Positions 1-64,000 of a DNA stretch of 64,000 nt are shown here, piece after piece. The notes under the pieces were generated by a model. It was not told the origin of the DNA. It saw only the letters and a list, made by a program, of their open reading frames with translations, and did no database searches. The position numbers and the translations under genes were made by a program. How positions within the stretch are numbered: the stretch's first letter is position 1; each line of letters opens with the position of its first letter. The stretch covers positions 1 to 64,000 of the forward strand of contig JAPLYO010000024.1 of the NCBI GenBank assembly GCA_026395555.1, written 5' to 3'. The stretch comes from Candidatus Peregrinibacteria bacterium (GTDB lineage: Bacteria; Patescibacteriota; Gracilibacteria; UBA1369; UBA12463).

Positions 1-1
1 T

Positions 2-373
2 ACACAGGAAAAATTATTCACTTCCAGTCTGTCACAGTTTTTGCCACAGGATAGCTCGAAGCAACTTGATGAGTATATTAAAATTGCTAAAGAGGAGTCC
101 GAGGCCAAGGCTCAGCTCGGTGCCATGGCAAAGATTGATAAATATTATCAAGTGGGAGTGGTGAAGCTGTTGGCACGTGCGCGTGATATCAAGGCGAACC
201 AAGATGCTCTCCTCAAGGGTGTACATGTCTTTGATATCAAGAACTCCGATATCAAGATTATTGAGTATGAAGGCCAGCCTCCTACAGATCCCGCTATTAA
301 TGCCATAGACCGTTCGAAAGCTACCTCCTCGAGCAACTCGCCGCTTGCACCTTTGAATATGTTCCCCCAGTAA
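2..373 (+). CDS. Unknown protein, C-terminal part (cut by window edge)
   Basis: The frame is open from the first bases of the window to a TAA at 371-373, so this is the last 123 codons of a gene that starts further left. I do not recognise the family. Visible are a Lys/Glu/Ala-rich helical stretch in the first third, a central segment with GVHVFDIKN, and a Ser/Pro-rich tail ending in NMFPQ. There is no membrane segment. The bases after the stop hold a small inverted repeat (AAGCT at 376-380, AGCTT at 385-389) and a T6 run at 400-405. This could be a weak terminator before the alarmone synthetase gene, but the stem is too short to call. Confidence 0.6.
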   Translation, partial: TQEKLFTSSLSQFLPQDSSKQLDEYIKIAKEESEAKAQLGAMAKIDKYYQVGVVKLLARARDIKANQDALLKGVHVFDIKNSDIKIIEYEGQPPTDPAINAIDRSKATSSSNSPLAPLNMFPQ

Positions 374-443
374 CAAAGCTGCTTAGCTTTAGCTCAGGGT
401 TTTTTATCTTGTGATTTTTTTGCTTGGAGCTCATCATGAGGAT

Positions 444-2753
444 ATGAGTTATCTTGAACCGCTACTGGCCAAGATCGAGCAGTCAGGACTGAAAGTTGAC
501 GCAGCGCTTCTTCGTGCCGCAGATCAGTTCGTTTCAACATGCCGTGGAGCGCGCGCCGAGAGGGGGTATCGTATTCTCAATGGGCTTTTGAATATCAGAC
601 CCGATGACGTTACGCTTGTTTCCGGACTTATATTTTCCTCACGAATATCCATTGAGGAGCACGCACTTGAGATTGAAAAACTTTTTGGCCCGGGTGTTTT
701 GAAGATATTGCAGGCATTATCGAAGATTAAACATCTTCGTCCGGATTTTGAGAGAAATGATACGGAGGTCTTGAGACAGGTGATCTTGATGGTGGCGGAG
801 GATCTGCGCGTGATGTTCGTCTGTCTCGCCGATATCTTGGATGATGTCCAGCATATTGAGGATGTTCCCGTAGACAACCGCAAGCGTTTGACGGAGGAGG
901 CTTTGAAAATTTATGCGCCGGTGGCATCCAGACTTGGTATGTACTCCCTCAAGTGGCAGCTTGAAGATCTCGCATTCAAGGCGCTCAATCCGTTTCAATA
1001 CAATCACATTCAGCAGCAACTTGAAAAAGTCGGCGAGGAGCGCAAGGGCGCGCTTGATGAGTTCCAGCGTGAGCTGAAGGAGTTTTTGGCGCAGCACGAT
1101 GTTGCATGCCGCGTGACCGGTCGTACGAAGAGTATCTATAGTATCTATCGTAAGATGCGCAAGAAAAGTACAGATTTGATTCTCGATCTGCATGACATTT
1201 TTGCCGTTCGCGTCATTCTTCCTACAAAATACGCCAAGGACTCCACCGCGACAGAGTCTATGGAGACGCTCTACTCAGTGCTCGGTTTGATTCATAATAA
1301 GTGCACGCCACTTCCCGGTAGATTCAAAGACTATATCGCCGTTCCGAAACCTAACGGATACCAAAGTTTGCATACCTCTATTCTGACGACCTCTACCGGT
1401 CTCAAAAATCAACCGGTCGAGATTCAGATTCGTTCGGAGAAGATGCATCGGGAAGCGGAATATGGTATTGCCGCGCACTGGCTCTATGAAGACACTCGTG
1501 GACGCTCTACGGTTTTTGATAAGGAGGATATCCTTACCTTCGTCGATAGCTCTTCCGACAAAGATGGCGAGGTGCAGAACAAAAAACTTAAGAGGCAGAT
1601 TGAGTGGCTTCGTGGTTTGATCAAGGTCCAAGAGGATGATGTTGCCGAAGGTGAGGAGGTTCGTCTCGACAACGATCTGCACGAATATAAAATTGATATT
1701 TTTCAGGATCGTATATTTGTCTTCACGCCAAATGGTGAGGTGAAGGATCTTCCGGTAGGCTCTACGCCTATTGATTTTGCCTATAGTGTTCACACCGATA
1801 TCGGTCATCGATGTGCGATGGCCAAGGTGAACGGCCATATTGCTCCCGCAAACGCTTCATTGAAAAATGGAGATGTTGTGGAGGTTATTCTCAAGCCTAA
1901 GCCAAATCCAAGACCGGAGTGGTTAAGTTTTGTGAAGACGAATTCTGCCAAGCAAAAGATCAAGGTCTGGTTTAAGAGTCAGAATAGAGAGTTGAGTTTC
2001 CGTGAGGGAAAGGAGCTTCTTAATAAGCAGTTACGAAGACTTAACAAGGCGGGACTTGATGATCAGTTGAGTGTCTTGAAGATCTACGGAGGCAAGACGC
2101 TGACCGTGAATGAGCGACAGAAGATTGTTGAGGACATCGGTAATGGATCGACGCCCGTGAACTCGGTTATCAAAAAAATGTTTAATCAGGATGAGTTGAT
2201 GCAGCCACTTATTCCTGTTCCTCTTAAGGAGATTCCGGTTTCAGCTCCGCTTGATTCTCGAATTCTTTTGGGTGGTGAGGCCGGTTTACCGGTACAGCTC
2301 GCGCAGTGCTGCTCTCCAAAAGAGGGCGAGTCGATCGTTGGCTATGTGTCACGTGAGCACGCTTCTATTCACAAAATAGACTGTGCTCATCTTCAGAGCT
2401 CGAATCCTGCCCGTGTGCTTGAGGCTCGATGGGTTTCATCTCTTCCTACGGGCGCACAGAAATACAGCGTTCGTATCCTTGTGGAGGCGGTTAATCGTAT
2501 CGGTCTTATCCGTGATATTACCGGTGTTGTAGCGGATATGAATGTAAATATTCTCGATTTCAGCGTGAAGCATCACGATGAAAAATATGTCGTTCGATCG
2601 CTTCTGCTCGAAGTTAATGGCTATGAGCAGCTCGATGATATTCTTTCACAGCTTGAAAATATTACCGGTATCCTGAGCGTTATGCGCGAAGAGACTCGAG
2701 AACATCAAGGGATTTCGGCAAAGAAAAAGTCTGCGCATTCCAAAGCGTCTTAA
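444..2753 (+). CDS. relA: RelA/SpoT-family (p)ppGpp synthetase with degenerate hydrolase domain
   Basis: Long RSH protein (769 aa) that makes the stringent-response alarmone (p)ppGpp from GTP/GDP and ATP. Order of domains: an HD-like region (about residues 30-180), the synthetase (about 220-370) with RTKSIYSIYRKM, HDIFAVRVI, the RFKDYIAVPKPNGYQSLHT block and EIQIR, a TGS domain (about 415-480, DRIFVFTPNGEV), a zinc-finger/RIS-like segment (CCSPKEGESIVGY) and a C-terminal ACT domain. The HD region has lost the HD hydrolase signature: the usual HDVVED position reads FSSRIS and LADRLHN reads LADILDD. The protein should therefore synthesise but not degrade the alarmone. An in-frame GTG at 411 would add 11 residues; I prefer ATG 444, which has GAGG just upstream. 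The last 74 bases overlap recO on the other strand. Confidence 0.93.
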   Translation: MSYLEPLLAKIEQSGLKVDAALLRAADQFVSTCRGARAERGYRILNGLLNIRPDDVTLVSGLIFSSRISIEEHALEIEKLFGPGVLKILQALSKIKHLRPDFERNDTEVLRQVILMVAEDLRVMFVCLADILDDVQHIEDVPVDNRKRLTEEALKIYAPVASRLGMYSLKWQLEDLAFKALNPFQYNHIQQQLEKVGEERKGALDEFQRELKEFLAQHDVACRVTGRTKSIYSIYRKMRKKSTDLILDLHDIFAVRVILPTKYAKDSTATESMETLYSVLGLIHNKCTPLPGRFKDYIAVPKPNGYQSLHTSILTTSTGLKNQPVEIQIRSEKMHREAEYGIAAHWLYEDTRGRSTVFDKEDILTFVDSSSDKDGEVQNKKLKRQIEWLRGLIKVQEDDVAEGEEVRLDNDLHEYKIDIFQDRIFVFTPNGEVKDLPVGSTPIDFAYSVHTDIGHRCAMAKVNGHIAPANASLKNGDVVEVILKPKPNPRPEWLSFVKTNSAKQKIKVWFKSQNRELSFREGKELLNKQLRRLNKAGLDDQLSVLKIYGGKTLTVNERQKIVEDIGNGSTPVNSVIKKMFNQDELMQPLIPVPLKEIPVSAPLDSRILLGGEAGLPVQLAQCCSPKEGESIVGYVSREHASIHKIDCAHLQSSNPARVLEARWVSSLPTGAQKYSVRILVEAVNRIGLIRDITGVVADMNVNILDFSVKHHDEKYVVRSLLLEVNGYEQLDDILSQLENITGILSVMREETREHQGISAKKKSAHSKAS

Positions 2754-3453
2754 TCATTCTTTTTACATCTTTTTCCTGCTCTTTATTAAGAGAGATTTTG
2801 AGAGATGCCTCGGTGGTATTTCTCTGGATATAGTTCAGGAGTTTGAGATACTCTTTGTCGAATGTTTCTCTCGCATGTCTTTTGGGGTTTAATTTTTCGC
2901 ACTCATGGCAGGTGATTTGAAGCATGTCCCATCCGGAAATTTTATCGAGATCGATTTTTTTGTGACATCGAGTGCAGTGAGAAAATGACGGCAGTATGCC
3001 GAGAATTTCGAATGTTTTTACCTGAAAAATATTGAAGAGCTGCTCCATTTTTCCCTCATCGTTTATGGATGCTAATTTTTCTAATGTCTCAACGGCTACC
3101 TCATAGAGCGGATCGTTCACGTGCTCCGGTTCGCTGCATCGATCGATAATATCGAGCATGGTTAGACCGAGCATCGCCTTTTGCGTGGAGTGGGTCTCCG
3201 GGGCGAACTCACGAATGGTTTCGCACTGTGTCACCGTCCAGTGGCCACTGCTCGTTCGATACATCAAAACCCGGCATACGTTGAGCGGGGAGAGTCGACT
3301 TACAAAGGGGGAAGTTAAGTTCTTGGCCCCGCGCGCCTTCGCTGAAATCTTCCCCACGCCTTTGATAAACAAAATAACCTGCCGATCTTTTTCTCCAGCA
3401 GAGTAGCGTTTGAGGACGAGCGCCGATTCATTCCAATAGCGTTGTTGATTCAT
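2680..3453 (-). CDS. recO: DNA repair protein RecO
   Basis: RecO (257 aa) loads RecA onto SSB-coated single-stranded DNA together with RecR and anneals complementary strands. The N-terminal part (ALVLKRYSAGEKDRQVILF, then KGVGKISAKARGAK) is the family OB fold. A zinc-binding pair CTRCHKK and CHEC lies near residues 160-190, and the rest is helical. Length is normal. The start codon overlaps the ftsX stop as TAATG, so the two are translated together. The 3' end runs 74 bases into the relA coding region on the opposite strand. Confidence 0.9.
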   Translation of the reverse strand: MNQQRYWNESALVLKRYSAGEKDRQVILFIKGVGKISAKARGAKNLTSPFVSRLSPLNVCRVLMYRTSSGHWTVTQCETIREFAPETHSTQKAMLGLTMLDIIDRCSEPEHVNDPLYEVAVETLEKLASINDEGKMEQLFNIFQVKTFEILGILPSFSHCTRCHKKIDLDKISGWDMLQITCHECEKLNPKRHARETFDKEYLKLLNYIQRNTTEASLKISLNKEQEKDVKRMIKTLWNAQTFSLPKSLDVLESLRA

Positions 3454-4382
3454 TAGGAGAGGACCATATGTTTCTGCAGGTGCTTCTCGACGGCGGCAAA
3501 ACTACTGATGAGTGTTAGTGCAAGTGTAGCTCCAACTTCGGCTAATAGAAGCCAAATAAATGGAAGGACGATCGTATCAGAGAAGAAGTTTATTTCCGGA
3601 AGAAGGGCAAACTTCGTCATGAGATAGAATCCAGAAAAGCTTAGAATAACCGCTATGAGTGTCGACCAGACCGCCTCCAGTAAATACGGAAGACAAATGA
3701 GATTTGGAGTGGCTCCAACGAGACGCATGATGCTGATCTCGACTCTTCGATTGTAGATAGCGAGGTGAATGCCATTATTCATGATGAGGACGCTTCCGAT
3801 GAGGAAGGCGGCGATCACCCAGAAGAGCAGTGTGCGGGAGAAGCGATCGAGCTTGAAGAGATTTTCTGTCACCTTCTGCGTGATCGATGTATCCGCAGAA
3901 TTGCCCTGTGCATCCGGTTCTTCGAGGGTGTTGATAAATATTCTGTTCGCGGACGCCTGGAGGAAGCTCTGAACGGTTTCGTACATAGAGGGGCTCGCTA
4001 CCGTCACCTGAATGCTAGGAGGAAGTGTATTCTCGAGGTTGAATTTTTGGTAGTATTCTGCGGTTTTTGGATGGCTCTTCAGAAAGTTAGCGAGAGCTTG
4101 TTGCTTAGAGATATAGACCGAGTCCTTGACCCCTGATTGTGATCGAATGTCCTCGTTGATCTCTTTTGCCTTATCCTGGCTGATATTATCTTGGAGGTAG
4201 ACGATCATTGTGACCTTCTCGCCCAGCTCGTTCAGCTGCGATTTGACGATCATGTTCACCGAAAGAATTACATTCAAGATGAAGAGAATGATCGCGATGA
4301 GCAGTATGGTTCCGATGGAGCTATATCGGTTTCTCCAGAGATTTTTGAGACTGCTTTGTGTGCTGTAAGCGAGGGTGGTCAT
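3453..4382 (-). CDS. ftsX: Cell-division ABC permease FtsX
   Basis: FtsX (309 aa) is the membrane partner of the ATPase FtsE and couples divisome signals to peptidoglycan hydrolases outside the membrane. Visible are a first transmembrane helix at about residues 20-45 (SIGTILLIAIILFILN), a large extracytoplasmic loop (about 50-190) and three further helices in the C-terminal third, including the FtsX-type segment ISIMRLVGATPNLI. ftsE is not in the window. The gene is the first of a tight ftsX-recO pair. The upstream RibL-like gene ends only 21 bases before this start. Confidence 0.92.
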   Translation of the reverse strand: MTTLAYSTQSSLKNLWRNRYSSIGTILLIAIILFILNVILSVNMIVKSQLNELGEKVTMIVYLQDNISQDKAKEINEDIRSQSGVKDSVYISKQQALANFLKSHPKTAEYYQKFNLENTLPPSIQVTVASPSMYETVQSFLQASANRIFINTLEEPDAQGNSADTSITQKVTENLFKLDRFSRTLLFWVIAAFLIGSVLIMNNGIHLAIYNRRVEISIMRLVGATPNLICLPYLLEAVWSTLIAVILSFSGFYLMTKFALLPEINFFSDTIVLPFIWLLLAEVGATLALTLISSFAAVEKHLQKHMVLS

Positions 4383-4403
4383 GAGTGAGATGGTGAGCGA
4401 GGT

Positions 4404-4952
4404 TTATAGGACCTGCGTAAAGGCGCCAGGCTTCTGTATGAGAAGTGAGTCGTCGTTTTGTGAGTAGATGTCTGAGAGAGATCGAGTCAAAATTTCTTGA
4501 TTCACAAGACCTGCTCGAATGATGGATGATTTATAGATCTGTGGTTTGAAGGCCTTGAGACGATGAATTTCTGCACCCATTTTTTCATCAATAATGAGCT
4601 TCTCTAATCCAAGCGTGAAGGCGAACTGGTCATATCCTAACGCGATAACATCCGGTCGAATTTTTCGAATGATATCGTATTTGTTGCCGGTACTTCCCAT
4701 AATAATCTTATCGACGAGATTAGCGTTTTTGAGATTTTTTACACGTTGTTTCTCGTGATTGTAGGGGAGTGTGCCTTTGATCTTCCTCACCGTCTCGTCG
4801 CGCGCAATGATAGCGATGACCTGATTTCCAAGCTCTCGAGCCTGTCGGATCATATTTTCATGGCCGGCATGAAGGAGATCGAATGTTCCAAAAATGAGAA
4901 CTTTCTTCACAGATGCTGCGGCGGGATTGAGATTTTGATCTACTGAACTCAT
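4404..4952 (-). CDS. ribL: Cytidylyltransferase-fold FAD synthetase, archaeal RibL-like
   Basis: Nucleotidyltransferase of 182 aa with GTFDLLHAGHENMI, the HxGH nucleotide-binding motif, near residues 22-35. It is followed by ARDETVRKIKG and the IALGYDQ segment. This combination matches archaeal RibL, which adenylates FMN to FAD, better than glycerol-3-phosphate cytidylyltransferases, which share the fold. The assignment fits the genome: the riboflavin kinase in this window (16407-18140) is fused to a Mur ligase and lacks the adenylyltransferase half of normal bacterial RibF. The substrate is inferred; a CTP:alcohol-phosphate transferase remains possible. The first 14 residues look like a disordered extension. 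Confidence 0.72.
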   Translation of the reverse strand: MSSVDQNLNPAAASVKKVLIFGTFDLLHAGHENMIRQARELGNQVIAIIARDETVRKIKGTLPYNHEKQRVKNLKNANLVDKIIMGSTGNKYDIIRKIRPDVIALGYDQFAFTLGLEKLIIDEKMGAEIHRLKAFKPQIYKSSIIRAGLVNQEILTRSLSDIYSQNDDSLLIQKPGAFTQVL

Positions 4953-4963
4953 GAATTCGTTGT

Positions 4964-5275
4964 TTATGATTTTACCATCGGGAAGACAAAATGTGCGATC
5001 ATGACGGCTATTCCAATGAGGATAAAAAACGTAGTCGTCAGGACCATCTGTATTCTAGAGTTTTTCCCCTCGGAAGCAAGAGTATCTAGCACGCTTGTGG
5101 CGGCATAGATGAGCCCCATGAGTATCGCGGGAAGCAGGAGGACTTCTTCGAGTTTTTGACTTATTGGGAGGAAGCTACTATTTGCTGCGAGTAGTGTCGC
5201 AAGTAAATACGCCGCTCCTGTCATAAGAAAAAAGAAGAAGGCGATCGTCTGGATGTTTTTCGAGGTATGTTCCAT
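4964..5275 (-). CDS. Small three-helix membrane protein, unknown
   Basis: Product of 103 aa with three hydrophobic segments (about residues 9-35, 45-65 and 80-102), a short charged N-terminus MEHTSKN and no recognised motif. I chose ATG 5275 over an earlier in-frame start at 5311 because a promoter (TTGTCG, 17 bases, TACAAT at 5283-5288) lies directly upstream. That predicts transcription starting at or next to this ATG, and the longer form would begin inside the promoter. The gene is divergent from gatC. Function unknown. Confidence 0.7.
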   Translation of the reverse strand: MEHTSKNIQTIAFFFFLMTGAAYLLATLLAANSSFLPISQKLEEVLLLPAILMGLIYAATSVLDTLASEGKNSRIQMVLTTTFFILIGIAVMIAHFVFPMVKS

Positions 5276-5282
5276 CTGCTTT

Positions 5283-5311
5283 ATTGTATATGTTTTGCGC
5301 TGGCACGACAA
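5283..5311 (-). promoter_or_regulatory. Promoter of the small membrane protein gene
   Basis: Reading leftward, TTGTCG (5311-5306), a 17-base spacer and TACAAT (5288-5283). The expected start point is 5276-5275, at the ATG. It overlaps the oppositely directed gatC promoter almost completely, so the two RNA polymerases should exclude each other. Confidence 0.6.
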
Positions 5312-5323
5312 ACAGTGTAGAAT
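5295..5323 (+). promoter_or_regulatory. gatCA promoter
   Basis: TTGCGC at 5295-5300, 17 bases, TAGAAT at 5318-5323. The predicted start point is near 5330, giving a leader of about 24 bases before gatC. It occupies the same DNA as the divergent promoter at 5283-5311. Confidence 0.55.
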
Positions 5324-5353
5324 TTGCCTGTTGTTTTTCTTTTATAACTCTCT

Positions 5354-5647
5354 ATGCAGCTTTCACAGGAACAGGTAAGGCATATCGCGAAGTTGGCTCG
5401 TCTCGGGCTCTCCGACGATGAGGTGAAAAAATTCTCGACACAACTAACCAATATTTTACAGTATATAGAAGTGCTGAACGAGGTTGATACTTCGAACGTC
5501 GAGATGACGAATCAGGTCACCGGTTTGAAGAATGTCATGCGTGATGATGTTATTAATAATGATTGGACGACTCGTGACGAGCTACTTGGTTGCAGCGAGT
5601 TGCCGGTAGAACGTGATCAGATTCGTGTAAAGCCCGCTATTGAATAA
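5354..5647 (+). CDS. gatC: Asp/Glu-tRNA amidotransferase subunit C
   Basis: Small subunit (97 aa) of the GatCAB amidotransferase that turns misacylated Glu-tRNA(Gln) or Asp-tRNA(Asn) into the correct amidated form. The opening QEQVRHIAKLARLGLSDDE and the later FSTQLTNILQYIEVLNEVD are the family signature. It wraps around GatA and stabilises the complex. The stop is six bases before gatA, a typical gatC-gatA operon. gatB is not in the window. There is no Shine-Dalgarno sequence before the ATG. Confidence 0.95.
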   Translation: MQLSQEQVRHIAKLARLGLSDDEVKKFSTQLTNILQYIEVLNEVDTSNVEMTNQVTGLKNVMRDDVINNDWTTRDELLGCSELPVERDQIRVKPAIE

Positions 5648-5653
5648 TTTTTT

Positions 5654-7096
5654 ATGGATATTCTTTCATTGTCATTATTGGAGCTTCATGACGGTTTCAT
5701 GAAGAAAAAGTTTACCTCACAGGAGGTGACTCGTGCCTATTTGCAGCAAATTGCTGAGAAGAATGAAGCATTGAACGCGTATGTGTTGACGACCCAGGAG
5801 AGCGCCCTCGAGGAGGCGGCAGAGTCCGATAAGCGCTACGCCGAGGGCAAACCTTTGTCCGTCCTGGATGGAATTCCTTGCGGACTGAAGGATATTTTTA
5901 ATACCAAGGGTGTACGAACAACGTGCTGCTCGAAGATGCTGGAGCGATTTGTTCCACCATATGATGCGACGGCCGTAGCGAAGTTGCGTGAGGCCGGTGT
6001 GGTCTTTCTGGGGAAAACAAATATGGATGAGTTTGCCTGTGGAGGCTCGAGTGAGCACTCATGTTATGGTCCGTCGATGAATCCCGTAGATCCTTCGCGC
6101 GTTGCGGGAGGAAGCTCGGGTGGATCGGCCGCGGCAGTAGCCGGCGGCTTGGCAGTATTTGCGATGGGCACGGATACTGGTGGCTCGATTCGTCTCCCGG
6201 CCGCTTTTTGCGGATGCGTCGGCCTGAAACCAACCTATGGAAGAATCTCTCGAAGTGGTGTTACGGCGATGGCCTCTTCTCTTGATACCGTTGGTCACTT
6301 CACGAAGACGGTAGGGGATAGCGCTGCTATTCTCCAGGTTCTTGCCGGTCACGATCCTCGCGATGCGACGACGCCCGATGTTCCGGTTGCAGATTATTTA
6401 AAAGATTTAGAAAAAGGAGTGAAGGGTATGACCATTGGTCTTCCGAAGGAGTACTTTGCCGAGGGTGTGGATCCGGAGATCAAGGCTTCTGTCCTAGCTG
6501 CTGCGAAAGTCTATGAACAGCTTGGCGCAAAAGTCATTGATGTCAGCCTCCCGGCTACGAAGTATGCGGTGGCGATGTACTACATCATTATGCCGGCCGA
6601 GCTCAGCGCAAACCTCGCACGCTTCGATGGTATCCGTTTCGGTAGCCGTCCGAAACAAGAGGGCGAATCGATGGTGGATTACTTCTACAATGCGCGTGGC
6701 GAGGGCTTTGGTGCCGAGATTAAGCGACGTATTATGATTGGTACCTATGTACTATCCGCTGGATATTATGATGCTTTTTATAACAAAGCTTTGAAAGTCC
6801 GAACATTAATTAAAAAAGATTTCGACCGTGTTTTTGGTGATGTAGATGCGCTTATTATGCCTACCACTCCGCTCACCGCATTCAAGCCCGGTGAGAAGAT
6901 GGAAGATCCGTTGGCTATGTATTTGGCTGACGCTCTCGCTATTCCCGCCAATGCCGCCGGTATTCCCGGCATCAGTATCCCATGTGGAAAAACCGCTTCC
7001 GGTCTCCCAGTTGGCCTCCAGATCTTCGTTCCGCAGTTCCAGGAAGCCAAATTATTCCAGGTCGCTAGGGCGTATGAGGATGCGCTGAAGATATAA
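5654..7096 (+). CDS. gatA: Asp/Glu-tRNA amidotransferase subunit A (amidase)
   Basis: Amidase-signature protein of 480 aa that releases ammonia from glutamine for the GatB active site. The catalytic Ser-cisSer-Lys triad is visible: the lysine in GIPCGLKDIFNTKG (about residue 79), the Gly/Ser-rich GGSSGGSAAAVAGG block and the downstream serine in MGTDTGGSIRLPAAF. Length and order match canonical GatA. It is preceded by gatC, and only the T-rich string AATTTTTT precedes its ATG. No terminator is evident before the Pho-box-like array that follows. Confidence 0.96.
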   Translation: MDILSLSLLELHDGFMKKKFTSQEVTRAYLQQIAEKNEALNAYVLTTQESALEEAAESDKRYAEGKPLSVLDGIPCGLKDIFNTKGVRTTCCSKMLERFVPPYDATAVAKLREAGVVFLGKTNMDEFACGGSSEHSCYGPSMNPVDPSRVAGGSSGGSAAAVAGGLAVFAMGTDTGGSIRLPAAFCGCVGLKPTYGRISRSGVTAMASSLDTVGHFTKTVGDSAAILQVLAGHDPRDATTPDVPVADYLKDLEKGVKGMTIGLPKEYFAEGVDPEIKASVLAAAKVYEQLGAKVIDVSLPATKYAVAMYYIIMPAELSANLARFDGIRFGSRPKQEGESMVDYFYNARGEGFGAEIKRRIMIGTYVLSAGYYDAFYNKALKVRTLIKKDFDRVFGDVDALIMPTTPLTAFKPGEKMEDPLAMYLADALAIPANAAGIPGISIPCGKTASGLPVGLQIFVPQFQEAKLFQVARAYEDALKI

Positions 7097-7110
7097 ATTA
7101 GATATTTTAT

Positions 7111-7168
7111 TTGTCATAAAATTGTCATAAACAGTTCATGATCTATTCATGATTTTTGTTTTATATAA
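7111..7168 (+). promoter_or_regulatory. Pho-box-like 11-bp array plus -10 before the MazF-like gene
   Basis: Four copies of a TCAT-centred half site occur exactly 11 bases apart. TTGTCATAAA at 7111 and 7122 are followed by TTCATGAT at 7135 and 7146, so TCAT starts at 7114, 7125, 7136 and 7147. The first pair closely resembles the enterobacterial Pho box, two TGTCAT units with an 11-base period. A TATATAA -10 candidate at 7162-7168 lies about 11 bases beyond the last repeat, the usual place when a PhoB-type activator replaces the -35 element. The regulator itself is not in the window. Confidence 0.55.
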
Positions 7169-7200
7169 GCCATTTTTCGTGGTAGTATTTTCTATATTTT

Positions 7201-7650
7201 ATGGTAAATATTATTTCTATGGAAAAGGATTTTTTCAGATGGCATGAGTTAAAGATGAAGATTCATGATAGTTATAAAGCTCCATTATTCCGTGAGAGGG
7301 AAATTTGGTGGTGTTCATTAGGAGCAAACATAGGCATAGAATCAGATGGGAAGAATCTCTTTTTCGAGAGACCAGTATTGATATTTCGTAAATTCAATAG
7401 TGAAATGTTTTGGGCTTTGCCTCTTACTTCTACGCTTAAGAGTGGATTTTTCTATTTCGAATTTCCATTGCAGGGCAAAAATCGTTCAATTATTTTATCT
7501 CAAATGAGGGTATTAAGTGCCAGGCGGCTCATTAGACGTATTTCGAAGGTAAGTGATCATGTATTTCTTTCTGTAGAAAATGCTTTTTCGCGTCTTATAC
7601 AAAAAACGGACCCCTTTCGGAGTCCTCGAGTGCCTAACGGCAATAAGTGA
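7201..7650 (+). CDS. PemK/MazF-family toxin-like protein
   Basis: Protein of 149 aa. The core from about residue 30 has FREREIWWCSLGANIG, then RPVLIFRKF, WALPLTS and RSIILSQMRVLSARRLIR. This is the order of strands in PemK/MazF endoribonucleases, which cut mRNA or tRNA. A helical N-terminal piece of about 28 residues (WHELKMKIH) precedes it, as in some stand-alone family members. No antitoxin gene adjoins it on either strand, so it may be unpaired or its partner may be very short. ATG 7219 is an alternative start. It is AT-richer than gatA and carries its own Pho-box-like control region. It ends with TGA, showing that UGA is a stop here. Confidence 0.7.
   Translation: MVNIISMEKDFFRWHELKMKIHDSYKAPLFREREIWWCSLGANIGIESDGKNLFFERPVLIFRKFNSEMFWALPLTSTLKSGFFYFEFPLQGKNRSIILSQMRVLSARRLIRRISKVSDHVFLSVENAFSRLIQKTDPFRSPRVPNGNK
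7601..7625 (-). terminator. Terminator-like hairpin facing left, inside the toxin gene end
   Basis: On the minus strand GGACTCC, loop GAAA, GGGGTCC, then C and G followed by T6 (plus-strand A-run 7601-7606, arms 7608-7614 and 7619-7625, one mismatch). It points leftward although no leftward gene lies to its right. It may stop antisense transcription, or be a relic. Confidence 0.4.
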
Positions 7651-7687
7651 GCTTATTATATCAATTGTACCTCCTTGATGCAACCAG

Positions 7688-7715
7688 TTGTACCTATCTC
7701 AAAAGATGGTATAAT
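7688..7715 (+). promoter_or_regulatory. Promoter of the 617-aa unknown gene
   Basis: TTGTAC at 7688-7693, 16 bases, and the extended -10 TGGTATAAT at 7707-7715. The start point should fall near 7722, two bases before the ATG, so the mRNA would be nearly leaderless. TTGTACCT is repeated at 7665-7672 and 7688-7695, 23 bases apart, a possible operator pair. Confidence 0.7.
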
Positions 7716-7723
7716 TCGTCTCC

Positions 7724-9577
7724 ATGGCTAAAAATACACCACCTACGGCAGCGGACCACGCGGATGATCTTTTGAATCCGCTGATGCGAAATGCAAAAAT
7801 GAGAGCTGCAATTCGTCCCGATTCGCCCATTCAGAATGCTGAAATGGATACTCGCGAGAGAGCGGTATATCTCCGTGCCTGTACGGCATATCTTGAAAAA
7901 TTGGAAGAAGGGTCTGCGGGGGTCGCGAAGAACGATGCGCAGTACGCAAACCTTATTGAAAAGATTACGACATTGATTGGTTTGTTGACGGCTCCGGTTG
8001 CGCCATTTTCCCTTAAGGATACGATCACGGAAACGCTTCCGGAAAAGATTCGTTACAGGGCGTGGATGGAGGTTCAGGGCTTGCCTATGAGTGGAACATC
8101 CAGTCTTACGAGTATGCACAAACCCCATACTCAGATTTTTAAAGGGGCAAATTCATTTATCGCGAAAGATCTTCTTATGGCGCTCGCATGGATGCGATCT
8201 GCGGGTAAGCTTCCTCGCGATCAAGCTCTTCAGGTGGCTACCAATGCGGCGCATATGCTATCGAGACATTTGAAAGAGGTGATTAGAGTCGATACGGGTA
8301 TTGCTGAAATTGATGGAGTGGATACTACGGAAATGATTCGTGATCAGGTGCGTGAACAGATTAAAGAAGTTGTTGATATCCTGTGGGTTGAGTCCGTATC
8401 GGGAGTGCGACACTGGCAGCATCCTATGAAGGATAAGAAGGGTAAATATACTCAAACTGAGGCTATTCCTTATGGTGATGTACTCGTAGAAGTTCTTATG
8501 CAGTTATGGCAAAATGCGAAATTAAAAACGCGATCTCGAGATACGATCCAACCTGATTCGAACCCTGAAAAGCAAAATGATGGTCTGAATTTCACGACGA
8601 AGGGTCTTACGATTGCAGAGATCAATGAAGCTACCGCTCGTATCGTATTTTCCCATGAGTCATTGGCGGCTGATGTTGGCCATAATCAAACAATCGCCCG
8701 CCTGCAGAAGCGTTCGTTCGTTCCACATCACAAAATTACTATTGGAACGCAGGTAGTCTATCTTTCGGCTGATACGTGCTATGACATCGAGCAGGATGAT
8801 AAGGATAGAATCTATACGGTTATCTATCTCGAAGATGGGGATAACTTGGTGGCTCGTGGTTGTTACCGAAGTCTCTCGAGTGGTGCGTGGAGAGTGATGC
8901 CCGCACATACGGAAACATGGTATCACAAAGGATTTGGCGAGCAGGATACGGCTGTTTGCCCCGAACTTCTCAAGGCACTTGCTCGCTTGGGTAAGCCAAA
9001 AAAGTCAAAGGGCGCCGAGTCTGTTATTAAAAGTCTCACAAAAAAATCATTTGCACTTCCGCAGACCTACACTCGCAATATTACGGAGTATCCTGTAACG
9101 CTTGGTACGGAATTTGGTGAGCCAATACGCATGTTTGCACCTCCTGCCGGTCGCAAGGTGCAGCCGGATGGTGAGCTATCGTTTGCATATTTTGATGCGG
9201 AAGATTATCCGAATTTCAGCGAGAGCGTTGACATGTGGATTGAAACAATACCAATGTATGGCGTGACGACCTATGAAGTTGTAGCCTCGAAGAATGGGAA
9301 GTTCCGATACGTGTTTGCACGTGATGAGCATGGACGCGTGTGGATCCCGACGATCGATGTCGCTTTTAGTCCTATTAGTCCATCCGGCGTGAAATCTAAC
9401 TGGGTTGATTCAGGAGATATGAGCACTCCTGCTTTTGAGTATCGGAGACAGGCGCGAGGATTTGGGAATGAAGCTTTACAGGCGAAAAACTACGTCGATA
9501 TGAGCAAAAACTACCTTTCGAAGATGAAGATTATTCAGGAATATATGAATAGTAGGGGATTCAAACATAAATTGTAG
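7724..9577 (+). CDS. Unknown 617-aa cytosolic protein
   Basis: I do not recognise a family. There is no signal peptide and no membrane helix. Residues 1-230 look mainly helical and rich in Ala/Arg/Thr. The second half looks beta-rich with several Trp/Tyr clusters (GAWRVMPAHTETWYHKGFG; VDMWIETIPMYGVTTYEV; RYVFARDEHGRVWIPTIDV), suggesting a compact ligand-binding or enzymatic fold. The C-terminus is basic (SRGFKHKL). The gene has a strong extended -10 promoter two turns upstream and a nearly leaderless start. Its stop lies one base from the trmB stop on the other strand. It could be a lineage-specific protein; nothing around it suggests a role. Confidence 0.8.
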   Translation: MAKNTPPTAADHADDLLNPLMRNAKMRAAIRPDSPIQNAEMDTRERAVYLRACTAYLEKLEEGSAGVAKNDAQYANLIEKITTLIGLLTAPVAPFSLKDTITETLPEKIRYRAWMEVQGLPMSGTSSLTSMHKPHTQIFKGANSFIAKDLLMALAWMRSAGKLPRDQALQVATNAAHMLSRHLKEVIRVDTGIAEIDGVDTTEMIRDQVREQIKEVVDILWVESVSGVRHWQHPMKDKKGKYTQTEAIPYGDVLVEVLMQLWQNAKLKTRSRDTIQPDSNPEKQNDGLNFTTKGLTIAEINEATARIVFSHESLAADVGHNQTIARLQKRSFVPHHKITIGTQVVYLSADTCYDIEQDDKDRIYTVIYLEDGDNLVARGCYRSLSSGAWRVMPAHTETWYHKGFGEQDTAVCPELLKALARLGKPKKSKGAESVIKSLTKKSFALPQTYTRNITEYPVTLGTEFGEPIRMFAPPAGRKVQPDGELSFAYFDAEDYPNFSESVDMWIETIPMYGVTTYEVVASKNGKFRYVFARDEHGRVWIPTIDVAFSPISPSGVKSNWVDSGDMSTPAFEYRRQARGFGNEALQAKNYVDMSKNYLSKMKIIQEYMNSRGFKHKL

Positions 9578-9578
9578 A

Positions 9579-10316
9579 CTACCTTCTTCCCGCAAACTCC
9601 CACGCCATCTGGAAAATCGCCCTCTGCGTATTGGCGATTTCTTCCGACTCGATAATCATGCCGATCAGCTCGCCACGAAGCGAAACGATGGCGACCTTGT
9701 TATCGTAAATATTAATTTCATTCGTGAAGTCGAACTTGGCGGCCTCGACCAGTCGAATTTCACGATAGTTCGATTTATCCTCAGCGTGAACCCGTTTTCC
9801 GTACTCATCCTCGGGGGCGATACCTTTCAGATGAATTTTTTTCTTCACGCGTTTGCCTACATATTCGCTGTCGTACTCCGGCCAGAAGTTTCTAATTTCG
9901 CGTGAGTTGGCGTAGTTCAAAATCTCCGTTTTGCTCGTTAGCGTATCGGCATAAATGGCTTTGATTCCCTCGATTCCCTCAAAATACTGTACCTGTGGAT
10001 GCTTCAGTCCCGTCTTGATTCGCTTGAGTTTTGGCAGGGTAATTTTCAACATATCGGTGTGTCGCTGCGTCTCGCTGTGGAGTAACTCCGGATCGATGCT
10101 ACTAAAAAACTTTACATTTTTCTTTACCATGAAGTTCACAAAACCCTTCCCGATGAGCTTCTCCAAAATGTCATAGGTAGTCACGCGATTCAGTCGTGCG
10201 ACCTTCGCGATTTTGGTAGCGGGCTGCGATCCGAGCTCGAGACATGCGAGGTAGATGCAGGCTTCTTTCTCGCTTAGTCCGATGTTTTTTAACGGTGCGA
10301 TTAACGTCTTATCCAT
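9579..10316 (-). CDS. TrmB-type transcriptional regulator
   Basis: Regulator of 245 aa. Residues 5-75 form the TrmB winged helix (LSEKEACIYLACLELGSQPATKIAK, then RVTTYDILEKLIGKGFV), in which the recognition helix reads DNA. The remainder (YFEGIEGIKAIYADTL and later NEINIYDNKVAIVSLRGELIGMII) is the PLD-like effector domain. TrmB proteins are mainly archaeal sugar-responsive regulators and recur in small-genome bacteria. It starts one base after holA ends, so both are on one transcript. Targets are unknown. Confidence 0.85.
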   Translation of the reverse strand: MDKTLIAPLKNIGLSEKEACIYLACLELGSQPATKIAKVARLNRVTTYDILEKLIGKGFVNFMVKKNVKFFSSIDPELLHSETQRHTDMLKITLPKLKRIKTGLKHPQVQYFEGIEGIKAIYADTLTSKTEILNYANSREIRNFWPEYDSEYVGKRVKKKIHLKGIAPEDEYGKRVHAEDKSNYREIRLVEAAKFDFTNEINIYDNKVAIVSLRGELIGMIIESEEIANTQRAIFQMAWEFAGRR

Positions 10317-10317
10317 A

Positions 10318-11331
10318 TTATTTCGTAATGGTGAGAATTAATTTCTCCAACTGCAACATGAGCATATGCTTGTCATTCGGACCCTGGGGAATTTTTCCAT
10401 TTTTTAAATCTAAATTTAATTCTAATAGCGCTCCATAAATCATCTTCATCTGATCCAAGGTAAACTTCGACGACTGATCGACGGCTAGTTTTACCGGATA
10501 TGGCTTGATCGCCGGATCATACGTCGCCATCTTTCCGTGAATCTGGGACTTGGGAATATGCTGATTATCGAGCAAATCTTTTACCAAAATCAGCAACCGG
10601 AAGTGACGCGCGATCATACCTAGAATCGGCAACACCTCCTCGCCCATATCTATGAGCGTCTGCAACTTCTGCATCGCCTGCCGAGGGTCTTTCAAATTCA
10701 ACGCATCGGTAAACTGGAAGATCGTGGCGGAGTAACTCTTGGAAATTAGCAGATCCAAATCCAACGCCGTCACCGCTCGATTTTCGCAATAGAGAGCCAA
10801 TTTATCAACCTCGTTACTAATCGTCTGCATATCGCCACCCGTATGCTCAATGATTTCCGTGCACAGTGCCGACGAGATCGTCACATTATTTTTCTGCAAT
10901 CTATTTACGATCCACGTGGTCAACTCCTGCGGAGAGGGCTCATTGAAGTGCTTCACATTGGCCCGCACCTCCAGCGTCTTCTTCAGCGTACTCTTCGGCC
11001 TCTTGCGCGTCTCCACATTCGGATTTTCATAGAAGAGCGCAATCGACGAGTCCGAAATCTCATCCAAAAACTTCTCAATCTTATCCTGATCATCACTATC
11101 TCCGAGCCGTAAAAAATTCTTAATAATCACGAGCCTCTTCTCTCCCAGAAAAGGTGCGGCCTTCAACGCCCCCAGAATCGACTTCGCCGTCAGCTCCTCC
11201 TCGTTATCTAGAATCGTAATATTCAGGTCGCCATGCTTAGCCGTAAAATCACTTTTTAACTTCTCTAGCGTGCGTTCCGCGAGGTACGTATTCTCTCCCG
11301 TAAATAGCAGTACATTCGTATAGGTTTCCAT
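10318..11331 (-). CDS. holA: DNA polymerase III delta subunit
   Basis: HolA (337 aa) is the wrench of the clamp loader that opens the beta clamp. The opening NVLLFTGENTYLAERTLEKL, the AAPFLGEKRLVIIKN strand-helix unit, and the C-terminal collar region around TLDQMKMIYGALLELNLDLKNG are typical. Length is normal. It is transcribed leftward with trmB. The + strand across it is unusually C-rich compared with its neighbours. Confidence 0.92.
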   Translation of the reverse strand: METYTNVLLFTGENTYLAERTLEKLKSDFTAKHGDLNITILDNEEELTAKSILGALKAAPFLGEKRLVIIKNFLRLGDSDDQDKIEKFLDEISDSSIALFYENPNVETRKRPKSTLKKTLEVRANVKHFNEPSPQELTTWIVNRLQKNNVTISSALCTEIIEHTGGDMQTISNEVDKLALYCENRAVTALDLDLLISKSYSATIFQFTDALNLKDPRQAMQKLQTLIDMGEEVLPILGMIARHFRLLILVKDLLDNQHIPKSQIHGKMATYDPAIKPYPVKLAVDQSSKFTLDQMKMIYGALLELNLDLKNGKIPQGPNDKHMLMLQLEKLILTITK

Positions 11332-11361
11332 GCTGCGAGTATAGCCAGATGTCGAAGGAAA

Positions 11362-11835
11362 TTACAACTCTTGCGTCAGCAGTACCTCAAGCTTATCAAA
11401 CATACCGTTCCATCCACTTTTCATCTCTTCTAACATGGAGTCGTCGTATGGGTTGTCCCCGATCATTTTCATGATTGTACCGTCATTATTTGCTGTTAAG
11501 CGGAACTCAACCATAGATTCTGTTATCACATCGCCAATCATTCCATAGTATGAGGGCGGGACGGGATTTCCTTTTTCATCCGTGAATGTATCTAGCCATG
11601 ATACTAGATTTGGCTCCTCAATCACTTGATATACTCCTCGACCCCAAAACTCCTTCCCATCTGCACTCTTGTGGCAGTATCGAAATATTCCACTCTTTTT
11701 CAGATCAACAGAGATGTATGGCGCCTCAAAACCAGTAGGGGACCACCATTTTTTCAACATGTCCTCGTTCGTTAATGCTTCCCAAACCTCTCCCATTGGA
11801 GCTGCTAATGATCGTTCTAATGTTAATTTTTTCAT
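11362..11835 (-). CDS. SRPBCC / AHSA1-like domain protein
   Basis: Protein of 157 aa with the Activator-of-Hsp90-ATPase-1-like SRPBCC fold: LTLERSLAAPMGEVWEALT at the N-terminus, then WWSPTGF, a run of antiparallel strands and the long C-terminal helix MLEEMKSGWNGMFDKLEVLL. Such proteins bind hydrophobic ligands in a helix-grip pocket. The ligand cannot be read from sequence. It sits alone between holA and the AT-rich TIR gene, and a CATAAT element at 11846-11851 could serve as its -10. Confidence 0.85.
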   Translation of the reverse strand: MKKLTLERSLAAPMGEVWEALTNEDMLKKWWSPTGFEAPYISVDLKKSGIFRYCHKSADGKEFWGRGVYQVIEEPNLVSWLDTFTDEKGNPVPPSYYGMIGDVITESMVEFRLTANNDGTIMKMIGDNPYDDSMLEEMKSGWNGMFDKLEVLLTQEL

Positions 11836-11933
11836 ATGGGGGTTGATTATGAGTTAATTATTTTTTTATCTCTAACTCGCATCTTTTTAGAATGCGCGTT
11901 CAATGTAATGGTGCCTGCCAAATAGTCTTTGTT

Positions 11934-12914
11934 TCAAAATGACAAATCGTCATCTTTCTTGCGGCTTCTTTTAACGCTTTCGGCTATTATACTTAACACG
12001 CCATCTGGCAAATTTAGCAAATGATTACTTATTTCCTCTTTTATTCTTAATTCTTTAGGATTGTTAGAGCTTGTAACTGCTGATATTTCTGTAAATCCTC
12101 TCAACTCAAATCTCCTCAGTGTAGAAGGATAGTTTCTTGATAGTTTGTTGTCAATTTCATTAATTAATTCCCATTCTTTAATGTTATCAATTTCGTTTTG
12201 TTCTTGCCAGCCAGTCATCAATTTAGATTTTCCAGTCTCAACTATGTAGTGAAGTAAAATGAGCTCATCATCTTTCAATTTTTCTGAAGTAATCGAGCTA
12301 ATAAATTTTGAAAATAAATCCGTTTGGTTTGAAGAAGCTGTTTTTACAGGTTCTATTTTAATTTTTTCTTTCTCGATATTCGGTTTTTCATGAATTTGAA
12401 CTACTTCTCTTGTCGGGGGTTTGATTATCTCTGATTTATATTTTCCTATTTCGGTTATAAACTTATTTATACTTTGAGAAATAATAATGTGATTTTTCGA
12501 TATTTCAAAGTCTTCAGAAATTAGTTCAATAAATGACATGATTTTATATTCATCTGTTATATAAAAACCTATTTCTCTTGGGTCTAATGCGCAATTTTGA
12601 AATTCTTTACTTGATAAATTAAAATTTGGAGTAAAAAGTGCAGCATGTTTATTGTCTATAATCCAAGCAGCACCCATTTCATTCAAGCAAGTAATACTTT
12701 GGTAGTATTCTTCAGATAAAAGGTAAATTACAAAGGGTTTTTCGGTAATCTGAGATTTTAACCAGTTGAATATGTTTTGTCCAACAGGAATTCCATATGC
12801 AGTGTTGCTAGTAAAGATGATTTCATCATCTTTGATGCCAATACTTTTTAATAGGTCGACTAATCTGTCGCCGTAATATTTGTTTCTGGATGAGTGCGAG
12901 ATGAATATTTTCAT
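11934..12914 (-). CDS. TIR-domain protein (candidate NADase/defence effector)
   Basis: Protein of 326 aa. Residues 1-150 are a bacterial TIR domain: KIFISHSSRNKYYGDRL, then IFTSNTAYGIPVGQNI, FVIYLLSEEYYQS and CLNEMGAAW. Glu79 sits where catalytic TIR NADases carry their glutamate. Residues 160-205 are a charged linker. The C-terminal part (LKDDELILLHYIVETGKSKL through TLRRFELRGFTEI) looks like a winged helix or other helical sensor. TIR proteins of this build often act in anti-phage abortive infection by depleting NAD+; that role is inferred. The gene is much more AT-rich than its neighbours, suggesting recent acquisition. A small membrane protein gene lies directly upstream on the same strand. 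Confidence 0.85.
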   Translation of the reverse strand: MKIFISHSSRNKYYGDRLVDLLKSIGIKDDEIIFTSNTAYGIPVGQNIFNWLKSQITEKPFVIYLLSEEYYQSITCLNEMGAAWIIDNKHAALFTPNFNLSSKEFQNCALDPREIGFYITDEYKIMSFIELISEDFEISKNHIIISQSINKFITEIGKYKSEIIKPPTREVVQIHEKPNIEKEKIKIEPVKTASSNQTDLFSKFISSITSEKLKDDELILLHYIVETGKSKLMTGWQEQNEIDNIKEWELINEIDNKLSRNYPSTLRRFELRGFTEISAVTSSNNPKELRIKEEISNHLLNLPDGVLSIIAESVKRSRKKDDDLSF

Positions 12915-13061
12915 TTAATCGTTGTCTGTTTTAAAATTCTTGATAACGTTTGCACGTTGGCGAAATTGAACGGTTGTATAATGCGCCGAAGGCCACGACC
13001 GGTCAACTTGGGCGAGTTTCAGTGAACAGCTAATGCGCTGTTGTCCGATGAAGATTTTATT
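12915..13061 (-). other. Palindrome-rich spacer between the TIR gene and the membrane protein gene
   Basis: This 147-base gap is clearly more GC-rich than both flanking genes. It holds the hairpin AACAGC (13025-13030) / GCTGTT (13037-13042), the perfect 8-bp palindrome GACCGGTC (12997-13004), and a repeated TAATGCGC at 12979-12986 and 13031-13038. It looks like an imported recombination or cassette boundary rather than a promoter, but the integron attC core consensus is absent. Confidence 0.35.
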
Positions 13062-13484
13062 TCACCCAAATATGTTGAAATGATTTGCAAGCCAAGTTGT
13101 TAGTAAAGCTGTGATTATAGAGAGAGGTACGCCAATCAACCATTTGACATTGTCTCCTTTTTGTAGCCAGTGCCTTTTGAAGAGCCAATCCATTTTTGTT
13201 TTCTTGAAGAAATTAAGATGTGCATATCCAGTTAGATTGGCTAGCAAATCATCATCACTTTCATGAGAGGCGAAGAATGTAAATCTGTGGTTAAGTTTTA
13301 ATTCCTCAAATTCCTTCTCGTAAGTATTATCAGTCTCGCACGAAAAAACTTTACTTGTTGGCCATGGTAAATTATCTTCAGTTCGTTCAAAGTGTGTGGC
13401 TATTTTACCATTTATCTCAACTTGAATGGACGTAAGTTTTTTCAATCTTATTCCGAGATTTGGTTTGTAAATATTTATCTTCAT
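13062..13484 (-). CDS. Small protein with C-terminal membrane anchor, next to TIR gene
   Basis: Product of 140 aa from ATG 13484; the frame is open 11 codons further up but that start is less likely. Residues 1-110 are soluble and beta-rich (SIQVEINGKIATHF and LKLNHRFTFFAS). A single membrane helix follows at about 115-136 (WLIGVPLSIITALLTTW). I do not recognise the family. It shares the low GC and orientation of the TIR gene and probably arrived with it. It may be the partner of the TIR protein, for example a membrane effector or sensor; that is inference from position only. Confidence 0.6.
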   Translation of the reverse strand: MKINIYKPNLGIRLKKLTSIQVEINGKIATHFERTEDNLPWPTSKVFSCETDNTYEKEFEELKLNHRFTFFASHESDDDLLANLTGYAHLNFFKKTKMDWLFKRHWLQKGDNVKWLIGVPLSIITALLTTWLANHFNIFG

Positions 13485-13596
13485 AGAATCAAATTTTTTC
13501 GGACAGCTGGTTCTCATCTAAGCCTCCAACCTAACACAACAATCATACTCGTCACCCCATCGAAAACAACCCAAACGCCCTCCTTCTCTTTTCACC

Positions 13597-13625
13597 TTCC
13601 CACTCCCTTCATTTTCCTCTAAACT
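13597..13625 (+). promoter_or_regulatory. tpiA promoter
   Basis: TTCCCA at 13597-13602, 17 bases, TAAACT at 13620-13625. Seven bases after the last T comes the G of the GTG start codon at 13632, so this transcript is predicted to be leaderless. The region 13577-13620 is almost pure pyrimidine on the + strand. Confidence 0.5.
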
Positions 13626-13631
13626 GGGCTC

Positions 13632-14291
13632 GTGAAATTACCTGCGATTATTGTCAATTTTAAGGCGTATGAGGCGGCGACGGGCCCGGCGGCGGTGATG
13701 CTGGCGAGGCTGCATGGTGCGGTTTTGGGCGGGACTGGGGCGTCGATTGGTGTTGCGGTCAATATGTTGGATGTAGGGGCGGTTTTGAAAGAGTTTAAGG
13801 GGCCGGTGTTTGCACAGCATGTGGATCCGGTGGATTTTGGGGGGAGGACGGGACATGTGCCGGCTATTGCGGCGAAGAAAGCGGGACTCTATGGGACGTT
13901 ATTGAATCATGCAGAAAGGAAGTTAGATTCTGAGGTGTTGGAGCAGACGATTCGGGCGTGTAGAGAGGTTGGATTATATACCATTGTGTGTGCGGAGAGT
14001 CCGGATAGGGTAGCGGAGATTGTGGGGTATGGGCCGGATGCGATTGCGTACGAGCCGCCGGAATTGATTGGAGGAGCGGTGTCGGTGTCGAGTGCACAGC
14101 CGGATATTATTGCGAATGTGGTGGCGCTCGCGGGATCGATTCCGTTATTCGTAGGGGCGGGTGTGAAAAATGAAAATGATGTGAGGGTGGCGCTGAGTCT
14201 TGGGGCGCAAGGGGTCCTTTTGGCTTCCGGTGTGGTTCTTTCGCCGGAGCCGGAAAAAGTGCTGTATAATCTGGTTGACGGACTTTCTTAG
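13632..14291 (+). CDS. tpiA: Triosephosphate isomerase, archaeal type
   Basis: Short (219 aa) TIM that interconverts glyceraldehyde-3-phosphate and dihydroxyacetone phosphate. Active-site residues are visible: Asn/Lys in IIVNFKAY, His in GTLLNHAERKL, Glu in YEPPELIG, and the phosphate-binding GAGV and GVLLASGVV near the end. The length, the VDPVDFGGRTGH segment and the EPPELIG motif are the archaeal form; ordinary bacterial TIMs are about 250 aa with a different loop pattern. The start is GTG. The gene is visibly more G-rich than its neighbours, consistent with transfer. hpf follows 24 bases on. Confidence 0.9.
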   Translation: MKLPAIIVNFKAYEAATGPAAVMLARLHGAVLGGTGASIGVAVNMLDVGAVLKEFKGPVFAQHVDPVDFGGRTGHVPAIAAKKAGLYGTLLNHAERKLDSEVLEQTIRACREVGLYTIVCAESPDRVAEIVGYGPDAIAYEPPELIGGAVSVSSAQPDIIANVVALAGSIPLFVGAGVKNENDVRVALSLGAQGVLLASGVVLSPEPEKVLYNLVDGLS

Positions 14292-14315
14292 TTTTTATTT
14301 TTACCTATTCTTTTT

Positions 14316-14906
14316 ATGCAGTTACAACTTTTTTGTGAAGGTGTCAATTTGATGGACCAAGAGCGTGAGTATATTACCAAGAAAATTCTTCATCTTGAGA
14401 AGTATGCGAGTGATTTGATCGATGAGTCTAGCTCGGTTCGAGTGGACGTCCGACACAATAAGTTGAAGCACTCGGGGAAGCTCTTTCTCGTCCAGGTTAC
14501 CCTCTTCGTGCATCCATCGATTTTGCGTGCGGAGGAGAGCGGCATGACGTTGGAAGAATCGGTAGACCTCGTAGAAGAGAAGTTGAAGAAGCAGGTTGAG
14601 CGATATAAGGGCAAGCATCACCGACGTGGGAAGTCGGGGGAGTGGATTCCGGAGTCGACGCTGGAGCAGCTTACACATGCGCAAAATGAGGCTCCGCTGG
14701 CCGTGACGCAGATTATGAAACGCAAGAAGTTGAGCGACCTTCAGAGTATGCATGAGGATGAGGCGATCGAGCAGCTCGAATTGATTGGTCATGACTTTTT
14801 CATCTTTAACAACAAAGATACAGGGCTTATTTCTGTGGCGTATAGGAGAAAAGATGATACCTATGGCGTGATCGAGGTCGAAAAGTTTGAGAGCAAAAAG
14901 TGGTAG
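14316..14906 (+). CDS. hpf: Ribosome hibernation-promoting factor, long form
   Basis: Long HPF/RaiA-type protein (196 aa) that occupies the decoding centre of idle ribosomes and joins 70S particles into dimers. The N-terminal domain (about residues 1-105) has the YITKKILHLEKYA and later EESVDLVEEKLKKQVERYK helices. The C-terminal dimerisation domain (about 130-196) has MHEDEAIEQLELIGHDFF, FNNKDTG and VAYRRKDDTYGVIE. It probably shares the tpiA transcript. No Shine-Dalgarno sequence is present; a T-rich leader precedes ATG. Confidence 0.93.
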   Translation: MQLQLFCEGVNLMDQEREYITKKILHLEKYASDLIDESSSVRVDVRHNKLKHSGKLFLVQVTLFVHPSILRAEESGMTLEESVDLVEEKLKKQVERYKGKHHRRGKSGEWIPESTLEQLTHAQNEAPLAVTQIMKRKKLSDLQSMHEDEAIEQLELIGHDFFIFNNKDTGLISVAYRRKDDTYGVIEVEKFESKKW

Positions 14907-14924
14907 TTTTTTAGGATTTTCACT

Positions 14925-16397
14925 ATGTTATCCTTCTGGTCATTTTCGTTGCTTCATCAACTCCTGATTCCGGGAATTATCGTATTCTTGTGGGGAATTG
15001 TTTCGTGGGGATGGCCGGTGGTTTCGGTAATTTTGTTGTCGGCATTTTTTCCGTTCTATTTCGGACCGGTGAAGTTTACCATTTATAATGTGCCATTCAC
15101 GCTGATCGAGTGGATGATTTATGTGAGTTTTTTGATTTATGTTTTGAGGAGTTTTTTGGCGTGGAGGAGGTCCAGAGAGGGGTTCATGAGTAATGTTCGA
15201 AAGCATTTCTATGGCACGTGCAAGCGGTTCACGCCAGGAGGGGATTGGAGGCGATCACTGTGGACGCCGATCACTTTGATCTTGATTGGATTGTTGTTGC
15301 CTTTGATTTCTTCTCTTTTTGAAGATTCATCGTTAGCGGGCTTGAATCGTAACTTGTTGCTGGGGATTCTGAAGGGTTGGTTTATTGCGCCGCTGATGTA
15401 TTTCTATCTCATGCAGCACGTGTTGCCGGGATTGAAGGCGATACGCAGGTGTTTCGAGTGGTATACGATATCGGCGGTTTTTTTGAGCGTGTGGGGAATT
15501 TTGCAGTTTGTCTTTCATCTCACCGTGACGCCCGATGGACGAGTCTCTGGGCCTTTTGAGTCGGCGAACTATTTGGCGCTGTACATCATGCCAGCGGCAG
15601 TTTTTGTATTGGTGAGGTTGTGGCACATATTGAGCGTTCCGCGTGAGTATGATGGATTGATCGGGCTCTTTCGGAAGATCTTTCACGTAGAGGACTCGCT
15701 CTCTCCTGTCTCTCTGGTTCGATATGGATTTTTCAGTGTGGCGTTGCTTTTTGCGCTGTATCTTACTCGGTCGTTTGGGGCTTTTCTTGGCCTCTTTGGA
15801 TCACTATTTGGCTATGGGATTTATCACTTCTTTTTCTCGTATTGGAAGGTTCCATTCCGCAAGGCTTTCCTATGGTGTTCAATTGTTTTCGTCGGTTTGG
15901 CGGTGGTTGGAGGAGTATTTTTCATTACGGGAGATAGGGGGAAGTTTAATCAAGCGTTCAATGTTACGGGTCGATCGTCTTCGTCGGTGAGGTTGCAGGT
16001 GTGGACGGTGGCTTCGGAGTTGATCGAGAGAAATTTTTTCATTGGCATTGGAGCTGGTCAGTTCGAGAGGTTGTATTCGCAGGATGCGAAGAGAATTTTG
16101 CATCAGGAACCCTATGAAAAAGAGATGCTTCATCCGCATAATATCTTCTTGATGTTCTGGCTGTCGTCCGGTTTGGTCGGACTGGTGGGATTTGTTTGGC
16201 TTATTGCGTTGCTCTTTCTGCAGGTGGCTCGTATGCAAAAACATGATGGCGTGAAGAGAATGGCCTTAGTATGTTTAACGATGCTGGTGGCTATTTTGTT
16301 ACATGGACTGGTGGATACGCCGATGTGGAAGAATGATTTAGCTTTGGAGTTCTGGATGATCGTCGGAGCGTTGGCGTCTTTGCAAAAGTTGGTTTAA
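14925..16397 (+). CDS. O-antigen ligase/polymerase-like membrane protein (Wzy_C type)
   Basis: Polytopic membrane protein of 490 aa with about ten to twelve hydrophobic segments. The large extracytoplasmic loop ends with MLHPHNIFLMFWLSSGLVGL, the HN-containing hallmark of the O-antigen ligase/Wzy polymerase family, and an arginine-containing SSVRLQVWTVASELI sits before it. Members join or polymerise lipid-linked glycans on the outer face of the membrane. Here it fits with the WecA-like transferase (19170) and ManC (38761) in making a surface polysaccharide or glycoprotein glycan. The acceptor is unknown. Confidence 0.82.
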   Translation: MLSFWSFSLLHQLLIPGIIVFLWGIVSWGWPVVSVILLSAFFPFYFGPVKFTIYNVPFTLIEWMIYVSFLIYVLRSFLAWRRSREGFMSNVRKHFYGTCKRFTPGGDWRRSLWTPITLILIGLLLPLISSLFEDSSLAGLNRNLLLGILKGWFIAPLMYFYLMQHVLPGLKAIRRCFEWYTISAVFLSVWGILQFVFHLTVTPDGRVSGPFESANYLALYIMPAAVFVLVRLWHILSVPREYDGLIGLFRKIFHVEDSLSPVSLVRYGFFSVALLFALYLTRSFGAFLGLFGSLFGYGIYHFFFSYWKVPFRKAFLWCSIVFVGLAVVGGVFFITGDRGKFNQAFNVTGRSSSSVRLQVWTVASELIERNFFIGIGAGQFERLYSQDAKRILHQEPYEKEMLHPHNIFLMFWLSSGLVGLVGFVWLIALLFLQVARMQKHDGVKRMALVCLTMLVAILLHGLVDTPMWKNDLALEFWMIVGALASLQKLV

Positions 16398-16406
16398 TCT
16401 CTGCCT

Positions 16407-18140
16407 ATGATATTTAAAAATACGGTTATATCCGGAATGGGAATAGGCCATAAGATTGGTTTTCCTACCGTGAACGTAGTGGCTCCGAATTTGGGAGTTG
16501 GTATGGATTATGGAGTGTATGCGGTGGAGGCGCGGGCGGTGGATCCTGAATATGCCGAGCTGTTGCCTTGGACGCCCGCGCTCATGCATTACGGTCCCAA
16601 GCCTACTTTTGATGTTGCGAAGATCTACTGCGAGATTCACTTCTTGCACTATCCTATTGATGGTGCTCCGAAAGAGCTTGAGGTGGCGATAAAAGGGTAT
16701 ATTCGCGGTGTGCAGAAATTTGACGGCCCGGTGAGTCTGGTTGCCCAGATGAACCGCGACAAGGAGACCGCTCTCGAACGATTTTTCAAGAGAACTACAG
16801 CGGGTGTTGTTCCTCATGTCTCTCCGAAGCCTTCTGCTCGACCTTCCCTTCGTTCACTCGTCCTCGGCTCGAACTCTCCGATTCTTTTGGCCTATCATAA
16901 ATTGAAGGCGATGGCTGCCGCGTACTACTATGGTTTTCCCGCACGCAAACTTCGCGTGATTGGCGTGACCGGTACGAATGGCAAGACGACCGTAGCGAAT
17001 CTCATTACGAATGTACTTGTAGCGAGCGGAAAAAAAGTTGGCATGACCTCAACCGTGAACTTCCGGCTGGGTGATGAGACGTGGATGAATGCGACGAAAA
17101 TGTCTACACAGAGCCCTTTTTTCATCCAGAAATTTTTGAGGAAGATGGTGGATACGGGATGCACGCACGCCGTACTCGAGGTAACTTCTCACGCGCTGGT
17201 GCAGTCACGAACGTGGGGTGTTGATTTTGACACCGTACTTCTCACGAACGTAACCGGTGATCATATCGAGTATCATGGTGGTTTCGAGGAGTATCAGAAG
17301 GCGAAAATGCTTTTGTTTCAACATCTTCTTAACGTTCCTGCGAAATCAAAACAGCCGCGAGTTTCTATTTTAAATGCCGATGACGAGAGCTTCCCGCTTT
17401 TTGATGCGATTCCTTCTGAGGAAAAAATGACCTATGGATTACAATCCGGTTCGTATTACGCCAGTAACATCAAATTGGGAGCAGAGGGAACCGATTTTAC
17501 GCTTAATACTCCCGAGGCACAGATCGATCTGCATATGAATCTTCCTGGTGTTCCAAATGTATATAACGCACTCTCCGTAGCCTGCGTCGCCCTGACCGAA
17601 CATATCTCCCTCGATGTTGTGAAACAAGTTCTCGCTGAGACCGAACCCGTTCCTGGAAGATACGAGCTCGTACGCGAGGGGCAGCCATTTCACGTCGTAG
17701 TTGATTATGCGCATAATATCGACGCCGTTCGAGGTGTCCTAACGATGTACTCGGAGATTACCAAGGCGATTGGTTCGAAACTGATCGTCGTATTCGGAGC
17801 TACCGGCGGCGGCAGAGACAAGGCAAAACGTCCCGTCATCGGAAAGCTTCTCGATACATTGAGCGATGTCGTGATACTTACGAGCGATGATCCTTACGAA
17901 GAGGATGAGTGGGAGATTATTACGATGGTTGCCGAGGGCGTGGCGCGTGACGAAGGTGAAAAATATTGGAAGATTCCTTCACGAAGGGAAGCGATCCGAA
18001 CAGCGCTCTTCATGGCCCAAAAAGGTGATATTGTCTTGATTGCTGGCAAGGGTGCCGAGCCTGTTCAGATGATCTATGGACAACGTCGTGATTGGGATGA
18101 TCGAGAGGTGGTGAGGAGTATTCTTCATGAGCTTGTGTAG
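16407..18140 (+). CDS. murE: Riboflavin kinase fused to a MurE-type Mur ligase
   Basis: A 577-aa fusion. Residues 1-128 are a riboflavin kinase domain as in the C-terminal half of RibF: GIGHKIGFPTVN (PTxN at 20-23), GVYAV and CEIHFLHY with the catalytic Glu76. The adenylyltransferase half of RibF is missing. After a linker (about 130-180) comes a Mur ligase: GTNGKTT at 189-195, then STVNFRL, TSHAL, a TNVTGDHIEYHG stretch and the C-terminal AGKGAEP loop. The pattern is that of MurE, which adds the third stem-peptide residue to UDP-MurNAc-dipeptide. The usual diaminopimelate-selecting DNPR motif reads DDPY here, so the amino acid added is uncertain. The gene starts nine bases after the ligase-like gene, so the two are probably co-transcribed. 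Confidence 0.88.
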   Translation: MIFKNTVISGMGIGHKIGFPTVNVVAPNLGVGMDYGVYAVEARAVDPEYAELLPWTPALMHYGPKPTFDVAKIYCEIHFLHYPIDGAPKELEVAIKGYIRGVQKFDGPVSLVAQMNRDKETALERFFKRTTAGVVPHVSPKPSARPSLRSLVLGSNSPILLAYHKLKAMAAAYYYGFPARKLRVIGVTGTNGKTTVANLITNVLVASGKKVGMTSTVNFRLGDETWMNATKMSTQSPFFIQKFLRKMVDTGCTHAVLEVTSHALVQSRTWGVDFDTVLLTNVTGDHIEYHGGFEEYQKAKMLLFQHLLNVPAKSKQPRVSILNADDESFPLFDAIPSEEKMTYGLQSGSYYASNIKLGAEGTDFTLNTPEAQIDLHMNLPGVPNVYNALSVACVALTEHISLDVVKQVLAETEPVPGRYELVREGQPFHVVVDYAHNIDAVRGVLTMYSEITKAIGSKLIVVFGATGGGRDKAKRPVIGKLLDTLSDVVILTSDDPYEEDEWEIITMVAEGVARDEGEKYWKIPSRREAIRTALFMAQKGDIVLIAGKGAEPVQMIYGQRRDWDDREVVRSILHELV

Positions 18141-18183
18141 TCATACATCTCAAGGAAATTCCCCGTTTTATCCTTTGATGGTG

Positions 18184-18222
18184 TATACAATGTATATACA
18201 AAACATATACAAAATGCATACC
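18184..18222 (+). promoter_or_regulatory. 11-bp-period array upstream of truB
   Basis: TATACA at 18184, 18195 and 18206 and a degenerate CATACC at 18217, each exactly 11 bases apart with 5-base AT-rich spacers. A six-base unit with five-base spacers is the layout bound by OmpR/PhoB-family regulators such as Bacillus PhoP. The array ends 22 bases before the truB ATG, next to a possible TATAAC -10 at 18235-18240. Confidence 0.5.
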
Positions 18223-18244
18223 ATACTTAAAAATTATAACCGTC

Positions 18245-19162
18245 ATGCCTTCTCGAATCGATTCCAATATCAGTGGATTTCTCCTCGTGGATAAGCCACA
18301 TGGTATAACTTCTTTCGATGTGGTTGCCTCGTGCAGGAGATTATTTGAGACGAAAAAAGTAGGACATAGTGGTACGTTGGATCCTTTTGCGACAGGACTG
18401 CTTATCATCGCTTTTGGGGAGGCGCTCAAGTTGCTCGAGTTTCTTCCGAGTCAGCCCAAGGTTTACACCGGCGATGGAGTGTTTGGTGCGACATCCGACA
18501 CGTTAGATAGAGAGGGCATTATCACGCCGCAATGCGATGATGCTACCGTGCGCGAGAAGGTGAGTCGTGAGCTTGTTGAAAAAACTATGTATCAAAACTT
18601 GCTCGGGAAAATTTCCCAGACTCCGCCAAAATATTCTGCCATCAAAATCGATGGAGTTTCTGCGCATTATAGAGCACGACGTGGGGAGGAGATTATTATG
18701 AAACCGCGGGCAACAGAAGTGTACTCTTTTGATATTCCGAGTTTTGATCCTCCGAATTTTACATTTGCGTGCTCAGTTAGTTCGGGAACCTACGTACGAA
18801 GTTTGATTGATACTCTTGGATCGCTCCTGGGTGTGGGCGCTTTTGTAGGAAGCCTGAGACGTGAGTCGATTGGGCCTTTTTCCGTGGCCGATGCACATAC
18901 GGCCGAAGAACTTTCTCAGCCCGGAGCGGATGTAACCGCGTTTCTTCTTCCCCTCGAGGCGGGAGTTTCCGAGCTCACGAGAGTTGATATCTCTCCTGAT
19001 GAACATCGACGTCTCTCGAATGGATTGGAGATCGCTCTCTCCTCTGATATTGATCTTACACAAGATATTTATGCGGCTTTTTGCGATTCTTTCTGTGTAG
19101 GTATACTTGAAGTTATTGATGGTAGTGCGCTAAAATTCAGGAAGCTATTCCATCGAACCTAA
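18245..19162 (+). CDS. truB: tRNA pseudouridine(55) synthase
   Basis: TruB (305 aa) isomerises U55 in the T-loop of tRNAs. The first domain has GFLLVDKPHGITSFDVV and the catalytic aspartate in GHSGTLDPFATGLL (about residue 45). PPKYSAIKIDGVSAHYRAR and the SSGTYVRSLIDTLG motif follow. A C-terminal PUA-like tail is present. It has its own upstream region with the 11-bp array, so it may be regulated separately from the genes to its left. The WecA-like gene begins eight bases after its stop. Confidence 0.94.
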   Translation: MPSRIDSNISGFLLVDKPHGITSFDVVASCRRLFETKKVGHSGTLDPFATGLLIIAFGEALKLLEFLPSQPKVYTGDGVFGATSDTLDREGIITPQCDDATVREKVSRELVEKTMYQNLLGKISQTPPKYSAIKIDGVSAHYRARRGEEIIMKPRATEVYSFDIPSFDPPNFTFACSVSSGTYVRSLIDTLGSLLGVGAFVGSLRRESIGPFSVADAHTAEELSQPGADVTAFLLPLEAGVSELTRVDISPDEHRRLSNGLEIALSSDIDLTQDIYAAFCDSFCVGILEVIDGSALKFRKLFHRT

Positions 19163-19169
19163 ATGTATT

Positions 19170-20231
19170 ATGAGTTTTTCTCTCCTCTTTACACCATCTT
19201 TTTTACTCGCTGGTTTTACGGGATTTGTTTTGACGTTCGTACTGGCGCTTCTCGCTCTCTGGCTTTTCCCAAAGTTGAAACTGATGGATCGACCTGATCG
19301 ATATGGGCTTACCCGTGCGGCTATTCCATATTACGGAGGACTTACGATGTTTATCGCCTTTTTGATTTCTGTTTTTTTATTTATTCCTCTTACAAAATCT
19401 TTTGTTGGAGTTTTGATCGCCCTGACGCTCGTCGTCGGCATGAGTTTCGCGGATGATCGCTGGATGCTTCCTCCAAAATTTCGCTTGGGTGGACAGGTCT
19501 TGGCCGGACTTATTGTCGTCATTTTTGGTGTCGGTATACGGTCGTTTACCAATCCATTCGGGGGAGTTATCCTCCTTGATCAGATTCATTTTCATCTTTT
19601 TGGAGGTGAGATTTTGGTTCTTGGGGCGATATTTACGATTCTGTGGATTGTTTTTGTCGTGAACAGTATGAATTTTTTTGATGGGGTTCCGGGGCTGCTG
19701 AGTGGCGTGTCTTGTCTGGCTTTTTTCGTCCTCTGTCTCCTGAGTCTTCGAACGGGTCAGGTGATCGATCAGACGCAGTTGGTATATATGAGCTTAATTC
19801 TTACCGGCATTACGGGTGCATTTCTCATTTTTGACTTTCCGACGCCTAAAATCCTTATGGGGGACACGGGAAGTATGTTTCTCGGTTTCCTCTTAGCGGT
19901 CTCGGCTGTTTTTTCCGGAGGAAAGGTGGCAACGGTTCTGATCGTTCTTGGTTTTCCGCTTCTGGATGCACTTTGGTCTATTATGCGACGGGTACTGAGT
20001 GGTCAGTCGCCTTTTAAGGGGGACCTCAATCATCTCCATCATCGTTTCCTGAAAAGTGGCTACAGTGAGCGCCAGGTTGTCCTCATTATGTACAGCGTTT
20101 CGGCCTTTTTTGGGGGATTGGCACTCTTCCTCACCTCATTTCAAAAGATGATTGCCATTGGCGCAATAGTCTTTTCTATGATTTTGCTCAGTATTCTGCT
20201 ATTTTTCCGCCGCAAGCGACATAGTGTGTAA
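19170..20231 (+). CDS. WecA/TagO-like polyprenyl-phosphate sugar-1-phosphate transferase
   Basis: Membrane enzyme of 353 aa with about eleven helices. It moves a HexNAc-1-phosphate (usually GlcNAc-1-P) from the UDP-sugar to undecaprenyl phosphate, the first step of a cell-wall or surface glycan. The visible motifs are the cytosolic FADDRWMLPPKFRLGGQ loop, NSMNFFDGVPGLLSG with catalytic aspartate, ILMGDTGSMFLGF, and DLNHLHHRFL. The His-rich last motif separates WecA/TagO-type enzymes from MraY. It probably supplies lipid carriers for the O-antigen-ligase-like protein at 14925. dnaG starts 11 bases downstream. Confidence 0.88.
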   Translation: MSFSLLFTPSFLLAGFTGFVLTFVLALLALWLFPKLKLMDRPDRYGLTRAAIPYYGGLTMFIAFLISVFLFIPLTKSFVGVLIALTLVVGMSFADDRWMLPPKFRLGGQVLAGLIVVIFGVGIRSFTNPFGGVILLDQIHFHLFGGEILVLGAIFTILWIVFVVNSMNFFDGVPGLLSGVSCLAFFVLCLLSLRTGQVIDQTQLVYMSLILTGITGAFLIFDFPTPKILMGDTGSMFLGFLLAVSAVFSGGKVATVLIVLGFPLLDALWSIMRRVLSGQSPFKGDLNHLHHRFLKSGYSERQVVLIMYSVSAFFGGLALFLTSFQKMIAIGAIVFSMILLSILLFFRRKRHSV

Positions 20232-20242
20232 CATACCTATCC

Positions 20243-22063
20243 ATGGATCTCGTAGCCGACATTAAGCAACGACTCAGTATTGAGGACCTCGTTGGCCAGT
20301 ACGTCGTTTTGCGAAAGTCCGGTCGCAACTTCAAGGCGCTCTGTCCTTTTCATAGTGAGAAGACGCCGAGTTTTTATATAAGCGTTGAGAAGCAAATTGC
20401 TTACTGTTTCGGTTGCCAGAAGGGCGGGGATCTTTTTCAGTTTTTCCAAGAGGTAGAAAATGCCGATTTTCCTACCGCTCTCAAGACGTTGGCCGAGAAG
20501 GCCGGCCTCGATTATACTCAGTACCATGCCACGACTCAGCGTCAGGGTGCGACAAAGGATGAGATTCGCAAGCTCGCCGATGTGCATGATATTGCCGTTA
20601 CATTTTTCAAAAATAACTTGTGGGATAGCGACGAAGGAGCGAAGGTTCTCGATTACCTTCGAGGGAGAGGAATGAGTGATGAGACGATAAGAGCGTGGAA
20701 TGTTGGCTTCTCTCCTGATTTTCCGGATGAGTTTTATCGAACGGCTCTCCAGGAGGGCGCGAACAAGACCGATCTGATCGCCTCGGGAATTGTGATTATG
20801 AAGGACATGGATGCTTCGAACGTCTTTGACCGTTTCCGAATGCGATTGATGTTTCCGATTCAGGATGGCCTGGGACGAGTGGTGGCTTTTGGTGGACGTG
20901 CTCTCAAGAAGGGTATGGAGCCGAAGTATCTGAACTCTCCCGAAACGGCAGCCTACAAAAAAAGCGAGATTCTTTATGGCTTATTTCAGGCCAAAAATGC
21001 TATTCGTGCTTCTCACTACGTGATTATGGTTGAGGGGTATATGGATCTGATTGCTTGTCACCAAGCGGGGATTTGCGAAGCGGTGGCGACCTCAGGAACG
21101 GCACTCACGAGTGAGCATGCCAAGATTCTTAAACGGCTTACTGATACTTTTTATCTTTGTTTTGATAATGATAATGCGGGTTGGGAGGCGACGAAGCGTG
21201 CCTACCTGGTGCTTCAGGCTGTTGAGGCTAACGTGCGAGTTGTAACTATTCCCGACGGGAAGGATCCGGCTGATACGTTAAAGGTTTCAAAAGAGCCTTT
21301 TGTCGCAGCGATTGCCGGGGCTCGACCATTTTTTGATGTCTATTTGGATCGTGAGATTTCCGCAGCTAACCTGACTCCCGAGCGAACTCTTGCGATTTTG
21401 ACGGAGTCACTTTCGTATATCCGAGCTGTTCAGAATAAAATTCTTCAGGATATTGCTATCCGAGCCTTGGCCGGACGATTGGGCGTGAAAGAGGTGGTAA
21501 TCTACGACGAGCTCAAGAGAGTTGCTCAGCAGCAGAAGTTCCTACCAAGTAGAACTCCTGGTGGAGCTAAGCCTCTCGACAAGCGCGCAATCGAGCAGCA
21601 GCGTGAGTCCATCTCAAATAATACCAGCAATCAACTTCGTAGACTTCGGCCCGAGGAGCTCATCCTCGTGTGCGCACTGCAGGCTCCTACGCAGGTCCCG
21701 GACTTCTTCAAAGATCTCCATGAGTCCGACTTTCCGGAGGACCTTCGGGAGATTTTCGTCGCTATGCGCGAGGTCGTCATGAAAAGTCAGGATCTGACTA
21801 TTTCTCATCTCGCGGAACAGCTCGACCCATCATTAATGGCAAAACTTTCGTTTTATTCCGTGTATGGGGAGGCGATGTATAGCGAGGTGTCACTTGAAAT
21901 ATTTGAAAAAGATGTTCAAACCGCTCTTGACAAGCTGCTTCAAAATCGTAAAAATGTCCAGCTAGAAGCCCTGAAGAGAATTATAAAAAGTTACCAGCAG
22001 GAAGGCAAAAAATCGGAGTTGATAGAGGCTCTTGCGCAGCTCCGAGAAAAACTTAAAAATTAA
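20243..22063 (+). CDS. dnaG: DNA primase
   Basis: DnaG (606 aa) makes RNA primers at the replication fork. The N-terminal CHC2 zinc domain is clear (CPFHSEKTPSF, then CFGCQKGGD). The TOPRIM core has MVEGYMDLIACHQAGI and the acidic DNDNAGWEATKRA. The C-terminal region should bind DnaB. It is followed directly by rpoD, the classical dnaG-rpoD macromolecular-synthesis arrangement. Confidence 0.96.
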   Translation: MDLVADIKQRLSIEDLVGQYVVLRKSGRNFKALCPFHSEKTPSFYISVEKQIAYCFGCQKGGDLFQFFQEVENADFPTALKTLAEKAGLDYTQYHATTQRQGATKDEIRKLADVHDIAVTFFKNNLWDSDEGAKVLDYLRGRGMSDETIRAWNVGFSPDFPDEFYRTALQEGANKTDLIASGIVIMKDMDASNVFDRFRMRLMFPIQDGLGRVVAFGGRALKKGMEPKYLNSPETAAYKKSEILYGLFQAKNAIRASHYVIMVEGYMDLIACHQAGICEAVATSGTALTSEHAKILKRLTDTFYLCFDNDNAGWEATKRAYLVLQAVEANVRVVTIPDGKDPADTLKVSKEPFVAAIAGARPFFDVYLDREISAANLTPERTLAILTESLSYIRAVQNKILQDIAIRALAGRLGVKEVVIYDELKRVAQQQKFLPSRTPGGAKPLDKRAIEQQRESISNNTSNQLRRLRPEELILVCALQAPTQVPDFFKDLHESDFPEDLREIFVAMREVVMKSQDLTISHLAEQLDPSLMAKLSFYSVYGEAMYSEVSLEIFEKDVQTALDKLLQNRKNVQLEALKRIIKSYQQEGKKSELIEALAQLREKLKN

Positions 22064-22093
22064 CGTTGGTTTTTTATTTTTTTATCTCAAAGA

Positions 22094-23254
22094 ATGGCAT
22101 CACGAACCAGAAAATTTATCGTTCAGCCCACCGATGATCGCCTCGCTCAATTTTCGAAAGAGGTACAAGAATTGGTACAAAAGGGAAGACAACAGGGTTT
22201 CATTACCCAGCCCGAGCTTCTAAAAGCTATGCCGAAGATTGAGGAGGACTTGGTCCTTCTTGATGAAATCTATGCTTTGTTCCTCGATCTTGGCATTGAC
22301 GTAATGGACCCAAAGGAGTCTGACTCACTTATCTGGAAAAAGGATGAAGAGGCGAAAGTAGTTGATGAGGCACTCAAGAGTGTTGAGGCAGCTCCGAAGA
22401 AACAGAAGGCTCAGCAGCAGACGGATATGAAGGAGATCGCGAATGATTCTATTCGTCTCTACCTTTGCGAGATTGGTAAGGTTGCGCTCCTCACCGGAAG
22501 GGAAGAGATTGATCTTGCTCGACGCATTCGAAAGGGCGACCAGACGGCTAAATCTCGTTTAGCTGAGGCTAATCTTCGTCTCGTTGTAAGTATTGCTAAG
22601 AAATATATCGGACGTGGACTTTCTTTCTTGGATTTGATTCAGGAGGGAAATATTGGTTTGTTCCGAGCGGTTGAGAAGTTTGATCCGGATCGTGGATTTA
22701 AATTTTCTACCTATGCTACATGGTGGATTCGTCAGGCTATTACTCGTGCTATCGCCGATCAGGCTCGTACCATTCGTATTCCGGTTCATATGGTTGAGAC
22801 GATCAATAAGCTTACTCATGCGCAGCGACGTCTCGTTCAGGAACTTGGTCGTGAGCCGCTCGTAGAAGAAATCGCCGCTGAAATGGATATGGATGTGAAG
22901 AAGGTTCGTCATATTCTCAAAATCTCCCAAGACATCGTCTCTCTCGAGGCTCCGGTTGGAACAGAGGAAGATAGTAAGCTTGGCGACTTTATCGAGGATG
23001 ATGATGCTCTTAGTCCTGCTGAGGCTACCAATCGACAGCTTCTCAAGGAGAATATTCGAGAGATGCTCCAGTATCTTACTCCACGTGAACGTAAGATTAT
23101 TGAGATGCGTTTTGGTCTTATAGACGGCGTTGGACACACGCTCGAGGAGGTTGGAAAGGAGTTCAATGTTACCCGTGAGCGTATTCGTCAGATTGAGGCG
23201 AAGGTTCTTCAGAAGCTCAAAGAACATCCAACGAGTGTCCGCATCCGTCCGTAA
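22094..23254 (+). CDS. rpoD: Primary RNA polymerase sigma factor (sigma-70)
   Basis: Housekeeping sigma factor of 386 aa. A short region 1.1-like start and charged linker (residues 1-110) are followed by region 1.2 ([25 protein letters not shown]), region 2 ([19 protein letters not shown], then [16 protein letters not shown]), region 3 and region 4 ([32 protein letters not shown]). The lack of a non-conserved insert matches Gram-positive and small-genome forms. The leader before ATG is T-rich with no Shine-Dalgarno. The extended -10 promoters in this window are its expected targets. Confidence 0.97.
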
Positions 23255-23295
23255 GTTTTTATCTACACCTACATTATTTTTTATTTTTCATTGAT

Positions 23296-23826
23296 ATGGC
23301 TAAAATTACTAAAAAATCTACAAAAAGTTCATCAAGCGTTGATGGCTCAGCACCGAGTGAACCTAAAATCTTTATTCTTACGAAGGAGGGTTATGACAAG
23401 CTCGTTACAGAGCTCGATTACCTCAAGAACGTGAAGCGACGTGAGGTTGCAGAGCGAATCCGTGAGGCTATCTCTTACGGCGATCTTTCTGAAAACTCAG
23501 AGTATGAGGACTCAAAGAATGAACAGGCTTTTGTTGAGGGACGCATCTTGGAGCTCGAAGAAAAAGTGAAGTATGTTCAGATCATTGAGGATCACAAGAA
23601 GACGGCATCAGTTCAGCTCGGAAGCACGGTGAAGATCAAGAATACCAAGACGAAGGTAGAGACAGAGTTCGCCGTTGTTGGTTCAACAGAGGCGGATCCG
23701 CTCAAGGGAAAGATCTCCAATGTTTCTCCGGTTGGATCGGCTCTTCTCGATCGACATGTCGGCGAGGTTGTCTCCGTTCATGCTCCATCAGGTCTTATCG
23801 AGTACGAAATTATGAAAGTTCAATAA
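23296..23826 (+). CDS. greA: Transcription elongation factor GreA
   Basis: GreA (176 aa) enters the RNA polymerase secondary channel and triggers cleavage of backtracked RNA. About 22 Lys/Ser-rich residues precede the usual start at FILTKEGYDKLVTELDYLK. The coiled coil carries the acidic tip in SYGDLSENSEYEDSKNEQ, and the C-terminal FKBP-like domain follows (VSPVGSALLDRHVGEVV). It continues the dnaG-rpoD run. Confidence 0.95.
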   Translation: MAKITKKSTKSSSSVDGSAPSEPKIFILTKEGYDKLVTELDYLKNVKRREVAERIREAISYGDLSENSEYEDSKNEQAFVEGRILELEEKVKYVQIIEDHKKTASVQLGSTVKIKNTKTKVETEFAVVGSTEADPLKGKISNVSPVGSALLDRHVGEVVSVHAPSGLIEYEIMKVQ

Positions 23827-23845
23827 TAGGTTTTTTATCTAACCT

Positions 23846-24886
23846 ATGCGACTTCCGATTCGTACCATACTGATTTCGGTTTACCGTATTTTGACCGTTC
23901 TGGCCTTTGTTTTTTCAGCGACGATTATCGTCTTTATGGCCTTTGGATATACCTATAATCCCTTGGACAAAAAAATTGAACAGACGGGTATTATTGTCGT
24001 GAACGGAAGCAATACCAATCTGCATGTAATTTTGGATGGGCAGGAGATCGCTAAGGCGCTCCCTGCGCGCATCCTTAGCGTGAAAGAGGGATATCACTCC
24101 CTCGAGATTTCCAAGGCCGGATTCCTGCCTTTTCGTCTCGATGTTAATGTGGTGAACGGCTCCGTACGTCGCGTGCCGTTCGTTCTCCTAGTTCCCAATG
24201 ATCCTTCTAAGCAGTTTACGCCTTTTGCCGATATGGCTGGAGTATTCCAGGCATCAGCTGGCAAGGTTTCACTCGTCGGAGCCTCAAAGGAGAGTCTCGT
24301 ATTCAAGCAAGGTGATCTCTACTGGCATGTTGATCCGTTGACGAAGAAGAAAACGCGCATCGATGTTCCAAAGAATATGACCGAGCTTGTTTTTGAGCCT
24401 GGTCTTTCGCGCCTCTATGGTTTTGCCGGTACGGTTTTACGCGCCTTCACTCTCCGTAATGGCAAGATCCAGCTCGATCACGAAGAGGAGTTTCCTTATA
24501 CCCGTACAGGGCTTTCTTTCCTTCAGTTCACGCCGAACTATCAGCAATTTCTTTTCATGTTGAATAGCGAGATCGTGAGTATCACTCGCAGCGAAAACGA
24601 CAAGGTAGATTTCATTACGCGCTTTGCTCAGACCGTTCAGAAGCTCGCATGGTTCTATGATACCAATCATTTCATCGTAGCACTTCCAAAACAGATTCAG
24701 TTCTGCGATGAGTCATTTACGAACTGCTACGCTATACACGCCCTCGTGGAGGGTGATAGTTTTGCCCTCGATGCTGAGGGAATATATCTTTTCCAGCAGA
24801 AAGAGAAGGTCGTTCAGTACTTCAAGCTGTTTAGCGGCGAGAGTACTTTTCTATCGTATATTTTTTCTGAACAGGTGTCCCTGTAG
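23846..24886 (+). CDS. Membrane-anchored PEGA-domain protein
   Basis: Protein of 346 aa with one N-terminal membrane helix (residues about 10-33) and an external PEGA domain at about 45-115: TGIIVVNGSNTNLHVILDG, then PARILSVKEGYHSLEISKAG. The remaining 230 residues look like a beta-propeller-like region with repeated hydrophobic strands (YWHVDPLTKKKTRIDVP; LSRLYGFAGTVLRAF). PEGA proteins are surface or periplasmic scaffolds of unclear role. It follows greA by 19 bases. Its last 56 bases overlap the convergent membrane-protein gene. Confidence 0.8.
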   Translation: MRLPIRTILISVYRILTVLAFVFSATIIVFMAFGYTYNPLDKKIEQTGIIVVNGSNTNLHVILDGQEIAKALPARILSVKEGYHSLEISKAGFLPFRLDVNVVNGSVRRVPFVLLVPNDPSKQFTPFADMAGVFQASAGKVSLVGASKESLVFKQGDLYWHVDPLTKKKTRIDVPKNMTELVFEPGLSRLYGFAGTVLRAFTLRNGKIQLDHEEEFPYTRTGLSFLQFTPNYQQFLFMLNSEIVSITRSENDKVDFITRFAQTVQKLAWFYDTNHFIVALPKQIQFCDESFTNCYAIHALVEGDSFALDAEGIYLFQQKEKVVQYFKLFSGESTFLSYIFSEQVSL

Positions 24887-25250
24887 TACGGTGTGCTATG
24901 TGAGTAGGGTACACTTTCTTGTACTGATAGAGCGCTTTTCCGAGTGTGTAAAGTGCCAAGATGAGTGTTCCGAAAAGGACGAATCGTGCTCCCAATAGTG
25001 GAAATCGTTCGTATCGACCGAAAATATTGCCCAATACAAGTGCTGCAAACCAGTAGCATGCAAATGGAAGGTTGTGGAACATTTTCTTGAATGCTTTGTC
25101 TTCCTTTCCTCTTCTCTTGATATAGAATCGAATTCCGACTCCCAACGCGATTAGCGCGAGGGCGACCACCATGAGGGGTATGTAGAATTTGAATGGGCTT
25201 CCAGGAATTGGATGAAAGAAATATCTAATGAGTCTTAGAATGATGTTCAT
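24831..25250 (-). CDS. Small membrane protein downstream of lgt
   Basis: Product of about 139 aa from ATG 25250; an upstream in-frame start at 25295 lies deep in the Lgt-like gene. Three hydrophobic stretches are visible: IPLMVVALALIALGVGIRFY, LPFACYWFAALVLGN and ARFVLFGTLILALYTLG. The ends are strongly basic. I do not recognise a family. It overlaps the end of the Lgt-like gene by 26 bases and the PEGA gene on the other strand by 56 bases, so it is probably made by translational coupling with lgt. Confidence 0.65.
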   Translation of the reverse strand: MNIILRLIRYFFHPIPGSPFKFYIPLMVVALALIALGVGIRFYIKRRGKEDKAFKKMFHNLPFACYWFAALVLGNIFGRYERFPLLGARFVLFGTLILALYTLGKALYQYKKVYPTHIAHRTTGTPVQKKYTIEKYSRR

Positions 25251-26040
25251 GATAATATTTGGTAAGAAAAGTGAGCCTATTATATCGAATAGCAAGTGAA
25301 ATGCCAGCGATTGCGACCACGATTATTATGATCGGATAGGTTATGTTGATATTAAAGAGCGTTATAGCTTCATCTCCTCTGACAAACTCTTCGGCAAACC
25401 TCATTATTCCATAGCTTATTGTTGCCAATAATGCGATGTCGCCGTCGTGTTTTAGTGGTTTTTTTATGAAAATGTATGTCAAAACTCCGAAGATAATTAT
25501 TGAGTAGACGAGTGCATATATTTGTGTCGGATGAATCGGTACGGTATAGGGAACGCTCGATGTCTCGAAGATAATTCCCCATGGGAGATCAGTTTCACTT
25601 CCGAAATTGATACCATCAAGTAGTGCGCCAAAATGACCGAATGGAATGCCTGCCAGAATGGATATCGTCATAATATCCAACCAGCGCCAGGTGTTTTCTC
25701 CGGCTTTTTTCGCGGCAAGGTAGAGATATACGAAAATACCAATGACGACGCCCCAAAACTCAAAACCTCTATCTCCCCATATGCCCACCATCCGCGCCGG
25801 TGCGCTCCAGACTGGATTAGCGAAGATATCGTGGATGTTCATGAGAATATAGAGCACTCGTCCTGAGATTATTCCCCAGATCAGTATGGTAAAGAAGTTT
25901 TTTACCAAAAATGCCATCTTCATGCTTTTCATCTCCGTCAATCGAACGAGCATGATGCCGCTCGCCAGGAATCCGAGACTTACGAGAATCCAAACCGATG
26001 ACACAAATATAGAGCCAAACTCAAAAAGTACTGGATACAT
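25225..26040 (-). CDS. lgt: Prolipoprotein diacylglyceryl transferase-like protein, divergent
   Basis: Membrane protein of 271 aa with the Lgt layout: SGRVLYILMN, an arm segment, HPTQIYALVYS and the C-terminal RFAEEFVRGDEA. Lgt attaches diacylglycerol to the lipobox cysteine of lipoproteins. Several residues essential in the E. coli enzyme appear altered. The FHGGLIG histidine motif reads FWGVVIG, and the GRIANFINGELWG block reads GHFGALLDGINFG, losing Arg143, Asn146 and Glu151. It may be a family member with another activity or a very divergent Lgt. A true lipobox protein exists at 37985-38680, so some Lgt activity is expected in the cell. Confidence 0.75.
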   Translation of the reverse strand: MYPVLFEFGSIFVSSVWILVSLGFLASGIMLVRLTEMKSMKMAFLVKNFFTILIWGIISGRVLYILMNIHDIFANPVWSAPARMVGIWGDRGFEFWGVVIGIFVYLYLAAKKAGENTWRWLDIMTISILAGIPFGHFGALLDGINFGSETDLPWGIIFETSSVPYTVPIHPTQIYALVYSIIIFGVLTYIFIKKPLKHDGDIALLATISYGIMRFAEEFVRGDEAITLFNINITYPIIIIVVAIAGISLAIRYNRLTFLTKYYHEHHSKTH

Positions 26041-26042
26041 AA

Positions 26043-27434
26043 TTACACATTAAAAACTATAAGAAGGATTCCGAGAGTGCATGTTGGTATGAGAATCAGA
26101 TTCGCTAGTGCTCGTCGTAATACGATGATCGAGCGCAATTGGAAGTAGGCGTGAATAATGAGCAGGATGAGCATCGCCATTATGTAGCTTTTTGCTTCGG
26201 AGACTTTGAGCGCTGCGAGGTCTAGAGAGAGCGGTAATTTGCGGGTTGAGGCGTAGATATGATAGGCATGAATGCCAAAATAGATTGCAAAGAGCCATCC
26301 TGTTATCGAGGTAATTTCACTGCAGATTTTTACCCTTACGGTTTCTTGTTCTGCGGTTTGTACTTCTTTTGCGAGCCGGCGCTGCGTATTGGTAAGCTCG
26401 AGTTTCAGCTCCGTTTTCTTTTCTTTTAGACCTCGGAGGCTCTCCTTAATCTCTTTTCGACCCTCGATCGTATTTTCTTTGATGTAGATTTTGTAATACT
26501 CCCAAATCTGCTTATCGATGACCCTAATTTTTTCCTTGATGATGGTAATTTCTTCTGGTTCTGTGATGACGCTTGCTATGAAGCCCAGAACTCCTCCAAC
26601 AGCTTTTTCCCATGCGGAAGGAGACTCGTTGGTAGTTATGTGTTTTTCTATCCACTCATTGATGGTCTTGAGCGTGTCTTGCCGCAAGCCTGCGCGCAGC
26701 TTCTCACTGTGAAGCTCGTTGAGCAACTTCTTCATATCCATTCGGAATGTCTGAACTTTTTTGTCGTTCTTTTCTTTTATTAAATAAATTTCTTCATTCT
26801 GTACGTACAGCAATAAATCCTCAGCGAGATGTTTTACGTATTCTATATTCTTACTGGTTCGCATTCTTGCTAGTCTGTCTGCCTTTTTTTCAATGGCTGT
26901 TTTTTCTTCGGGCTTGATGACATCAGCGAATTCCTGAATCATTCCGTTTATTTTTTCGAGCACTAAATCTATTTTTTTTGCAATAAATGCTGCTTCCTCT
27001 TCTTCATTGATGACTTCTTGTTTCGCTCCACTTTCCACTTCTGCTTTTTGCTGCTCGGACTTTAGTTTTCCGTAGAGATCTACGACACCTCGCTTCTTCT
27101 CTTCTTCTTTTGCATCAGGAGAGAGTGATGAGAGATAGAGAAATTCTACGGCGAAATGATACTCGGTAATGAGTCTTTTGAAGGCACTATATTTATCTTC
27201 TGCGGCGATGCTTCCTACGACCTTTCTCCCATTTTGATCGACAGCATGAAACTCAAATTTTTCTGATTCTTGTGTCAGTTCTGCTACTTTTTCTTCAGGA
27301 ATTTCCGTGATATCCAAAATGGGAAAACCAAGCTTGCTCAGATTTTCTTGGGCGAGTTTTTCCGTATCCGCCGCAATAGTTCCGGTGAGTTTTTGGCCCT
27401 CCTGGTTAATAACGGTATAACTATACTTTGGCAT
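26043..27434 (-). CDS. Protein with tandem PilC/GspF N-terminal motifs, coiled coil and C-terminal membrane helices
   Basis: Protein of 463 aa. Residues 1-45 (KYSYTVINQEGQKLTGTI, then AQENLSKLGFPILDI) and 60-105 (FEFHAVDQNGRKVVGSI, then AFKRLITEYHFAVEFLY) are two copies of the short motif that opens type IV pilus PilC/GspF platform proteins. The GspF membrane domains do not follow. Instead there is a long Glu/Lys-rich helical and coiled-coil region (about 105-370) and three hydrophobic helices (about 372-392, 408-430, 440-462). It may be a pilus-associated scaffold. Its start overlaps the pyrG stop by 14 bases, and lgt follows two bases after its stop. Confidence 0.75.
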   Translation of the reverse strand: MPKYSYTVINQEGQKLTGTIAADTEKLAQENLSKLGFPILDITEIPEEKVAELTQESEKFEFHAVDQNGRKVVGSIAAEDKYSAFKRLITEYHFAVEFLYLSSLSPDAKEEEKKRGVVDLYGKLKSEQQKAEVESGAKQEVINEEEEAAFIAKKIDLVLEKINGMIQEFADVIKPEEKTAIEKKADRLARMRTSKNIEYVKHLAEDLLLYVQNEEIYLIKEKNDKKVQTFRMDMKKLLNELHSEKLRAGLRQDTLKTINEWIEKHITTNESPSAWEKAVGGVLGFIASVITEPEEITIIKEKIRVIDKQIWEYYKIYIKENTIEGRKEIKESLRGLKEKKTELKLELTNTQRRLAKEVQTAEQETVRVKICSEITSITGWLFAIYFGIHAYHIYASTRKLPLSLDLAALKVSEAKSYIMAMLILLIIHAYFQLRSIIVLRRALANLILIPTCTLGILLIVFNV

Positions 27435-29046
27435 GTTTTATAGCGGCGCTAATGAAGGCTGCGAAAAGTGGATGCGGTTTGTTTGGTCTGGAGAGGAACT
27501 CTGGATGGAATTGTGATCCAATCATGAATGGGTGATCTTTGAGCTCGGCGATCTCTACGAGATTTTGCTTTATGTTCATTCCCGGGAAGAGCATTCCGGC
27601 TTTTTCTAGCTTTTCTTTGAAATTATTATTGAACTCATAGCGATGTCTGTGTCGCTCTTCGATTGTTGACTTCTTGTAGGCGTCGTAGGTTTTGGTTCCC
27701 TTGGTTAGCTGGCACTCGAATGCGCCGAGACGCAGTGTTCCTCCTTTTTCCTTCTCTTTTGACTGACCAGGGAGGAAGTGAATGATGTGATTGTCTTTTC
27801 CGATCTTTCCGTCTTCGTCGAACTCCTCAGAGGTAATCTTTGGATTCTTGAGGCAGTGTCGTGCGAACTCGATCGTCATGAGCTGCATGCCTAGACAAAG
27901 GCCGAGATAGGGGACTGCGTGCGTTCTGGCGTAGGTCGCGCTCATAATCTTGCCCTCGGTTCCTCGTGTTCCGAACCCTCCCGGTACCACGATACCGTCG
28001 ACTGACTTGAGTACCTCTAACGTATGCTTATCGTTTTTTTCGAGATCTGTTGCATCAATCCATTTAGTAACAAGCTGTCTCTCCTGATGGTAACAGGCAA
28101 TCTTCAGTGATTCGATGACGCTGAGATAGGCATCTTCCAGTCCGGTGTATTTTCCAACAAGGGCGATGTTGAGCGGCTTTCGTTCTTTTTTTATCTTCTC
28201 AACAAGCGTCTCCCATTCTTTGAGTTTTGGCTTGGTGCTAGGGAGATTGAGTTTTTTCTGGATAAGTGCCGAGACGTTCTGCTCCTTGAAGCGAAGTGGA
28301 ACTTCATAGATGGAGGAGAGTGTGGGAGCGGATATAACGGCCTCCAGGGCTACATCACAGAAGAGTGAAATTTTCTGAAGAAGGTCTTTGGTGATTGGTA
28401 GGTCAGCACGTGCGATGATGATATCCGGCTGAATACCGATGGCTCGGAGCTCTCGTACAGATGCTTGTGTTGGTTTTGTCTTAAGCTCTTTCGTGGCTTG
28501 CAGATGAGGTAGGAGCGTAAGGTGAACAAATAATGTGTTCTCACTTCCTAGCTTGTGACGCATCTGTCTGATTGCCTCGAGGAATGGTAGGCCTTCGATA
28601 TCTCCAACAGTTCCACCGATCTCGATGATCATGATCTCCGCCTCGGAGTCTTTTGCAGCTATTTTGATTCGCTCCTGAATAGCATTGGTGATATGCGGGA
28701 CGATCTGAATGGTTCCACCGAGGAACTCGCCCTTGCGCTCCCTACTAATGATATCAGCGTAAATTTTTCCCGTGGTGACCGATGAGTATTTTGAAAGATT
28801 TTCATCGATGAATCGCTCGTAGTGACCTAGATCTAGATCCGTCTCTGCGCCATCGTTCGTGACGAATACCTCGCCATGTTGAAATGGACTCATGGTTCCC
28901 GGATCTACATTGAGATACGGATCGAGCTTCTGCATGAATACTTTGAATCCTGAAGCCTTCAAAAGGGTACCGATAGAAGAGGCGGCAATACCCTTCCCGA
29001 GGGAAGAACATACGCCACCTGTGACAAATATGTATTTCGTCTGCAT
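27421..29046 (-). CDS. pyrG: CTP synthase
   Basis: PyrG (541 aa) makes CTP from UTP, ATP and glutamine. The N-terminal synthetase domain opens with KYIFVTGGVCSSLGKGI and carries GGTVGDIEGLPFLEA. The C-terminal glutaminase has PGGFGTRG, the nucleophile in GLCLGMQLM and the later QFHPEF. Length is canonical. It lies between trpS and the PilC-N-motif gene, the latter overlapping its end by 14 bases. Confidence 0.97.
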   Translation of the reverse strand: MQTKYIFVTGGVCSSLGKGIAASSIGTLLKASGFKVFMQKLDPYLNVDPGTMSPFQHGEVFVTNDGAETDLDLGHYERFIDENLSKYSSVTTGKIYADIISRERKGEFLGGTIQIVPHITNAIQERIKIAAKDSEAEIMIIEIGGTVGDIEGLPFLEAIRQMRHKLGSENTLFVHLTLLPHLQATKELKTKPTQASVRELRAIGIQPDIIIARADLPITKDLLQKISLFCDVALEAVISAPTLSSIYEVPLRFKEQNVSALIQKKLNLPSTKPKLKEWETLVEKIKKERKPLNIALVGKYTGLEDAYLSVIESLKIACYHQERQLVTKWIDATDLEKNDKHTLEVLKSVDGIVVPGGFGTRGTEGKIMSATYARTHAVPYLGLCLGMQLMTIEFARHCLKNPKITSEEFDEDGKIGKDNHIIHFLPGQSKEKEKGGTLRLGAFECQLTKGTKTYDAYKKSTIEERHRHRYEFNNNFKEKLEKAGMLFPGMNIKQNLVEIAELKDHPFMIGSQFHPEFLSRPNKPHPLFAAFISAAIKHAKV

Positions 29047-29069
29047 AAATTAATTAAAGAAAAGAAGCA

Positions 29070-30050
29070 CTATCCTCGTGTGCCGATCTTTTTTCGGACC
29101 TCGTCGAGGGTCTCACTTGCGACCTTTTTTGCTCGACTTGCTCCTTCTTGGAGCACACTGCTAACATAGCTTAGATCGCTCTCAAGTTCAATTCTTTTTT
29201 TTCTTGCTGGTGCGAATATTTCGAGGATCTTGGCGAGGAGGATTTTCTTGGCTTCCCCATATCCAAAACCGCCTTTTCTGTATTTGCTTTCGAGGTCTGC
29301 AATTTCTTCTTTATTGGCGAGGAGTTTGTAGAGTGTAAATACATGGCACTTTGATGGGTCTTTTGGGTCCTCGACAGGTGTCGAGTCGGTGACGATTCCC
29401 ATGACCTGCTTCTTGAGCACGGCCTCCGGTGCGAAAATATCAATTGTATTACCGTAGCTCTTGCTCATTTTTTGCCCGTCTGTTCCGGGAACCACGGCGA
29501 CGTCTTCTTTGATGAAGTCTTCCGGAAGAGTGAGTGTATCGCCGAAATGTGAGTTGAAAGAGGTCGCGATGTCTCGAGTAATTTCTACGTGCTGTTTTTG
29601 ATCTTTGCCGACCGGTACGAGATTTGGTTTGTAGATCAAAATATCCGCTGCCATAAGCGCAGGATAGGTAAAGAGTCCTACTGTTTTTTCCTTCTTGTTT
29701 TTCTCTACGGCATCTTTCCATGCGTGTGCACGTTCGAGAAGTCCGAATGGTGTTACGCAGCTCAAGATCCATGCTAATTCGCAGTGCTCCGCAATATCAC
29801 TCTGTTTGAAGAATACTGCTTTTTTCGGATCGAGACCGAGTGCGAGATAGGTGAGTGCAACTTCTAGTGTTAGCGATTTTAATTTTTTCGCATCACGAAC
29901 CGTGGTAAGAGCATGAAGGTCTGCAATAAAAATAAAACACTCGAAATCAGGATTATCCTGCATCTCGATATGCTGCTTGATTGCACCTAGATAGTTTCCG
30001 AGATGAATGGCTCCGCTTGGTTGAACCCCTGAAAGAACACGTTTTTTCAT
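29070..30050 (-). CDS. trpS: Tryptophanyl-tRNA synthetase
   Basis: Class I enzyme of 326 aa that charges tRNA(Trp). The HIGH-like motif is in GAIHLGNYLGA near the N-terminus and the KMSKS loop in GQKMSKSYGN near residue 195. The rest follows the compact bacterial TrpRS pattern. It precedes pyrG by 23 bases on the same strand, and probably shares the priA transcript. Confidence 0.96.
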   Translation of the reverse strand: MKKRVLSGVQPSGAIHLGNYLGAIKQHIEMQDNPDFECFIFIADLHALTTVRDAKKLKSLTLEVALTYLALGLDPKKAVFFKQSDIAEHCELAWILSCVTPFGLLERAHAWKDAVEKNKKEKTVGLFTYPALMAADILIYKPNLVPVGKDQKQHVEITRDIATSFNSHFGDTLTLPEDFIKEDVAVVPGTDGQKMSKSYGNTIDIFAPEAVLKKQVMGIVTDSTPVEDPKDPSKCHVFTLYKLLANKEEIADLESKYRKGGFGYGEAKKILLAKILEIFAPARKKRIELESDLSYVSSVLQEGASRAKKVASETLDEVRKKIGTRG

Positions 30051-30106
30051 GCGGCAAGTTTATCGCATTGGAGTTGCGTTGTCGAGCTATAGCTCCGGAA
30101 CTTTAT

Positions 30107-31942
30107 TTATGACAAATACGGGGAGTCGAAATCCAGAATTATATCCGGCATTTTCTTGATAGTGTCGATGTCTTCGACCGACTCTGCGCCCCGAATAATC
30201 AAGTAGTGCTTGGCGACGTGGCCCATCATTTTGATGGCATGTTGAATCTTGAGATGAGGGCGTGTGGTTGTGAGATATTGCATTGTCTGGTCGAGCGTTT
30301 CTTTGATGCGATCTTTTTTGAAACTCGTGAGAAAAATGATACGACTCCACGGTGGATAGTTGAAGGTTTTTCGGCTGGCTAGCTCTCCGTCGTACCACTC
30401 CTGGAGTGTGTTATTGGCATAAGATTTGAGGAGAGGGGTTTCCGGGAGATAACTCTGAATTATGAAGAGTCCTTTTGGTTTGAGGTGGGTGTGCATCTCC
30501 TGGAGTTGATGGAGGGTTTTTTCGGCGGATTGGAAGTTAGGGATAATCAGCGAGGTGTCGATATTGAGGGCGCACACCACGGGCACTTGAGGCACGGGAG
30601 CGAGACTGTAGAGAAGCTGGGAAGTAATGAGAATATCAATTTTTTTATCTGAAAAATCTTTGAGAATTTTCTTCTGTTCTTTTGGTGTAGTAAAAGTATC
30701 CGAGGAGTACCTCATGATATTTGCTTCTGGCAGAGCTTTTTGCAAAACGGACTCTACTTTTTCCTGTCCTGTGCCGACAGCTTTTAGATCTAGTCCGCCG
30801 CATTTCGGGCAGGCGATGAGCATGTCTCTGGCTCGGTCTCCGGCAATACACTGGAGAATATCATGTCCGCTTCGCTGTTGCTTGACGACGAGATTTCGCT
30901 CACAGACGTCACATTTAGGAATATATCCGCAGTCCTTGCAGAGGAGACAGTTGGCGCTTCCTTTTTTATTGAGAAATAGAATCGCCTGTGACTCGTGCTG
31001 TATGGTCGCCTGGAGTACCTCGAGAAGGTCCTCGCTGATGGGGGAGTAGTTGTGCTTTTTTCGCTCATCACGCATGTCGACCCACTTGATTGAAGTATCC
31101 GCTCGTCGCTGTGGTTCCGGAAGCGCTCCTTGATACCATGCCGAGAGTGAGATGGACGTGCTGATGTGGGTGAGATTGGCTCCGGCTTGCTGGGAAATGT
31201 ATCCCGCGAGTTCTCTGGTGTGAAATTTTGGACGCTGATCCTCCTTGTGGCCAATATCGTGCTCATTGATAATGATGATATTTTTGAGATTTCTTGTAGG
31301 GGCATAGAGTGCGCTCCTGGAGCCGATAATCACGGAATATTTTCCCTCAAATATTTCTTTCCAAGCGATTGCTTTTCTTTTTGGTGTCGTCGCTTTCGAC
31401 AAATTTATAGCATTGAATTCTTTTTCAATTTCCTTGATCCAGAATGGCTCGATGCTGATTGCCGGTGTGACGATTATCGTCTGTCCTGCTGCGTGTTTTT
31501 GTAGTTGGGCCTTGAGCGAGAGAAGGATTGTTTCTCGGTCTTGGGCGAGAAGGTAGAGAGTCGCAGCTTTTTCTTTTTTTTGTTTTGTATCCATTACTGC
31601 CTCTTCCTCAAGTTTGATTTTTTCCTCTGCGATCTGTTCCGGAATCATCTGTCGTGCGATCTTCCACTGTGGTGCGAGATACTCTTCACAGAGCCAGTTG
31701 AGCGTATCCATCTGCCAGCTTGTCAAAATGTTCGGATGAACGATCCGTGTGATTGGTTTGATCTTCCCTTTTGTAATTCCAACATCAGTCTTCTCTAAAA
31801 GAATGCCTTTGATGGTGTTATTTCTCAAAGGAGCCTCAACGAGTGCGCCCACCTCAATATCTTCCATTGCTTGAGGAATATCGTAGGTAAGCGTGTCGGT
31901 ATTTAATCCTGTCTTCTGAAATAGTAATACGCGTGCAAACAT
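30107..31942 (-). CDS. priA: Primosomal protein N' (PriA), helicase motifs lost
   Basis: PriA-like protein of 611 aa. PriA recognises stalled forks and reloads the replicative helicase. The DNA-binding start (ARVLLFQKTGLNTDTLTYDIP), the zinc-binding cysteines (CLLCKDCGYIPKCDVCERNL and CPKCGG) and the C-terminal NYPPWSRIIFL region are present. The ATPase is degenerate. The region where GVTGSGKTEVY belongs reads LYLLAQDRETILL, with no Walker A, and the DEEH box reads INEH. The protein should bind DNA without unwinding it, as reported for Deinococcus PriA. ATG 31942 is chosen because TACAAT at 31949-31954 puts the transcript start on it; a TTG at 31960 is the alternative. Confidence 0.88.
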   Translation of the reverse strand: MFARVLLFQKTGLNTDTLTYDIPQAMEDIEVGALVEAPLRNNTIKGILLEKTDVGITKGKIKPITRIVHPNILTSWQMDTLNWLCEEYLAPQWKIARQMIPEQIAEEKIKLEEEAVMDTKQKKEKAATLYLLAQDRETILLSLKAQLQKHAAGQTIIVTPAISIEPFWIKEIEKEFNAINLSKATTPKRKAIAWKEIFEGKYSVIIGSRSALYAPTRNLKNIIIINEHDIGHKEDQRPKFHTRELAGYISQQAGANLTHISTSISLSAWYQGALPEPQRRADTSIKWVDMRDERKKHNYSPISEDLLEVLQATIQHESQAILFLNKKGSANCLLCKDCGYIPKCDVCERNLVVKQQRSGHDILQCIAGDRARDMLIACPKCGGLDLKAVGTGQEKVESVLQKALPEANIMRYSSDTFTTPKEQKKILKDFSDKKIDILITSQLLYSLAPVPQVPVVCALNIDTSLIIPNFQSAEKTLHQLQEMHTHLKPKGLFIIQSYLPETPLLKSYANNTLQEWYDGELASRKTFNYPPWSRIIFLTSFKKDRIKETLDQTMQYLTTTRPHLKIQHAIKMMGHVAKHYLIIRGAESVEDIDTIKKMPDIILDFDSPYLS

Positions 31943-31948
31943 GCCTGA

Positions 31949-31954
31949 ATTGTA
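31949..31954 (-). promoter_or_regulatory. priA -10 element (leaderless)
   Basis: TACAAT on the minus strand. Seven bases past its last base is the A of the priA ATG at 31942, predicting a leaderless mRNA. No clear -35 is seen. Confidence 0.45.
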
Positions 31955-31968
31955 GCGCAAAATCTGAA

Positions 31969-32478
31969 TTAGTGTAGTGAATCTTCCGCCCTTCTCGGCT
32001 GCCGCATGATGTTTTGGACCTCACCTTGGGTTAACGTGGTTATACCATGTAGCATTACATGACCAAGTGTTACAAATTCTATCGTTCTATTTTTTAAATC
32101 TTCGGCTCTTTTGAGGCTTCGGCTTAGACGTTCTTCCTCGGCCATTTCTCTTAGAAATACTGCAATTTGCAGCATGAGATCTCGATGAGCAGTGATTCTT
32201 TCTATAGATGCGAGCGTTACGTCTTTGCCCTGATTTGCTGCTTCTATTTGCTGTACACACTCATTCAAAATGCTATTTTTTCGTACGAAATGAATATAGT
32301 CCGAGGCGAGGCCTAGGTCCTCTTCGCTCAATGATTGTAATCTTTTTTGAAAGACTGTAATTGACTGTGGTCGCTTTCCAAATGACTCAAATGCCTCTTC
32401 CACGAGGGCGAAAATGAGTGGACTTGCCTCGATTTCCGGCATTGATTCTGGCATTGATATGTATACGTGAGGTATCAT
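31969..32478 (-). CDS. Unknown helical protein, 169 aa
   Basis: I do not recognise it. The product is soluble and predicted mostly helical, with a charged N-terminal half (FALVEEAFESFGKRPQSI; FQKRLQSLSEEDLGLASDY) and a central Arg/Glu-rich helix (FLREMAEEERLSRSLKRAED). It starts beside a good promoter (TTGTCA, 17 bases, TAAACT) with a predicted leader of about three bases. It lies 26 bases upstream of priA on the same strand and could share its transcript. It diverges from another unknown gene at 32561. Confidence 0.7.
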   Translation of the reverse strand: MIPHVYISMPESMPEIEASPLIFALVEEAFESFGKRPQSITVFQKRLQSLSEEDLGLASDYIHFVRKNSILNECVQQIEAANQGKDVTLASIERITAHRDLMLQIAVFLREMAEEERLSRSLKRAEDLKNRTIEFVTLGHVMLHGITTLTQGEVQNIMRQPRRAEDSLH

Positions 32479-32487
32479 GATGGCTCA

Positions 32488-32516
32488 AGTTTATTCCTTT
32501 CTCGAATGTTTGACAA
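32488..32516 (-). promoter_or_regulatory. Promoter of the 169-aa unknown gene
   Basis: Minus strand TTGTCA (32516-32511), 17 bases, TAAACT (32493-32488). The start point should be near 32481, three bases before the ATG. Its -35 shares bases 32511-32515 with the -35 of the opposite promoter. Confidence 0.6.
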
Positions 32517-32537
32517 TAGTAATATAAATGGTATAAT
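32510..32537 (+). promoter_or_regulatory. Strong promoter of the 143-aa unknown gene
   Basis: Consensus TTGACA at 32510-32515, 16 bases, extended -10 TGGTATAAT at 32529-32537. The predicted start is near 32544, 17 bases before ATG 32561. It is the best-matching promoter in the window. Confidence 0.8.
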
Positions 32538-32560
32538 TCTAGTCCATTCTCGTTCTTCTT

Positions 32561-32992
32561 ATGAAAACTACTCCATCTCAGCTTTGTGCCTACTACCTCG
32601 ATGGTAACGATGAAGCTGCGTATGAGGTTTTTGAGCACGCCGGTCCACAGGGATTGCGGGATTTTCTTGGCTTTCGTGGTACCTCCACGCAGTGGATTGA
32701 GCTTTATAAAACCATGCTTGGTGAGTACAACTTCCTTGGACGTCTATGTCAGAAGTACCGTCCTTTTATGTCGGAGCTTATCTTCGAGAGGGGTGTCGAG
32801 ACATTTCGTGAGGTTTTTGCTATTGAGCATAAAGAGTTTGATCTTTTGGTGGCTCGGGTTTGGGGATCGCTCTTGGACTCTCGACTAGAATCGACCGTGC
32901 AGGATCTCTATCACTCACGTCGAAAGAGCCACTTCGGGACGTTCTTTGCGGGATTGAGAAATATCCTCCGTGGCGAGCTAGGTGAGCTCTAG
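32561..32992 (+). CDS. Unknown 143-aa protein behind a strong promoter
   Basis: I do not recognise the family. The product is soluble, helical and rich in Phe/Leu/Arg, with segments such as AYYLDGNDEAAYEVFEHAG, GRLCQKYRPFMSELIFERG and FGTFFAGLRNILRGEL. The opening resembles a helical regulatory or DNA/RNA-binding fold but no signature is secure. Its consensus promoter suggests high expression. It stops two bases from the end of the convergent EamA gene. Confidence 0.7.
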   Translation: MKTTPSQLCAYYLDGNDEAAYEVFEHAGPQGLRDFLGFRGTSTQWIELYKTMLGEYNFLGRLCQKYRPFMSELIFERGVETFREVFAIEHKEFDLLVARVWGSLLDSRLESTVQDLYHSRRKSHFGTFFAGLRNILRGELGEL

Positions 32993-32994
32993 TA

Positions 32995-33951
32995 TTAATT
33001 GTTGTGTAAGTGCTTGAATCGCATCTTGGTAATGATGAGCGCTTTTTGAATCATGTCGAACTTCGTTACGAGAAGTCCGCAGATCATGATGATCATGGCG
33101 ATAACGTGCATGAACTCGATTTTTTCCCCCAAGAAGGCGCTCGCGTATACGACACCGATGATCGGTGATGAAAGTGTGAAGAGGGCGTTATTCGTCATCG
33201 TCGTGTTTTCTAGGGCGTAGTAGTGAAGTACGTAGGTGGCGATAACTCCGATAAGAGCGTATGCCAATAAGATATGTAAAATTGGCTGAAGATGAATAAT
33301 TTCCCGTAAATCATTTTGATAAAAGAGAAGCATGGTCCCTCCGAGTATCAATGTTCCAATCATGGCTCTGTATGCCACTAACAGGCTGATGTTTGGAGTA
33401 TGTACGTATTTTTTGAAGATGAGCGTTCCGAGGGAAAAGCTTATCGCGGAGAGAATAATGAGGAAGTCACCATTGTTGAGTGTCATGCCCTCAGTGAAAC
33501 CCTTTGTCGAAAGATACAGTGTCCCCAAGCCCATCAGCGATACTCCTACGAGTAATTTTTTCGTGAGTTCTTCTTTGAATACGAAGACCGCTACGATACT
33601 CAAGAAAAGGGGATTGAGATTGACGAGAAGGCTGGTATTGATGGCGCTGGTGAGTTTTAGTCCATGGAGAAAGAGAATTGGCCCCATTACGCTTGAGAGA
33701 ATAGCTGAAATGGTAATTGATATGAGTTCGACTTTTTCAAGCTCACGAAGCTTTTGAAAGAATGGTTTTGCTCCGATATAGAAGAATAGCAGAAACCAGG
33801 CAGAGGCAATTTCCACGAAAGCGACTAGAATAGGCGTGGCACTTCCGAGAAGCATTTTCCCGAAGACCACATCTGTTCGTGCGGTGAATTTTGACACAAT
33901 TGAGGCGAGTGAGCCTAATGTTCCCGGATCTTTGAGTTTTTCGATGTCCAT
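32995..33951 (-). CDS. EamA/DMT-family membrane transporter
   Basis: Transporter of 318 aa with about ten hydrophobic helices in two EamA halves (first about residues 35-150, second about 165-300). GPILFLHGLKLTSAINTSLL and the matching YVLHYYALENTTMTNNALF region are the typical internal repeat. Such proteins export amino acids, nucleosides or other small metabolites; the substrate cannot be read. The product starts with about 30 soluble residues. It has its own promoter at 33984-34012. Confidence 0.87.
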   Translation of the reverse strand: MDIEKLKDPGTLGSLASIVSKFTARTDVVFGKMLLGSATPILVAFVEIASAWFLLFFYIGAKPFFQKLRELEKVELISITISAILSSVMGPILFLHGLKLTSAINTSLLVNLNPLFLSIVAVFVFKEELTKKLLVGVSLMGLGTLYLSTKGFTEGMTLNNGDFLIILSAISFSLGTLIFKKYVHTPNISLLVAYRAMIGTLILGGTMLLFYQNDLREIIHLQPILHILLAYALIGVIATYVLHYYALENTTMTNNALFTLSSPIIGVVYASAFLGEKIEFMHVIAMIIMICGLLVTKFDMIQKALIITKMRFKHLHNN

Positions 33952-33983
33952 TGATTTATATTTGTTTTTTCTTTCTTTTTCTC

Positions 33984-34012
33984 ATTATAACATAAAAAAT
34001 AGCTTTTGGGAA
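33984..34012 (-). promoter_or_regulatory. Promoter of the EamA gene
   Basis: Minus strand TTCCCA (34012-34007), 17 bases, TATAAT (33989-33984). The predicted start is near 33977, 26 bases before the ATG. The leader is purine-rich (AGAAAAAGAAAG). Confidence 0.5.
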
Positions 34013-34065
34013 GTAAAGCTTTGGATCGGTAAAATCAGGACACTCCGCCTTGAGGCTTGTGTCTA

Positions 34066-34142
34066 TGGTGCACCAGGAGGGATTCGAACCCCCGACCCTC
34101 TGTTCCGAAGACAGATGCTCTAATCCCCTGAGCTACTGGTGC
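34066..34142 (-). tRNA. tRNA-Arg (anticodon UCG)
   Basis: A full cloverleaf on the minus strand. The acceptor GCACCAG pairs with CTGGTGC, the anticodon stem TCTGT pairs with ACAGA, and the loop CTTCGGA gives anticodon TCG. The T arm GGGGGTTCGAATCCCTC is canonical. The discriminator is A (34069), and the CCA end is encoded (34066-34068). It reads CGA and, with modification, other CGN codons. TATAAT at 34169-34174 provides a -10. Confidence 0.93.
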
Positions 34143-34168
34143 ATGTGAGTATTAATTGGGACGGGGCT

Positions 34169-34174
34169 ATTATA
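34169..34174 (-). promoter_or_regulatory. -10 element of tRNA-Arg
   Basis: TATAAT on the minus strand within GTGAGTATAATAG. Transcription would start near 34162, about 20 bases before the mature tRNA end. The -35 is poor. Confidence 0.5.
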
Positions 34175-34210
34175 CTCACTTTTTTTCATCTTGGTAGGGG
34201 ATTCTTATGT

Positions 34211-34246
34211 AAAAATGGAGTGACCCCTTTTGAAGGCCACTCCATT
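34211..34246 (-). terminator. Intrinsic terminator of secDF
   Basis: Minus strand: a perfect 9-bp stem, AATGGAGTG (34246-34238) with CACTCCATT (34222-34214), extended by GC pairs inside the loop and followed by a short T run. It lies 26 bases past the secDF stop. It is the clearest terminator in the window. Confidence 0.8.
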
Positions 34247-34271
34247 GATGTTTTAGCTTTGTTTGTAGCTA

Positions 34272-37200
34272 TTAGTTCTTTGACTTTTCCTGCCAAAAGA
34301 CCAAAAGGGCTGAGGCGACACCGACGGATGAGTATGTACCAATGACGATACCTACGAAGAGGGCGAGGATAAAGTAGAAGATTGAGCTGCTACCGAAGAT
34401 CAGAAGTGAGCTCAAGGTGATTAATGTAGACAGGGAAGTATTGATCGATCGAGCCATCGTCTCTGTAAGCGATCGGTTTGAGATCTCTCTGAGTGAGCCC
34501 TTCTCACCACGGTTGAGGTGCTCTCGAAGTCTATCGAAGACGACGATCGTGTCGTGAACGGAGAATCCAAGTACCGTCAACATAGCGGTGATAAAGAGGG
34601 CGTCGATCTCTACTCCGAAGAAGTGACCGAGGAAGATAAAGAGACCGAACGTAATCAATAAGTCATGTAAGAGGGCTACTACGGCACAGATACCAAATCT
34701 CCATGAGCTGACCTCCTTTGGAACCTTACGGAAGGAGAATGCGAGGAAGATGATAATCATGAATGACGAGAAGAGGATGGCAAGAAGAGCTCTCTGCTTC
34801 ATCGTGTCGCCGATGGTTGGACCGACTGATACGTAGCTCAGCTCTTCAATAGCTCCAAACTTACTCTTCAGCGCCTTGATGAAGGTCTCATGCTGAGCGT
34901 TTGAAAGATTCTTTGTTTTTAGTTCGAAAGTAGCGTTTTCTCTTGCGATAATCTGAGCTGTTGAGAGGTCGGCTTTTTCCTCTGCTGCTGGGACAACTAC
35001 TGATGTGTCGATAGCTGGAGTAGTTGCTGGAGCGGCCTGTCCAAATGCTACTGGCGCTGTTGCGACCGGAGTCATCATCGTGCCGTTGATCTGCTGTTGG
35101 ATATTTGGAAGTTCTGCCTTGATGGCCTCTGTTGTTACCGATTTGTCGAACTTGATCGACATTAATGTTCCACCGGTGAAATCAAGACCGAGCTTCATTC
35201 CAAAGAATACGGTTCCAAGGATACTTAGAGCGATAAGTGTTCCTGAGAAGATGAGCATGAGTTTTGACTTCTCAATAATCTTGTATGGAGCTTTGTTTCG
35301 GTTTCGTACGCCATAGAGACTAAGGTTCTGTCCAAACTTTGTTCTTGCGGCCAATCGAAGGAATGTGCGAGTAAGCGTGATGGCTGAGAACATGGAGATC
35401 AAAATACCGGCAGCAAGGTTGAGCGCGAATCCTCGGATCATTGAGCTACCGAAGTAGAAGAGAACGGTACAGGTAATGAGTGATGAGAAGTTTGAGTCTC
35501 GGATAGAGCTCCATGCACGATCGAATCCATTTTCGATTGCTGCTGAGAGGGTGTGTCCATCTCCAAGCTCTTCTTTGATACGCTCAAAGATCAAGATGTT
35601 TGCATCGACAGCCATACCGATCGAAAGAATAACACCGGCGACACCTGCGAGCGTGAGTGTAATAGGGGACTCAAGAAGTGATGTGAGGAAGATGAGTACG
35701 ACTACGGCGAGTAAGAATGAGATGAGCTTTTCCCATCCCGGATCCTTGTTGTTAAGAATCTTGTAGGTCAGTACGCCGAATACGATAAGTGAGATGAGAA
35801 GAGCGGCTGCAATTGGAAGTGCGCTCTTGATGAGGAAGAGTAAAAGAATCGTATAAATAGAAAGAGCTACTACGGCGATCAAACCCGGAAGACGGTAGTA
35901 CAAGATCATCGCGATAGCGAGCAGTACCAGTCCGATAATGCCTGCTCTTGTGCTCTTCTGAAGGGCATCAAGTCCAAGTGTCGATCCGATAGTGTGCTGA
36001 CCTGCGAGCGTAATTGGTGCAGGAATTGCTCCTGTATTGAGGTCTCTGGCAAGTGTCTTGGCCTGATCGAAAGTGAATGATCCCGAGATCTGCGCCGTTC
36101 CTCCTGAGATTTTTTCTTTTACATTCGGAGCGGAGATCCGTGTGCCTCCTACGAAGATCGCTACTGGTTTGTTGACGTTACGTGCCGTAATGTCTTCGAA
36201 CAACTTGGCTCCTTTTTCGTTGAAGTTAATGGATACGTATGGCTCTCCGATTGGATTTACCTGAACATCGGCTCGTACGAAATGTTCACCTGTTAGCTCA
36301 GTGCTCTTCCATGGGTCAGGCATGAGTGAGATGAAAATCTTTTCAAGTTTTACCTGTTGCTCCTTTGCATCGCTCTTTACGTCGATAGCACGGATGATAT
36401 GGTATCCGAATGCTGATTTCGTTGGCTCACTCATATCACCTGCGGCGTTGAGCTTGAGGGCTGCATCCTTGAACTCTTGTACATATGATGCCGAGTCGTT
36501 CACTGGCTGGTCGAGTTTTCCGCCATTTACCTTTGAGCCTGCGTCGTCAGACTGTTCTTTTGCAATCTTCTCGAAATCTGCCTGTGTCTTGATCTTTGAT
36601 CGTAGGTCGTTTGCCAACTTCTTTGCCTCTTCTTCGGTTCGAGTTACTCCCTGAATTCCGTTCTTATCGGCAGCATCTTTATAGCTGATGAGAATATGCT
36701 CTACGTTAACCTCTTTCTTATTTTTTACTGCCTCTCCTTTTTCTAGCAATTTTAGAACGTAGGCACCATTTGATTTCTGCAACTGGCCCTGAGAGTCATA
36801 TACATACTCATCATTTACCATGACGAGGTCCTTGCTGATCTCGTTTGGATTCATTTTTGCTACAGCGTCTTTTACGGTTGCAGGAAGGTCTGATGCAAAA
36901 GCGAAGTCAGTATTTTTCGTATAAACAGCCTTTCCTGGATTCTGTTTTTCTTCTTCCTGACCAATAAGACCAAAATCTGCATTTGGAGCTGTTACTTTTG
37001 CTAATACGTCCTTGGCGTACTGTGTCTGTTTCTCTTTTTCTCCTGCATCTGGTGCGTCTTTCTTTTCTTTGAACTCTAATTGAATCGTCTTACCAACAGT
37101 ATTTTTTGCCTCTTCAAGATCCTTTACGGCAGCAAGCTCTACGATGATGTGCTGTTCGTCGCCAAATTTTGAGAGATAAATGCTTGGTTCGGAGACGCCA

Positions 37201-37466
37201 AGTGCGTTGACACGCTTTTCGATAACGCTCTGTACTCCATTTACAATTCCTGCCTTGTCATTCTCTGGTACTTTTCTGAGGTCGATTTTGTAATCAAGCT
37301 GCGATCCGCCCTGAAGGTCGAGACCAAGTGGAATTTTCTGATTTTCTACCCATTTAGGTGTCCAAGGAAAGACCTTTGTCTGGATACTGTTTGGGAGATC
37401 AAAAAAACCGAGAAGTACCACCACGACGAGCGTGACGACGAGTTGCCAGGAAAGTATTTTTTTCAT
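34272..37466 (-). CDS. secDF: SecD-SecF fusion with inserted parvulin-type prolyl isomerase domains
   Basis: A 1064-aa fusion of the Sec translocon accessory subunits, which use the proton gradient to pull exported proteins across the membrane. The SecD half begins with one helix and IPLGLDLQGGSQLDYK. The periplasmic P1 domain is interrupted between about residues 135 and 385. Inside lies a PpiC/parvulin domain (about 253-362: VEHILISYKDA, then ADFEKIAKEQSDDAGS, GGKLDQ and FGYHIIRA), preceded by a weaker parvulin-like repeat (about 145-245). P1 resumes at EHFVRADVQV, followed by membrane helices with GMAVDANILIFERIKEEL. The SecF half has GLDFTGGTL and FSVHDTIVVFDRLREHL. A chaperone built into the export pump would help fold passengers as they emerge. 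A terminator follows at 34211-34246. Confidence 0.93.
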   Translation of the reverse strand: MKKILSWQLVVTLVVVVLLGFFDLPNSIQTKVFPWTPKWVENQKIPLGLDLQGGSQLDYKIDLRKVPENDKAGIVNGVQSVIEKRVNALGVSEPSIYLSKFGDEQHIIVELAAVKDLEEAKNTVGKTIQLEFKEKKDAPDAGEKEKQTQYAKDVLAKVTAPNADFGLIGQEEEKQNPGKAVYTKNTDFAFASDLPATVKDAVAKMNPNEISKDLVMVNDEYVYDSQGQLQKSNGAYVLKLLEKGEAVKNKKEVNVEHILISYKDAADKNGIQGVTRTEEEAKKLANDLRSKIKTQADFEKIAKEQSDDAGSKVNGGKLDQPVNDSASYVQEFKDAALKLNAAGDMSEPTKSAFGYHIIRAIDVKSDAKEQQVKLEKIFISLMPDPWKSTELTGEHFVRADVQVNPIGEPYVSINFNEKGAKLFEDITARNVNKPVAIFVGGTRISAPNVKEKISGGTAQISGSFTFDQAKTLARDLNTGAIPAPITLAGQHTIGSTLGLDALQKSTRAGIIGLVLLAIAMILYYRLPGLIAVVALSIYTILLLFLIKSALPIAAALLISLIVFGVLTYKILNNKDPGWEKLISFLLAVVVLIFLTSLLESPITLTLAGVAGVILSIGMAVDANILIFERIKEELGDGHTLSAAIENGFDRAWSSIRDSNFSSLITCTVLFYFGSSMIRGFALNLAAGILISMFSAITLTRTFLRLAARTKFGQNLSLYGVRNRNKAPYKIIEKSKLMLIFSGTLIALSILGTVFFGMKLGLDFTGGTLMSIKFDKSVTTEAIKAELPNIQQQINGTMMTPVATAPVAFGQAAPATTPAIDTSVVVPAAEEKADLSTAQIIARENATFELKTKNLSNAQHETFIKALKSKFGAIEELSYVSVGPTIGDTMKQRALLAILFSSFMIIIFLAFSFRKVPKEVSSWRFGICAVVALLHDLLITFGLFIFLGHFFGVEIDALFITAMLTVLGFSVHDTIVVFDRLREHLNRGEKGSLREISNRSLTETMARSINTSLSTLITLSSLLIFGSSSIFYFILALFVGIVIGTYSSVGVASALLVFWQEKSKN

Positions 37467-37488
37467 ACAGAAAGATAAAGAATAAGAA

Positions 37489-37896
37489 TTAGATTGTATG
37501 GTTTTGTGTGTGGAGGGACTGATCTATTGTTTCATTGTTTCCAGATCCCGTGCGGCCGTAATCATCCGCGAGTTTTACTACATCGTCAAGCTCAGGAGTG
37601 GACACCTCAAAAATTTCACTATCTTCTAGTGCCTCAATTCTATGAATGGTATGCGGTAAAATATCAATTTTATCACCTGGATTGAGTATTACTTCTTTCA
37701 GGGTGTCTTGATCTTCTCCGATCGTGAGTTTTACCTTTCCTTTATAGAGGTATTGGGTTTCCATCTTTTTCTCATGAATTTGAAGGGAGAGCCGGTGTCC
37801 TTTTGTCACCTCAAGGATCTTTCCCGCATAGTGCTCCGTATGAGCGAACCATACTTCACGACCCCATGGTTTTGGCTTGATGATTACCTCTTGCAT
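37489..37896 (-). CDS. Cupin-type mannose-6-phosphate isomerase-like protein
   Basis: Single-domain cupin of 135 aa. KPWGREVWFAHTEHYAGKIL, then LSLQIHEKKMETQYLYKG with metal-binding histidine and glutamate, and LNPGDKIDILPHTIHRIEAL with the second cupin histidine match the C-terminal half of bifunctional ManC/AlgA. It probably interconverts fructose-6-phosphate and mannose-6-phosphate. The guanylyltransferase half is encoded separately at 38761-39846. It ends 22 bases before secDF on the same strand. Confidence 0.82.
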   Translation of the reverse strand: MQEVIIKPKPWGREVWFAHTEHYAGKILEVTKGHRLSLQIHEKKMETQYLYKGKVKLTIGEDQDTLKEVILNPGDKIDILPHTIHRIEALEDSEIFEVSTPELDDVVKLADDYGRTGSGNNETIDQSLHTQNHTI

Positions 37897-37903
37897 AACG
37901 AAA

Positions 37904-37934
37904 AGTGCGCTAGAGACTATAATTCTAGCGCACT
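37904..37934. repeat. Perfect 11-bp inverted repeat between the lipoprotein and cupin genes
   Basis: AGTGCGCTAGA at 37904-37914 and TCTAGCGCACT at 37924-37934 with a 9-base loop. Read leftward it is followed by TTTTCG, a weak T run, so it may terminate the lipoprotein mRNA. The loop contains TATAGT, so it could equally be an operator around a cupin promoter. Confidence 0.6.
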
Positions 37935-37984
37935 ATACATGATTTCAGATTGGTCTCCAAGTCTTTGCGAGCTTTCGGCCAGCT

Positions 37985-38680
37985 TTACTTTACGATGCAG
38001 TTTGGCTCGAGGTTTGTTCCGTCGCAAACCAACTCACCAGCTACCTTGCCTACTCCAGGAATAGTACCGGTACACTCCGGTGCTCCTGACTTGAGCGTAG
38101 CGATTATTGCTGCCTTTTTTCCCTCACAAATTTCCTTTGGGCTACTTGGAGTTGTCTCAGACGATTGAATATCTGGTTTCGGGGTGGTGCCGGCGTCTAC
38201 AGCTCCTGCATCTACTACGCTGGAATCGGCTGCTACGATGACATCTTGTCCTGCTGATGTGAGTGTATCTGCGGGAGTGACCGTGTCAGATGTTTCGCTC
38301 ATCGCAATATCTGCTCCTGTATCTGAAGTTTCTTTGACTGCCGCTGTGTCGACCGCATCTGCTGCGTCCATAGTTGCACTCACGTCTCCTGCCATGTTCG
38401 CCGATTCACTATCAGTCGTCGTGGTGGCATCGCCGGCCGTGTCTGTTGCAGTGCCGTCCTGCGCTAGGCTGATATCTCCAGATCCTCCATCTAAACTTAC
38501 TCCCGCAAAACTGACAAGAACATCATCTTCGCTACTCGCACAACCTGATAACGCGCTGGAAAGTGCCATACCGCTGGCGAGAACTCGAGCCACGATAGAC
38601 ATACTCAAAGGAGTATGTTGTCGAGGTGATACATCGGTTTTTGCTACGAACGTACTCAGACTGTTTATTGTTCCTGCCAT
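37985..38680 (-). CDS. Secreted lipoprotein with low-complexity stalk and cysteine-containing tail
   Basis: Protein of 231 aa, unknown family. A hydrophobic signal (RVLASGMALSSALSGC) ends in the lipobox LSGC, so Lgt and signal peptidase II should process it at that cysteine (about residue 47). About 120 residues rich in Ala, Thr, Ser and Asp follow, a flexible and very acidic stalk. The last 50 residues form a small domain with four cysteines (ICEGKKAAI, PECTG, LVCDG, EPNCIVK), likely two disulphides. The start is ATG 38680; ATG 38602 would give a more ordinary short signal peptide. A TTGACA/GATAAT promoter precedes it. Confidence 0.75.
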   Translation of the reverse strand: MAGTINSLSTFVAKTDVSPRQHTPLSMSIVARVLASGMALSSALSGCASSEDDVLVSFAGVSLDGGSGDISLAQDGTATDTAGDATTTTDSESANMAGDVSATMDAADAVDTAAVKETSDTGADIAMSETSDTVTPADTLTSAGQDVIVAADSSVVDAGAVDAGTTPKPDIQSSETTPSSPKEICEGKKAAIIATLKSGAPECTGTIPGVGKVAGELVCDGTNLEPNCIVK

Positions 38681-38713
38681 ATAATTCTTGAGTTATATAA
38701 AAATAGAGGCACA

Positions 38714-38742
38714 ATTATCGGTTGTTTTGCCTATCTTGTCAA
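38714..38742 (-). promoter_or_regulatory. Promoter of the lipoprotein gene
   Basis: Minus strand TTGACA (38742-38737), 17 bases, GATAAT (38719-38714). The expected start is near 38707, about 27 bases before ATG 38680. The -35 and the spacing are consensus. Confidence 0.7.
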
Positions 38743-38760
38743 GCCCCCTCACTGAAATAG

Positions 38761-39846
38761 TTACAGTAAGCTCTTTTTTTCTGCCTTTTGAAGCTGCTCC
38801 ACGATTTTTTTTACATCCTGGCTTCGGCCTTTTTGACAGATCAGGAGGGCATCCGGAGTATCTACTATGACAAGGTCCTTGAGTCCAATCGTGACAATCA
38901 GCTTTGACTTATGCCCATAAATGAGACTGCTCTGAGTATCGATACCTATATGATCAGCTTTAATGAGATTATCTTCCTCCTCGATAGTGAGTTCGTCATA
39001 GATCGCCTCCCACGTTCCAATATCGCTCCATCCCAGGTCACCCGGAATAATTCTGACCTCTTTTGGATCGACCTTTTCCATGATGCCGTAGTCGATAGAG
39101 ATTTTTTCACAAAGCGGGTATTGGGACTTGAGTGTTTCTTTCTCTTTGCTCGTTCCGATTGCTTTCTTGATTTGATCCAGATGCTTTTTCGTTTGTGGAA
39201 GATACGTTTCGTATTTTTCCAAAATGGTATCTACGCGCCAGACATAGAATCCCGTGTTCCAGAGATACTTATAGGATGCGAGGAATTTTTTGGCCGTTTC
39301 GAGATTTGGTTTTTCGGTGAATTTTTCAAATTGATAGATATCAATTCCGTCTACCTGCTTGAGAATTTTTCCAACTTTTACATATCCGAGATGTACGCTC
39401 GGAAACTTTGCCTTAACCTCAATGATATTCAGGGTGTTTTCCGCTTTTGCGACTTTTTCGGCTACGCTCAGAAGTTTTTCAAATTCTTTTTTGTTCTGAA
39501 CCATGTGATCGGCATAAATAATTGCCATCACCTCATTCCCAAATCCATGTTTTTTTAGGTACGTTGCGGCGAGTCCGATACATGGGGCTGTATCCCTGAG
39601 TGCCGGCTCAATGATGAAGTTTTTGGGTGGAATGCGGAAAGCCTTTGACTGTATCTTCACTTCTTTGAGAAACTCTTCGTTCGTAGCAATGTATATGTCA
39701 GATGGCTTAACGAACTGAATTCGCTTGAGCGTCTCTTGTAATAGTGTCGCGTTGCTAATGAAGCTCTGCAATTGCTTTGGTTTTTTTTGTCTCGAGAGAG
39801 GCCAGAGGCGCGTGCCGATACCACCTGCAAGAATTACGATTTTCAT
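38761..39846 (-). CDS. manC: Mannose-1-phosphate guanylyltransferase
   Basis: Enzyme of 361 aa making GDP-mannose from mannose-1-phosphate and GTP. The opening LAGGIGTRLWPLSRQKKPKQL is the nucleotide-binding signature. EPALRDTAPCIGLAA and YADHMV carry metal and sugar contacts, and WSDIGTWEAIYDEL is characteristic of the family. It lacks the C-terminal cupin isomerase found in bifunctional ManC; that part is the separate gene at 37489. It supports a mannose-containing surface glycan. The start overlaps gpmI by four bases (ATGA). Confidence 0.92.
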   Translation of the reverse strand: MKIVILAGGIGTRLWPLSRQKKPKQLQSFISNATLLQETLKRIQFVKPSDIYIATNEEFLKEVKIQSKAFRIPPKNFIIEPALRDTAPCIGLAATYLKKHGFGNEVMAIIYADHMVQNKKEFEKLLSVAEKVAKAENTLNIIEVKAKFPSVHLGYVKVGKILKQVDGIDIYQFEKFTEKPNLETAKKFLASYKYLWNTGFYVWRVDTILEKYETYLPQTKKHLDQIKKAIGTSKEKETLKSQYPLCEKISIDYGIMEKVDPKEVRIIPGDLGWSDIGTWEAIYDELTIEEEDNLIKADHIGIDTQSSLIYGHKSKLIVTIGLKDLVIVDTPDALLICQKGRSQDVKKIVEQLQKAEKKSLL

Positions 39847-41417
39847 AATGTGTGAGTAATGAGGTTTTCTCCTGTCATTTCTTCTGGTTTTTTTATTTCC
39901 AATAATGCGAGAAGCGTAGTCGCGACATCTTTTAACTCACCATTGTTAAGTTTTGCCCCTTTATAGGTATTTGATACGAGAAAGAGGGGAACGGGATTTC
40001 GCGTGTGCGAAGGACAAGGTTGGCCTTTTTCGGCGCCTTCGTCGTATATCATATATTCTACATTTCCATGATCTCCCGTAATAAGCATTTCATAATTTTC
40101 TTGTAGTCCTGCGGTTGTTATTTTTCCCATGCACTCATCGAGAACTTCTACCGCTTTCACCGAAGCTGCAAAATCGCCAGAGTGTCCTACGAGATCACCA
40201 TTTGCGAAGTTCACAATAATGACATCATATTTTTCTGATTCCATTTCCTTGATGAGCCGATCGGTTATTTCATGAGCGCTCATTTCTGGCGCTTGCGCAT
40301 AAGAAGGTACTTTTTTGGAATCTATGAGGACTCGATCCTCGTTCGCGAATGGATCTTGAATCTGACTATTGAAGAAGTAGGTGACGTGTGCGTATTTCTC
40401 CGTTTCTCCAATTCGTAGCTGGTGAAGACCATTTTCAGAAATTATTTTACCAAAATTGTTGATCACTATCGGTGTTCCAAAAACTACCGGGGCTTTTTTG
40501 GAGTAGTCTCCCATGCAGACGAAAAATGGTTGTACTGTTACTTCCGGCGTAAATCCGATTTCCGCCTCGCGCGTGAAGCAGTATGTTAGTTGTCGTGTTC
40601 GGTCTGTTCGAAAGTTGAAAAATATAACAGCATCTTTATCTCTGATAGTAGAGTGCTGCGCATATGCATCCAGGATAATTGGTTCTATGTAATAATCCGT
40701 TTCTATTCCCCGCTTGTAGGCATTTTTTATCGCTTCAATTGGATCTGTTTCATGTATTCCTTTGCCCTCAACGATGAGATCATAGGCTTGTTTTGTTCGA
40801 TCCCAGTTGTTATCTCGATCCATAGCGAAGTAGCGTCCGCAGATTGTGGCGATTACCGCTTCTGTCGATGAGCCCGGTCCCATACCTAATTCTTTAATTT
40901 TTTCTTGTAACGCCTTGATGTAGGTTTCTGCGCTCTGTTCCGGAACGTCCCGTCCGTCGGTAATGGCGTGTATGTAGATTTTTTCGATGCCCTGACTTTT
41001 TGCCAACTCAAGAAGTGCGTAAAGGTGCTCGATCGTTGCATGAATGCCCTGATCAGAAATCATTCCGAGCAAATGGAGTGCAGCTTTCGGCGTTTTTTTT
41101 ACATACTCACATGCATCCAACAGCGGCTTTTTTTCAAAAAAACTTTTATCTCGTATTGAACGGTTGATCATCTCGAGTGACTGGAATACGACTCTTCCTG
41201 CGCCCATAGTGAAGTGACCGACCTCGGATCCTCCCTGTGTATTCTCGGGCAGTCCAACGGCGTTCCCATGGCTTTTTAATAATGAAAAAGGATACTCACT
41301 TCGTAGTCGATCGAAGTTTGGAGTTTTTGCTCTTGTAATGGCATTTCCTTCGTAATCCTTGCCTTCACCAAAACCGTCAAGAATAATGAGAAGTGCTTTA
41401 TGTTTTGGTTGTCCCAT
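39843..41417 (-). CDS. gpmI: 2,3-bisphosphoglycerate-independent phosphoglycerate mutase
   Basis: GpmI (524 aa) interconverts 3- and 2-phosphoglycerate with two Mn ions. LLIILDGFGEG gives the first metal aspartate. The catalytic serine is in GGSEVGHFTMGAGR, ITDGRDVPEQSAETYI follows, and the second metal set is in ITGDHGNVEYM and the nearby NFANGDLVGHSGD. Length is normal. It lies in a tight leftward run ruvC-TPR-pilD-gpmI-manC with gaps of a few bases. Confidence 0.96.
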   Translation of the reverse strand: MGQPKHKALLIILDGFGEGKDYEGNAITRAKTPNFDRLRSEYPFSLLKSHGNAVGLPENTQGGSEVGHFTMGAGRVVFQSLEMINRSIRDKSFFEKKPLLDACEYVKKTPKAALHLLGMISDQGIHATIEHLYALLELAKSQGIEKIYIHAITDGRDVPEQSAETYIKALQEKIKELGMGPGSSTEAVIATICGRYFAMDRDNNWDRTKQAYDLIVEGKGIHETDPIEAIKNAYKRGIETDYYIEPIILDAYAQHSTIRDKDAVIFFNFRTDRTRQLTYCFTREAEIGFTPEVTVQPFFVCMGDYSKKAPVVFGTPIVINNFGKIISENGLHQLRIGETEKYAHVTYFFNSQIQDPFANEDRVLIDSKKVPSYAQAPEMSAHEITDRLIKEMESEKYDVIIVNFANGDLVGHSGDFAASVKAVEVLDECMGKITTAGLQENYEMLITGDHGNVEYMIYDEGAEKGQPCPSHTRNPVPLFLVSNTYKGAKLNNGELKDVATTLLALLEIKKPEEMTGENLITHTL

Positions 41418-41423
41418 ACGAGA

Positions 41424-42239
41424 TTAGGCCTGAAGAAGTACCTTAATGTACCAATCGATCATCTGTGAGCCGAAAAGTACGCTCAGGATTGTACCTGTAA
41501 CGAGAAAAGGAGCAAAGGGTATTTTTGACCCTCCTGAGGCTTTTTTCGTTATGAGAAGGCCAATGGAGAATACGGCGCCAATGAAATATGCCACAAAAAG
41601 TCCAACAATCAGCTTTTCCCAGCCAAGTACGATTCCCATGAGAAGTCCCAAGATGACATCTCCCGTTCCAACCCATCTTCCTTTTGATATAAGAAGCTGT
41701 ACCTCAAAGAATAGAGCCCCGAAAGCAGCACCTGTTATGTAATTTTGCGGAAGGGGATTGCCACTTATCAAATTCCCAACTAATGCGATGAGAATTCCTG
41801 TGTAGGTGAATATATCTGGTATTTCCTGATAGAGAAGATCGTAAAAGAAAATGGCGACCAGGGAGAGAGATATGAGTTCATAGCGAATGAAATCAAAGAG
41901 GAGACTCGTATCTACCATCGGCAAAATTGTTGATAATTCTGCGTTGAGAAATGGAAATTTGAAATATAACAATGTACAGACAAGGCCTGAGATAATTTCA
42001 ATCCAGATATAGAGTGGTGATATTTTTGCCTTACAGTAGCGGCATCTTCCTCCAAGTCCGATATAACTAACAATCGGTATCAGGTCGATGGCCATGAGGT
42101 TTTTTTTGCAGTGCGTGCACTGAGATCTTCCAAGAAATATTCCTGAAATCTCATGACGTGTACGATAAATAACGACACTCAAAAAACTTCCGAGACCGGC
42201 ACCTAGGTAAAATAATATAACCCCGATGAAAATATTCAT
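41424..42239 (-). CDS. pilD: Prepilin peptidase (type IV)
   Basis: Membrane aspartic protease of 271 aa that cuts the leader from type IV prepilins and methylates the new N-terminus. The N-terminal domain has the zinc-type pairs CTHCKKN and CRYCKAK, as in methylating forms. The catalytic aspartates are in FYDLLYQEIPD and the GTGD motif (GRWVGTGDVILGLLMG). About eight helices are visible. It suggests the cell makes type IV pili, along with the PilC-N-motif protein at 26043. Confidence 0.93.
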   Translation of the reverse strand: MNIFIGVILFYLGAGLGSFLSVVIYRTRHEISGIFLGRSQCTHCKKNLMAIDLIPIVSYIGLGGRCRYCKAKISPLYIWIEIISGLVCTLLYFKFPFLNAELSTILPMVDTSLLFDFIRYELISLSLVAIFFYDLLYQEIPDIFTYTGILIALVGNLISGNPLPQNYITGAAFGALFFEVQLLISKGRWVGTGDVILGLLMGIVLGWEKLIVGLFVAYFIGAVFSIGLLITKKASGGSKIPFAPFLVTGTILSVLFGSQMIDWYIKVLLQA

Positions 42240-42249
42240 GTGTAGACGA

Positions 42250-43890
42250 TTAAGGTGTAGTGCTTAAAGGTTCAAGTTTTATTGATGCGGTTGGCGCTTT
42301 TGTGGTTTCGGGAAGTTTGAATTTTGGCACAAAATCGGAAGAAGGAAGTGGAGCTGGCTGTGATACTGGTTTTGTAGTTGGCGTGATGGCAGATGGAGTA
42401 ATGGTAAGCGGTTGCAATACGTTTGCTTGCCCTAATGTACTGATTCCTTGTGTTAGCGTTTGGCCTGGAACTGGATTTGGATTGAGGGCGAGAAGTCGAT
42501 TGTATGAGTCTGCGGCTGAGTCACCTATGGAGCTGCCTTCACCTAAGCGAAATGCTGTTTTGTAATACTCTTTTGCGGCATCGATGTTTGCAAGTTTTTC
42601 ATGGAGGGTTCCCAGATTGAGATATGCCGCTGCGAGATTTGAATCTATCTCAACAGCTTTTCCGAGATATTGTTTAGCCTGATCGTAGTCCTTCAAGCTG
42701 AGCTGCGCCCAGCCCACGAGATTGTATGCCATTCCACTATTTGGATATTTCGTAATAGCTTTTTTTGCGAGGATCAGGGCCTTTGCGGGTTGATTCAATT
42801 TTTCAATATAAATCCACATTGGCCTTACGTAATAATTGATATCTGAATCGTTAAGAGCGACAACCGCTTCGTACCTGAAGGCCGCCTTCTCATAATCTTT
42901 TAATGTCATGTATATTTCTGCCAATTTCTGCTGTGCCTGAATTTTTGGCTCAAATCCTTTGTCGATTGCATCTGCAATAAACTGAGCGGCTACCTCCTTT
43001 TGGTTGTTGGCACTGTAACTCAGCCCGAGAAAGAAGAGTGTTTCAGGTTTATTTTTATCTAATTTTCTCGCCTCCTCCAGGGCGTCGATGGCGTTTTTGT
43101 AATCATCGGTATTAAGATAGGCGTAGCCGAGAATAATCCATGCATCGCGATAGTCTTTTTTTTCTTTCACGACGTTGAATAGTAACGGGATTGATAGTGT
43201 GTACTCGCCGACCTGATTGAAGCTTTTTGCCAGTAATGTTTTGAGGTAAATTTCTTGGCTACCTTGATTCATCCCGTATTCACCGAATGCCGTCAGTATG
43301 TTTTTTGCTCGAGATGCGATATCCGATGATCCGCTCGTAATCGTTGCGGCAGCGCTGAGATTGGTTTTAGCAATATCATACTGTCCGAAATAGGCTGCGA
43401 TTATTCCGGTATAGTATTGTTTTGTCTGACTGTCCGGAAGTGTCTGGAGGAGGTCGCGAGCCTTCTCTATATTCTTCATCATGATGTATGTTTTTGCCAA
43501 ATTGAGACTGGCCTCTTGGTTGTTTTTGTCCTTCATCAAAAGTTGCTGATAAATCTCCTGTGCTTTTGTGTAGTTTTTTTCTTCCAGAAGTAACCCTCCA
43601 ATTTTTAGGTATGGCTCTGCGTTTTCTGGCTCCTGTTGGTTTGCGGCGATGTACTCATTTATCGCTAATGATGTCATGCTTTTTTTGACATAATCATCAC
43701 CTTGCTGCATGTGCTGAATGTACGTTAACGAGTCTGGCTTTGATGATGTTGCTTTTGTAATTTGATCGATAGAGATCGTTTTTTTCTGAACGGTATTATT
43801 TTTGTATTCCAGCATTCCCGTGGCAAATAATCCGGTGATTACTAGTCCGCTAATGGCGGTTGCTGCGATAATGGGTGTGAATTTTTTCAT
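42250..43890 (-). CDS. Membrane-anchored TPR-repeat protein
   Basis: Protein of 546 aa with a single N-terminal helix (about residues 8-30) and at least ten tetratricopeptide repeats between about 55 and 480 (for example YLKIGGLLLEEKNYTKAQEI; AYLNTDDYKNAIDALEEAR; AYNLVGWAQLSLKDYDQAK). The last 70 residues are Pro/Thr-rich and disordered. It is probably an extracytoplasmic or membrane-attached interaction scaffold. Its place directly before the prepilin peptidase hints at pilus assembly or secretion but does not prove it. Confidence 0.88.
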   Translation of the reverse strand: MKKFTPIIAATAISGLVITGLFATGMLEYKNNTVQKKTISIDQITKATSSKPDSLTYIQHMQQGDDYVKKSMTSLAINEYIAANQQEPENAEPYLKIGGLLLEEKNYTKAQEIYQQLLMKDKNNQEASLNLAKTYIMMKNIEKARDLLQTLPDSQTKQYYTGIIAAYFGQYDIAKTNLSAAATITSGSSDIASRAKNILTAFGEYGMNQGSQEIYLKTLLAKSFNQVGEYTLSIPLLFNVVKEKKDYRDAWIILGYAYLNTDDYKNAIDALEEARKLDKNKPETLFFLGLSYSANNQKEVAAQFIADAIDKGFEPKIQAQQKLAEIYMTLKDYEKAAFRYEAVVALNDSDINYYVRPMWIYIEKLNQPAKALILAKKAITKYPNSGMAYNLVGWAQLSLKDYDQAKQYLGKAVEIDSNLAAAYLNLGTLHEKLANIDAAKEYYKTAFRLGEGSSIGDSAADSYNRLLALNPNPVPGQTLTQGISTLGQANVLQPLTITPSAITPTTKPVSQPAPLPSSDFVPKFKLPETTKAPTASIKLEPLSTTP

Positions 43891-43894
43891 GAAA

Positions 43895-44386
43895 TTATGT
43901 TCGTAGTAGTTGTTGGTAAGCGCTGTGCTGCGCGTGACAGAGTGCGACCGCTATCGCGTCGGCAGCATCATCGATCTGAGGCATGGCCTTGAGGTTGCAG
44001 AGTATTTGAACCATTTTTTGTACCGCTTTTTTGTCAGCTCCACCATTGCCGCAGACGGATAATTTAATTTCGCGGGGAAGGTATTCACTGTGAGCAATTT
44101 TGCGTCGTGCTATCGTCTCGAGGATAACGCCACGAGCCTGCGCTACCGTAACGGCCGTGGTGACGTTTTGCGAAAAAAATAGTCGTTCAATCGCTGCTTG
44201 ATCCGGGTGCCACTTCTCAATTAACTCCTCGATATTACTTGCGATCTCCAAGAGTTTTTCGGCTTGTGTCTGAGTTTTTTCGGTGGTAATGCATCCGAGG
44301 TCGAGCACATGAGAGTCTCGTCCACGTATTTCCACAATGGCGTACCCTGTTCTTGCCGTTCCTGGATCGATTCCAATTATGCGCAT
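43895..44386 (-). CDS. ruvC: Holliday junction endonuclease RuvC
   Basis: RuvC (163 aa) cuts Holliday junctions as a dimer. The four acidic active-site residues are visible: Asp in IIGIDPGTARTGYA, Glu in AAIERLFFSQN, and the two Asp of the DDAADAIAVALCH tail. It opens a run with the TPR gene four bases downstream. ruvA is at 54301, unlinked; ruvB is outside the window. A weak terminator-like element lies upstream at 44420-44437. Confidence 0.95.
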   Translation of the reverse strand: MRIIGIDPGTARTGYAIVEIRGRDSHVLDLGCITTEKTQTQAEKLLEIASNIEELIEKWHPDQAAIERLFFSQNVTTAVTVAQARGVILETIARRKIAHSEYLPREIKLSVCGNGGADKKAVQKMVQILCNLKAMPQIDDAADAIAVALCHAQHSAYQQLLRT

Positions 44387-44419
44387 AAAGGTGAGGTTTT
44401 ATACGCCGCAAGTATACGG

Positions 44420-44437
44420 AAAAAAAGCCCTTCGAGC
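44420..44437 (-). terminator. Weak terminator after the repeat-protein gene
   Basis: Minus strand GCTC, loop GAA, GGGC followed by T7. The stem is only four pairs (one G-U), but the uninterrupted T run and the position, 34 bases past the stop of the repeat-protein gene, fit an intrinsic terminator. Confidence 0.4.
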
Positions 44438-44470
44438 AAATCGACAGTTCCGAGATGATCGAGCTGCAAT

Positions 44471-45178
44471 TTACCTCGAAATTGTCATGCTGTTTGGATC
44501 CGCCTGCCTAAGGTTTGGAGTGATAGTTGTAGTTGTTCCGGTATTACTATCTCCCTGCCTGAAGAGCGGATCGATAATACTTTTCGTGGTAGAGGAATCA
44601 TTTTTCTTAAAGAGGGGATCAATGATAGAATTTTCCGATCCATCTGCTTTTTTAAAAAGCGGGTCGATGATGGATGAGTTTTGTGGAGCTGCTGGCGTTG
44701 TAGATGTTCGGTTTTTTCTTGCCTCTCTTGCCTTGTCTAACAGTGTAGTCGAGCTTGGAGCTTCTTTATCCATTGCCGCTCCGGAGGTAGCTTGATTCTC
44801 TTTGATAAAGAGCGGATCGATGATGCTCGAGTCATTCGCTGGTTTTGTCTCACTGGTCATACTCCTGCTTGCTCTTTTTGCTCTTAGCTTTTCCTTAAGG
44901 ACATCAATATCATCTTTTTTAAATAATGGATCGATAATTGCGTTGTCTACCGGAGTGAATAATGGGTCGATTATACTTGAGTCACTGTTGCTTGTTTTCT
45001 TTGTCATCTTTGTCTTCATCATTGCTCTATTTTTCTTCATTTTTTCTTTCAAAATCTCAACTTTCGAGAGAGAGTTTGGCGTATTTGCCACCTCGTTGGA
45101 ATTGGCATTCGCCACTGACGTTGAAAGAATAAGGATGGAAATAAGCCCGATACTTATGATGATGTTTGATTTTTTCAT
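44471..45178 (-). CDS. Secreted protein with six IIDPLF repeats
   Basis: Unrecognised 235-aa protein. The start ATG 45178 gives a signal peptide (KKSNIIISIGLISILILS, then ANA cleavage); two further in-frame starts lie upstream. The mature chain is polar and Lys/Ser/Thr/Asn-rich with six copies of IIDPLF, each preceded by Ser or another small residue and mostly followed by a lysine and an aspartate (SIIDPLFKKxD). The copies lie at 44957-44974, 44921-44938, 44807-44824, 44654-44671, 44609-44626 and 44561-44578. Two stretches, LKEKMKKNRAM and LKEKLRAKRAS, are also related. Spaced short motifs in a disordered chain suggest a multivalent binding tether. It follows pyk on the same strand. Confidence 0.75.
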   Translation of the reverse strand: MKKSNIIISIGLISILILSTSVANANSNEVANTPNSLSKVEILKEKMKKNRAMMKTKMTKKTSNSDSSIIDPLFTPVDNAIIDPLFKKDDIDVLKEKLRAKRASRSMTSETKPANDSSIIDPLFIKENQATSGAAMDKEAPSSTTLLDKAREARKNRTSTTPAAPQNSSIIDPLFKKADGSENSIIDPLFKKNDSSTTKSIIDPLFRQGDSNTGTTTTITPNLRQADPNSMTISR

Positions 45179-45226
45179 GAGCATATCTTTTCCTATCTGC
45201 ACATGTTTGTCAAACATATCGTTTTA

Positions 45227-46642
45227 CTACACGATAGTTGTTGTAATGACGTTTTCGTCCTTGCTCGCATTAATTACCGTGACGACTTCTTGGCCTTTCT
45301 TTGCGATTTTTTGCGCCCGAAGAAATTGTGCGACTTCTTGAGAAGCATTTTTAAAATTCATTTTTTTGATGAAAATATGATTGAGGCCCCAGACGAGCGC
45401 GAGCTGATTACGAACTTTTTCGCTGTTCGTGAAAGTAATGATTGGTTTGTATATTCGATGTTTAGCAATGTGCTGGGCGGTATATCCACTGAGCGATATG
45501 GCGACGATGAAGTCGGCATTGATATCTACCGCTAGTTTTGTCGCGTTGAGACACGTTGCGCTTGAGATTGGAAGGTCGAACTTTTTAATTTTAAAAGGAA
45601 GCAGGTGTTCGTATTTTTCGAGATTTTCCTCGGTGGCGTGGGCGACTTTCGCTAACGTCTCCACGGCTTCTACTGGGTATTTTCCTACGGCGGTTTCATT
45701 GGAAAGCATGAGGGCGTCGGAGTGGTCGAATACTGCATTGGCCGCATCGGATATCTCCGCTCGCGTTGCTCGCGGATTCTCAATCATCGAGTTCAGCATA
45801 TGTGTTGCCGTGATTACTGGTTTTCCATAGGTGTTAGCCAGAAGAATTGTCCTCTTTTGGACGATTGGCACATTTTCTGCCGGAATTTCTATGCCGAGAT
45901 CACCTCTCGCTACCATGAGCGCATCGGAGACTTTTACTATCTCTTCGAGATTTTTTACCGCCTCGTGTCGTTCGATTTTGGCCATAACTTTTGCGGCGCA
46001 CTTATTGTCTCGAAGTATTTTTTTGAGTCGAATGATGTCTGAAGCCTGCCGAACGAACGACAATGCGACATAGTCCACATCATGCTTCATGCCGAATGTG
46101 AGATCTTTTAGATCCTTTGGCGTGAGTGGATCTGCTGAGAGCGATGCGGTTGGAACGTTAATGCCTTTTCTGGATTTAATTACTCCATCTGTCTGTGCGA
46201 TAGCGTGAATACTCGTACCTTCTACCTTTGTAACTTTTACCTCAATAAGCCCATCGTCGATGAGAATGAGATCGTTTTTCGTGACGTCCCTGTGAAGCTC
46301 CTTGTACTGCACCGGGAAGATTTTTATTTTTCCTGTGGCGAATTTTTCATGATTCGTGGAGAGAATGATCTCTTCATTTGCCTTTATCTCTACGCCATTT
46401 TCCGGCATTTCTCCGATGCGAATTTTTGGACCCTGTAGATCCTGAAGGATCGCGATTGGAGTATCGAGCTTCTTGGAAAGTGACCGAATATTTTTGATAA
46501 TTTTTTCAAACTGCGGATAGGTTCCGTGTGAGAAATTTAGACGCGCTACATTCATACCTGCTCGAATCATTTTTTCGAGCGTTACGAGATCTGAGGATGC
46601 GGGTCCGAGAGTGCAGACGATTTTTGTTCTTTTGTAGAGCAT
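45227..46642 (-). CDS. pyk: Pyruvate kinase
   Basis: Pyk (471 aa) turns phosphoenolpyruvate and ADP into pyruvate and ATP. KIVCTLGPASSD, MNVARLNFSHG, the catalytic lysine region in VMAKIERHEAVKNLEEI, MVARGDLGIEIPAENVP and ATHMLNSMIENPRATRAE are all present, and a C-terminal domain follows. ATG 46642 is chosen over the longer open frame (to 46717) because the TATAAT at 46664-46669 lies inside that extension and would place the transcript start just before this ATG. Confidence 0.96.
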   Translation of the reverse strand: MLYKRTKIVCTLGPASSDLVTLEKMIRAGMNVARLNFSHGTYPQFEKIIKNIRSLSKKLDTPIAILQDLQGPKIRIGEMPENGVEIKANEEIILSTNHEKFATGKIKIFPVQYKELHRDVTKNDLILIDDGLIEVKVTKVEGTSIHAIAQTDGVIKSRKGINVPTASLSADPLTPKDLKDLTFGMKHDVDYVALSFVRQASDIIRLKKILRDNKCAAKVMAKIERHEAVKNLEEIVKVSDALMVARGDLGIEIPAENVPIVQKRTILLANTYGKPVITATHMLNSMIENPRATRAEISDAANAVFDHSDALMLSNETAVGKYPVEAVETLAKVAHATEENLEKYEHLLPFKIKKFDLPISSATCLNATKLAVDINADFIVAISLSGYTAQHIAKHRIYKPIITFTNSEKVRNQLALVWGLNHIFIKKMNFKNASQEVAQFLRAQKIAKKGQEVVTVINASKDENVITTTIV

Positions 46643-46663
46643 GTGTGTTTTGTTTTCGAGAGT

Positions 46664-46672
46664 ATTATACCA
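46664..46672 (-). promoter_or_regulatory. pyk extended -10
   Basis: Minus strand TGGTATAAT, the same extended -10 seen before the genes at 7724, 32561 and 63010. The expected start is near 46657, about 15 bases before the ATG. The -35 is poor, as expected for an extended -10. Confidence 0.65.
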
Positions 46673-46735
46673 TAATTTAGCTTTGAATGGGAGCTGCTTG
46701 TATTGTCTTATTTTCAAAATATATTATAAATACTA

Positions 46736-46761
46736 TCTCCGTACGTACGAAGATTCGAATC
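46736..46761. promoter_or_regulatory. Adjacent palindromes between glmS and pyk
   Basis: CGTACGTACG (46740-46749) is a perfect 10-bp palindrome, extended by TCT and AGA to a nearly perfect 18-bp one (46736-46753). It abuts a second perfect palindrome, GATTCGAATC (46752-46761). Two dyads this close upstream of the pyk promoter look like operator sites. The rest of the 152-base gap is AT-rich and holds only the pyk promoter. Confidence 0.45.
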
Positions 46762-46794
46762 AACGGTTAAAATGATATTTCTGCAAGTAATCTA

Positions 46795-48576
46795 CTACTT
46801 CACTGTCACGCTCTTGGCCAGATTTCTTGGCATATCCGGGTCGTTTTTTCGTAACAGCGCCAATTGATAGGCGAGGATTTGAACGGGAATGATATTGACG
46901 ATAGGGGAGGCGGTCTCGCAGTCTGGGACGCGAATCCAGTAATCAAAGACCTCTTCTTTTTGAGGTGATACGCCGATAATGTATCCACCGCGGGCTCTGA
47001 TTTCCATGGCATTGCTCAAGATCGCCTTTCTGGTTTCGTCTGCTCCGACGAGGACGATACATGGGGTGCCCTGACTAATAAGTGCGATTGGTCCGTGTTT
47101 CAACTCTCCACCCGCAAATCCTTCGGCGTGAATATAGGACACTTCCTGGAGCTTGATGGCTGACTCGAGTGCCATAGGATAGTTTGAGGCGCGACCAATG
47201 ATATACATGCTTTCTGCGTGCTGAATTTTTTCTGCCAATTGCTGAATGTGCTCCTCGTACCGTGGGTTGAGCATGTCATTAATCTGACCTGCCGCGCTCA
47301 CAAGTATCTCCTTTCCCTCGTATAGTCTGTCTGCTGCTGCGTAGGCGACGAGCATGAGAATCGCCAACTGTGATGTTGTTGCTTTTGTTGATGCGACGGC
47401 CTTTTCCGGGCCTGCCTTGATAGGTATGACGATATCGGACATACGCGCCATCGTGGATGTTTCTACATTTACGATCGATATGATTTTTGCGCCTTTGGCT
47501 TTTGCTATTTCTAATGCCTCCAACGTATCAGCCGTTTCTCCTGATTGCGATACGGCGATGACGAGCGATTTATTCGTGAGGAAATGATGGTAGTTTGGAA
47601 ACTCTGAACCAAAGGCAGTATTCACGTGTTTTTTTGCGATAGACGAGAACATGTATTCTGCCGTCATGCAGACTTTTCCCGCTGTTCCGCAGCCGATTAG
47701 GTATGTTCCAAAGGCATTCTTGATAGCGTCGGCCACCTGCTCAATGAGTCCTGCATCTTGATTTATGGCTCTATAGAGCGTTTCTTTCTGCTCCATGATC
47801 TCCTTGAGCATGAAGTGCTTGAAGTCTCCTTTTTCAGCGCTCTCCTCGGTCCACTCAATTTCGATGATTCTTTTTTCAACTTTTTCGTCCGTCTCGAGAT
47901 TATAGAATGTCGTTGCCTGGGCGTCGATGACTACGAGCTCGTTATCGTCCAAGTACTGTACTTTTTTGGTATGTTTGAGGAATGCCGGAATGTCGGATGC
48001 GATGAATCGTTCGCCGTCTTCTCCAATGCCAATAATAAGAGGGGATCCTCTTCGTGATGCGATAATCTTATTTTCCTTTTTGCTAATGACGAGGGCGGCA
48101 TAGCGACCTTCTACCTGATGTAACGCTTTCTTGGTTGCGCTGAGGAAGTTATCATTTTTCATTTCTTCCTCGATAAGATGTGCCAAAACTTCCGAGTCTG
48201 TTTCGGAGGTGAAGATGTGGCCTTTTTGTACGAGGACTTCTTTTAGCTCGAGGTAATTTTCGATAATACCGTTGTGGGCTAATACAATCTCACGATTTTC
48301 AGTGGTGTGCGGATGAGCATTTGCCTGTGTTACGCCTCCATGCGTTGCCCAACGTGAGTGTCCGATGGCGATTGATTCTTCAATGTCCTCGACATCCTCG
48401 ACTACCAAGTGTGCCTCACCGATTTTTCCAATCTGTCTGTGAATTTTGATATCATCTTTGGTCTTGTATGCTACTCCCCACGAATCATATCCGCGGTATT
48501 CGAGCTTTTTTAAGCCATCAATGACGATTTCCGTCGCATTCTTTTTCGGTCCGAAATATCCAAAAATACCGCACAT
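46795..48576 (-). CDS. glmS: Glucosamine-6-phosphate synthase (isomerizing)
   Basis: GlmS (593 aa) makes glucosamine-6-phosphate from fructose-6-phosphate and glutamine, the entry to amino-sugar and wall synthesis. Cys1 (MCGIFGYFG) is the glutaminase nucleophile, with RGYDSWGVA and HSRWATHG. Two SIS domains follow (AVSQSGETADTLEAL and SVTVK at the C-terminus). No glmS ribozyme is visible: only 60 bases separate it from the purQ stop. That short gap does contain a possible TATAGT -10. Confidence 0.96.
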   Translation of the reverse strand: MCGIFGYFGPKKNATEIVIDGLKKLEYRGYDSWGVAYKTKDDIKIHRQIGKIGEAHLVVEDVEDIEESIAIGHSRWATHGGVTQANAHPHTTENREIVLAHNGIIENYLELKEVLVQKGHIFTSETDSEVLAHLIEEEMKNDNFLSATKKALHQVEGRYAALVISKKENKIIASRRGSPLIIGIGEDGERFIASDIPAFLKHTKKVQYLDDNELVVIDAQATTFYNLETDEKVEKRIIEIEWTEESAEKGDFKHFMLKEIMEQKETLYRAINQDAGLIEQVADAIKNAFGTYLIGCGTAGKVCMTAEYMFSSIAKKHVNTAFGSEFPNYHHFLTNKSLVIAVSQSGETADTLEALEIAKAKGAKIISIVNVETSTMARMSDIVIPIKAGPEKAVASTKATTSQLAILMLVAYAAADRLYEGKEILVSAAGQINDMLNPRYEEHIQQLAEKIQHAESMYIIGRASNYPMALESAIKLQEVSYIHAEGFAGGELKHGPIALISQGTPCIVLVGADETRKAILSNAMEIRARGGYIIGVSPQKEEVFDYWIRVPDCETASPIVNIIPVQILAYQLALLRKNDPDMPRNLAKSVTVK

Positions 48577-48636
48577 ATATTTTTTAGGTTAGCTGAAGCA
48601 ATATACTATACTTGTTTGATTTATAAAGGTTACTTC

Positions 48637-49959
48637 TTATCGAGAGTAGATCTCTGCCGAGTGGGGATTGTGAAGTAGATGTGCATCGATAATTTCTGTA
48701 AGTGGCTTGCTGCTCTTCACGCTCCACTGCACTCCTCTTCGAATTTCTTTTACTCCAAGCGTCGGATAACGTTTCTTGAGCGATTGGGTGATGCCTTTTC
48801 CTGTGTAGTTATCTGGATCGAGGACGAGAAGGTTTGTATTCGTTCCTGATGCTTCAGTCGCGTCTGGTACGATTCCCTTTGCGTTGTCGTATTTGAATTT
48901 TCTGCCATCTTTGGTGGTGATAGTCACCATCTCTTTGTTGCTGTTCATGATCTCATTACTTCGAATGATGGTTTCGAGAAGAGACTTTTCCATGTCGATA
49001 CCTTCTGGAAGATTTTCAAGGTTCATCCCGACGTAGATTGATTTTTTTAATTTGAGATCATCGAATCCAATTCGATGAAACGCCTGCTCGATTGTTCGTT
49101 CTTCATTGTCGGTAATGATCAAGGAGATCAGGAAGGTATAGTCTGCCTTTTCTTCGTAGGTAGTGGCAGTTTTCTCATTCCAGGAAGTCTCCATGTGGGC
49201 TTTCTCAATATGTGTATACTTTTTTTGTTCAATATAGTTTTTCATCGAGGCGAAGATTGGATCTCCAATTTCTGTTCGCTCTGGATGAGGCATGAGAGCC
49301 ATAATATTGCCGTCTGTATTACAGACCCCTGCTAAATTATAGGCCGAGTTATTCGGATTTACGGGGAATTCGTTTGTACAATTTCCTTGTTCATCAGAGT
49401 AGCGGAAGACCGTCTGCTCGCCCTTAATCATCTCATCGAGTAACTCAGGAATCTGTGTGGTATATCGTCCCTCTCCGTGAGCGATTGGAATTCGAATGGT
49501 TGTTCCTTTTGGGAAGTTATTAAAAGCGCATCGTCCCGGCGTAACATCATTTTTGATCGTGATCCAGTCGTTATAGAAGCCGGTTCCGAGGATTTTTCCG
49601 TCCTTGATTCGTTCATTCCATGCGAGGGCCATATCAAGCTTACGTATGCTTACCCCTGGAATCACGCCAAGCTCTACGAGCATCTGGGCTCCATTACATA
49701 TACCGATAAGTGGCTTTCCTTTGTTCGCCTCCTCGAGAATTTTTCCAAAAATAGGCTCTTTTGAGGCTATGATTCCGCTTCGTCCGCGATCTTCGAACGA
49801 GAATCCGCCAGGTAAAATAAAACCATCAAATGTGCTGAAATCAGCTTCATTCTCGTTCCATCGTACTAATTTTGTGTTCATCCCGACTCGTTTGCAGGCC
49901 CTGAGCGCTTCTAGCTCACAATTCGAACCCGGAAAGAGGAGAACAGCGATGTTTGCCAT
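48637..49959 (-). CDS. purQ: Phosphoribosylformylglycinamidine synthase PurQ with two C-terminal PurS-like domains
   Basis: Fusion of 440 aa. Residues 1-250 are PurQ, the glutaminase of FGAM synthase: LLFPGSNCELEALRA, FILPGGFSFEDRGRSG, the nucleophile Cys88 in LIGICNGAQML and the histidine in LMPHPERTE. Residues about 272-345 (FLISLIITDNEE, then AFHRIGFDDLKLKKSIYVGM) and 375-440 (TQSLKKRYPTLGVKEIRRGV, then DAHLLHNP) each look like PurS, the small bridging subunit that normally is a separate dimer of about 80 aa. Two tandem copies would imitate that dimer. PurL is not in the window. The promoter predicts a nearly leaderless mRNA. Confidence 0.85.
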   Translation of the reverse strand: MANIAVLLFPGSNCELEALRACKRVGMNTKLVRWNENEADFSTFDGFILPGGFSFEDRGRSGIIASKEPIFGKILEEANKGKPLIGICNGAQMLVELGVIPGVSIRKLDMALAWNERIKDGKILGTGFYNDWITIKNDVTPGRCAFNNFPKGTTIRIPIAHGEGRYTTQIPELLDEMIKGEQTVFRYSDEQGNCTNEFPVNPNNSAYNLAGVCNTDGNIMALMPHPERTEIGDPIFASMKNYIEQKKYTHIEKAHMETSWNEKTATTYEEKADYTFLISLIITDNEERTIEQAFHRIGFDDLKLKKSIYVGMNLENLPEGIDMEKSLLETIIRSNEIMNSNKEMVTITTKDGRKFKYDNAKGIVPDATEASGTNTNLLVLDPDNYTGKGITQSLKKRYPTLGVKEIRRGVQWSVKSSKPLTEIIDAHLLHNPHSAEIYSR

Positions 49960-49967
49960 GTGGCCGT

Positions 49968-49996
49968 ACTTTAACAGCTTTGCTTTCTTGGAACAA
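49968..49996 (-). promoter_or_regulatory. purQ promoter
   Basis: Minus strand TTGTTC (49996-49991), 17 bases, TAAAGT (49973-49968). The expected start is near 49961, two bases before the ATG. It is back to back with the promoter at 50001-50028. Confidence 0.5.
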
Positions 49997-50000
49997 GCCC

Positions 50001-50028
50001 TTGCTAAAATAAATATAATACGTATAAT
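50001..50028 (+). promoter_or_regulatory. Promoter of the 491-aa unknown gene
   Basis: TTGCTA at 50001-50006, 16 bases, TATAAT at 50023-50028. Transcription should start near 50035, 25 bases before ATG 50060. Confidence 0.65.
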
Positions 50029-50059
50029 GCGGATCCTTCATAATTAACCAAAGCTCACA

Positions 50060-51535
50060 ATGGCTACAACGAATACTATTGATACTACTGCTCAGGATGA
50101 TGAGACTCAGGCAATGCTAGCTGCCGCTGGAAACCACGAGGATCAGTTGATGACACCAGATGTCTTTAATCGTCCATCTGTGACGGTTTCCATCCCGGAT
50201 CAGCTACGAACTAGACTCACGGGAGTCTCCGATCATATTCGAACTAGCCTTGAGGAGACACTTCTTGATCAGGCTGTTCAGAATTGGAGCGCACTTCAGG
50301 CGACTATAGTTCAGTCTTTTGGCGAGTTAAACACTGTCGGCCCGCAGCGTTTCCCTCTCGAGAACTTCCTTCAGGACGCTCTTGAGATTATTGGTATGGC
50401 GCTTCGATCACACTCGATGGCCAATGTCGCCTCGGCTGACGTGAGCTCTGCGCAGGTATCTCTCGGTCTGAATCCTCGGGCAACGGAGAACTTATCTACA
50501 CCGAGAATGATGATGAAGTTGCTCCAGATTATTGAGAAAATTAATAGCGTGACTCTTGAAGAGGCAAATCAGCGTAAATTATATGTGGCAAGAATTGAGA
50601 GTATCAAAAGAGATAGGATTCAATCTGAGGAAAAACTAAGAACAACGCCAGCTGATACGGTAGAGAATCGTGCGATTCGTGCTGCGCTTGAGCTTGATAT
50701 TTCTCGTATGGGTCCACAGATTGCAGCCACCGAAGATCAGATTGCCAAGTTAGATAAGCGAGTGGCAGACATTGCCGTAGCTGCAGGAAAAATACTGAAT
50801 GTTCACTATCAGCCTGAAAATCTTTCAGCAACGGTTGATGGATTTATACAGGCCGTTCGTGATGTTCCTACGGTGGCCAGTAAGGTCTCGCCTAAGGAGC
50901 TATCGAAGCTTTCTGGAAACCCTTCACTCTCATTCACGGTTGAATTGCCGAAGGTTGAAAAGGCTGAGGTGGTATCATTAGAAGCTCCAACGATTCGTCC
51001 TCCAGCTGCTGCGAAGAAGGCTCCGGTTCGTAGTACACCTCGACGTACCCCAACTCGTTCTCCTGCATTTACCTCGCCTTTTACTTTTGCCGCCGATCAG
51101 GTTGAAGCTTTACCCGAGGGTGCTCGATTGTTGGGTACTATTAAATTGCCTAGCTCAGGAATGCGCGTTCGAGTTTATTCAGGTAGTGCCAATGCTTTGG
51201 AGCAGGTAGTTGCCGGATTGAGTTCGGGTGTACATGTTGTAACCTATATTCCGCCTGCTGCTCAGAATAGCCCTGAATCCGATGAGCAAAAAATGGCCGC
51301 AGCTAATGTCGCTACAGAATACGCCAGAGATAATATTGAATTATTTGCTACTCGATACGAGCAATATACTGGTACTGATTTGCCTCTCGAGTCTCGAGGC
51401 CATGTAAAAATATTTTCTAGTGGTGGTTCCGTACTTCACCTCAATGATTTTCCCGTTGGCCTGTTCGATGAAAAAGGCGCTCCACTTCCCGAGAAGGATC
51501 TCGTAGATTATTTGAGATTGCTTTATAGGAGCTAG
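50060..51535 (+). CDS. Unknown 491-aa multidomain protein
   Basis: I do not recognise the family. There is no signal peptide or membrane helix. Residues 1-45 are Thr/Asp/Ala-rich. About 46-290 is helical, including a likely coiled coil (EEANQRKLYVARIESIKRD; GPQIAATEDQIAKLDKRVAD). About 305-345 is a Pro/Lys/Arg-rich linker (PPAAAKKAPVRSTPRRTP), and about 350-491 is a compact alpha/beta domain (ARLLGTIKLPSSGMRVRVYSG; HLNDFPVGLFDEKGAPLPEK). The basic linker could bind nucleic acid. It is divergent from purQ and followed by another unknown gene in the same direction. Confidence 0.8.
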   Translation: MATTNTIDTTAQDDETQAMLAAAGNHEDQLMTPDVFNRPSVTVSIPDQLRTRLTGVSDHIRTSLEETLLDQAVQNWSALQATIVQSFGELNTVGPQRFPLENFLQDALEIIGMALRSHSMANVASADVSSAQVSLGLNPRATENLSTPRMMMKLLQIIEKINSVTLEEANQRKLYVARIESIKRDRIQSEEKLRTTPADTVENRAIRAALELDISRMGPQIAATEDQIAKLDKRVADIAVAAGKILNVHYQPENLSATVDGFIQAVRDVPTVASKVSPKELSKLSGNPSLSFTVELPKVEKAEVVSLEAPTIRPPAAAKKAPVRSTPRRTPTRSPAFTSPFTFAADQVEALPEGARLLGTIKLPSSGMRVRVYSGSANALEQVVAGLSSGVHVVTYIPPAAQNSPESDEQKMAAANVATEYARDNIELFATRYEQYTGTDLPLESRGHVKIFSSGGSVLHLNDFPVGLFDEKGAPLPEKDLVDYLRLLYRS

Positions 51536-51561
51536 TCCATAGGCGATAAATTCTTCCGTGA

Positions 51562-51567
51562 TACAAT
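51562..51567 (+). promoter_or_regulatory. -10 of the 531-aa unknown gene (leaderless)
   Basis: TACAAT preceded by TG one base away (TGATACAAT from 51559), an extended -10. Seven bases past its last base is the A of ATG 51574, so the mRNA is predicted to be leaderless. Confidence 0.55.
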
Positions 51568-51573
51568 CTCATT

Positions 51574-53169
51574 ATGGGACATAATTCTACCTTCAATCGA
51601 GAAATTCCGTTTCAAGATTTTGATCCAAAATTATTAGAGGGTAAAAAGGTGCAAGTGTGTACGGTGCGTCAGGCACAACTGTCTGATTTGTCCCTCGGCT
51701 CGCTTTTCTGGGTACTAAAAGCTTTTCAGGTTAAAGAAGCTGGTGGTACACAGATGATTACGGATTTTTACGATAAGAGAGATTCCGGGAATACCGGCAT
51801 GGTTGAATTATTGCAGCAGCTAGGTGTTCAGGGCGAACATGGTGCCGCCGCACCGGAACGCGCTGAAGATGTTCAGCGCGACATGTCGACTTGGCAAAGA
51901 TTTTGCGATTATGTCCGGGCTCACGCCGAAGAAGTTGAGGTTTGGAAAACGATTGGAACCGTTCGTCAGGGAATTGATCAGGTTATTGGGTCTGAATCCT
52001 ATGAGGTTCCTCAGTCGCTTGAGCGATTTCTCGAGGAACTTTCTGTCTGGGTAAGGGATATTGATAGTCCAAATGCCGTTCAATTACTTCATCATGAAGC
52101 GGAGACTACGGAGTGGGTTCGTCGACTTTTTCCTGATGCGCAGAAGGAGTTTTGGAAAATTGATTTACCGGTTGTAAATGAGTATCGAGGAAAATATCGA
52201 GATGTCTTGGATAGTGAGGCACTTGGTGAAAACTGTATTGTCCAGAGGCGGGTTCAAGATCTTGCGGAAAAATTAGCATTTAAGGGTCTGAGTGGCTCGA
52301 GTGAGGAGCAAGATGCGTGGTATCAGCAGATGTTTGATGATTTGATTGAGGCATTGGAAACGGTGAATACGAAGCTAATTATTGATGATTGGGTTCCTCC
52401 GGATTCAGGAGATTATGTCGCTATTGAATGCGTACAAAAGGTTCTTGTTTCCCTCCATAATATCGATCCGAAACTTATTCCTTTTTATCTTTTGCGTCTT
52501 ACACCTGCGCAATTGGAGTATGCTAGATTACCCGATGAAGATTTTTCTCATGGTAGAAGATTTCCTGCAGGTCATCATAGTTATGACCCTCCAGTTGGTT
52601 TTACGCAGGGTGTTGTGCTGATTGGAGAGGCTGAACTTCGAAAGCCAAATCCATCACTGCGACCATTGCATCCTTTTATTCCATTTCTCAAAAATGCGCA
52701 TATGAGGGAGCTGCATTATCCGCAGGCGCTTGATTCCTTACTTCTTAGTGAGAAATTTTCTATTACTGATTTGGCTGAATTTTGGATTGAGGTTTTGAAG
52801 GATAGGCATGATATCGCCATGATTCCTTCGATGTATACGTATCCAATTGCCGATAAACTTGCGCTTTCGATGGATATTCCGGAACCATTATGGAATCAGA
52901 TACGTGATACTTATTTCTCTGCTCTTTGCGGAATGGCGCTGGATGGAGGTTTTACTCGTAACTCGGTATTTAAAGGTGATTTTCGAGAGATTCCTATGAT
53001 TAAACGAGTACTCAAGGAAAGACGCTCGTGGCTTACTGAAGGACATTCTCTCCGTGAATTCATGGATCGTCTTGAGAGGAAACTTGCATCGAAAACGTCT
53101 GGCAATGACGAATCCGACTCTTTTGATTGCGACGATGAAGATGATCCCTCCAGGATGTTTAGGCGGTAA
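51574..53169 (+). CDS. Unknown 531-aa protein
   Basis: I do not recognise the family. The product looks soluble, mixed alpha/beta, with many Trp/Phe/Tyr residues (LSLGSLFWVLKAFQVKEAG; WQRFCDYVRAHAEEVEVW) and a mid-protein HGRRFPAGHHSYDPP segment rich in His that could bind a metal. The C-terminus is strikingly acidic (DESDSFDCDDEDD) and then ends in SRMFRR. It has its own leaderless promoter despite following the 491-aa gene by only 38 bases, so the two can be expressed separately. It ends 42 bases from the convergent pepP. Confidence 0.8.
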   Translation: MGHNSTFNREIPFQDFDPKLLEGKKVQVCTVRQAQLSDLSLGSLFWVLKAFQVKEAGGTQMITDFYDKRDSGNTGMVELLQQLGVQGEHGAAAPERAEDVQRDMSTWQRFCDYVRAHAEEVEVWKTIGTVRQGIDQVIGSESYEVPQSLERFLEELSVWVRDIDSPNAVQLLHHEAETTEWVRRLFPDAQKEFWKIDLPVVNEYRGKYRDVLDSEALGENCIVQRRVQDLAEKLAFKGLSGSSEEQDAWYQQMFDDLIEALETVNTKLIIDDWVPPDSGDYVAIECVQKVLVSLHNIDPKLIPFYLLRLTPAQLEYARLPDEDFSHGRRFPAGHHSYDPPVGFTQGVVLIGEAELRKPNPSLRPLHPFIPFLKNAHMRELHYPQALDSLLLSEKFSITDLAEFWIEVLKDRHDIAMIPSMYTYPIADKLALSMDIPEPLWNQIRDTYFSALCGMALDGGFTRNSVFKGDFREIPMIKRVLKERRSWLTEGHSLREFMDRLERKLASKTSGNDESDSFDCDDEDDPSRMFRR

Positions 53170-53211
53170 TAGAACTCATGTCGTAATCGTTCTGGAGACT
53201 ATTGCTGATTT

Positions 53212-54300
53212 CTATCGTACCTTCAGTATTACCTCCTCCAATTTCTTTGGATACTTGGCTAAATTCACAGGACCTTTCTTGGTGACGTGAATCATGTCTT
53301 CGATTCTGACGCCGAACTGGCCCTCGAGGTAGATGCCGGGTTCGGAGGTGATGACGCAGTTTTCTACAAGTTTGTTCTTATTGCCTGCGCTGACGCTGGG
53401 AGCTTCGTGGACTTCTAGGCCGATGCCGTGGCCGAGCGAGTGACCGAACTGATCCTTGTAGCCGGCCTTGGTGATGATGTCGCGTGCGATCTTGTCACAG
53501 TCACCGCCGGTGTTTCCGATCTTCATGTATTTAATGGCTTCTGTCTGAGCCTTCAGGACGGTGTTGTAAATTTTTGCCTCGAAGTCAGTAGGGGATTTCG
53601 TGAAGAATGTCCGGGTCATATCAGAGCAATATCCGCCGTAGCTGAACCCCATGTCGACGAGGACGATGTCGCCCTTTTTGAATTTTTTGTTGGTATTCTG
53701 ATGATGAGGAATGGCGCTATTTGGCCCGAATCCTACGATTGGTTTGAAGGAGATACGAACTTCATTTTCTCCGCCATACGTGAATCCAGCCATCTCTATT
53801 TCATCGGAAATTTGCTTTTCTGTTTTTCCGGATTTTAACTTCTTCATGATTTTTTGAAGCGCATCTTCCGCACATCGTTGCGCTAGAGTGATGCGATCGA
53901 TCTCTTCGTCGGTTTTCGCTATTCGAAGCATCGCGTCAATGTCGCTCAGTGGCTTGAGGGAGGCCTTTAGATGCTTTCCCCAACTGATGTATTGATTGAC
54001 CATCATGTGCTCGCTCTCAAATCCGAGCTTCTTGATGTTTTCTTTTTTGAGAAAATCGTTGAAACCCGTGCCCCTGAGCGTTGCCGTGTCGATGAAGGTG
54101 TAAAACGGAGGAAGATGCATCTCGACGTAGCCTTTGTAGCGGAAGTCGGTGAAAAAGAAATTCTTTTTTGGTGTGATAATGAGAAATCCTGTTGTTCCCG
54201 TGAACTCCGTGAGATAGCGAACGTTAATGAGATTTTTAATAATTATCGCATCTACATGCTCTTTTTTGAAAAGGGGATTGAGTTTTTTGAGTCGGTACAT
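53212..54300 (-). CDS. pepP: Xaa-Pro aminopeptidase (M24 family)
   Basis: Metallopeptidase of 362 aa that removes N-terminal residues before proline. After a creatinase-like N-domain (residues 1-130), the pita-bread catalytic fold has five metal ligands: Asp in VDMGFSYGGY and the CSDMTRTFF segment, His in GHSLGHGIGLEVHE, Glu in SEPGIYLEG and Glu in VRIEDM. Length is typical of the shorter PepP/PepQ type. It begins immediately after the ruvA stop, so the two are translated in tandem. Confidence 0.93.
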   Translation of the reverse strand: MYRLKKLNPLFKKEHVDAIIIKNLINVRYLTEFTGTTGFLIITPKKNFFFTDFRYKGYVEMHLPPFYTFIDTATLRGTGFNDFLKKENIKKLGFESEHMMVNQYISWGKHLKASLKPLSDIDAMLRIAKTDEEIDRITLAQRCAEDALQKIMKKLKSGKTEKQISDEIEMAGFTYGGENEVRISFKPIVGFGPNSAIPHHQNTNKKFKKGDIVLVDMGFSYGGYCSDMTRTFFTKSPTDFEAKIYNTVLKAQTEAIKYMKIGNTGGDCDKIARDIITKAGYKDQFGHSLGHGIGLEVHEAPSVSAGNKNKLVENCVITSEPGIYLEGQFGVRIEDMIHVTKKGPVNLAKYPKKLEEVILKVR

Positions 54301-54879
54301 TTATGAGTTCTGTAAAAAGTATCGAATAATGTCCTCTGTTTTTTGAATCTTTTCCGGTACTTCTTTGAGTCGTCGAACGATTTCGTTTCGCTGATAGCCG
54401 AGACCCAGGAGGGCGTCGATCGCCTCATCATTTTCTTTTTTAAGACTGCCCTTGGTGTGTTGAGGGAAGGCTCCGTTGCTTGTCATCTCTATCTTGTCCT
54501 TGAGCTCGGTAATGAGACGCTCCGCGATTTTTTTGCCGACACCGGGAATGCTGGTGAGTGTGGCAGTGTCGCCCTGTACGATGGCATTTTTGATAGAATC
54601 GCTTGGAAGGGACATCATGTCCGTGGCCATTTTTGGACCGATACCTTGGACGGAGATGAGCTGATTGAAGAATTTAATTGAGTCGGCTGAAGGTAATCCA
54701 TAGAGACTAATATCGTCTTCACGAACGGCTGTATGGATATAGAGTTCGAGAGATTTGCCTTCCTCAAGCGTAAAAATCATACTGGCCGGAACGGTCACGA
54801 GATAACCGACGCCTGATACGTTGAGGATAATTTTCTTCTCGAGTATTTTCTGAATGGTTCCAGAGAGGTAGGCGATCAT
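54301..54879 (-). CDS. ruvA: Holliday junction helicase subunit RuvA
   Basis: RuvA (192 aa) binds Holliday junctions as a tetramer and recruits RuvB motors. The N-terminal OB fold (IAYLSGTIQKIL; LYIHTAVREDDISLYGL), the two helix-hairpin-helix motifs (SVQGIGPKMATDMMS; SIPGVGKKIAERLITELK) and the C-terminal UBA-like RuvB-binding domain (EAIDALLGLGYQRNEIVRRL) are all seen. It follows tgt by 29 bases; ruvB is not next to it. Confidence 0.95.
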   Translation of the reverse strand: MIAYLSGTIQKILEKKIILNVSGVGYLVTVPASMIFTLEEGKSLELYIHTAVREDDISLYGLPSADSIKFFNQLISVQGIGPKMATDMMSLPSDSIKNAIVQGDTATLTSIPGVGKKIAERLITELKDKIEMTSNGAFPQHTKGSLKKENDEAIDALLGLGYQRNEIVRRLKEVPEKIQKTEDIIRYFLQNS

Positions 54880-54908
54880 AATCTTTGTTTTACGATGTAG
54901 CTACTTTA

Positions 54909-56087
54909 TCACACCTGACCCGGAATGATAAATTTTGCCAGGAAGTCCTTCTTGAATGTTGGAAATGTTCCCGCGTTGATGTGCTCGCGCATTTCTTTGG
55001 CGAGGTTGAGGAGGAAGTGGAGATTGTGGATAGAGAGGAGCATTGCCGCGAGAATTTCTTTTTCGAAGAAGATGTGGCGAATGTAGCTCAGCGAGTAGTT
55101 GCGGCAAGCATAGCATGTGCAGGTAGGGGAGAGGGGGAGCATGGATTCCCGGTACTCGGCGTTTTTGATGTGGAAGCGGCCAAATTCGGTCCAGAAGGTG
55201 CCGTGGCGGGCGATGCGGGTAGGGAGGACGCAGTCGAACATGTCTACGCCACGGTCAACGGCCTCGAGCATGTCTTCGGGGGTGCCGACGCCCATGAGGT
55301 AACGAGGTTTATTTTCCGGTAGGTGGGGCTGAAGAATATCAAGCGTGTGGTACATTTCAGGTTTTGACTCTCCAACAGAAAGACCGCCAATAGCGATTCC
55401 CGGGAGATCGAGGTCCGCCATAAATTTAGCTGATTCAACCCGTAAATCGTCATAGATTACTCCTTGGGCAATTGGGAAAAGCATCTGCTGGGCGTTTTCC
55501 GGTCGATCTTTTTGAATGAGCTCATGCTCTTTTTTGCACTTTAGTACCCAGTTGTGCGTACGATCCATGGCTCCCTTTGCATAAGCCTTATCAGATGTTC
55601 CTGGCGCACACTCATCGAAGGCCATGATGATATCCGCACCAAGCTTGGCCTCGATATGCATTACTTTTTCCGGAGTGAAGAAGTGTTTTGTTCCATCGAG
55701 ATGTGACTTGAACTCAACGCCCTCATCAGTAATTTTTACGCCTGTTTTTGTCGCCTCGTCTTCGCCGCCGGTATAATCTTTTTCTGAGCCGAGCGAGAAT
55801 ACCTGAAACCCGCCGGAGTCCGTAAGCATCGGTCGATTCCAGTTGGTCCATTTCTGTAGGCCACCCATTTTTTCTATTAACTCTTCGCCGGGTCGTAAGT
55901 GTAAATGATAGGTATTGCCCAGAATAATTTCCGCGCCCATCTCTACGAGCTCCTCGGGTTTAATGGCTTTTACCGTGCCTTTCGTGCCTACTGGCATGAA
56001 AGCAGGCGTGTGAATCTGTCCATGTGGAGTTGTGATAATTCCTGTTCGTGCACCGGAGCCTGCTTGTTTTTTGATAATTTGAAACAT
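54909..56087 (-). CDS. tgt: tRNA-guanine transglycosylase
   Basis: Tgt (392 aa) exchanges guanine 34 for a queuine precursor in tRNAs with GUN anticodons. The nucleophile and binding aspartates are in LTDSGGFQVFSLG and IMAFDECAPG. The zinc site is CTCYACRNYSLSYIRH near residue 310. Length is that of bacterial Tgt. No other queuosine gene is nearby, so the base may be made elsewhere or imported. The tgt-ruvA-pepP genes read as one operon. Confidence 0.95.
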   Translation of the reverse strand: MFQIIKKQAGSGARTGIITTPHGQIHTPAFMPVGTKGTVKAIKPEELVEMGAEIILGNTYHLHLRPGEELIEKMGGLQKWTNWNRPMLTDSGGFQVFSLGSEKDYTGGEDEATKTGVKITDEGVEFKSHLDGTKHFFTPEKVMHIEAKLGADIIMAFDECAPGTSDKAYAKGAMDRTHNWVLKCKKEHELIQKDRPENAQQMLFPIAQGVIYDDLRVESAKFMADLDLPGIAIGGLSVGESKPEMYHTLDILQPHLPENKPRYLMGVGTPEDMLEAVDRGVDMFDCVLPTRIARHGTFWTEFGRFHIKNAEYRESMLPLSPTCTCYACRNYSLSYIRHIFFEKEILAAMLLSIHNLHFLLNLAKEMREHINAGTFPTFKKDFLAKFIIPGQV

Positions 56088-56136
56088 AATATATTATTAG
56101 TAAATCGGGAACAGGTATAGACTCGTCTTCGCTCGT

Positions 56137-57126
56137 CTATTCTCTCATTTTTTTAGAAATAAAAATTTCTCCAATAATTTCCTCGATGTCTCGTTCGTGA
56201 ATAACGATATCATCGACTGTATATTTTTCTAAGAGTTTTCCTGTAATCTCTGCGGTTTTTTCTCGTGGTACTTCTATGCTATAGGTATTATTTTTTTTCT
56301 TCATTTCCGTTCCGAATTTGAGGAGTTCGCTTTCGGGAATTTCTTCTGCCGCTGTAAACTCAAGTGTTTTTGAGTCAGAATATTTCGTATGAAGTGCGTC
56401 ATAGGTCCCATCATAGAGCAGTTCTCCATGGTGAATAATAATTACACGATTACAGAGTCTGCGAATGTCCTGCATGTAGTGCGATGTGAGAATAATCGTT
56501 GCACCTTTTTCTTCATTATATTTTTTGAGAAATTCTCGTATAGCGTTTTGCGATACCACGTCCAGGCCAATCGTTGGCTCATCGAGAAAGAGGACTTTTG
56601 GGCTGTGGAGTAATGCTGCGACGAGCTCACACTTCATGCGCTGACCGAGAGAGAGTTTACGAACTTGTACATTGAGAATGTCTTTGATGTCGAGTAGTTC
56701 GCTTAGCTCCTCTAGATTTTTTTTGAAAAGTTCATCGGGAATTTCGTAAATGGCTTTGTTCAAAAGAAAGCTTTCCATGGGAGGCAAATCCCACCAGAGC
56801 TGATTTTTCTGTCCCATAACGAGGGCGAACTGTTTCTGGAATTCCGCCTTTCGCTCGAATGGTTTGTGATCTAACACACTCACTTCGCCGCTCGTCGGGT
56901 AGAGAATTCCCGAAAGCATCTTGAGTGTTGTTGTTTTTCCGGCTCCGTTTGGCCCCACAAAGCCTACAAACTCACCCGGTTGGATATCGAAACTTATACC
57001 TTTTACCGCATCGACGAATAGCTCCTCTCTATGAAATAGCCCCTTGATTGAGCCCCAAAGCCCTGGCTGCTTCTTGTAGTATGAGTACTGTTTCCTGAGA
57101 TTTTCGAGATGTATAACTGATTTCAT
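56137..57126 (-). CDS. ABC-2 type exporter, ATP-binding protein
   Basis: ABC ATPase of 329 aa that powers the two membrane proteins encoded just upstream. Walker A is GFVGPNGAGKTTTLK, the signature LSLGQRMKCELVA and Walker B VLFLDEPTIGLD; the Q-loop reads ALVMGQKNQLWWDLPP. The N-terminal insert GSIKGLFHREE before the Walker A half is typical of the COG4586 group. A C-terminal domain of about 100 residues follows. Start ATG 57126 overlaps the permease stop as ATGA; a longer open frame to 57162 is less likely. The substrate is unknown. Confidence 0.92.
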   Translation of the reverse strand: MKSVIHLENLRKQYSYYKKQPGLWGSIKGLFHREELFVDAVKGISFDIQPGEFVGFVGPNGAGKTTTLKMLSGILYPTSGEVSVLDHKPFERKAEFQKQFALVMGQKNQLWWDLPPMESFLLNKAIYEIPDELFKKNLEELSELLDIKDILNVQVRKLSLGQRMKCELVAALLHSPKVLFLDEPTIGLDVVSQNAIREFLKKYNEEKGATIILTSHYMQDIRRLCNRVIIIHHGELLYDGTYDALHTKYSDSKTLEFTAAEEIPESELLKFGTEMKKKNNTYSIEVPREKTAEITGKLLEKYTVDDIVIHERDIEEIIGEIFISKKMRE

Positions 57127-57920
57127 CCGGTGCTTTGGTAACGACGTAGGCCCATTTTCCACAATATTCTACTGATTAACAAGCTCAAAACGCTGGCTCC
57201 AACCAGCAGAAATATGTGTGATATCTTGATCGTTGAGCCTGTAAGAGCCTGCATTGGTACCTCTATCGTGAGAAGAATTGGCACGATGAAGAGGAAGAAA
57301 AGTCGTATAACATTTTGGAATATATCAGGTGGGAATTGCATAAATCTCCATATGGTAACAAAAAATTCATGTAATGCATCGATCCGATGCACCCAAAAAA
57401 GTATCAAATTGGTAATGAACCATATCGAGTAATAGACGATAAGTGTGCACACGAGAAATAATCCAAATATGAGGAGATGATAGGGGTCGAGAGAGATATG
57501 AAGTCGACTAACTTGCCGTATGAAAAGTCCGAGTGGTGGAAGTGTTGAGAAGAGGGAGGTGAGCGAGAAGTAGCGCATGGATACGAAGAACTGACTATCA
57601 ACCGGTTTTGTGAGTACGATATCGAGTTTTCCTTCGGATATATATTCCGGAAAGGTTGAGAAATTTTTTATAAAAAATGTGAAGCCGATCGTATCTACCA
57701 AAAAGAATATGCTTAAGTACAGTAATGCCTGATCGTAATTTAGTGACCCTATGGAGGCGGCATTTTTGTAGATGATGTCATACATCATAATATATAGCCC
57801 AAAGAGCATGAGACGGGCAGAGAATGACAGGATGAGGTGGGTGCGGAAGAGTAACTCCCTGGTGGTGCAGTTTGAGACGAAGTGTAGATAGAGCTTGATG
57901 TAGCGAATCAGTGTTTTCAT
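57123..57920 (-). CDS. ABC-2 type exporter permease, second subunit
   Basis: Membrane protein of 265 aa (COG3694/ABC2 family) with about six helices, starting with KTLIRYIKLYLHFVS and including FPEYISEGKLDIVLTKPVDSQF, the cytosolic loop typical of these permeases. ATG 57920 is six bases past the upstream permease stop and fits an operon better than the open frame to 58010. It ends with TGA in an ATGA overlap with the ATPase start. Confidence 0.88.
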   Translation of the reverse strand: MKTLIRYIKLYLHFVSNCTTRELLFRTHLILSFSARLMLFGLYIMMYDIIYKNAASIGSLNYDQALLYLSIFFLVDTIGFTFFIKNFSTFPEYISEGKLDIVLTKPVDSQFFVSMRYFSLTSLFSTLPPLGLFIRQVSRLHISLDPYHLLIFGLFLVCTLIVYYSIWFITNLILFWVHRIDALHEFFVTIWRFMQFPPDIFQNVIRLFFLFIVPILLTIEVPMQALTGSTIKISHIFLLVGASVLSLLISRILWKMGLRRYQSTG

Positions 57921-57925
57921 AGTAT

Positions 57926-58720
57926 TTATATTCCGGTGGCTTCGTAGTTTTTGGTTCCGTCTTTCCACATAAGGTGGCATATTCCATAGAGTATTACTAT
58001 CCAAATGCACTGTATTGCGAGCCCAAGAAGCATCTCGTGCATAGATAGTTGATTGAAATATACCTGCATAGGAAAGTTGTAGTAATAGGCAAATGGGAGG
58101 TATTTAAACGCGTTCTGGAGTTCTGGAGGCAGGAGGCTTAATGGAAAAATATACCCAGACATGAGTCCCGTGATCTGCTCCTTCAGGCCATTGAGCGAGT
58201 GGGTCTCGATCATGTAGAAGGCCATAAGCCCGATAATAAAGGCGAGCAAAAAGAATGATGTGAGTGAGAGGAAGAGGTTGACTCCAATGATGAGAAAGTT
58301 CCATAGGGACATTTGCCATATGAAGTATTTTTTCAGAAAAAATATCATCACGATGTAAATCGGAATGACGATGGCAAGATTGATTATTCGTATGCCGATG
58401 CGTTCTCCGAATTTGAAGGAGAGATAACTAATTGGGCGGGTGATGAACTGGTTGAGTTGACCGTCCTTGATATCTTTTGCAATTCGCTCCTCGCTGTAGG
58501 TCGAAACGATACGATTAAAGAGTCGGGTGAGGATATAGTAGGTCACCATCATATTCAGCGAAAAACCGCCGATTGAGTCCTTTTTGGAGTATACGTTCGA
58601 CCAAAGATAGGCCATCAAGATGATCGGTGCCATATTCACATAGAGCCAATATACAAGCTGGAAGCGCATTTCCAGCGCATCTATTACTCCAATCTTGATG
58701 TAGGCTTTGAACTTATTCAT
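57926..58720 (-). CDS. ABC-2 type exporter permease, first subunit
   Basis: Membrane protein of 264 aa with about six helices. KIGVIDALEMRFQLVYWLY opens it, and the loop ERIAKDIKDGQLNQFITRPISY is the counterpart of the one in the next permease; both are typical of COG4587/COG3694 paired permeases. With the next gene and the ATPase it forms a heterodimeric exporter. Relatives have been called daunorubicin- or viologen-type exporters; the substrate here cannot be told. rpmE lies 32 bases upstream on the same strand. Confidence 0.88.
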   Translation of the reverse strand: MNKFKAYIKIGVIDALEMRFQLVYWLYVNMAPIILMAYLWSNVYSKKDSIGGFSLNMMVTYYILTRLFNRIVSTYSEERIAKDIKDGQLNQFITRPISYLSFKFGERIGIRIINLAIVIPIYIVMIFFLKKYFIWQMSLWNFLIIGVNLFLSLTSFFLLAFIIGLMAFYMIETHSLNGLKEQITGLMSGYIFPLSLLPPELQNAFKYLPFAYYYNFPMQVYFNQLSMHEMLLGLAIQCIWIVILYGICHLMWKDGTKNYEATGI

Positions 58721-58752
58721 GAAGAGGAAGGGTGTCTTCCACCAGAAAAGTT

Positions 58753-59013
58753 TTACTCTTCTTCGCCTTCAGCTTTCTTTTTCTTAGACTTAGCTACTGT
58801 TGCTTTCTCTTCTGTAGCCTTCTGTCGTGCTCTAAACTTCTCAACACGTCCAGCTGTATCTACGAGACGCTGTTTTCCTGTGAAGAATGGGTGGCAAGCT
58901 GAGCAAAGTTCCGTCTTCAACTCTTTCTTTGTTGATCCGGTAACGATGACGTTTCCGCATGCGCAGGTGATCTGAACATCGGAGAAGTAGTTTGGGTGGA
59001 TTCCTGATTTCAT
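58753..59013 (-). CDS. rpmE: 50S ribosomal protein L31
   Basis: L31 (86 aa) sits at the inter-subunit bridge of the large ribosomal subunit. [17 protein letters not shown] starts it, and the four-cysteine zinc form is present (CACGN, then [12 protein letters not shown]). Residues 60-86 are a Lys/Glu/Ala-rich tail longer than in most bacteria, probably disordered. It follows the surface-protein gene by 38 bases on the same strand. Confidence 0.95.
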
Positions 59014-59051
59014 AATAATGGGGTTGGGAGTGATGTAATTCAGCTTTGTCC

Positions 59052-60209
59052 TTAGTGTTTTTGGCTTTGTTCTCCTTTCGAAGAGTCCTTTCTAAAGGCC
59101 TTGGTACTATAATAAAGGACTGCCAAAAGCGCAAGGGCAATTAAAACCGTGGCAATTCCACCCTGGGAGGAGAAAACTGAAGCTGAACCGAAGGCGCTCC
59201 ATGTTTTTTTCGTTGTTTCGCCGCTATTATCCTTCACATCGAGCTCAATAGTGTGGTTTCCAGGCTCATCGATCGTAATGAGAGGGGAGACTCCTTCATA
59301 TTTCTTTTTTCCGTCTATGCTCCAGCTAATTTCCGTTACCTTTCCGTCAGGATCATAGCTTGGACCGGCGTTGAGCTTGAAGGGTTTACCTATGGATACT
59401 ATGAGTGGAGTGATCTGATTATTATCTAACGTTGCAATGGGCGTAATGTTACTCGGAAATGGATCTTGCGCATTTGGTATACCGTCCCCATCGATGTCCG
59501 GATCTGAGTTATCCCCGATGCCATTATGGTTCGTATCCTTCCACTCCTTTGGGTCGAGCGGGAAGGCATCTTTTCCATCCGATACGCCATCATGATCCGT
59601 GTCAGGATTTAATGGATCGGTCCCTATGGCTTTTTCTTGATCGTTGGTTAGACCATCACCGTCGATGTCCGTGTCAGCGTTGTCTCCTATTCCATCACCA
59701 TCCGTATCCTTCCACTCCTTTGAGTCGAGCGGGAAGGCATCTTCGGTGTTAGGCACTCCATCTCCGTCGATGTCGGTGTCGGAGCTGTCGGGAATTCCAT
59801 CTCCATCGAGGTCGCCTAAAACGTTAATCGATATCGTGTATGAGTTATTGGCCGTGTTATCGCCTTTTTGCCATGGAACGATTGTTACTTCTATCGTTTG
59901 TTTTCCAGCATAAGGATCCCAATCTACAAAAACATCATCTGTTTTTCCTGCGATAACTGATACCGGTTGATCGCCTCCTATATTTGTATCGCGAGTTTTG
60001 TTGAAAAATTTTACGGTTCCGTATAGGTCATCCTTACTGTTGTTTTTTATCGTGGCATAAATACGAGTTGATTTTCCTTGTGTTGGATTTGCCGGTACGA
60101 ATCGTGCACTTCCTGCGAGTAACTCCAAATCACCATTCGCCGCAAATGCGACCATAGGGAACATGGCACCCAGTGCTAAGCATATTGCTAAAATGACGCC
60201 TTTTCTCAT
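59052..60209 (-). CDS. Surface protein: CARDB-like, thrombospondin type 3 repeats, PKD-like domain, C-terminal anchor
   Basis: Exported protein of 385 aa. A signal peptide ([16 protein letters not shown], cut near AFA) is followed by a CARDB-like beta domain (about 30-130: [21 protein letters not shown]). Then come about five Asp-rich calcium-binding repeats of the thrombospondin-3 type (about 132-255: [14 protein letters not shown] and similar), a PKD-like domain (about 262-340: [20 protein letters not shown]) and one membrane helix (about 350-370) with a short Lys-rich tail. It should stand on the cell surface and be stiffened by calcium, possibly in attachment to a host or to particles. 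TSS is predicted at the A of ATG 60209. Confidence 0.88.
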
Positions 60210-60244
60210 GGCGTCATCGTAGCATTTTTTTTACGTTGCGAAAA
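60193..60244 (-). promoter_or_regulatory. Promoter and start-codon inverted repeat of the surface-protein gene
   Basis: Minus strand TTTTCG (60244-60239), 17 bases, TACGAT (60221-60216). Seven bases on is the A of ATG 60209, so the mRNA should be leaderless. A perfect 8-bp inverted repeat, ATGACGCC (60193-60200) and GGCGTCAT (60210-60217), encloses the start codon in its 9-base loop and overlaps the -10, as a repressor operator would. Confidence 0.5.
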
Positions 60245-60266
60245 TGATTTCTCTTTATTGAATGAT

Positions 60267-62834
60267 TTATGAAATCATTTCTGTCTGAGCGGATTGTGCT
60301 GCCGCTGCTGCATCGGCTGCTGCTGCCTCTTCCGGTGTTTCTGCGTAGAGCGTGGACATGGATGCGACCTTATCTTTCTCGTCCATTCTCATGAGGTAGA
60401 CACCCTGAGTTGCACGACCCTTTGATGGGATCTGCTTGAGGTTTACGCGAATTACCTGCCCGGCCTTTGAGATAAGAAGGAGATCTTCGTTTGTTTCTTC
60501 ATTGATGACGCGAGCTCCGATGATGTGTCCTGTTCTCTCGGTGACGTTAGCCGTCTTCACTCCTGATCCACCTCGTTTTTGGATTCGGTACTCTTCCATG
60601 TTTGTTGATTTTCCAATTCCGTTTTCCATAATAACGAGAAGTTCTGCGGTTTTTGGATCCTGAATGACATCCATTTCGACTACGACATCGTTGTCCTTCA
60701 GCGAAATTCCTCGTACCCCCATTGATGCACGTCCCATAGGTCTTACATCGCTTTCATGGAATCGGATTGATTTGCCGTTTCGTGTTACGATGACCGCCTC
60801 CTGTCCCTTGTTCGTCTCACGTACCCACTCGAGAGAGTCATTCTCACGCAATTTAATCGCTATGAGACCTGTCTTTCTGACATTTGCAAAATCCTTTAGC
60901 TCTGTCTTCTTTACGTGTCCCTTCTTGGTAGCCATGAAGAGGAACTCTCCCTTGATACCCTTTCCTGCCGTAAACATGGCGGTTACAAACTCATTATCTT
61001 TGAGCTGGAGAAGGTTGACGATGGCCTGACCTCGCGCGGTGCGTGATGCGACAGGTATGTCGTATACCGGGATCTGGAAGACGCGGCCTGTGTTTGTGAA
61101 GAACATAATCTCGTCGTGCGTCATAGCACTTCGAACGATTCTAATCTCATCTTCTTCTTTGGTTGTGGCTCCGATAATGCCCTTTCCTCCGCGGTTTTGT
61201 GCTCGGAAGGTGCTTGGTGGCATTCTCTTTACGTAATTCTCTTGCGTGAGAACGACGATCATCGATTCGTTTGGGATGGTATCCTTTTGAGAAATTTGTC
61301 CAACTGCCTCTGAAATGATTTTGGTTCTTCGTCCCTCGGTATATTTTTCTTTAATTTCCGCGAGTTCTTTCTTAATCATCTTGATTACCTTCTTCTCATC
61401 TCGAAGAATAGATTCAAGTTCTTCGATAAGTCCCATTAACTCTTTGTACTCGTCGTCAATTTTCTTTCGTTCCAGGCCGGCAAGAGTCTGTAGACGCATC
61501 TCGAGAATGGCTTTTGCTTGTCGATCGCTGAGGGTGAACTTCTTCATCAATGCCTCGTGAGCAATTTCTTTTGTGTCAGATTTTCTGATGGTTGCGATGA
61601 CCTCATCGATATGATCAAGCGCGATCTTCAAACCTTCCAAGATATGAACTCGATCCTGCGCTACACGTAAATCAAATCGTGTTCTTCGAAGAATAACTTC
61701 TTTTCGGTGCTTGAGGAACTCTTCTAATACTTGTTTCAAATCGAGCAATCTTGGCTGCACGACGTCAACCAATGCGATCATATTCATATTGAATGATGAC
61801 TGCATGGCTGTCTGCTTGAAGAGCTGATTGAGTACTTTTTTTGGATATGAATCTTTCTTGAGCTCAATAACGACTCGAATACCTTCTCGGTTTGACTCAT
61901 CGCGAAGATCGCTTACTCCAATGAGCTTCTTATCTCGTACGAGATCGGCAATTTTTTCAACAAGTGTTTTCTTATTAACCTGGTAGGGGATTTCCGTAAC
62001 GATAATGGCGAACTTACCATTTTTTCGTTCTTCGATCTCGGCTACTGCGCGCATAACGATACCTCCACGACCCGTGGTGTATGCTGTTTTGATAGCGCTG
62101 GTATCATAAATAATACCGCCAGTAGGGAAGTCAGGTCCTTTGATAAACTGCATAAGATCATCAATCGTTGCCTCTGGATTATCGGCCAAGTGAATAGTAC
62201 CATCAATAACTTCACCCATATTATGTGGTGGAATAGAGGTAGCCATACCTACGGCGATACCAGTGGTTCCGTTTAAAAGAAGTTGTGGAAGTTTTGTAGG
62301 GAGAACTTTTGGCTCCTTAAGTCGTCCATCGTAGTTTGGCTGCCAGTCGACTGTATCTTTCTCAAGATCCTGGAGGATTTCCTCGGTGACCTTTTCCATT
62401 TTTGCCTCGGTATAACGCATGGCAGCTGCAGAATCTCCATCGATCGAACCGAAGTTACCCTGACCTCTTACGAGAGGATATCGCATGGCAAAGTCTTGGG
62501 CCATACGTACGAGTGCCTCGTATACCGGACTATCGCCGTGTGGATGGTACTTACCAAGAACATCACCGACGATGAAGGCTGATTTTCGGAAGGAAGATCC
62601 GGCGGAAAGACCGAGATCGTGCATAGAGTAAAGGATTCTTCGATGTACCGGCTTGAGACCGTCGCGAACATCGGGAAGCGCACGAGAAACGATAACGCTC
62701 ATCGCGTAATCCAAATAACTCTGCTCCATTTCTGTTGAAATTTCTCGTTTAATTGACTCTGTTTCTGTTGATATTATTTGCTGGAGTTCTTCTTTTTTGA
62801 TCTCCTTGTTTGATTTTTTTGATTTATCAGCCAT
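60267..62834 (-). CDS. gyrA: DNA gyrase subunit A
   Basis: GyrA (855 aa) is the DNA-cutting subunit of gyrase. The active-site tyrosine is in [12 protein letters not shown]. The quinolone region reads [18 protein letters not shown]: serine is kept at the position of E. coli Ser83 and glutamate stands at 87. The coiled-coil tower follows. In the C-terminal pinwheel, the GyrA box QNRGGKG identifies it as GyrA rather than ParC. The product ends in an Ala-rich tail. gyrB is not adjacent. The first 30 residues are a Lys/Glu-rich extension. Confidence 0.96.
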
Positions 62835-62910
62835 CGTTTATTGGGTCTAAAAATACCGGCGTCACTCTATCATAACGTTTTTCTGTTGACCAGACTAATC
62901 ATCCATTTTG

Positions 62911-62924
62911 AAGCTATTTAGCTT
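62911..62924. promoter_or_regulatory. Short palindrome between gyrA and the virB4-like gene
   Basis: AAGCTA, TT, TAGCTT: perfect 6-bp arms in the 175-base divergent gap. It could be an operator for either gene. The rest of the gap holds a possible gyrA -10 (TATGAT near 62850 on the minus strand) and the promoter at 62960-62988. Confidence 0.3.
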
Positions 62925-62959
62925 TGTTTTATGTATTTATATGAATCTCTTTGCGATGG

Positions 62960-62988
62960 TTGAATTTTTCTGCTTTGTGTGGTATAAT
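62960..62988 (+). promoter_or_regulatory. Promoter of the virB4-like gene
   Basis: TTGAAT at 62960-62965, 17 bases, extended -10 TGGTATAAT (62980-62988). The predicted start is near 62995, about 15 bases before ATG 63010. Confidence 0.7.
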
Positions 62989-63009
62989 TGCAGGAAATAA
63001 AAAAAACCT

Positions 63010-64000
63010 ATGGCAGATACAAATCAGACCGTTACGACCGCTCAGAACTTGGTAGATACACCAACAACTGTTCCGCAAACTACAAATGCTTCATCGATTG
63101 ATACGGCAAAGATGACTGACGCCGAACGAAAAGATCTTCTTGCGGCGGAAAAAATTTATCAGGAGGGAATCGCCTCGATTCGTGATCTCATCGCGCCGTC
63201 CGCTATGGAAATTCGCTATGATATGATTCGAGTGGATGGGCTCTATGCTCAGACTTTCTATGTGTTTACCTATCCGAGATATTTGGATATGAACTGGCTC
63301 TCGCCGCTCGTGAACTTTCAGGTGGCGATGGATATTTCGCAGTTTATCTATCCTATTGATTCGGCGACGATCATGAAGGTGTTGAAGCGTAAAGTTACGC
63401 AGATGCAGTCTTCGATTCATATGGATCAGGAAAAAGGAAAAATTCGAGATCCGGGTCTGGAGACAGCCCTTGAGGATGCCGAAGGATTACGTACGGAAAT
63501 TCAGAGAGGACAGGAGAAGTTTTTCCAGTTTGCCCTCTACTTCACTATTTACTCTGATGATGAAAAGAAGATTAAGGATACAGCAAAGCAGCTTGAGAGT
63601 CTCCTTGGTGGAAAGCTTGTACTTACCAAGCGTGCACAGATTCAGTCCGAACAGGGCTTCAATTCGACGTTGCCACTCTGTCTCGATCAGCTCTATGTCG
63701 TTCGGAATATGAACTCCTCGCCTCTGTCGAGCACCTTTCCGTTCACCTCATCTACGCTTACCTCTAATGAAGGTATCCTTTATGGAGTTAACCGACATAA
63801 TGATAGTTTGATTATCTTCGATCGTTTCGGACTCGAGAATGCCAACTCGGTTGTTTTCGCTAAATCCGGTGCAGGTAAATCTTACGCTGTTAAATTAGAG
63901 GTTACTCGCTTGATGATGCTTGGTACTGATGTGATTATTATTGATCCGGAAAACGAATACGAACGCCTCGCTGAAACGCTCGGCGGCTCCTACCTCAGAC
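63010..64000 (+). CDS. VirB4-like ATPase, N-terminal part (cut by window edge)
   Basis: Reading frame from ATG 63010 to the window end without a stop (330 residues seen). Residues 1-45 are Thr/Gln-rich and disordered. About 60-250 matches the N-domain of VirB4/TraC-type ATPases (RYDMIRVDGLYAQTFYVFTYP; FALYFTIYSDDEKKIKDTAKQL). The Walker A is FAKSGAGKSYAVKLE near residue 286, followed by DVIIIDPENEYERLAE. These ATPases drive type IV secretion or related pili and DNA-uptake machines, and are frequent in small-genome bacteria without a full conjugation system. The partners are not in the window. Confidence 0.88.
   Translation, partial: MADTNQTVTTAQNLVDTPTTVPQTTNASSIDTAKMTDAERKDLLAAEKIYQEGIASIRDLIAPSAMEIRYDMIRVDGLYAQTFYVFTYPRYLDMNWLSPLVNFQVAMDISQFIYPIDSATIMKVLKRKVTQMQSSIHMDQEKGKIRDPGLETALEDAEGLRTEIQRGQEKFFQFALYFTIYSDDEKKIKDTAKQLESLLGGKLVLTKRAQIQSEQGFNSTLPLCLDQLYVVRNMNSSPLSSTFPFTSSTLTSNEGILYGVNRHNDSLIIFDRFGLENANSVVFAKSGAGKSYAVKLEVTRLMMLGTDVIIIDPENEYERLAETLGGSYLR

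What the first reader, a model, noticed from the sequence alone, without database searches (positions are those of the whole stretch)
16407..18140. Riboflavin kinase fused to a MurE-type ligase in one 577-residue protein
The first 128 residues carry the PTxN motif and catalytic Glu of riboflavin kinase, and residues about 185-577 a complete Mur ligase with GTNGKTT. The two activities belong to unrelated pathways (FMN synthesis and peptidoglycan). The fusion is in frame with no stop or start between, so it is not an annotation artefact. It might couple cofactor supply to wall growth, or simply share a promoter by fusion.
Basis: partly seen in the sequence, partly recalled or inferred. Interest (0 to 1): 0.8.

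Follow-up and report, generated by a model that had tools for sequence, protein, structure and literature searches.

The report
Riboflavin kinase fused to truncated MurE
In one genus of tiny candidate-phylum bacteria (Patescibacteria), the neighbouring genes for making the flavin cofactor FMN and for a cell-wall building step have merged into one; the merger is real and shared by three species, but the pattern points to neighbouring genes joined by accident rather than to a new regulatory link.

Summary
The fusion is real. Window 16407-18140 encodes 577 aa: riboflavin kinase (Pfam Flavokinase, residues 3-124), a variable linker, and Mur ligase middle and C domains (187-549). The same architecture occurs in two other species of the genus (82-84% identical); they form one clade (100/100), so the genes merged once. 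Both halves are under purifying selection. It is the genome's only riboflavin kinase and only MurE. Two details need correcting. The Mur ligase is not complete: it lacks MurE domain 1, the UDP-MurNAc-binding domain. An in-frame ATG (codon 169) also lies between the halves. The split relatives explain the origin: in the host order (Candidatus Peregrinibacteria) rfk sits directly upstream of murE in 62 of 71 genomes, often with overlapping stop and start, sometimes with one in-frame stop between. The same small kinase has also fused, elsewhere in the phylum, with five other partners, two of them at this same locus (O-antigen ligase; serine hydrolase). I therefore favour a bifunctional enzyme made by joining two co-translated neighbours, with no mechanistic link. 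A wider trait noticed on the way: nearly all sampled Patescibacteria MurEs lack domain 1, and MurF lacks it in this family too; I found no published account.

The parts
16407..18140 (+). rfk-murE fusion gene, 577 aa, stop included
   Evidence: same architecture in G003 (575 aa) and G002 (561 aa)
16407..16778 (+). riboflavin kinase domain (residues 1-124); PTxN at 16464-16475, catalytic Glu76 at 16632-16634
   Evidence: PF01687 E 2e-21; invariant residues; AlphaFold model pLDDT 87, Foldseek to human riboflavin kinase 1q9s E 8e-7; dN/dS 0.12-0.14
16779..16886 (+). linker (about residues 125-160), low conservation, length varies by whole codons (2-aa and 18-aa gaps) among the three fused genes
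16887..16964 (+). inter-domain helix/leader that begins the MurE part (LLAYHKLKAMAAAYYYGFPARKLRVI); corresponds to the leader of stand-alone MurE in relatives; possible internal start ATG at 16911-16913
16965..17591 (+). Mur ligase middle (ATPase) domain, residues 187-395; P-loop GTNGKTT 16971-16991; invariant Lys300 (17304-17306) in the YHGxxxYxxAK context of the carbamoylated lysine
   Evidence: invariant columns
17655..18053 (+). Mur ligase C-terminal (amino-acid ligase) domain, residues 417-549; DDPY at 17886-17897 in place of the DNPR of meso-DAP enzymes
   Evidence: invariant columns
14925..16397 (+). upstream neighbour: O-antigen ligase-like (Wzy_C) membrane protein, ends 9 nt before the fusion gene; its counterpart is fused to riboflavin kinase in G067
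18245..19162 (+). downstream neighbour truB (tRNA pseudouridine synthase)

Best explanation
The gene is a bifunctional riboflavin kinase / MurE-type ligase, formed once in the ancestor of three species of one Peregrinibacteria genus when the stop of rfk was lost and the closely coupled downstream murE was joined in frame. The N-terminal half most likely phosphorylates riboflavin to FMN. The C-terminal half most likely adds the third (diamino) residue to UDP-MurNAc-dipeptide. Each works independently, joined by a flexible linker. The fusion was tolerated because this MurE has no N-terminal domain of its own, so a foreign domain could be attached at that end. Shown: fusion, clade, selection on both halves, gene order in split relatives, repeated fusion of the kinase to unrelated neighbours. 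Inferred: both activities, independence of the halves, loss of the stop as the mutational step.
For: Three fused genomes in one 100/100 clade; sister species G001 and G004 have the genes split. Gene order tpiA-hpf-wzy-[rfk-murE]-truB-GT4-dnaG is the same in fused and split genomes. rfk directly upstream of murE in 62 of 71 order genomes that have both, often overlapping (L018: ATGCTTAG) or with a single in-frame stop between them (L009: TAA, then ATT ATG). Only riboflavin kinase and only MurE of the genome. dN/dS 0.12-0.14 (kinase), 0.06-0.08 (MurE), linker poorly conserved. Catalytic residues kept; both folds recovered. The kinase is fused to different partners in other lineages, as expected if joining follows adjacency.
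Against: No activity measured. The fused protein may be translated as two products (ATG169 conserved). rfk-murE adjacency is very widely kept in the order, which could also reflect a functional tie. In two other lineages the kinase partner (riboflavin synthase; ABC ATPase next to a likely substrate-binding protein) does look pathway-related, so not every kinase fusion need be accidental.
Confidence: 0.77

Rival explanations
1. Regulatory or channelling fusion: the kinase domain senses riboflavin/FMN and sets the rate of MurE (or the reverse), coupling flavin supply (MurB needs FAD) to wall synthesis.
For: rfk-murE adjacency is conserved across most of the order and in some genomes of another family of the class; the fusion is kept in three species with both halves under selection. 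MurB is found in 5 of 8 family genomes.
Against: Partner switching at the same locus (Wzy-RFK in G067, RFK-hydrolase in G046); linker poorly conserved and of variable length; in the sister species G001 the two genes lie about 1.5 kb apart without loss of either; some order genomes have MurE and no detected riboflavin kinase.
Confidence: 0.1
2. The kinase domain takes over the job of the missing MurE domain 1 (helps bind the nucleotide part of UDP-MurNAc-dipeptide or positions the ligase).
For: The kinase sits exactly at the vacated N-terminus; in some other Patescibacteria the vacant place is taken by a Rossmann MurC-like domain (L206, L209), so the position can accept a replacement.
Against: Almost all Patescibacteria MurEs manage with no domain there at all; the riboflavin-kinase catalytic residues are kept, as expected for a kinase; the linker is variable in length and sequence.
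Confidence: 0.05
3. The frame is open but the cell makes mostly two proteins, through internal initiation at ATG169 or linker proteolysis; the fusion has no meaning of its own.
For: ATG169 is present in all three fused genes, just after the conserved leader start; the linker looks weakly constrained.
Against: Starting at 169 would remove most of the conserved YHK leader helix that all split MurEs have; an in-frame linker kept over dS of about 1 in three species argues that read-through is tolerated or used.
Confidence: 0.08

Closest known systems
Stand-alone riboflavin kinase / RFK domain of RibF (PF01687; human RFK 1nb0, C. ammoniagenes RibF RFK module 5a88)
   Same: fold, PTxN, catalytic Glu, length
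   Different: no FAD synthetase domain; here joined to a Mur ligase
MurE, UDP-MurNAc-tripeptide synthetase (TIGR01085; E. coli 1e8c, T. maritima 4bub)
   Same: ATPase and C-terminal domains, P-loop, carbamoyl-Lys context, about 30-35% identity over about 400 residues
   Different: no N-terminal domain 1; DDPY where meso-DAP enzymes have DNPR; riboflavin kinase in front
Other Mur-ligase fusions (MurE-MurF 8f5d; MurC-Ddl, NCBIfam PRK14573)
   Same: Mur ligase merged with another enzyme in one chain
   Different: those partners belong to the same pathway
Other riboflavin kinase fusions seen here in Patescibacteria (riboflavin synthase-RFK, ABC ATPase-RFK, RFK-5-FTHF cyclo-ligase, Wzy-RFK, RFK-serine hydrolase)
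   Same: the small kinase joined to another protein
   Different: different partners; some functionally related, some not
Folylpolyglutamate synthase (1fgs, 1o5z)
   Same: two-domain Mur-like ligase without the MurE domain 1; structural match to the model
   Different: substrate; the sequence here is clearly MurE subfamily

Membership tests
Riboflavin kinase (PF01687) | profile match above curated cut-off | tested here: met
   76.9 bits against 19.6; 82.1 bits in the genome search
Riboflavin kinase (PF01687) | PTxN motif and catalytic Glu | tested here: met
   P20-T21-x-N23 and E76; T21, N23, E76 invariant in 16 sequences, P20 nearly so
Riboflavin kinase (PF01687) | RFK beta-barrel fold | tested here: met
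   Foldseek to human RFK 1q9s E 8e-7, TM 0.78
Riboflavin kinase (PF01687) | FMN-forming activity | not testable with these tools
   needs an assay
Bifunctional RibF | N-terminal FAD synthetase domain (PF06574) | tested here: not met
   absent from the 577-aa protein; kinase starts at residue 3
MurE (TIGR01085) | subfamily profile above cut-off | tested here: met
   366 bits against 257.3, model positions 68-471 only
MurE (TIGR01085) | Mur ligase middle and C-terminal domains with P-loop and carbamoylated-Lys context | tested here: met
   PF08245, PF02875; GTNGKTT and the YHG...K300 segment conserved
MurE, canonical three-domain enzyme | N-terminal UDP-MurNAc-binding domain 1 (PF01225) | tested here: not met
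   no PF01225 match in the three fused proteins or in the two split relatives scanned; P-loop only about 37-60 residues from the start in most split genes of the order
MurE, meso-DAP-specific | DNPR motif | tested here: not met
   DDPY, invariant in 14 aligned sequences
MurE (TIGR01085) | ligase activity on UDP-MurNAc-L-Ala-D-Glu and identity of the amino acid | not testable with these tools
   needs an assay

The most novel reading that the evidence does not exclude
Patescibacteria as a phylum build peptidoglycan precursors with MurE (and, at least in this family, MurF) that have discarded the UDP-MurNAc-binding domain, and in this genus the vacated end carries a riboflavin kinase that regulates or assists the ligase, giving a direct flavin-to-wall link.
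Probability: 0.1. Interest if true: 0.75.

Novelty: new variant of a known kind. Interest (0 to 1): 0.42.

Why it matters
The fusion is a clean example of two unrelated enzymes merging because their genes were neighbours, with before-states preserved in sister species; it warns against reading 'fused means functionally linked' in reduced genomes. The wider trait behind it, MurE without its substrate-binding domain 1 in nearly all sampled Patescibacteria, raises a testable question about how these bacteria recognise UDP-MurNAc peptides and matters for annotation of their cell-wall pathways.

Tried and rejected
Assembly or frameshift artefact: rejected, same architecture in three genomes with whole-codon linker differences. 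A second riboflavin kinase or MurE elsewhere in the genome: none found, with the caveat of 90% completeness; relatives of 95-100% completeness also have a single MurE. Bifunctional RibF: rejected (no FAD_syn). The stand-alone nucleotidyltransferase at 4404-4952 as the missing FAD synthetase: inconclusive; best matches are CTP_transf_like and HldE domain II, FAD_syn only E 0.002. Folding the full protein on the MurE-rich alignment left the kinase half at low confidence; I folded it separately. A mixed alignment of split kinases and MurEs mis-placed the kinase C-terminus and was not used further. Paper searches found no report of this fusion or of MurE lacking domain 1 in these bacteria; the library holds only openly licensed papers, so this is weak evidence of novelty. 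Promoter/terminator scan: no excess over shuffles. MurF survey across the phylum: match starts too scattered to read domain-1 loss from the table alone, so the MurF claim is limited to the loci read directly.

Full report
WHAT IS THERE. Window 16407-18140 (+) is one open frame of 577 codons. Pfam assigns Flavokinase to residues 3-124, Mur_ligase_M to 187-395 and Mur_ligase_C to 417-549, all far above cut-off. NCBIfam assigns the second half to murE (TIGR01085, 366 bits, cut-off 257), but the match starts at model position 68. The riboflavin kinase part keeps PTxN and the catalytic Glu (T21, N23, E76 invariant in 16 sequences), and an AlphaFold model of it matches human riboflavin kinase. The ligase part keeps the P-loop, the YHG...K300 segment, Arg470 and Glu551, and its model aligns to MurE structures with Z of about 32-39. 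The known role of these residues is from general knowledge of Mur ligases.

The ligase is not complete: MurE domain 1 (PF01225), which binds the UDP-MurNAc part in well-studied MurEs, is missing. There is also a possible internal start, ATG codon 169 at 16911, in all three fused genes.

IS IT REAL. The same fusion is in G003 (575 aa, 84%) and G002 (561 aa, 82-83%), two other species of the genus. The linker differs by 2 and 18 residues, always in whole codons. dN/dS is 0.12-0.14 in the kinase and 0.06-0.08 in the ligase, while the linker is poorly conserved. A MurE tree puts the three in one clade with 100/100 support, with the split species G001 and G004 as sisters: one merger. The window's genome has no other riboflavin kinase and no other MurE. 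It is 90% complete and also lacks detectable MurD, MurF and MurB, which relatives have, so absences in this genome are weak evidence; relatives estimated 95-100% complete confirm the single MurE.

WHERE IT CAME FROM. Named relatives place the host in Candidatus Peregrinibacteria (Patescibacteria); G005, of the same family, has a contig of the same length and content as LBUS01000002 of GW2011_GWF2_38_29. The gene order tpiA-hpf-wzy-rfk-murE-truB-GT4-dnaG is shared by fused and split genomes. Of 71 order genomes with both genes, 62 have rfk directly upstream of murE on the same strand. In several the stop of rfk overlaps the start of murE (L018), and in others both are in one frame with a single stop between (L009, L013, L032). 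Loss of one stop would fuse such a pair. That this was the actual mutation here is inferred.

PARTNER SWITCHING. The small kinase is fused to other proteins in other lineages. At this same locus: an O-antigen ligase in G067 (Wzy_C + Flavokinase in one 538-aa frame) and a serine hydrolase in G046 (300 aa). Elsewhere in the phylum: riboflavin synthase (G107, G175), an ABC ATPase (G116, G135, G152) and 5-formyl-THF cyclo-ligase (G093; G329 looks alike). Two of these partners plausibly belong to flavin metabolism or uptake; MurE, Wzy and the hydrolase do not. This makes adjacency, not shared function, the best explanation of the MurE fusion.

MECHANISM. Most likely two independent enzymes on one chain: riboflavin + ATP to FMN, and addition of a diamino acid to UDP-MurNAc-dipeptide. 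The invariant DDPY in place of DNPR suggests the amino acid is not bound as in meso-DAP enzymes; what it is stays open. No activity was tested. The only pathway link I can name is that MurB needs FAD; that is general knowledge, not evidence of coupling. A published account of Peribacteria genomes reports complete peptidoglycan synthesis genes and riboflavin conversion to FMN (PMC4736985) without mentioning a fusion.

THE WIDER TRAIT. Of about 150 Patescibacteria MurE matches listed from a spread of 287 genomes, one (G255) covers the profile from position 1; all others begin at 48 or later. In loci read directly, the P-loop lies about 34-87 residues from the first start in most Patescibacteria, against about 105 or more in intact non-Patescibacteria loci. 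In the window's genus MurF also lacks domain 1 (L192, L201), while MurC and MurD keep theirs (L034, L191). In six genomes (G190, G150, G115, G177, G110, G341) MurE instead carries a Rossmann-type N-domain that looks MurC-like; PF01225 was confirmed in the two that were scanned. I found no paper describing this, in a library limited to openly licensed papers.

VERDICT. Observation confirmed with two corrections; interpretation partly supported. New domain architecture, most likely a neutral joining of neighbours, on top of an interesting and apparently undescribed loss of MurE domain 1.

Noticed in passing
L125-L154, L035-L056, table: MurE of nearly all sampled Patescibacteria lacks the N-terminal UDP-MurNAc-binding domain; one sampled exception (G255, L126) has it.
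   Followed up: partly
L192:479-1810:-, L201:676-2007:-, L197: MurF-like ligases in the window's family also lack domain 1 (P-loop near residue 33-37), whereas MurC and MurD keep theirs.
   Followed up: partly
L206:675-2255:+, L207:697-2274:-, L208, L209:726-2342:+, L210, L211:1066-2652:-: In six Patescibacteria genomes MurE carries a Rossmann-type N-domain resembling that of MurC in front of the MurE core: an apparent domain replacement.
   Followed up: partly
L161:763-1875:+, L205:527-1471:+: Riboflavin synthase (two lumazine-binding domains) fused to riboflavin kinase.
   Followed up: partly
L175:676-1851:+, L203:496-1764:+, L204:237-1517:-: ABC transporter ATPase fused to riboflavin kinase in three genomes of one family; in L175 the upstream open frame looks like a substrate-binding protein. 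Possible riboflavin uptake coupled to phosphorylation.
   Followed up: partly
L171:1000-1851:-, L174:1492-2373:+: Riboflavin kinase fused to 5-formyltetrahydrofolate cyclo-ligase (Pfam confirmed for L171; L174 by resemblance).
   Followed up: partly
L115:846-2459:-, L117:3819-4721:+: At the same locus as the window: Wzy_C-riboflavin kinase fusion (G067) and riboflavin kinase-serine hydrolase fusion (G046).
   Followed up: yes
window 17886-17897 and MurEs of the order: DDPY motif in place of DNPR, invariant in the order's aligned MurEs; the third peptide residue in these walls is unknown.
   Followed up: no
window 4404-4952 (-): Stand-alone cytidylyltransferase-like protein; could be an FMN adenylyltransferase or a sugar-phosphate nucleotidyltransferase.
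   Followed up: partly
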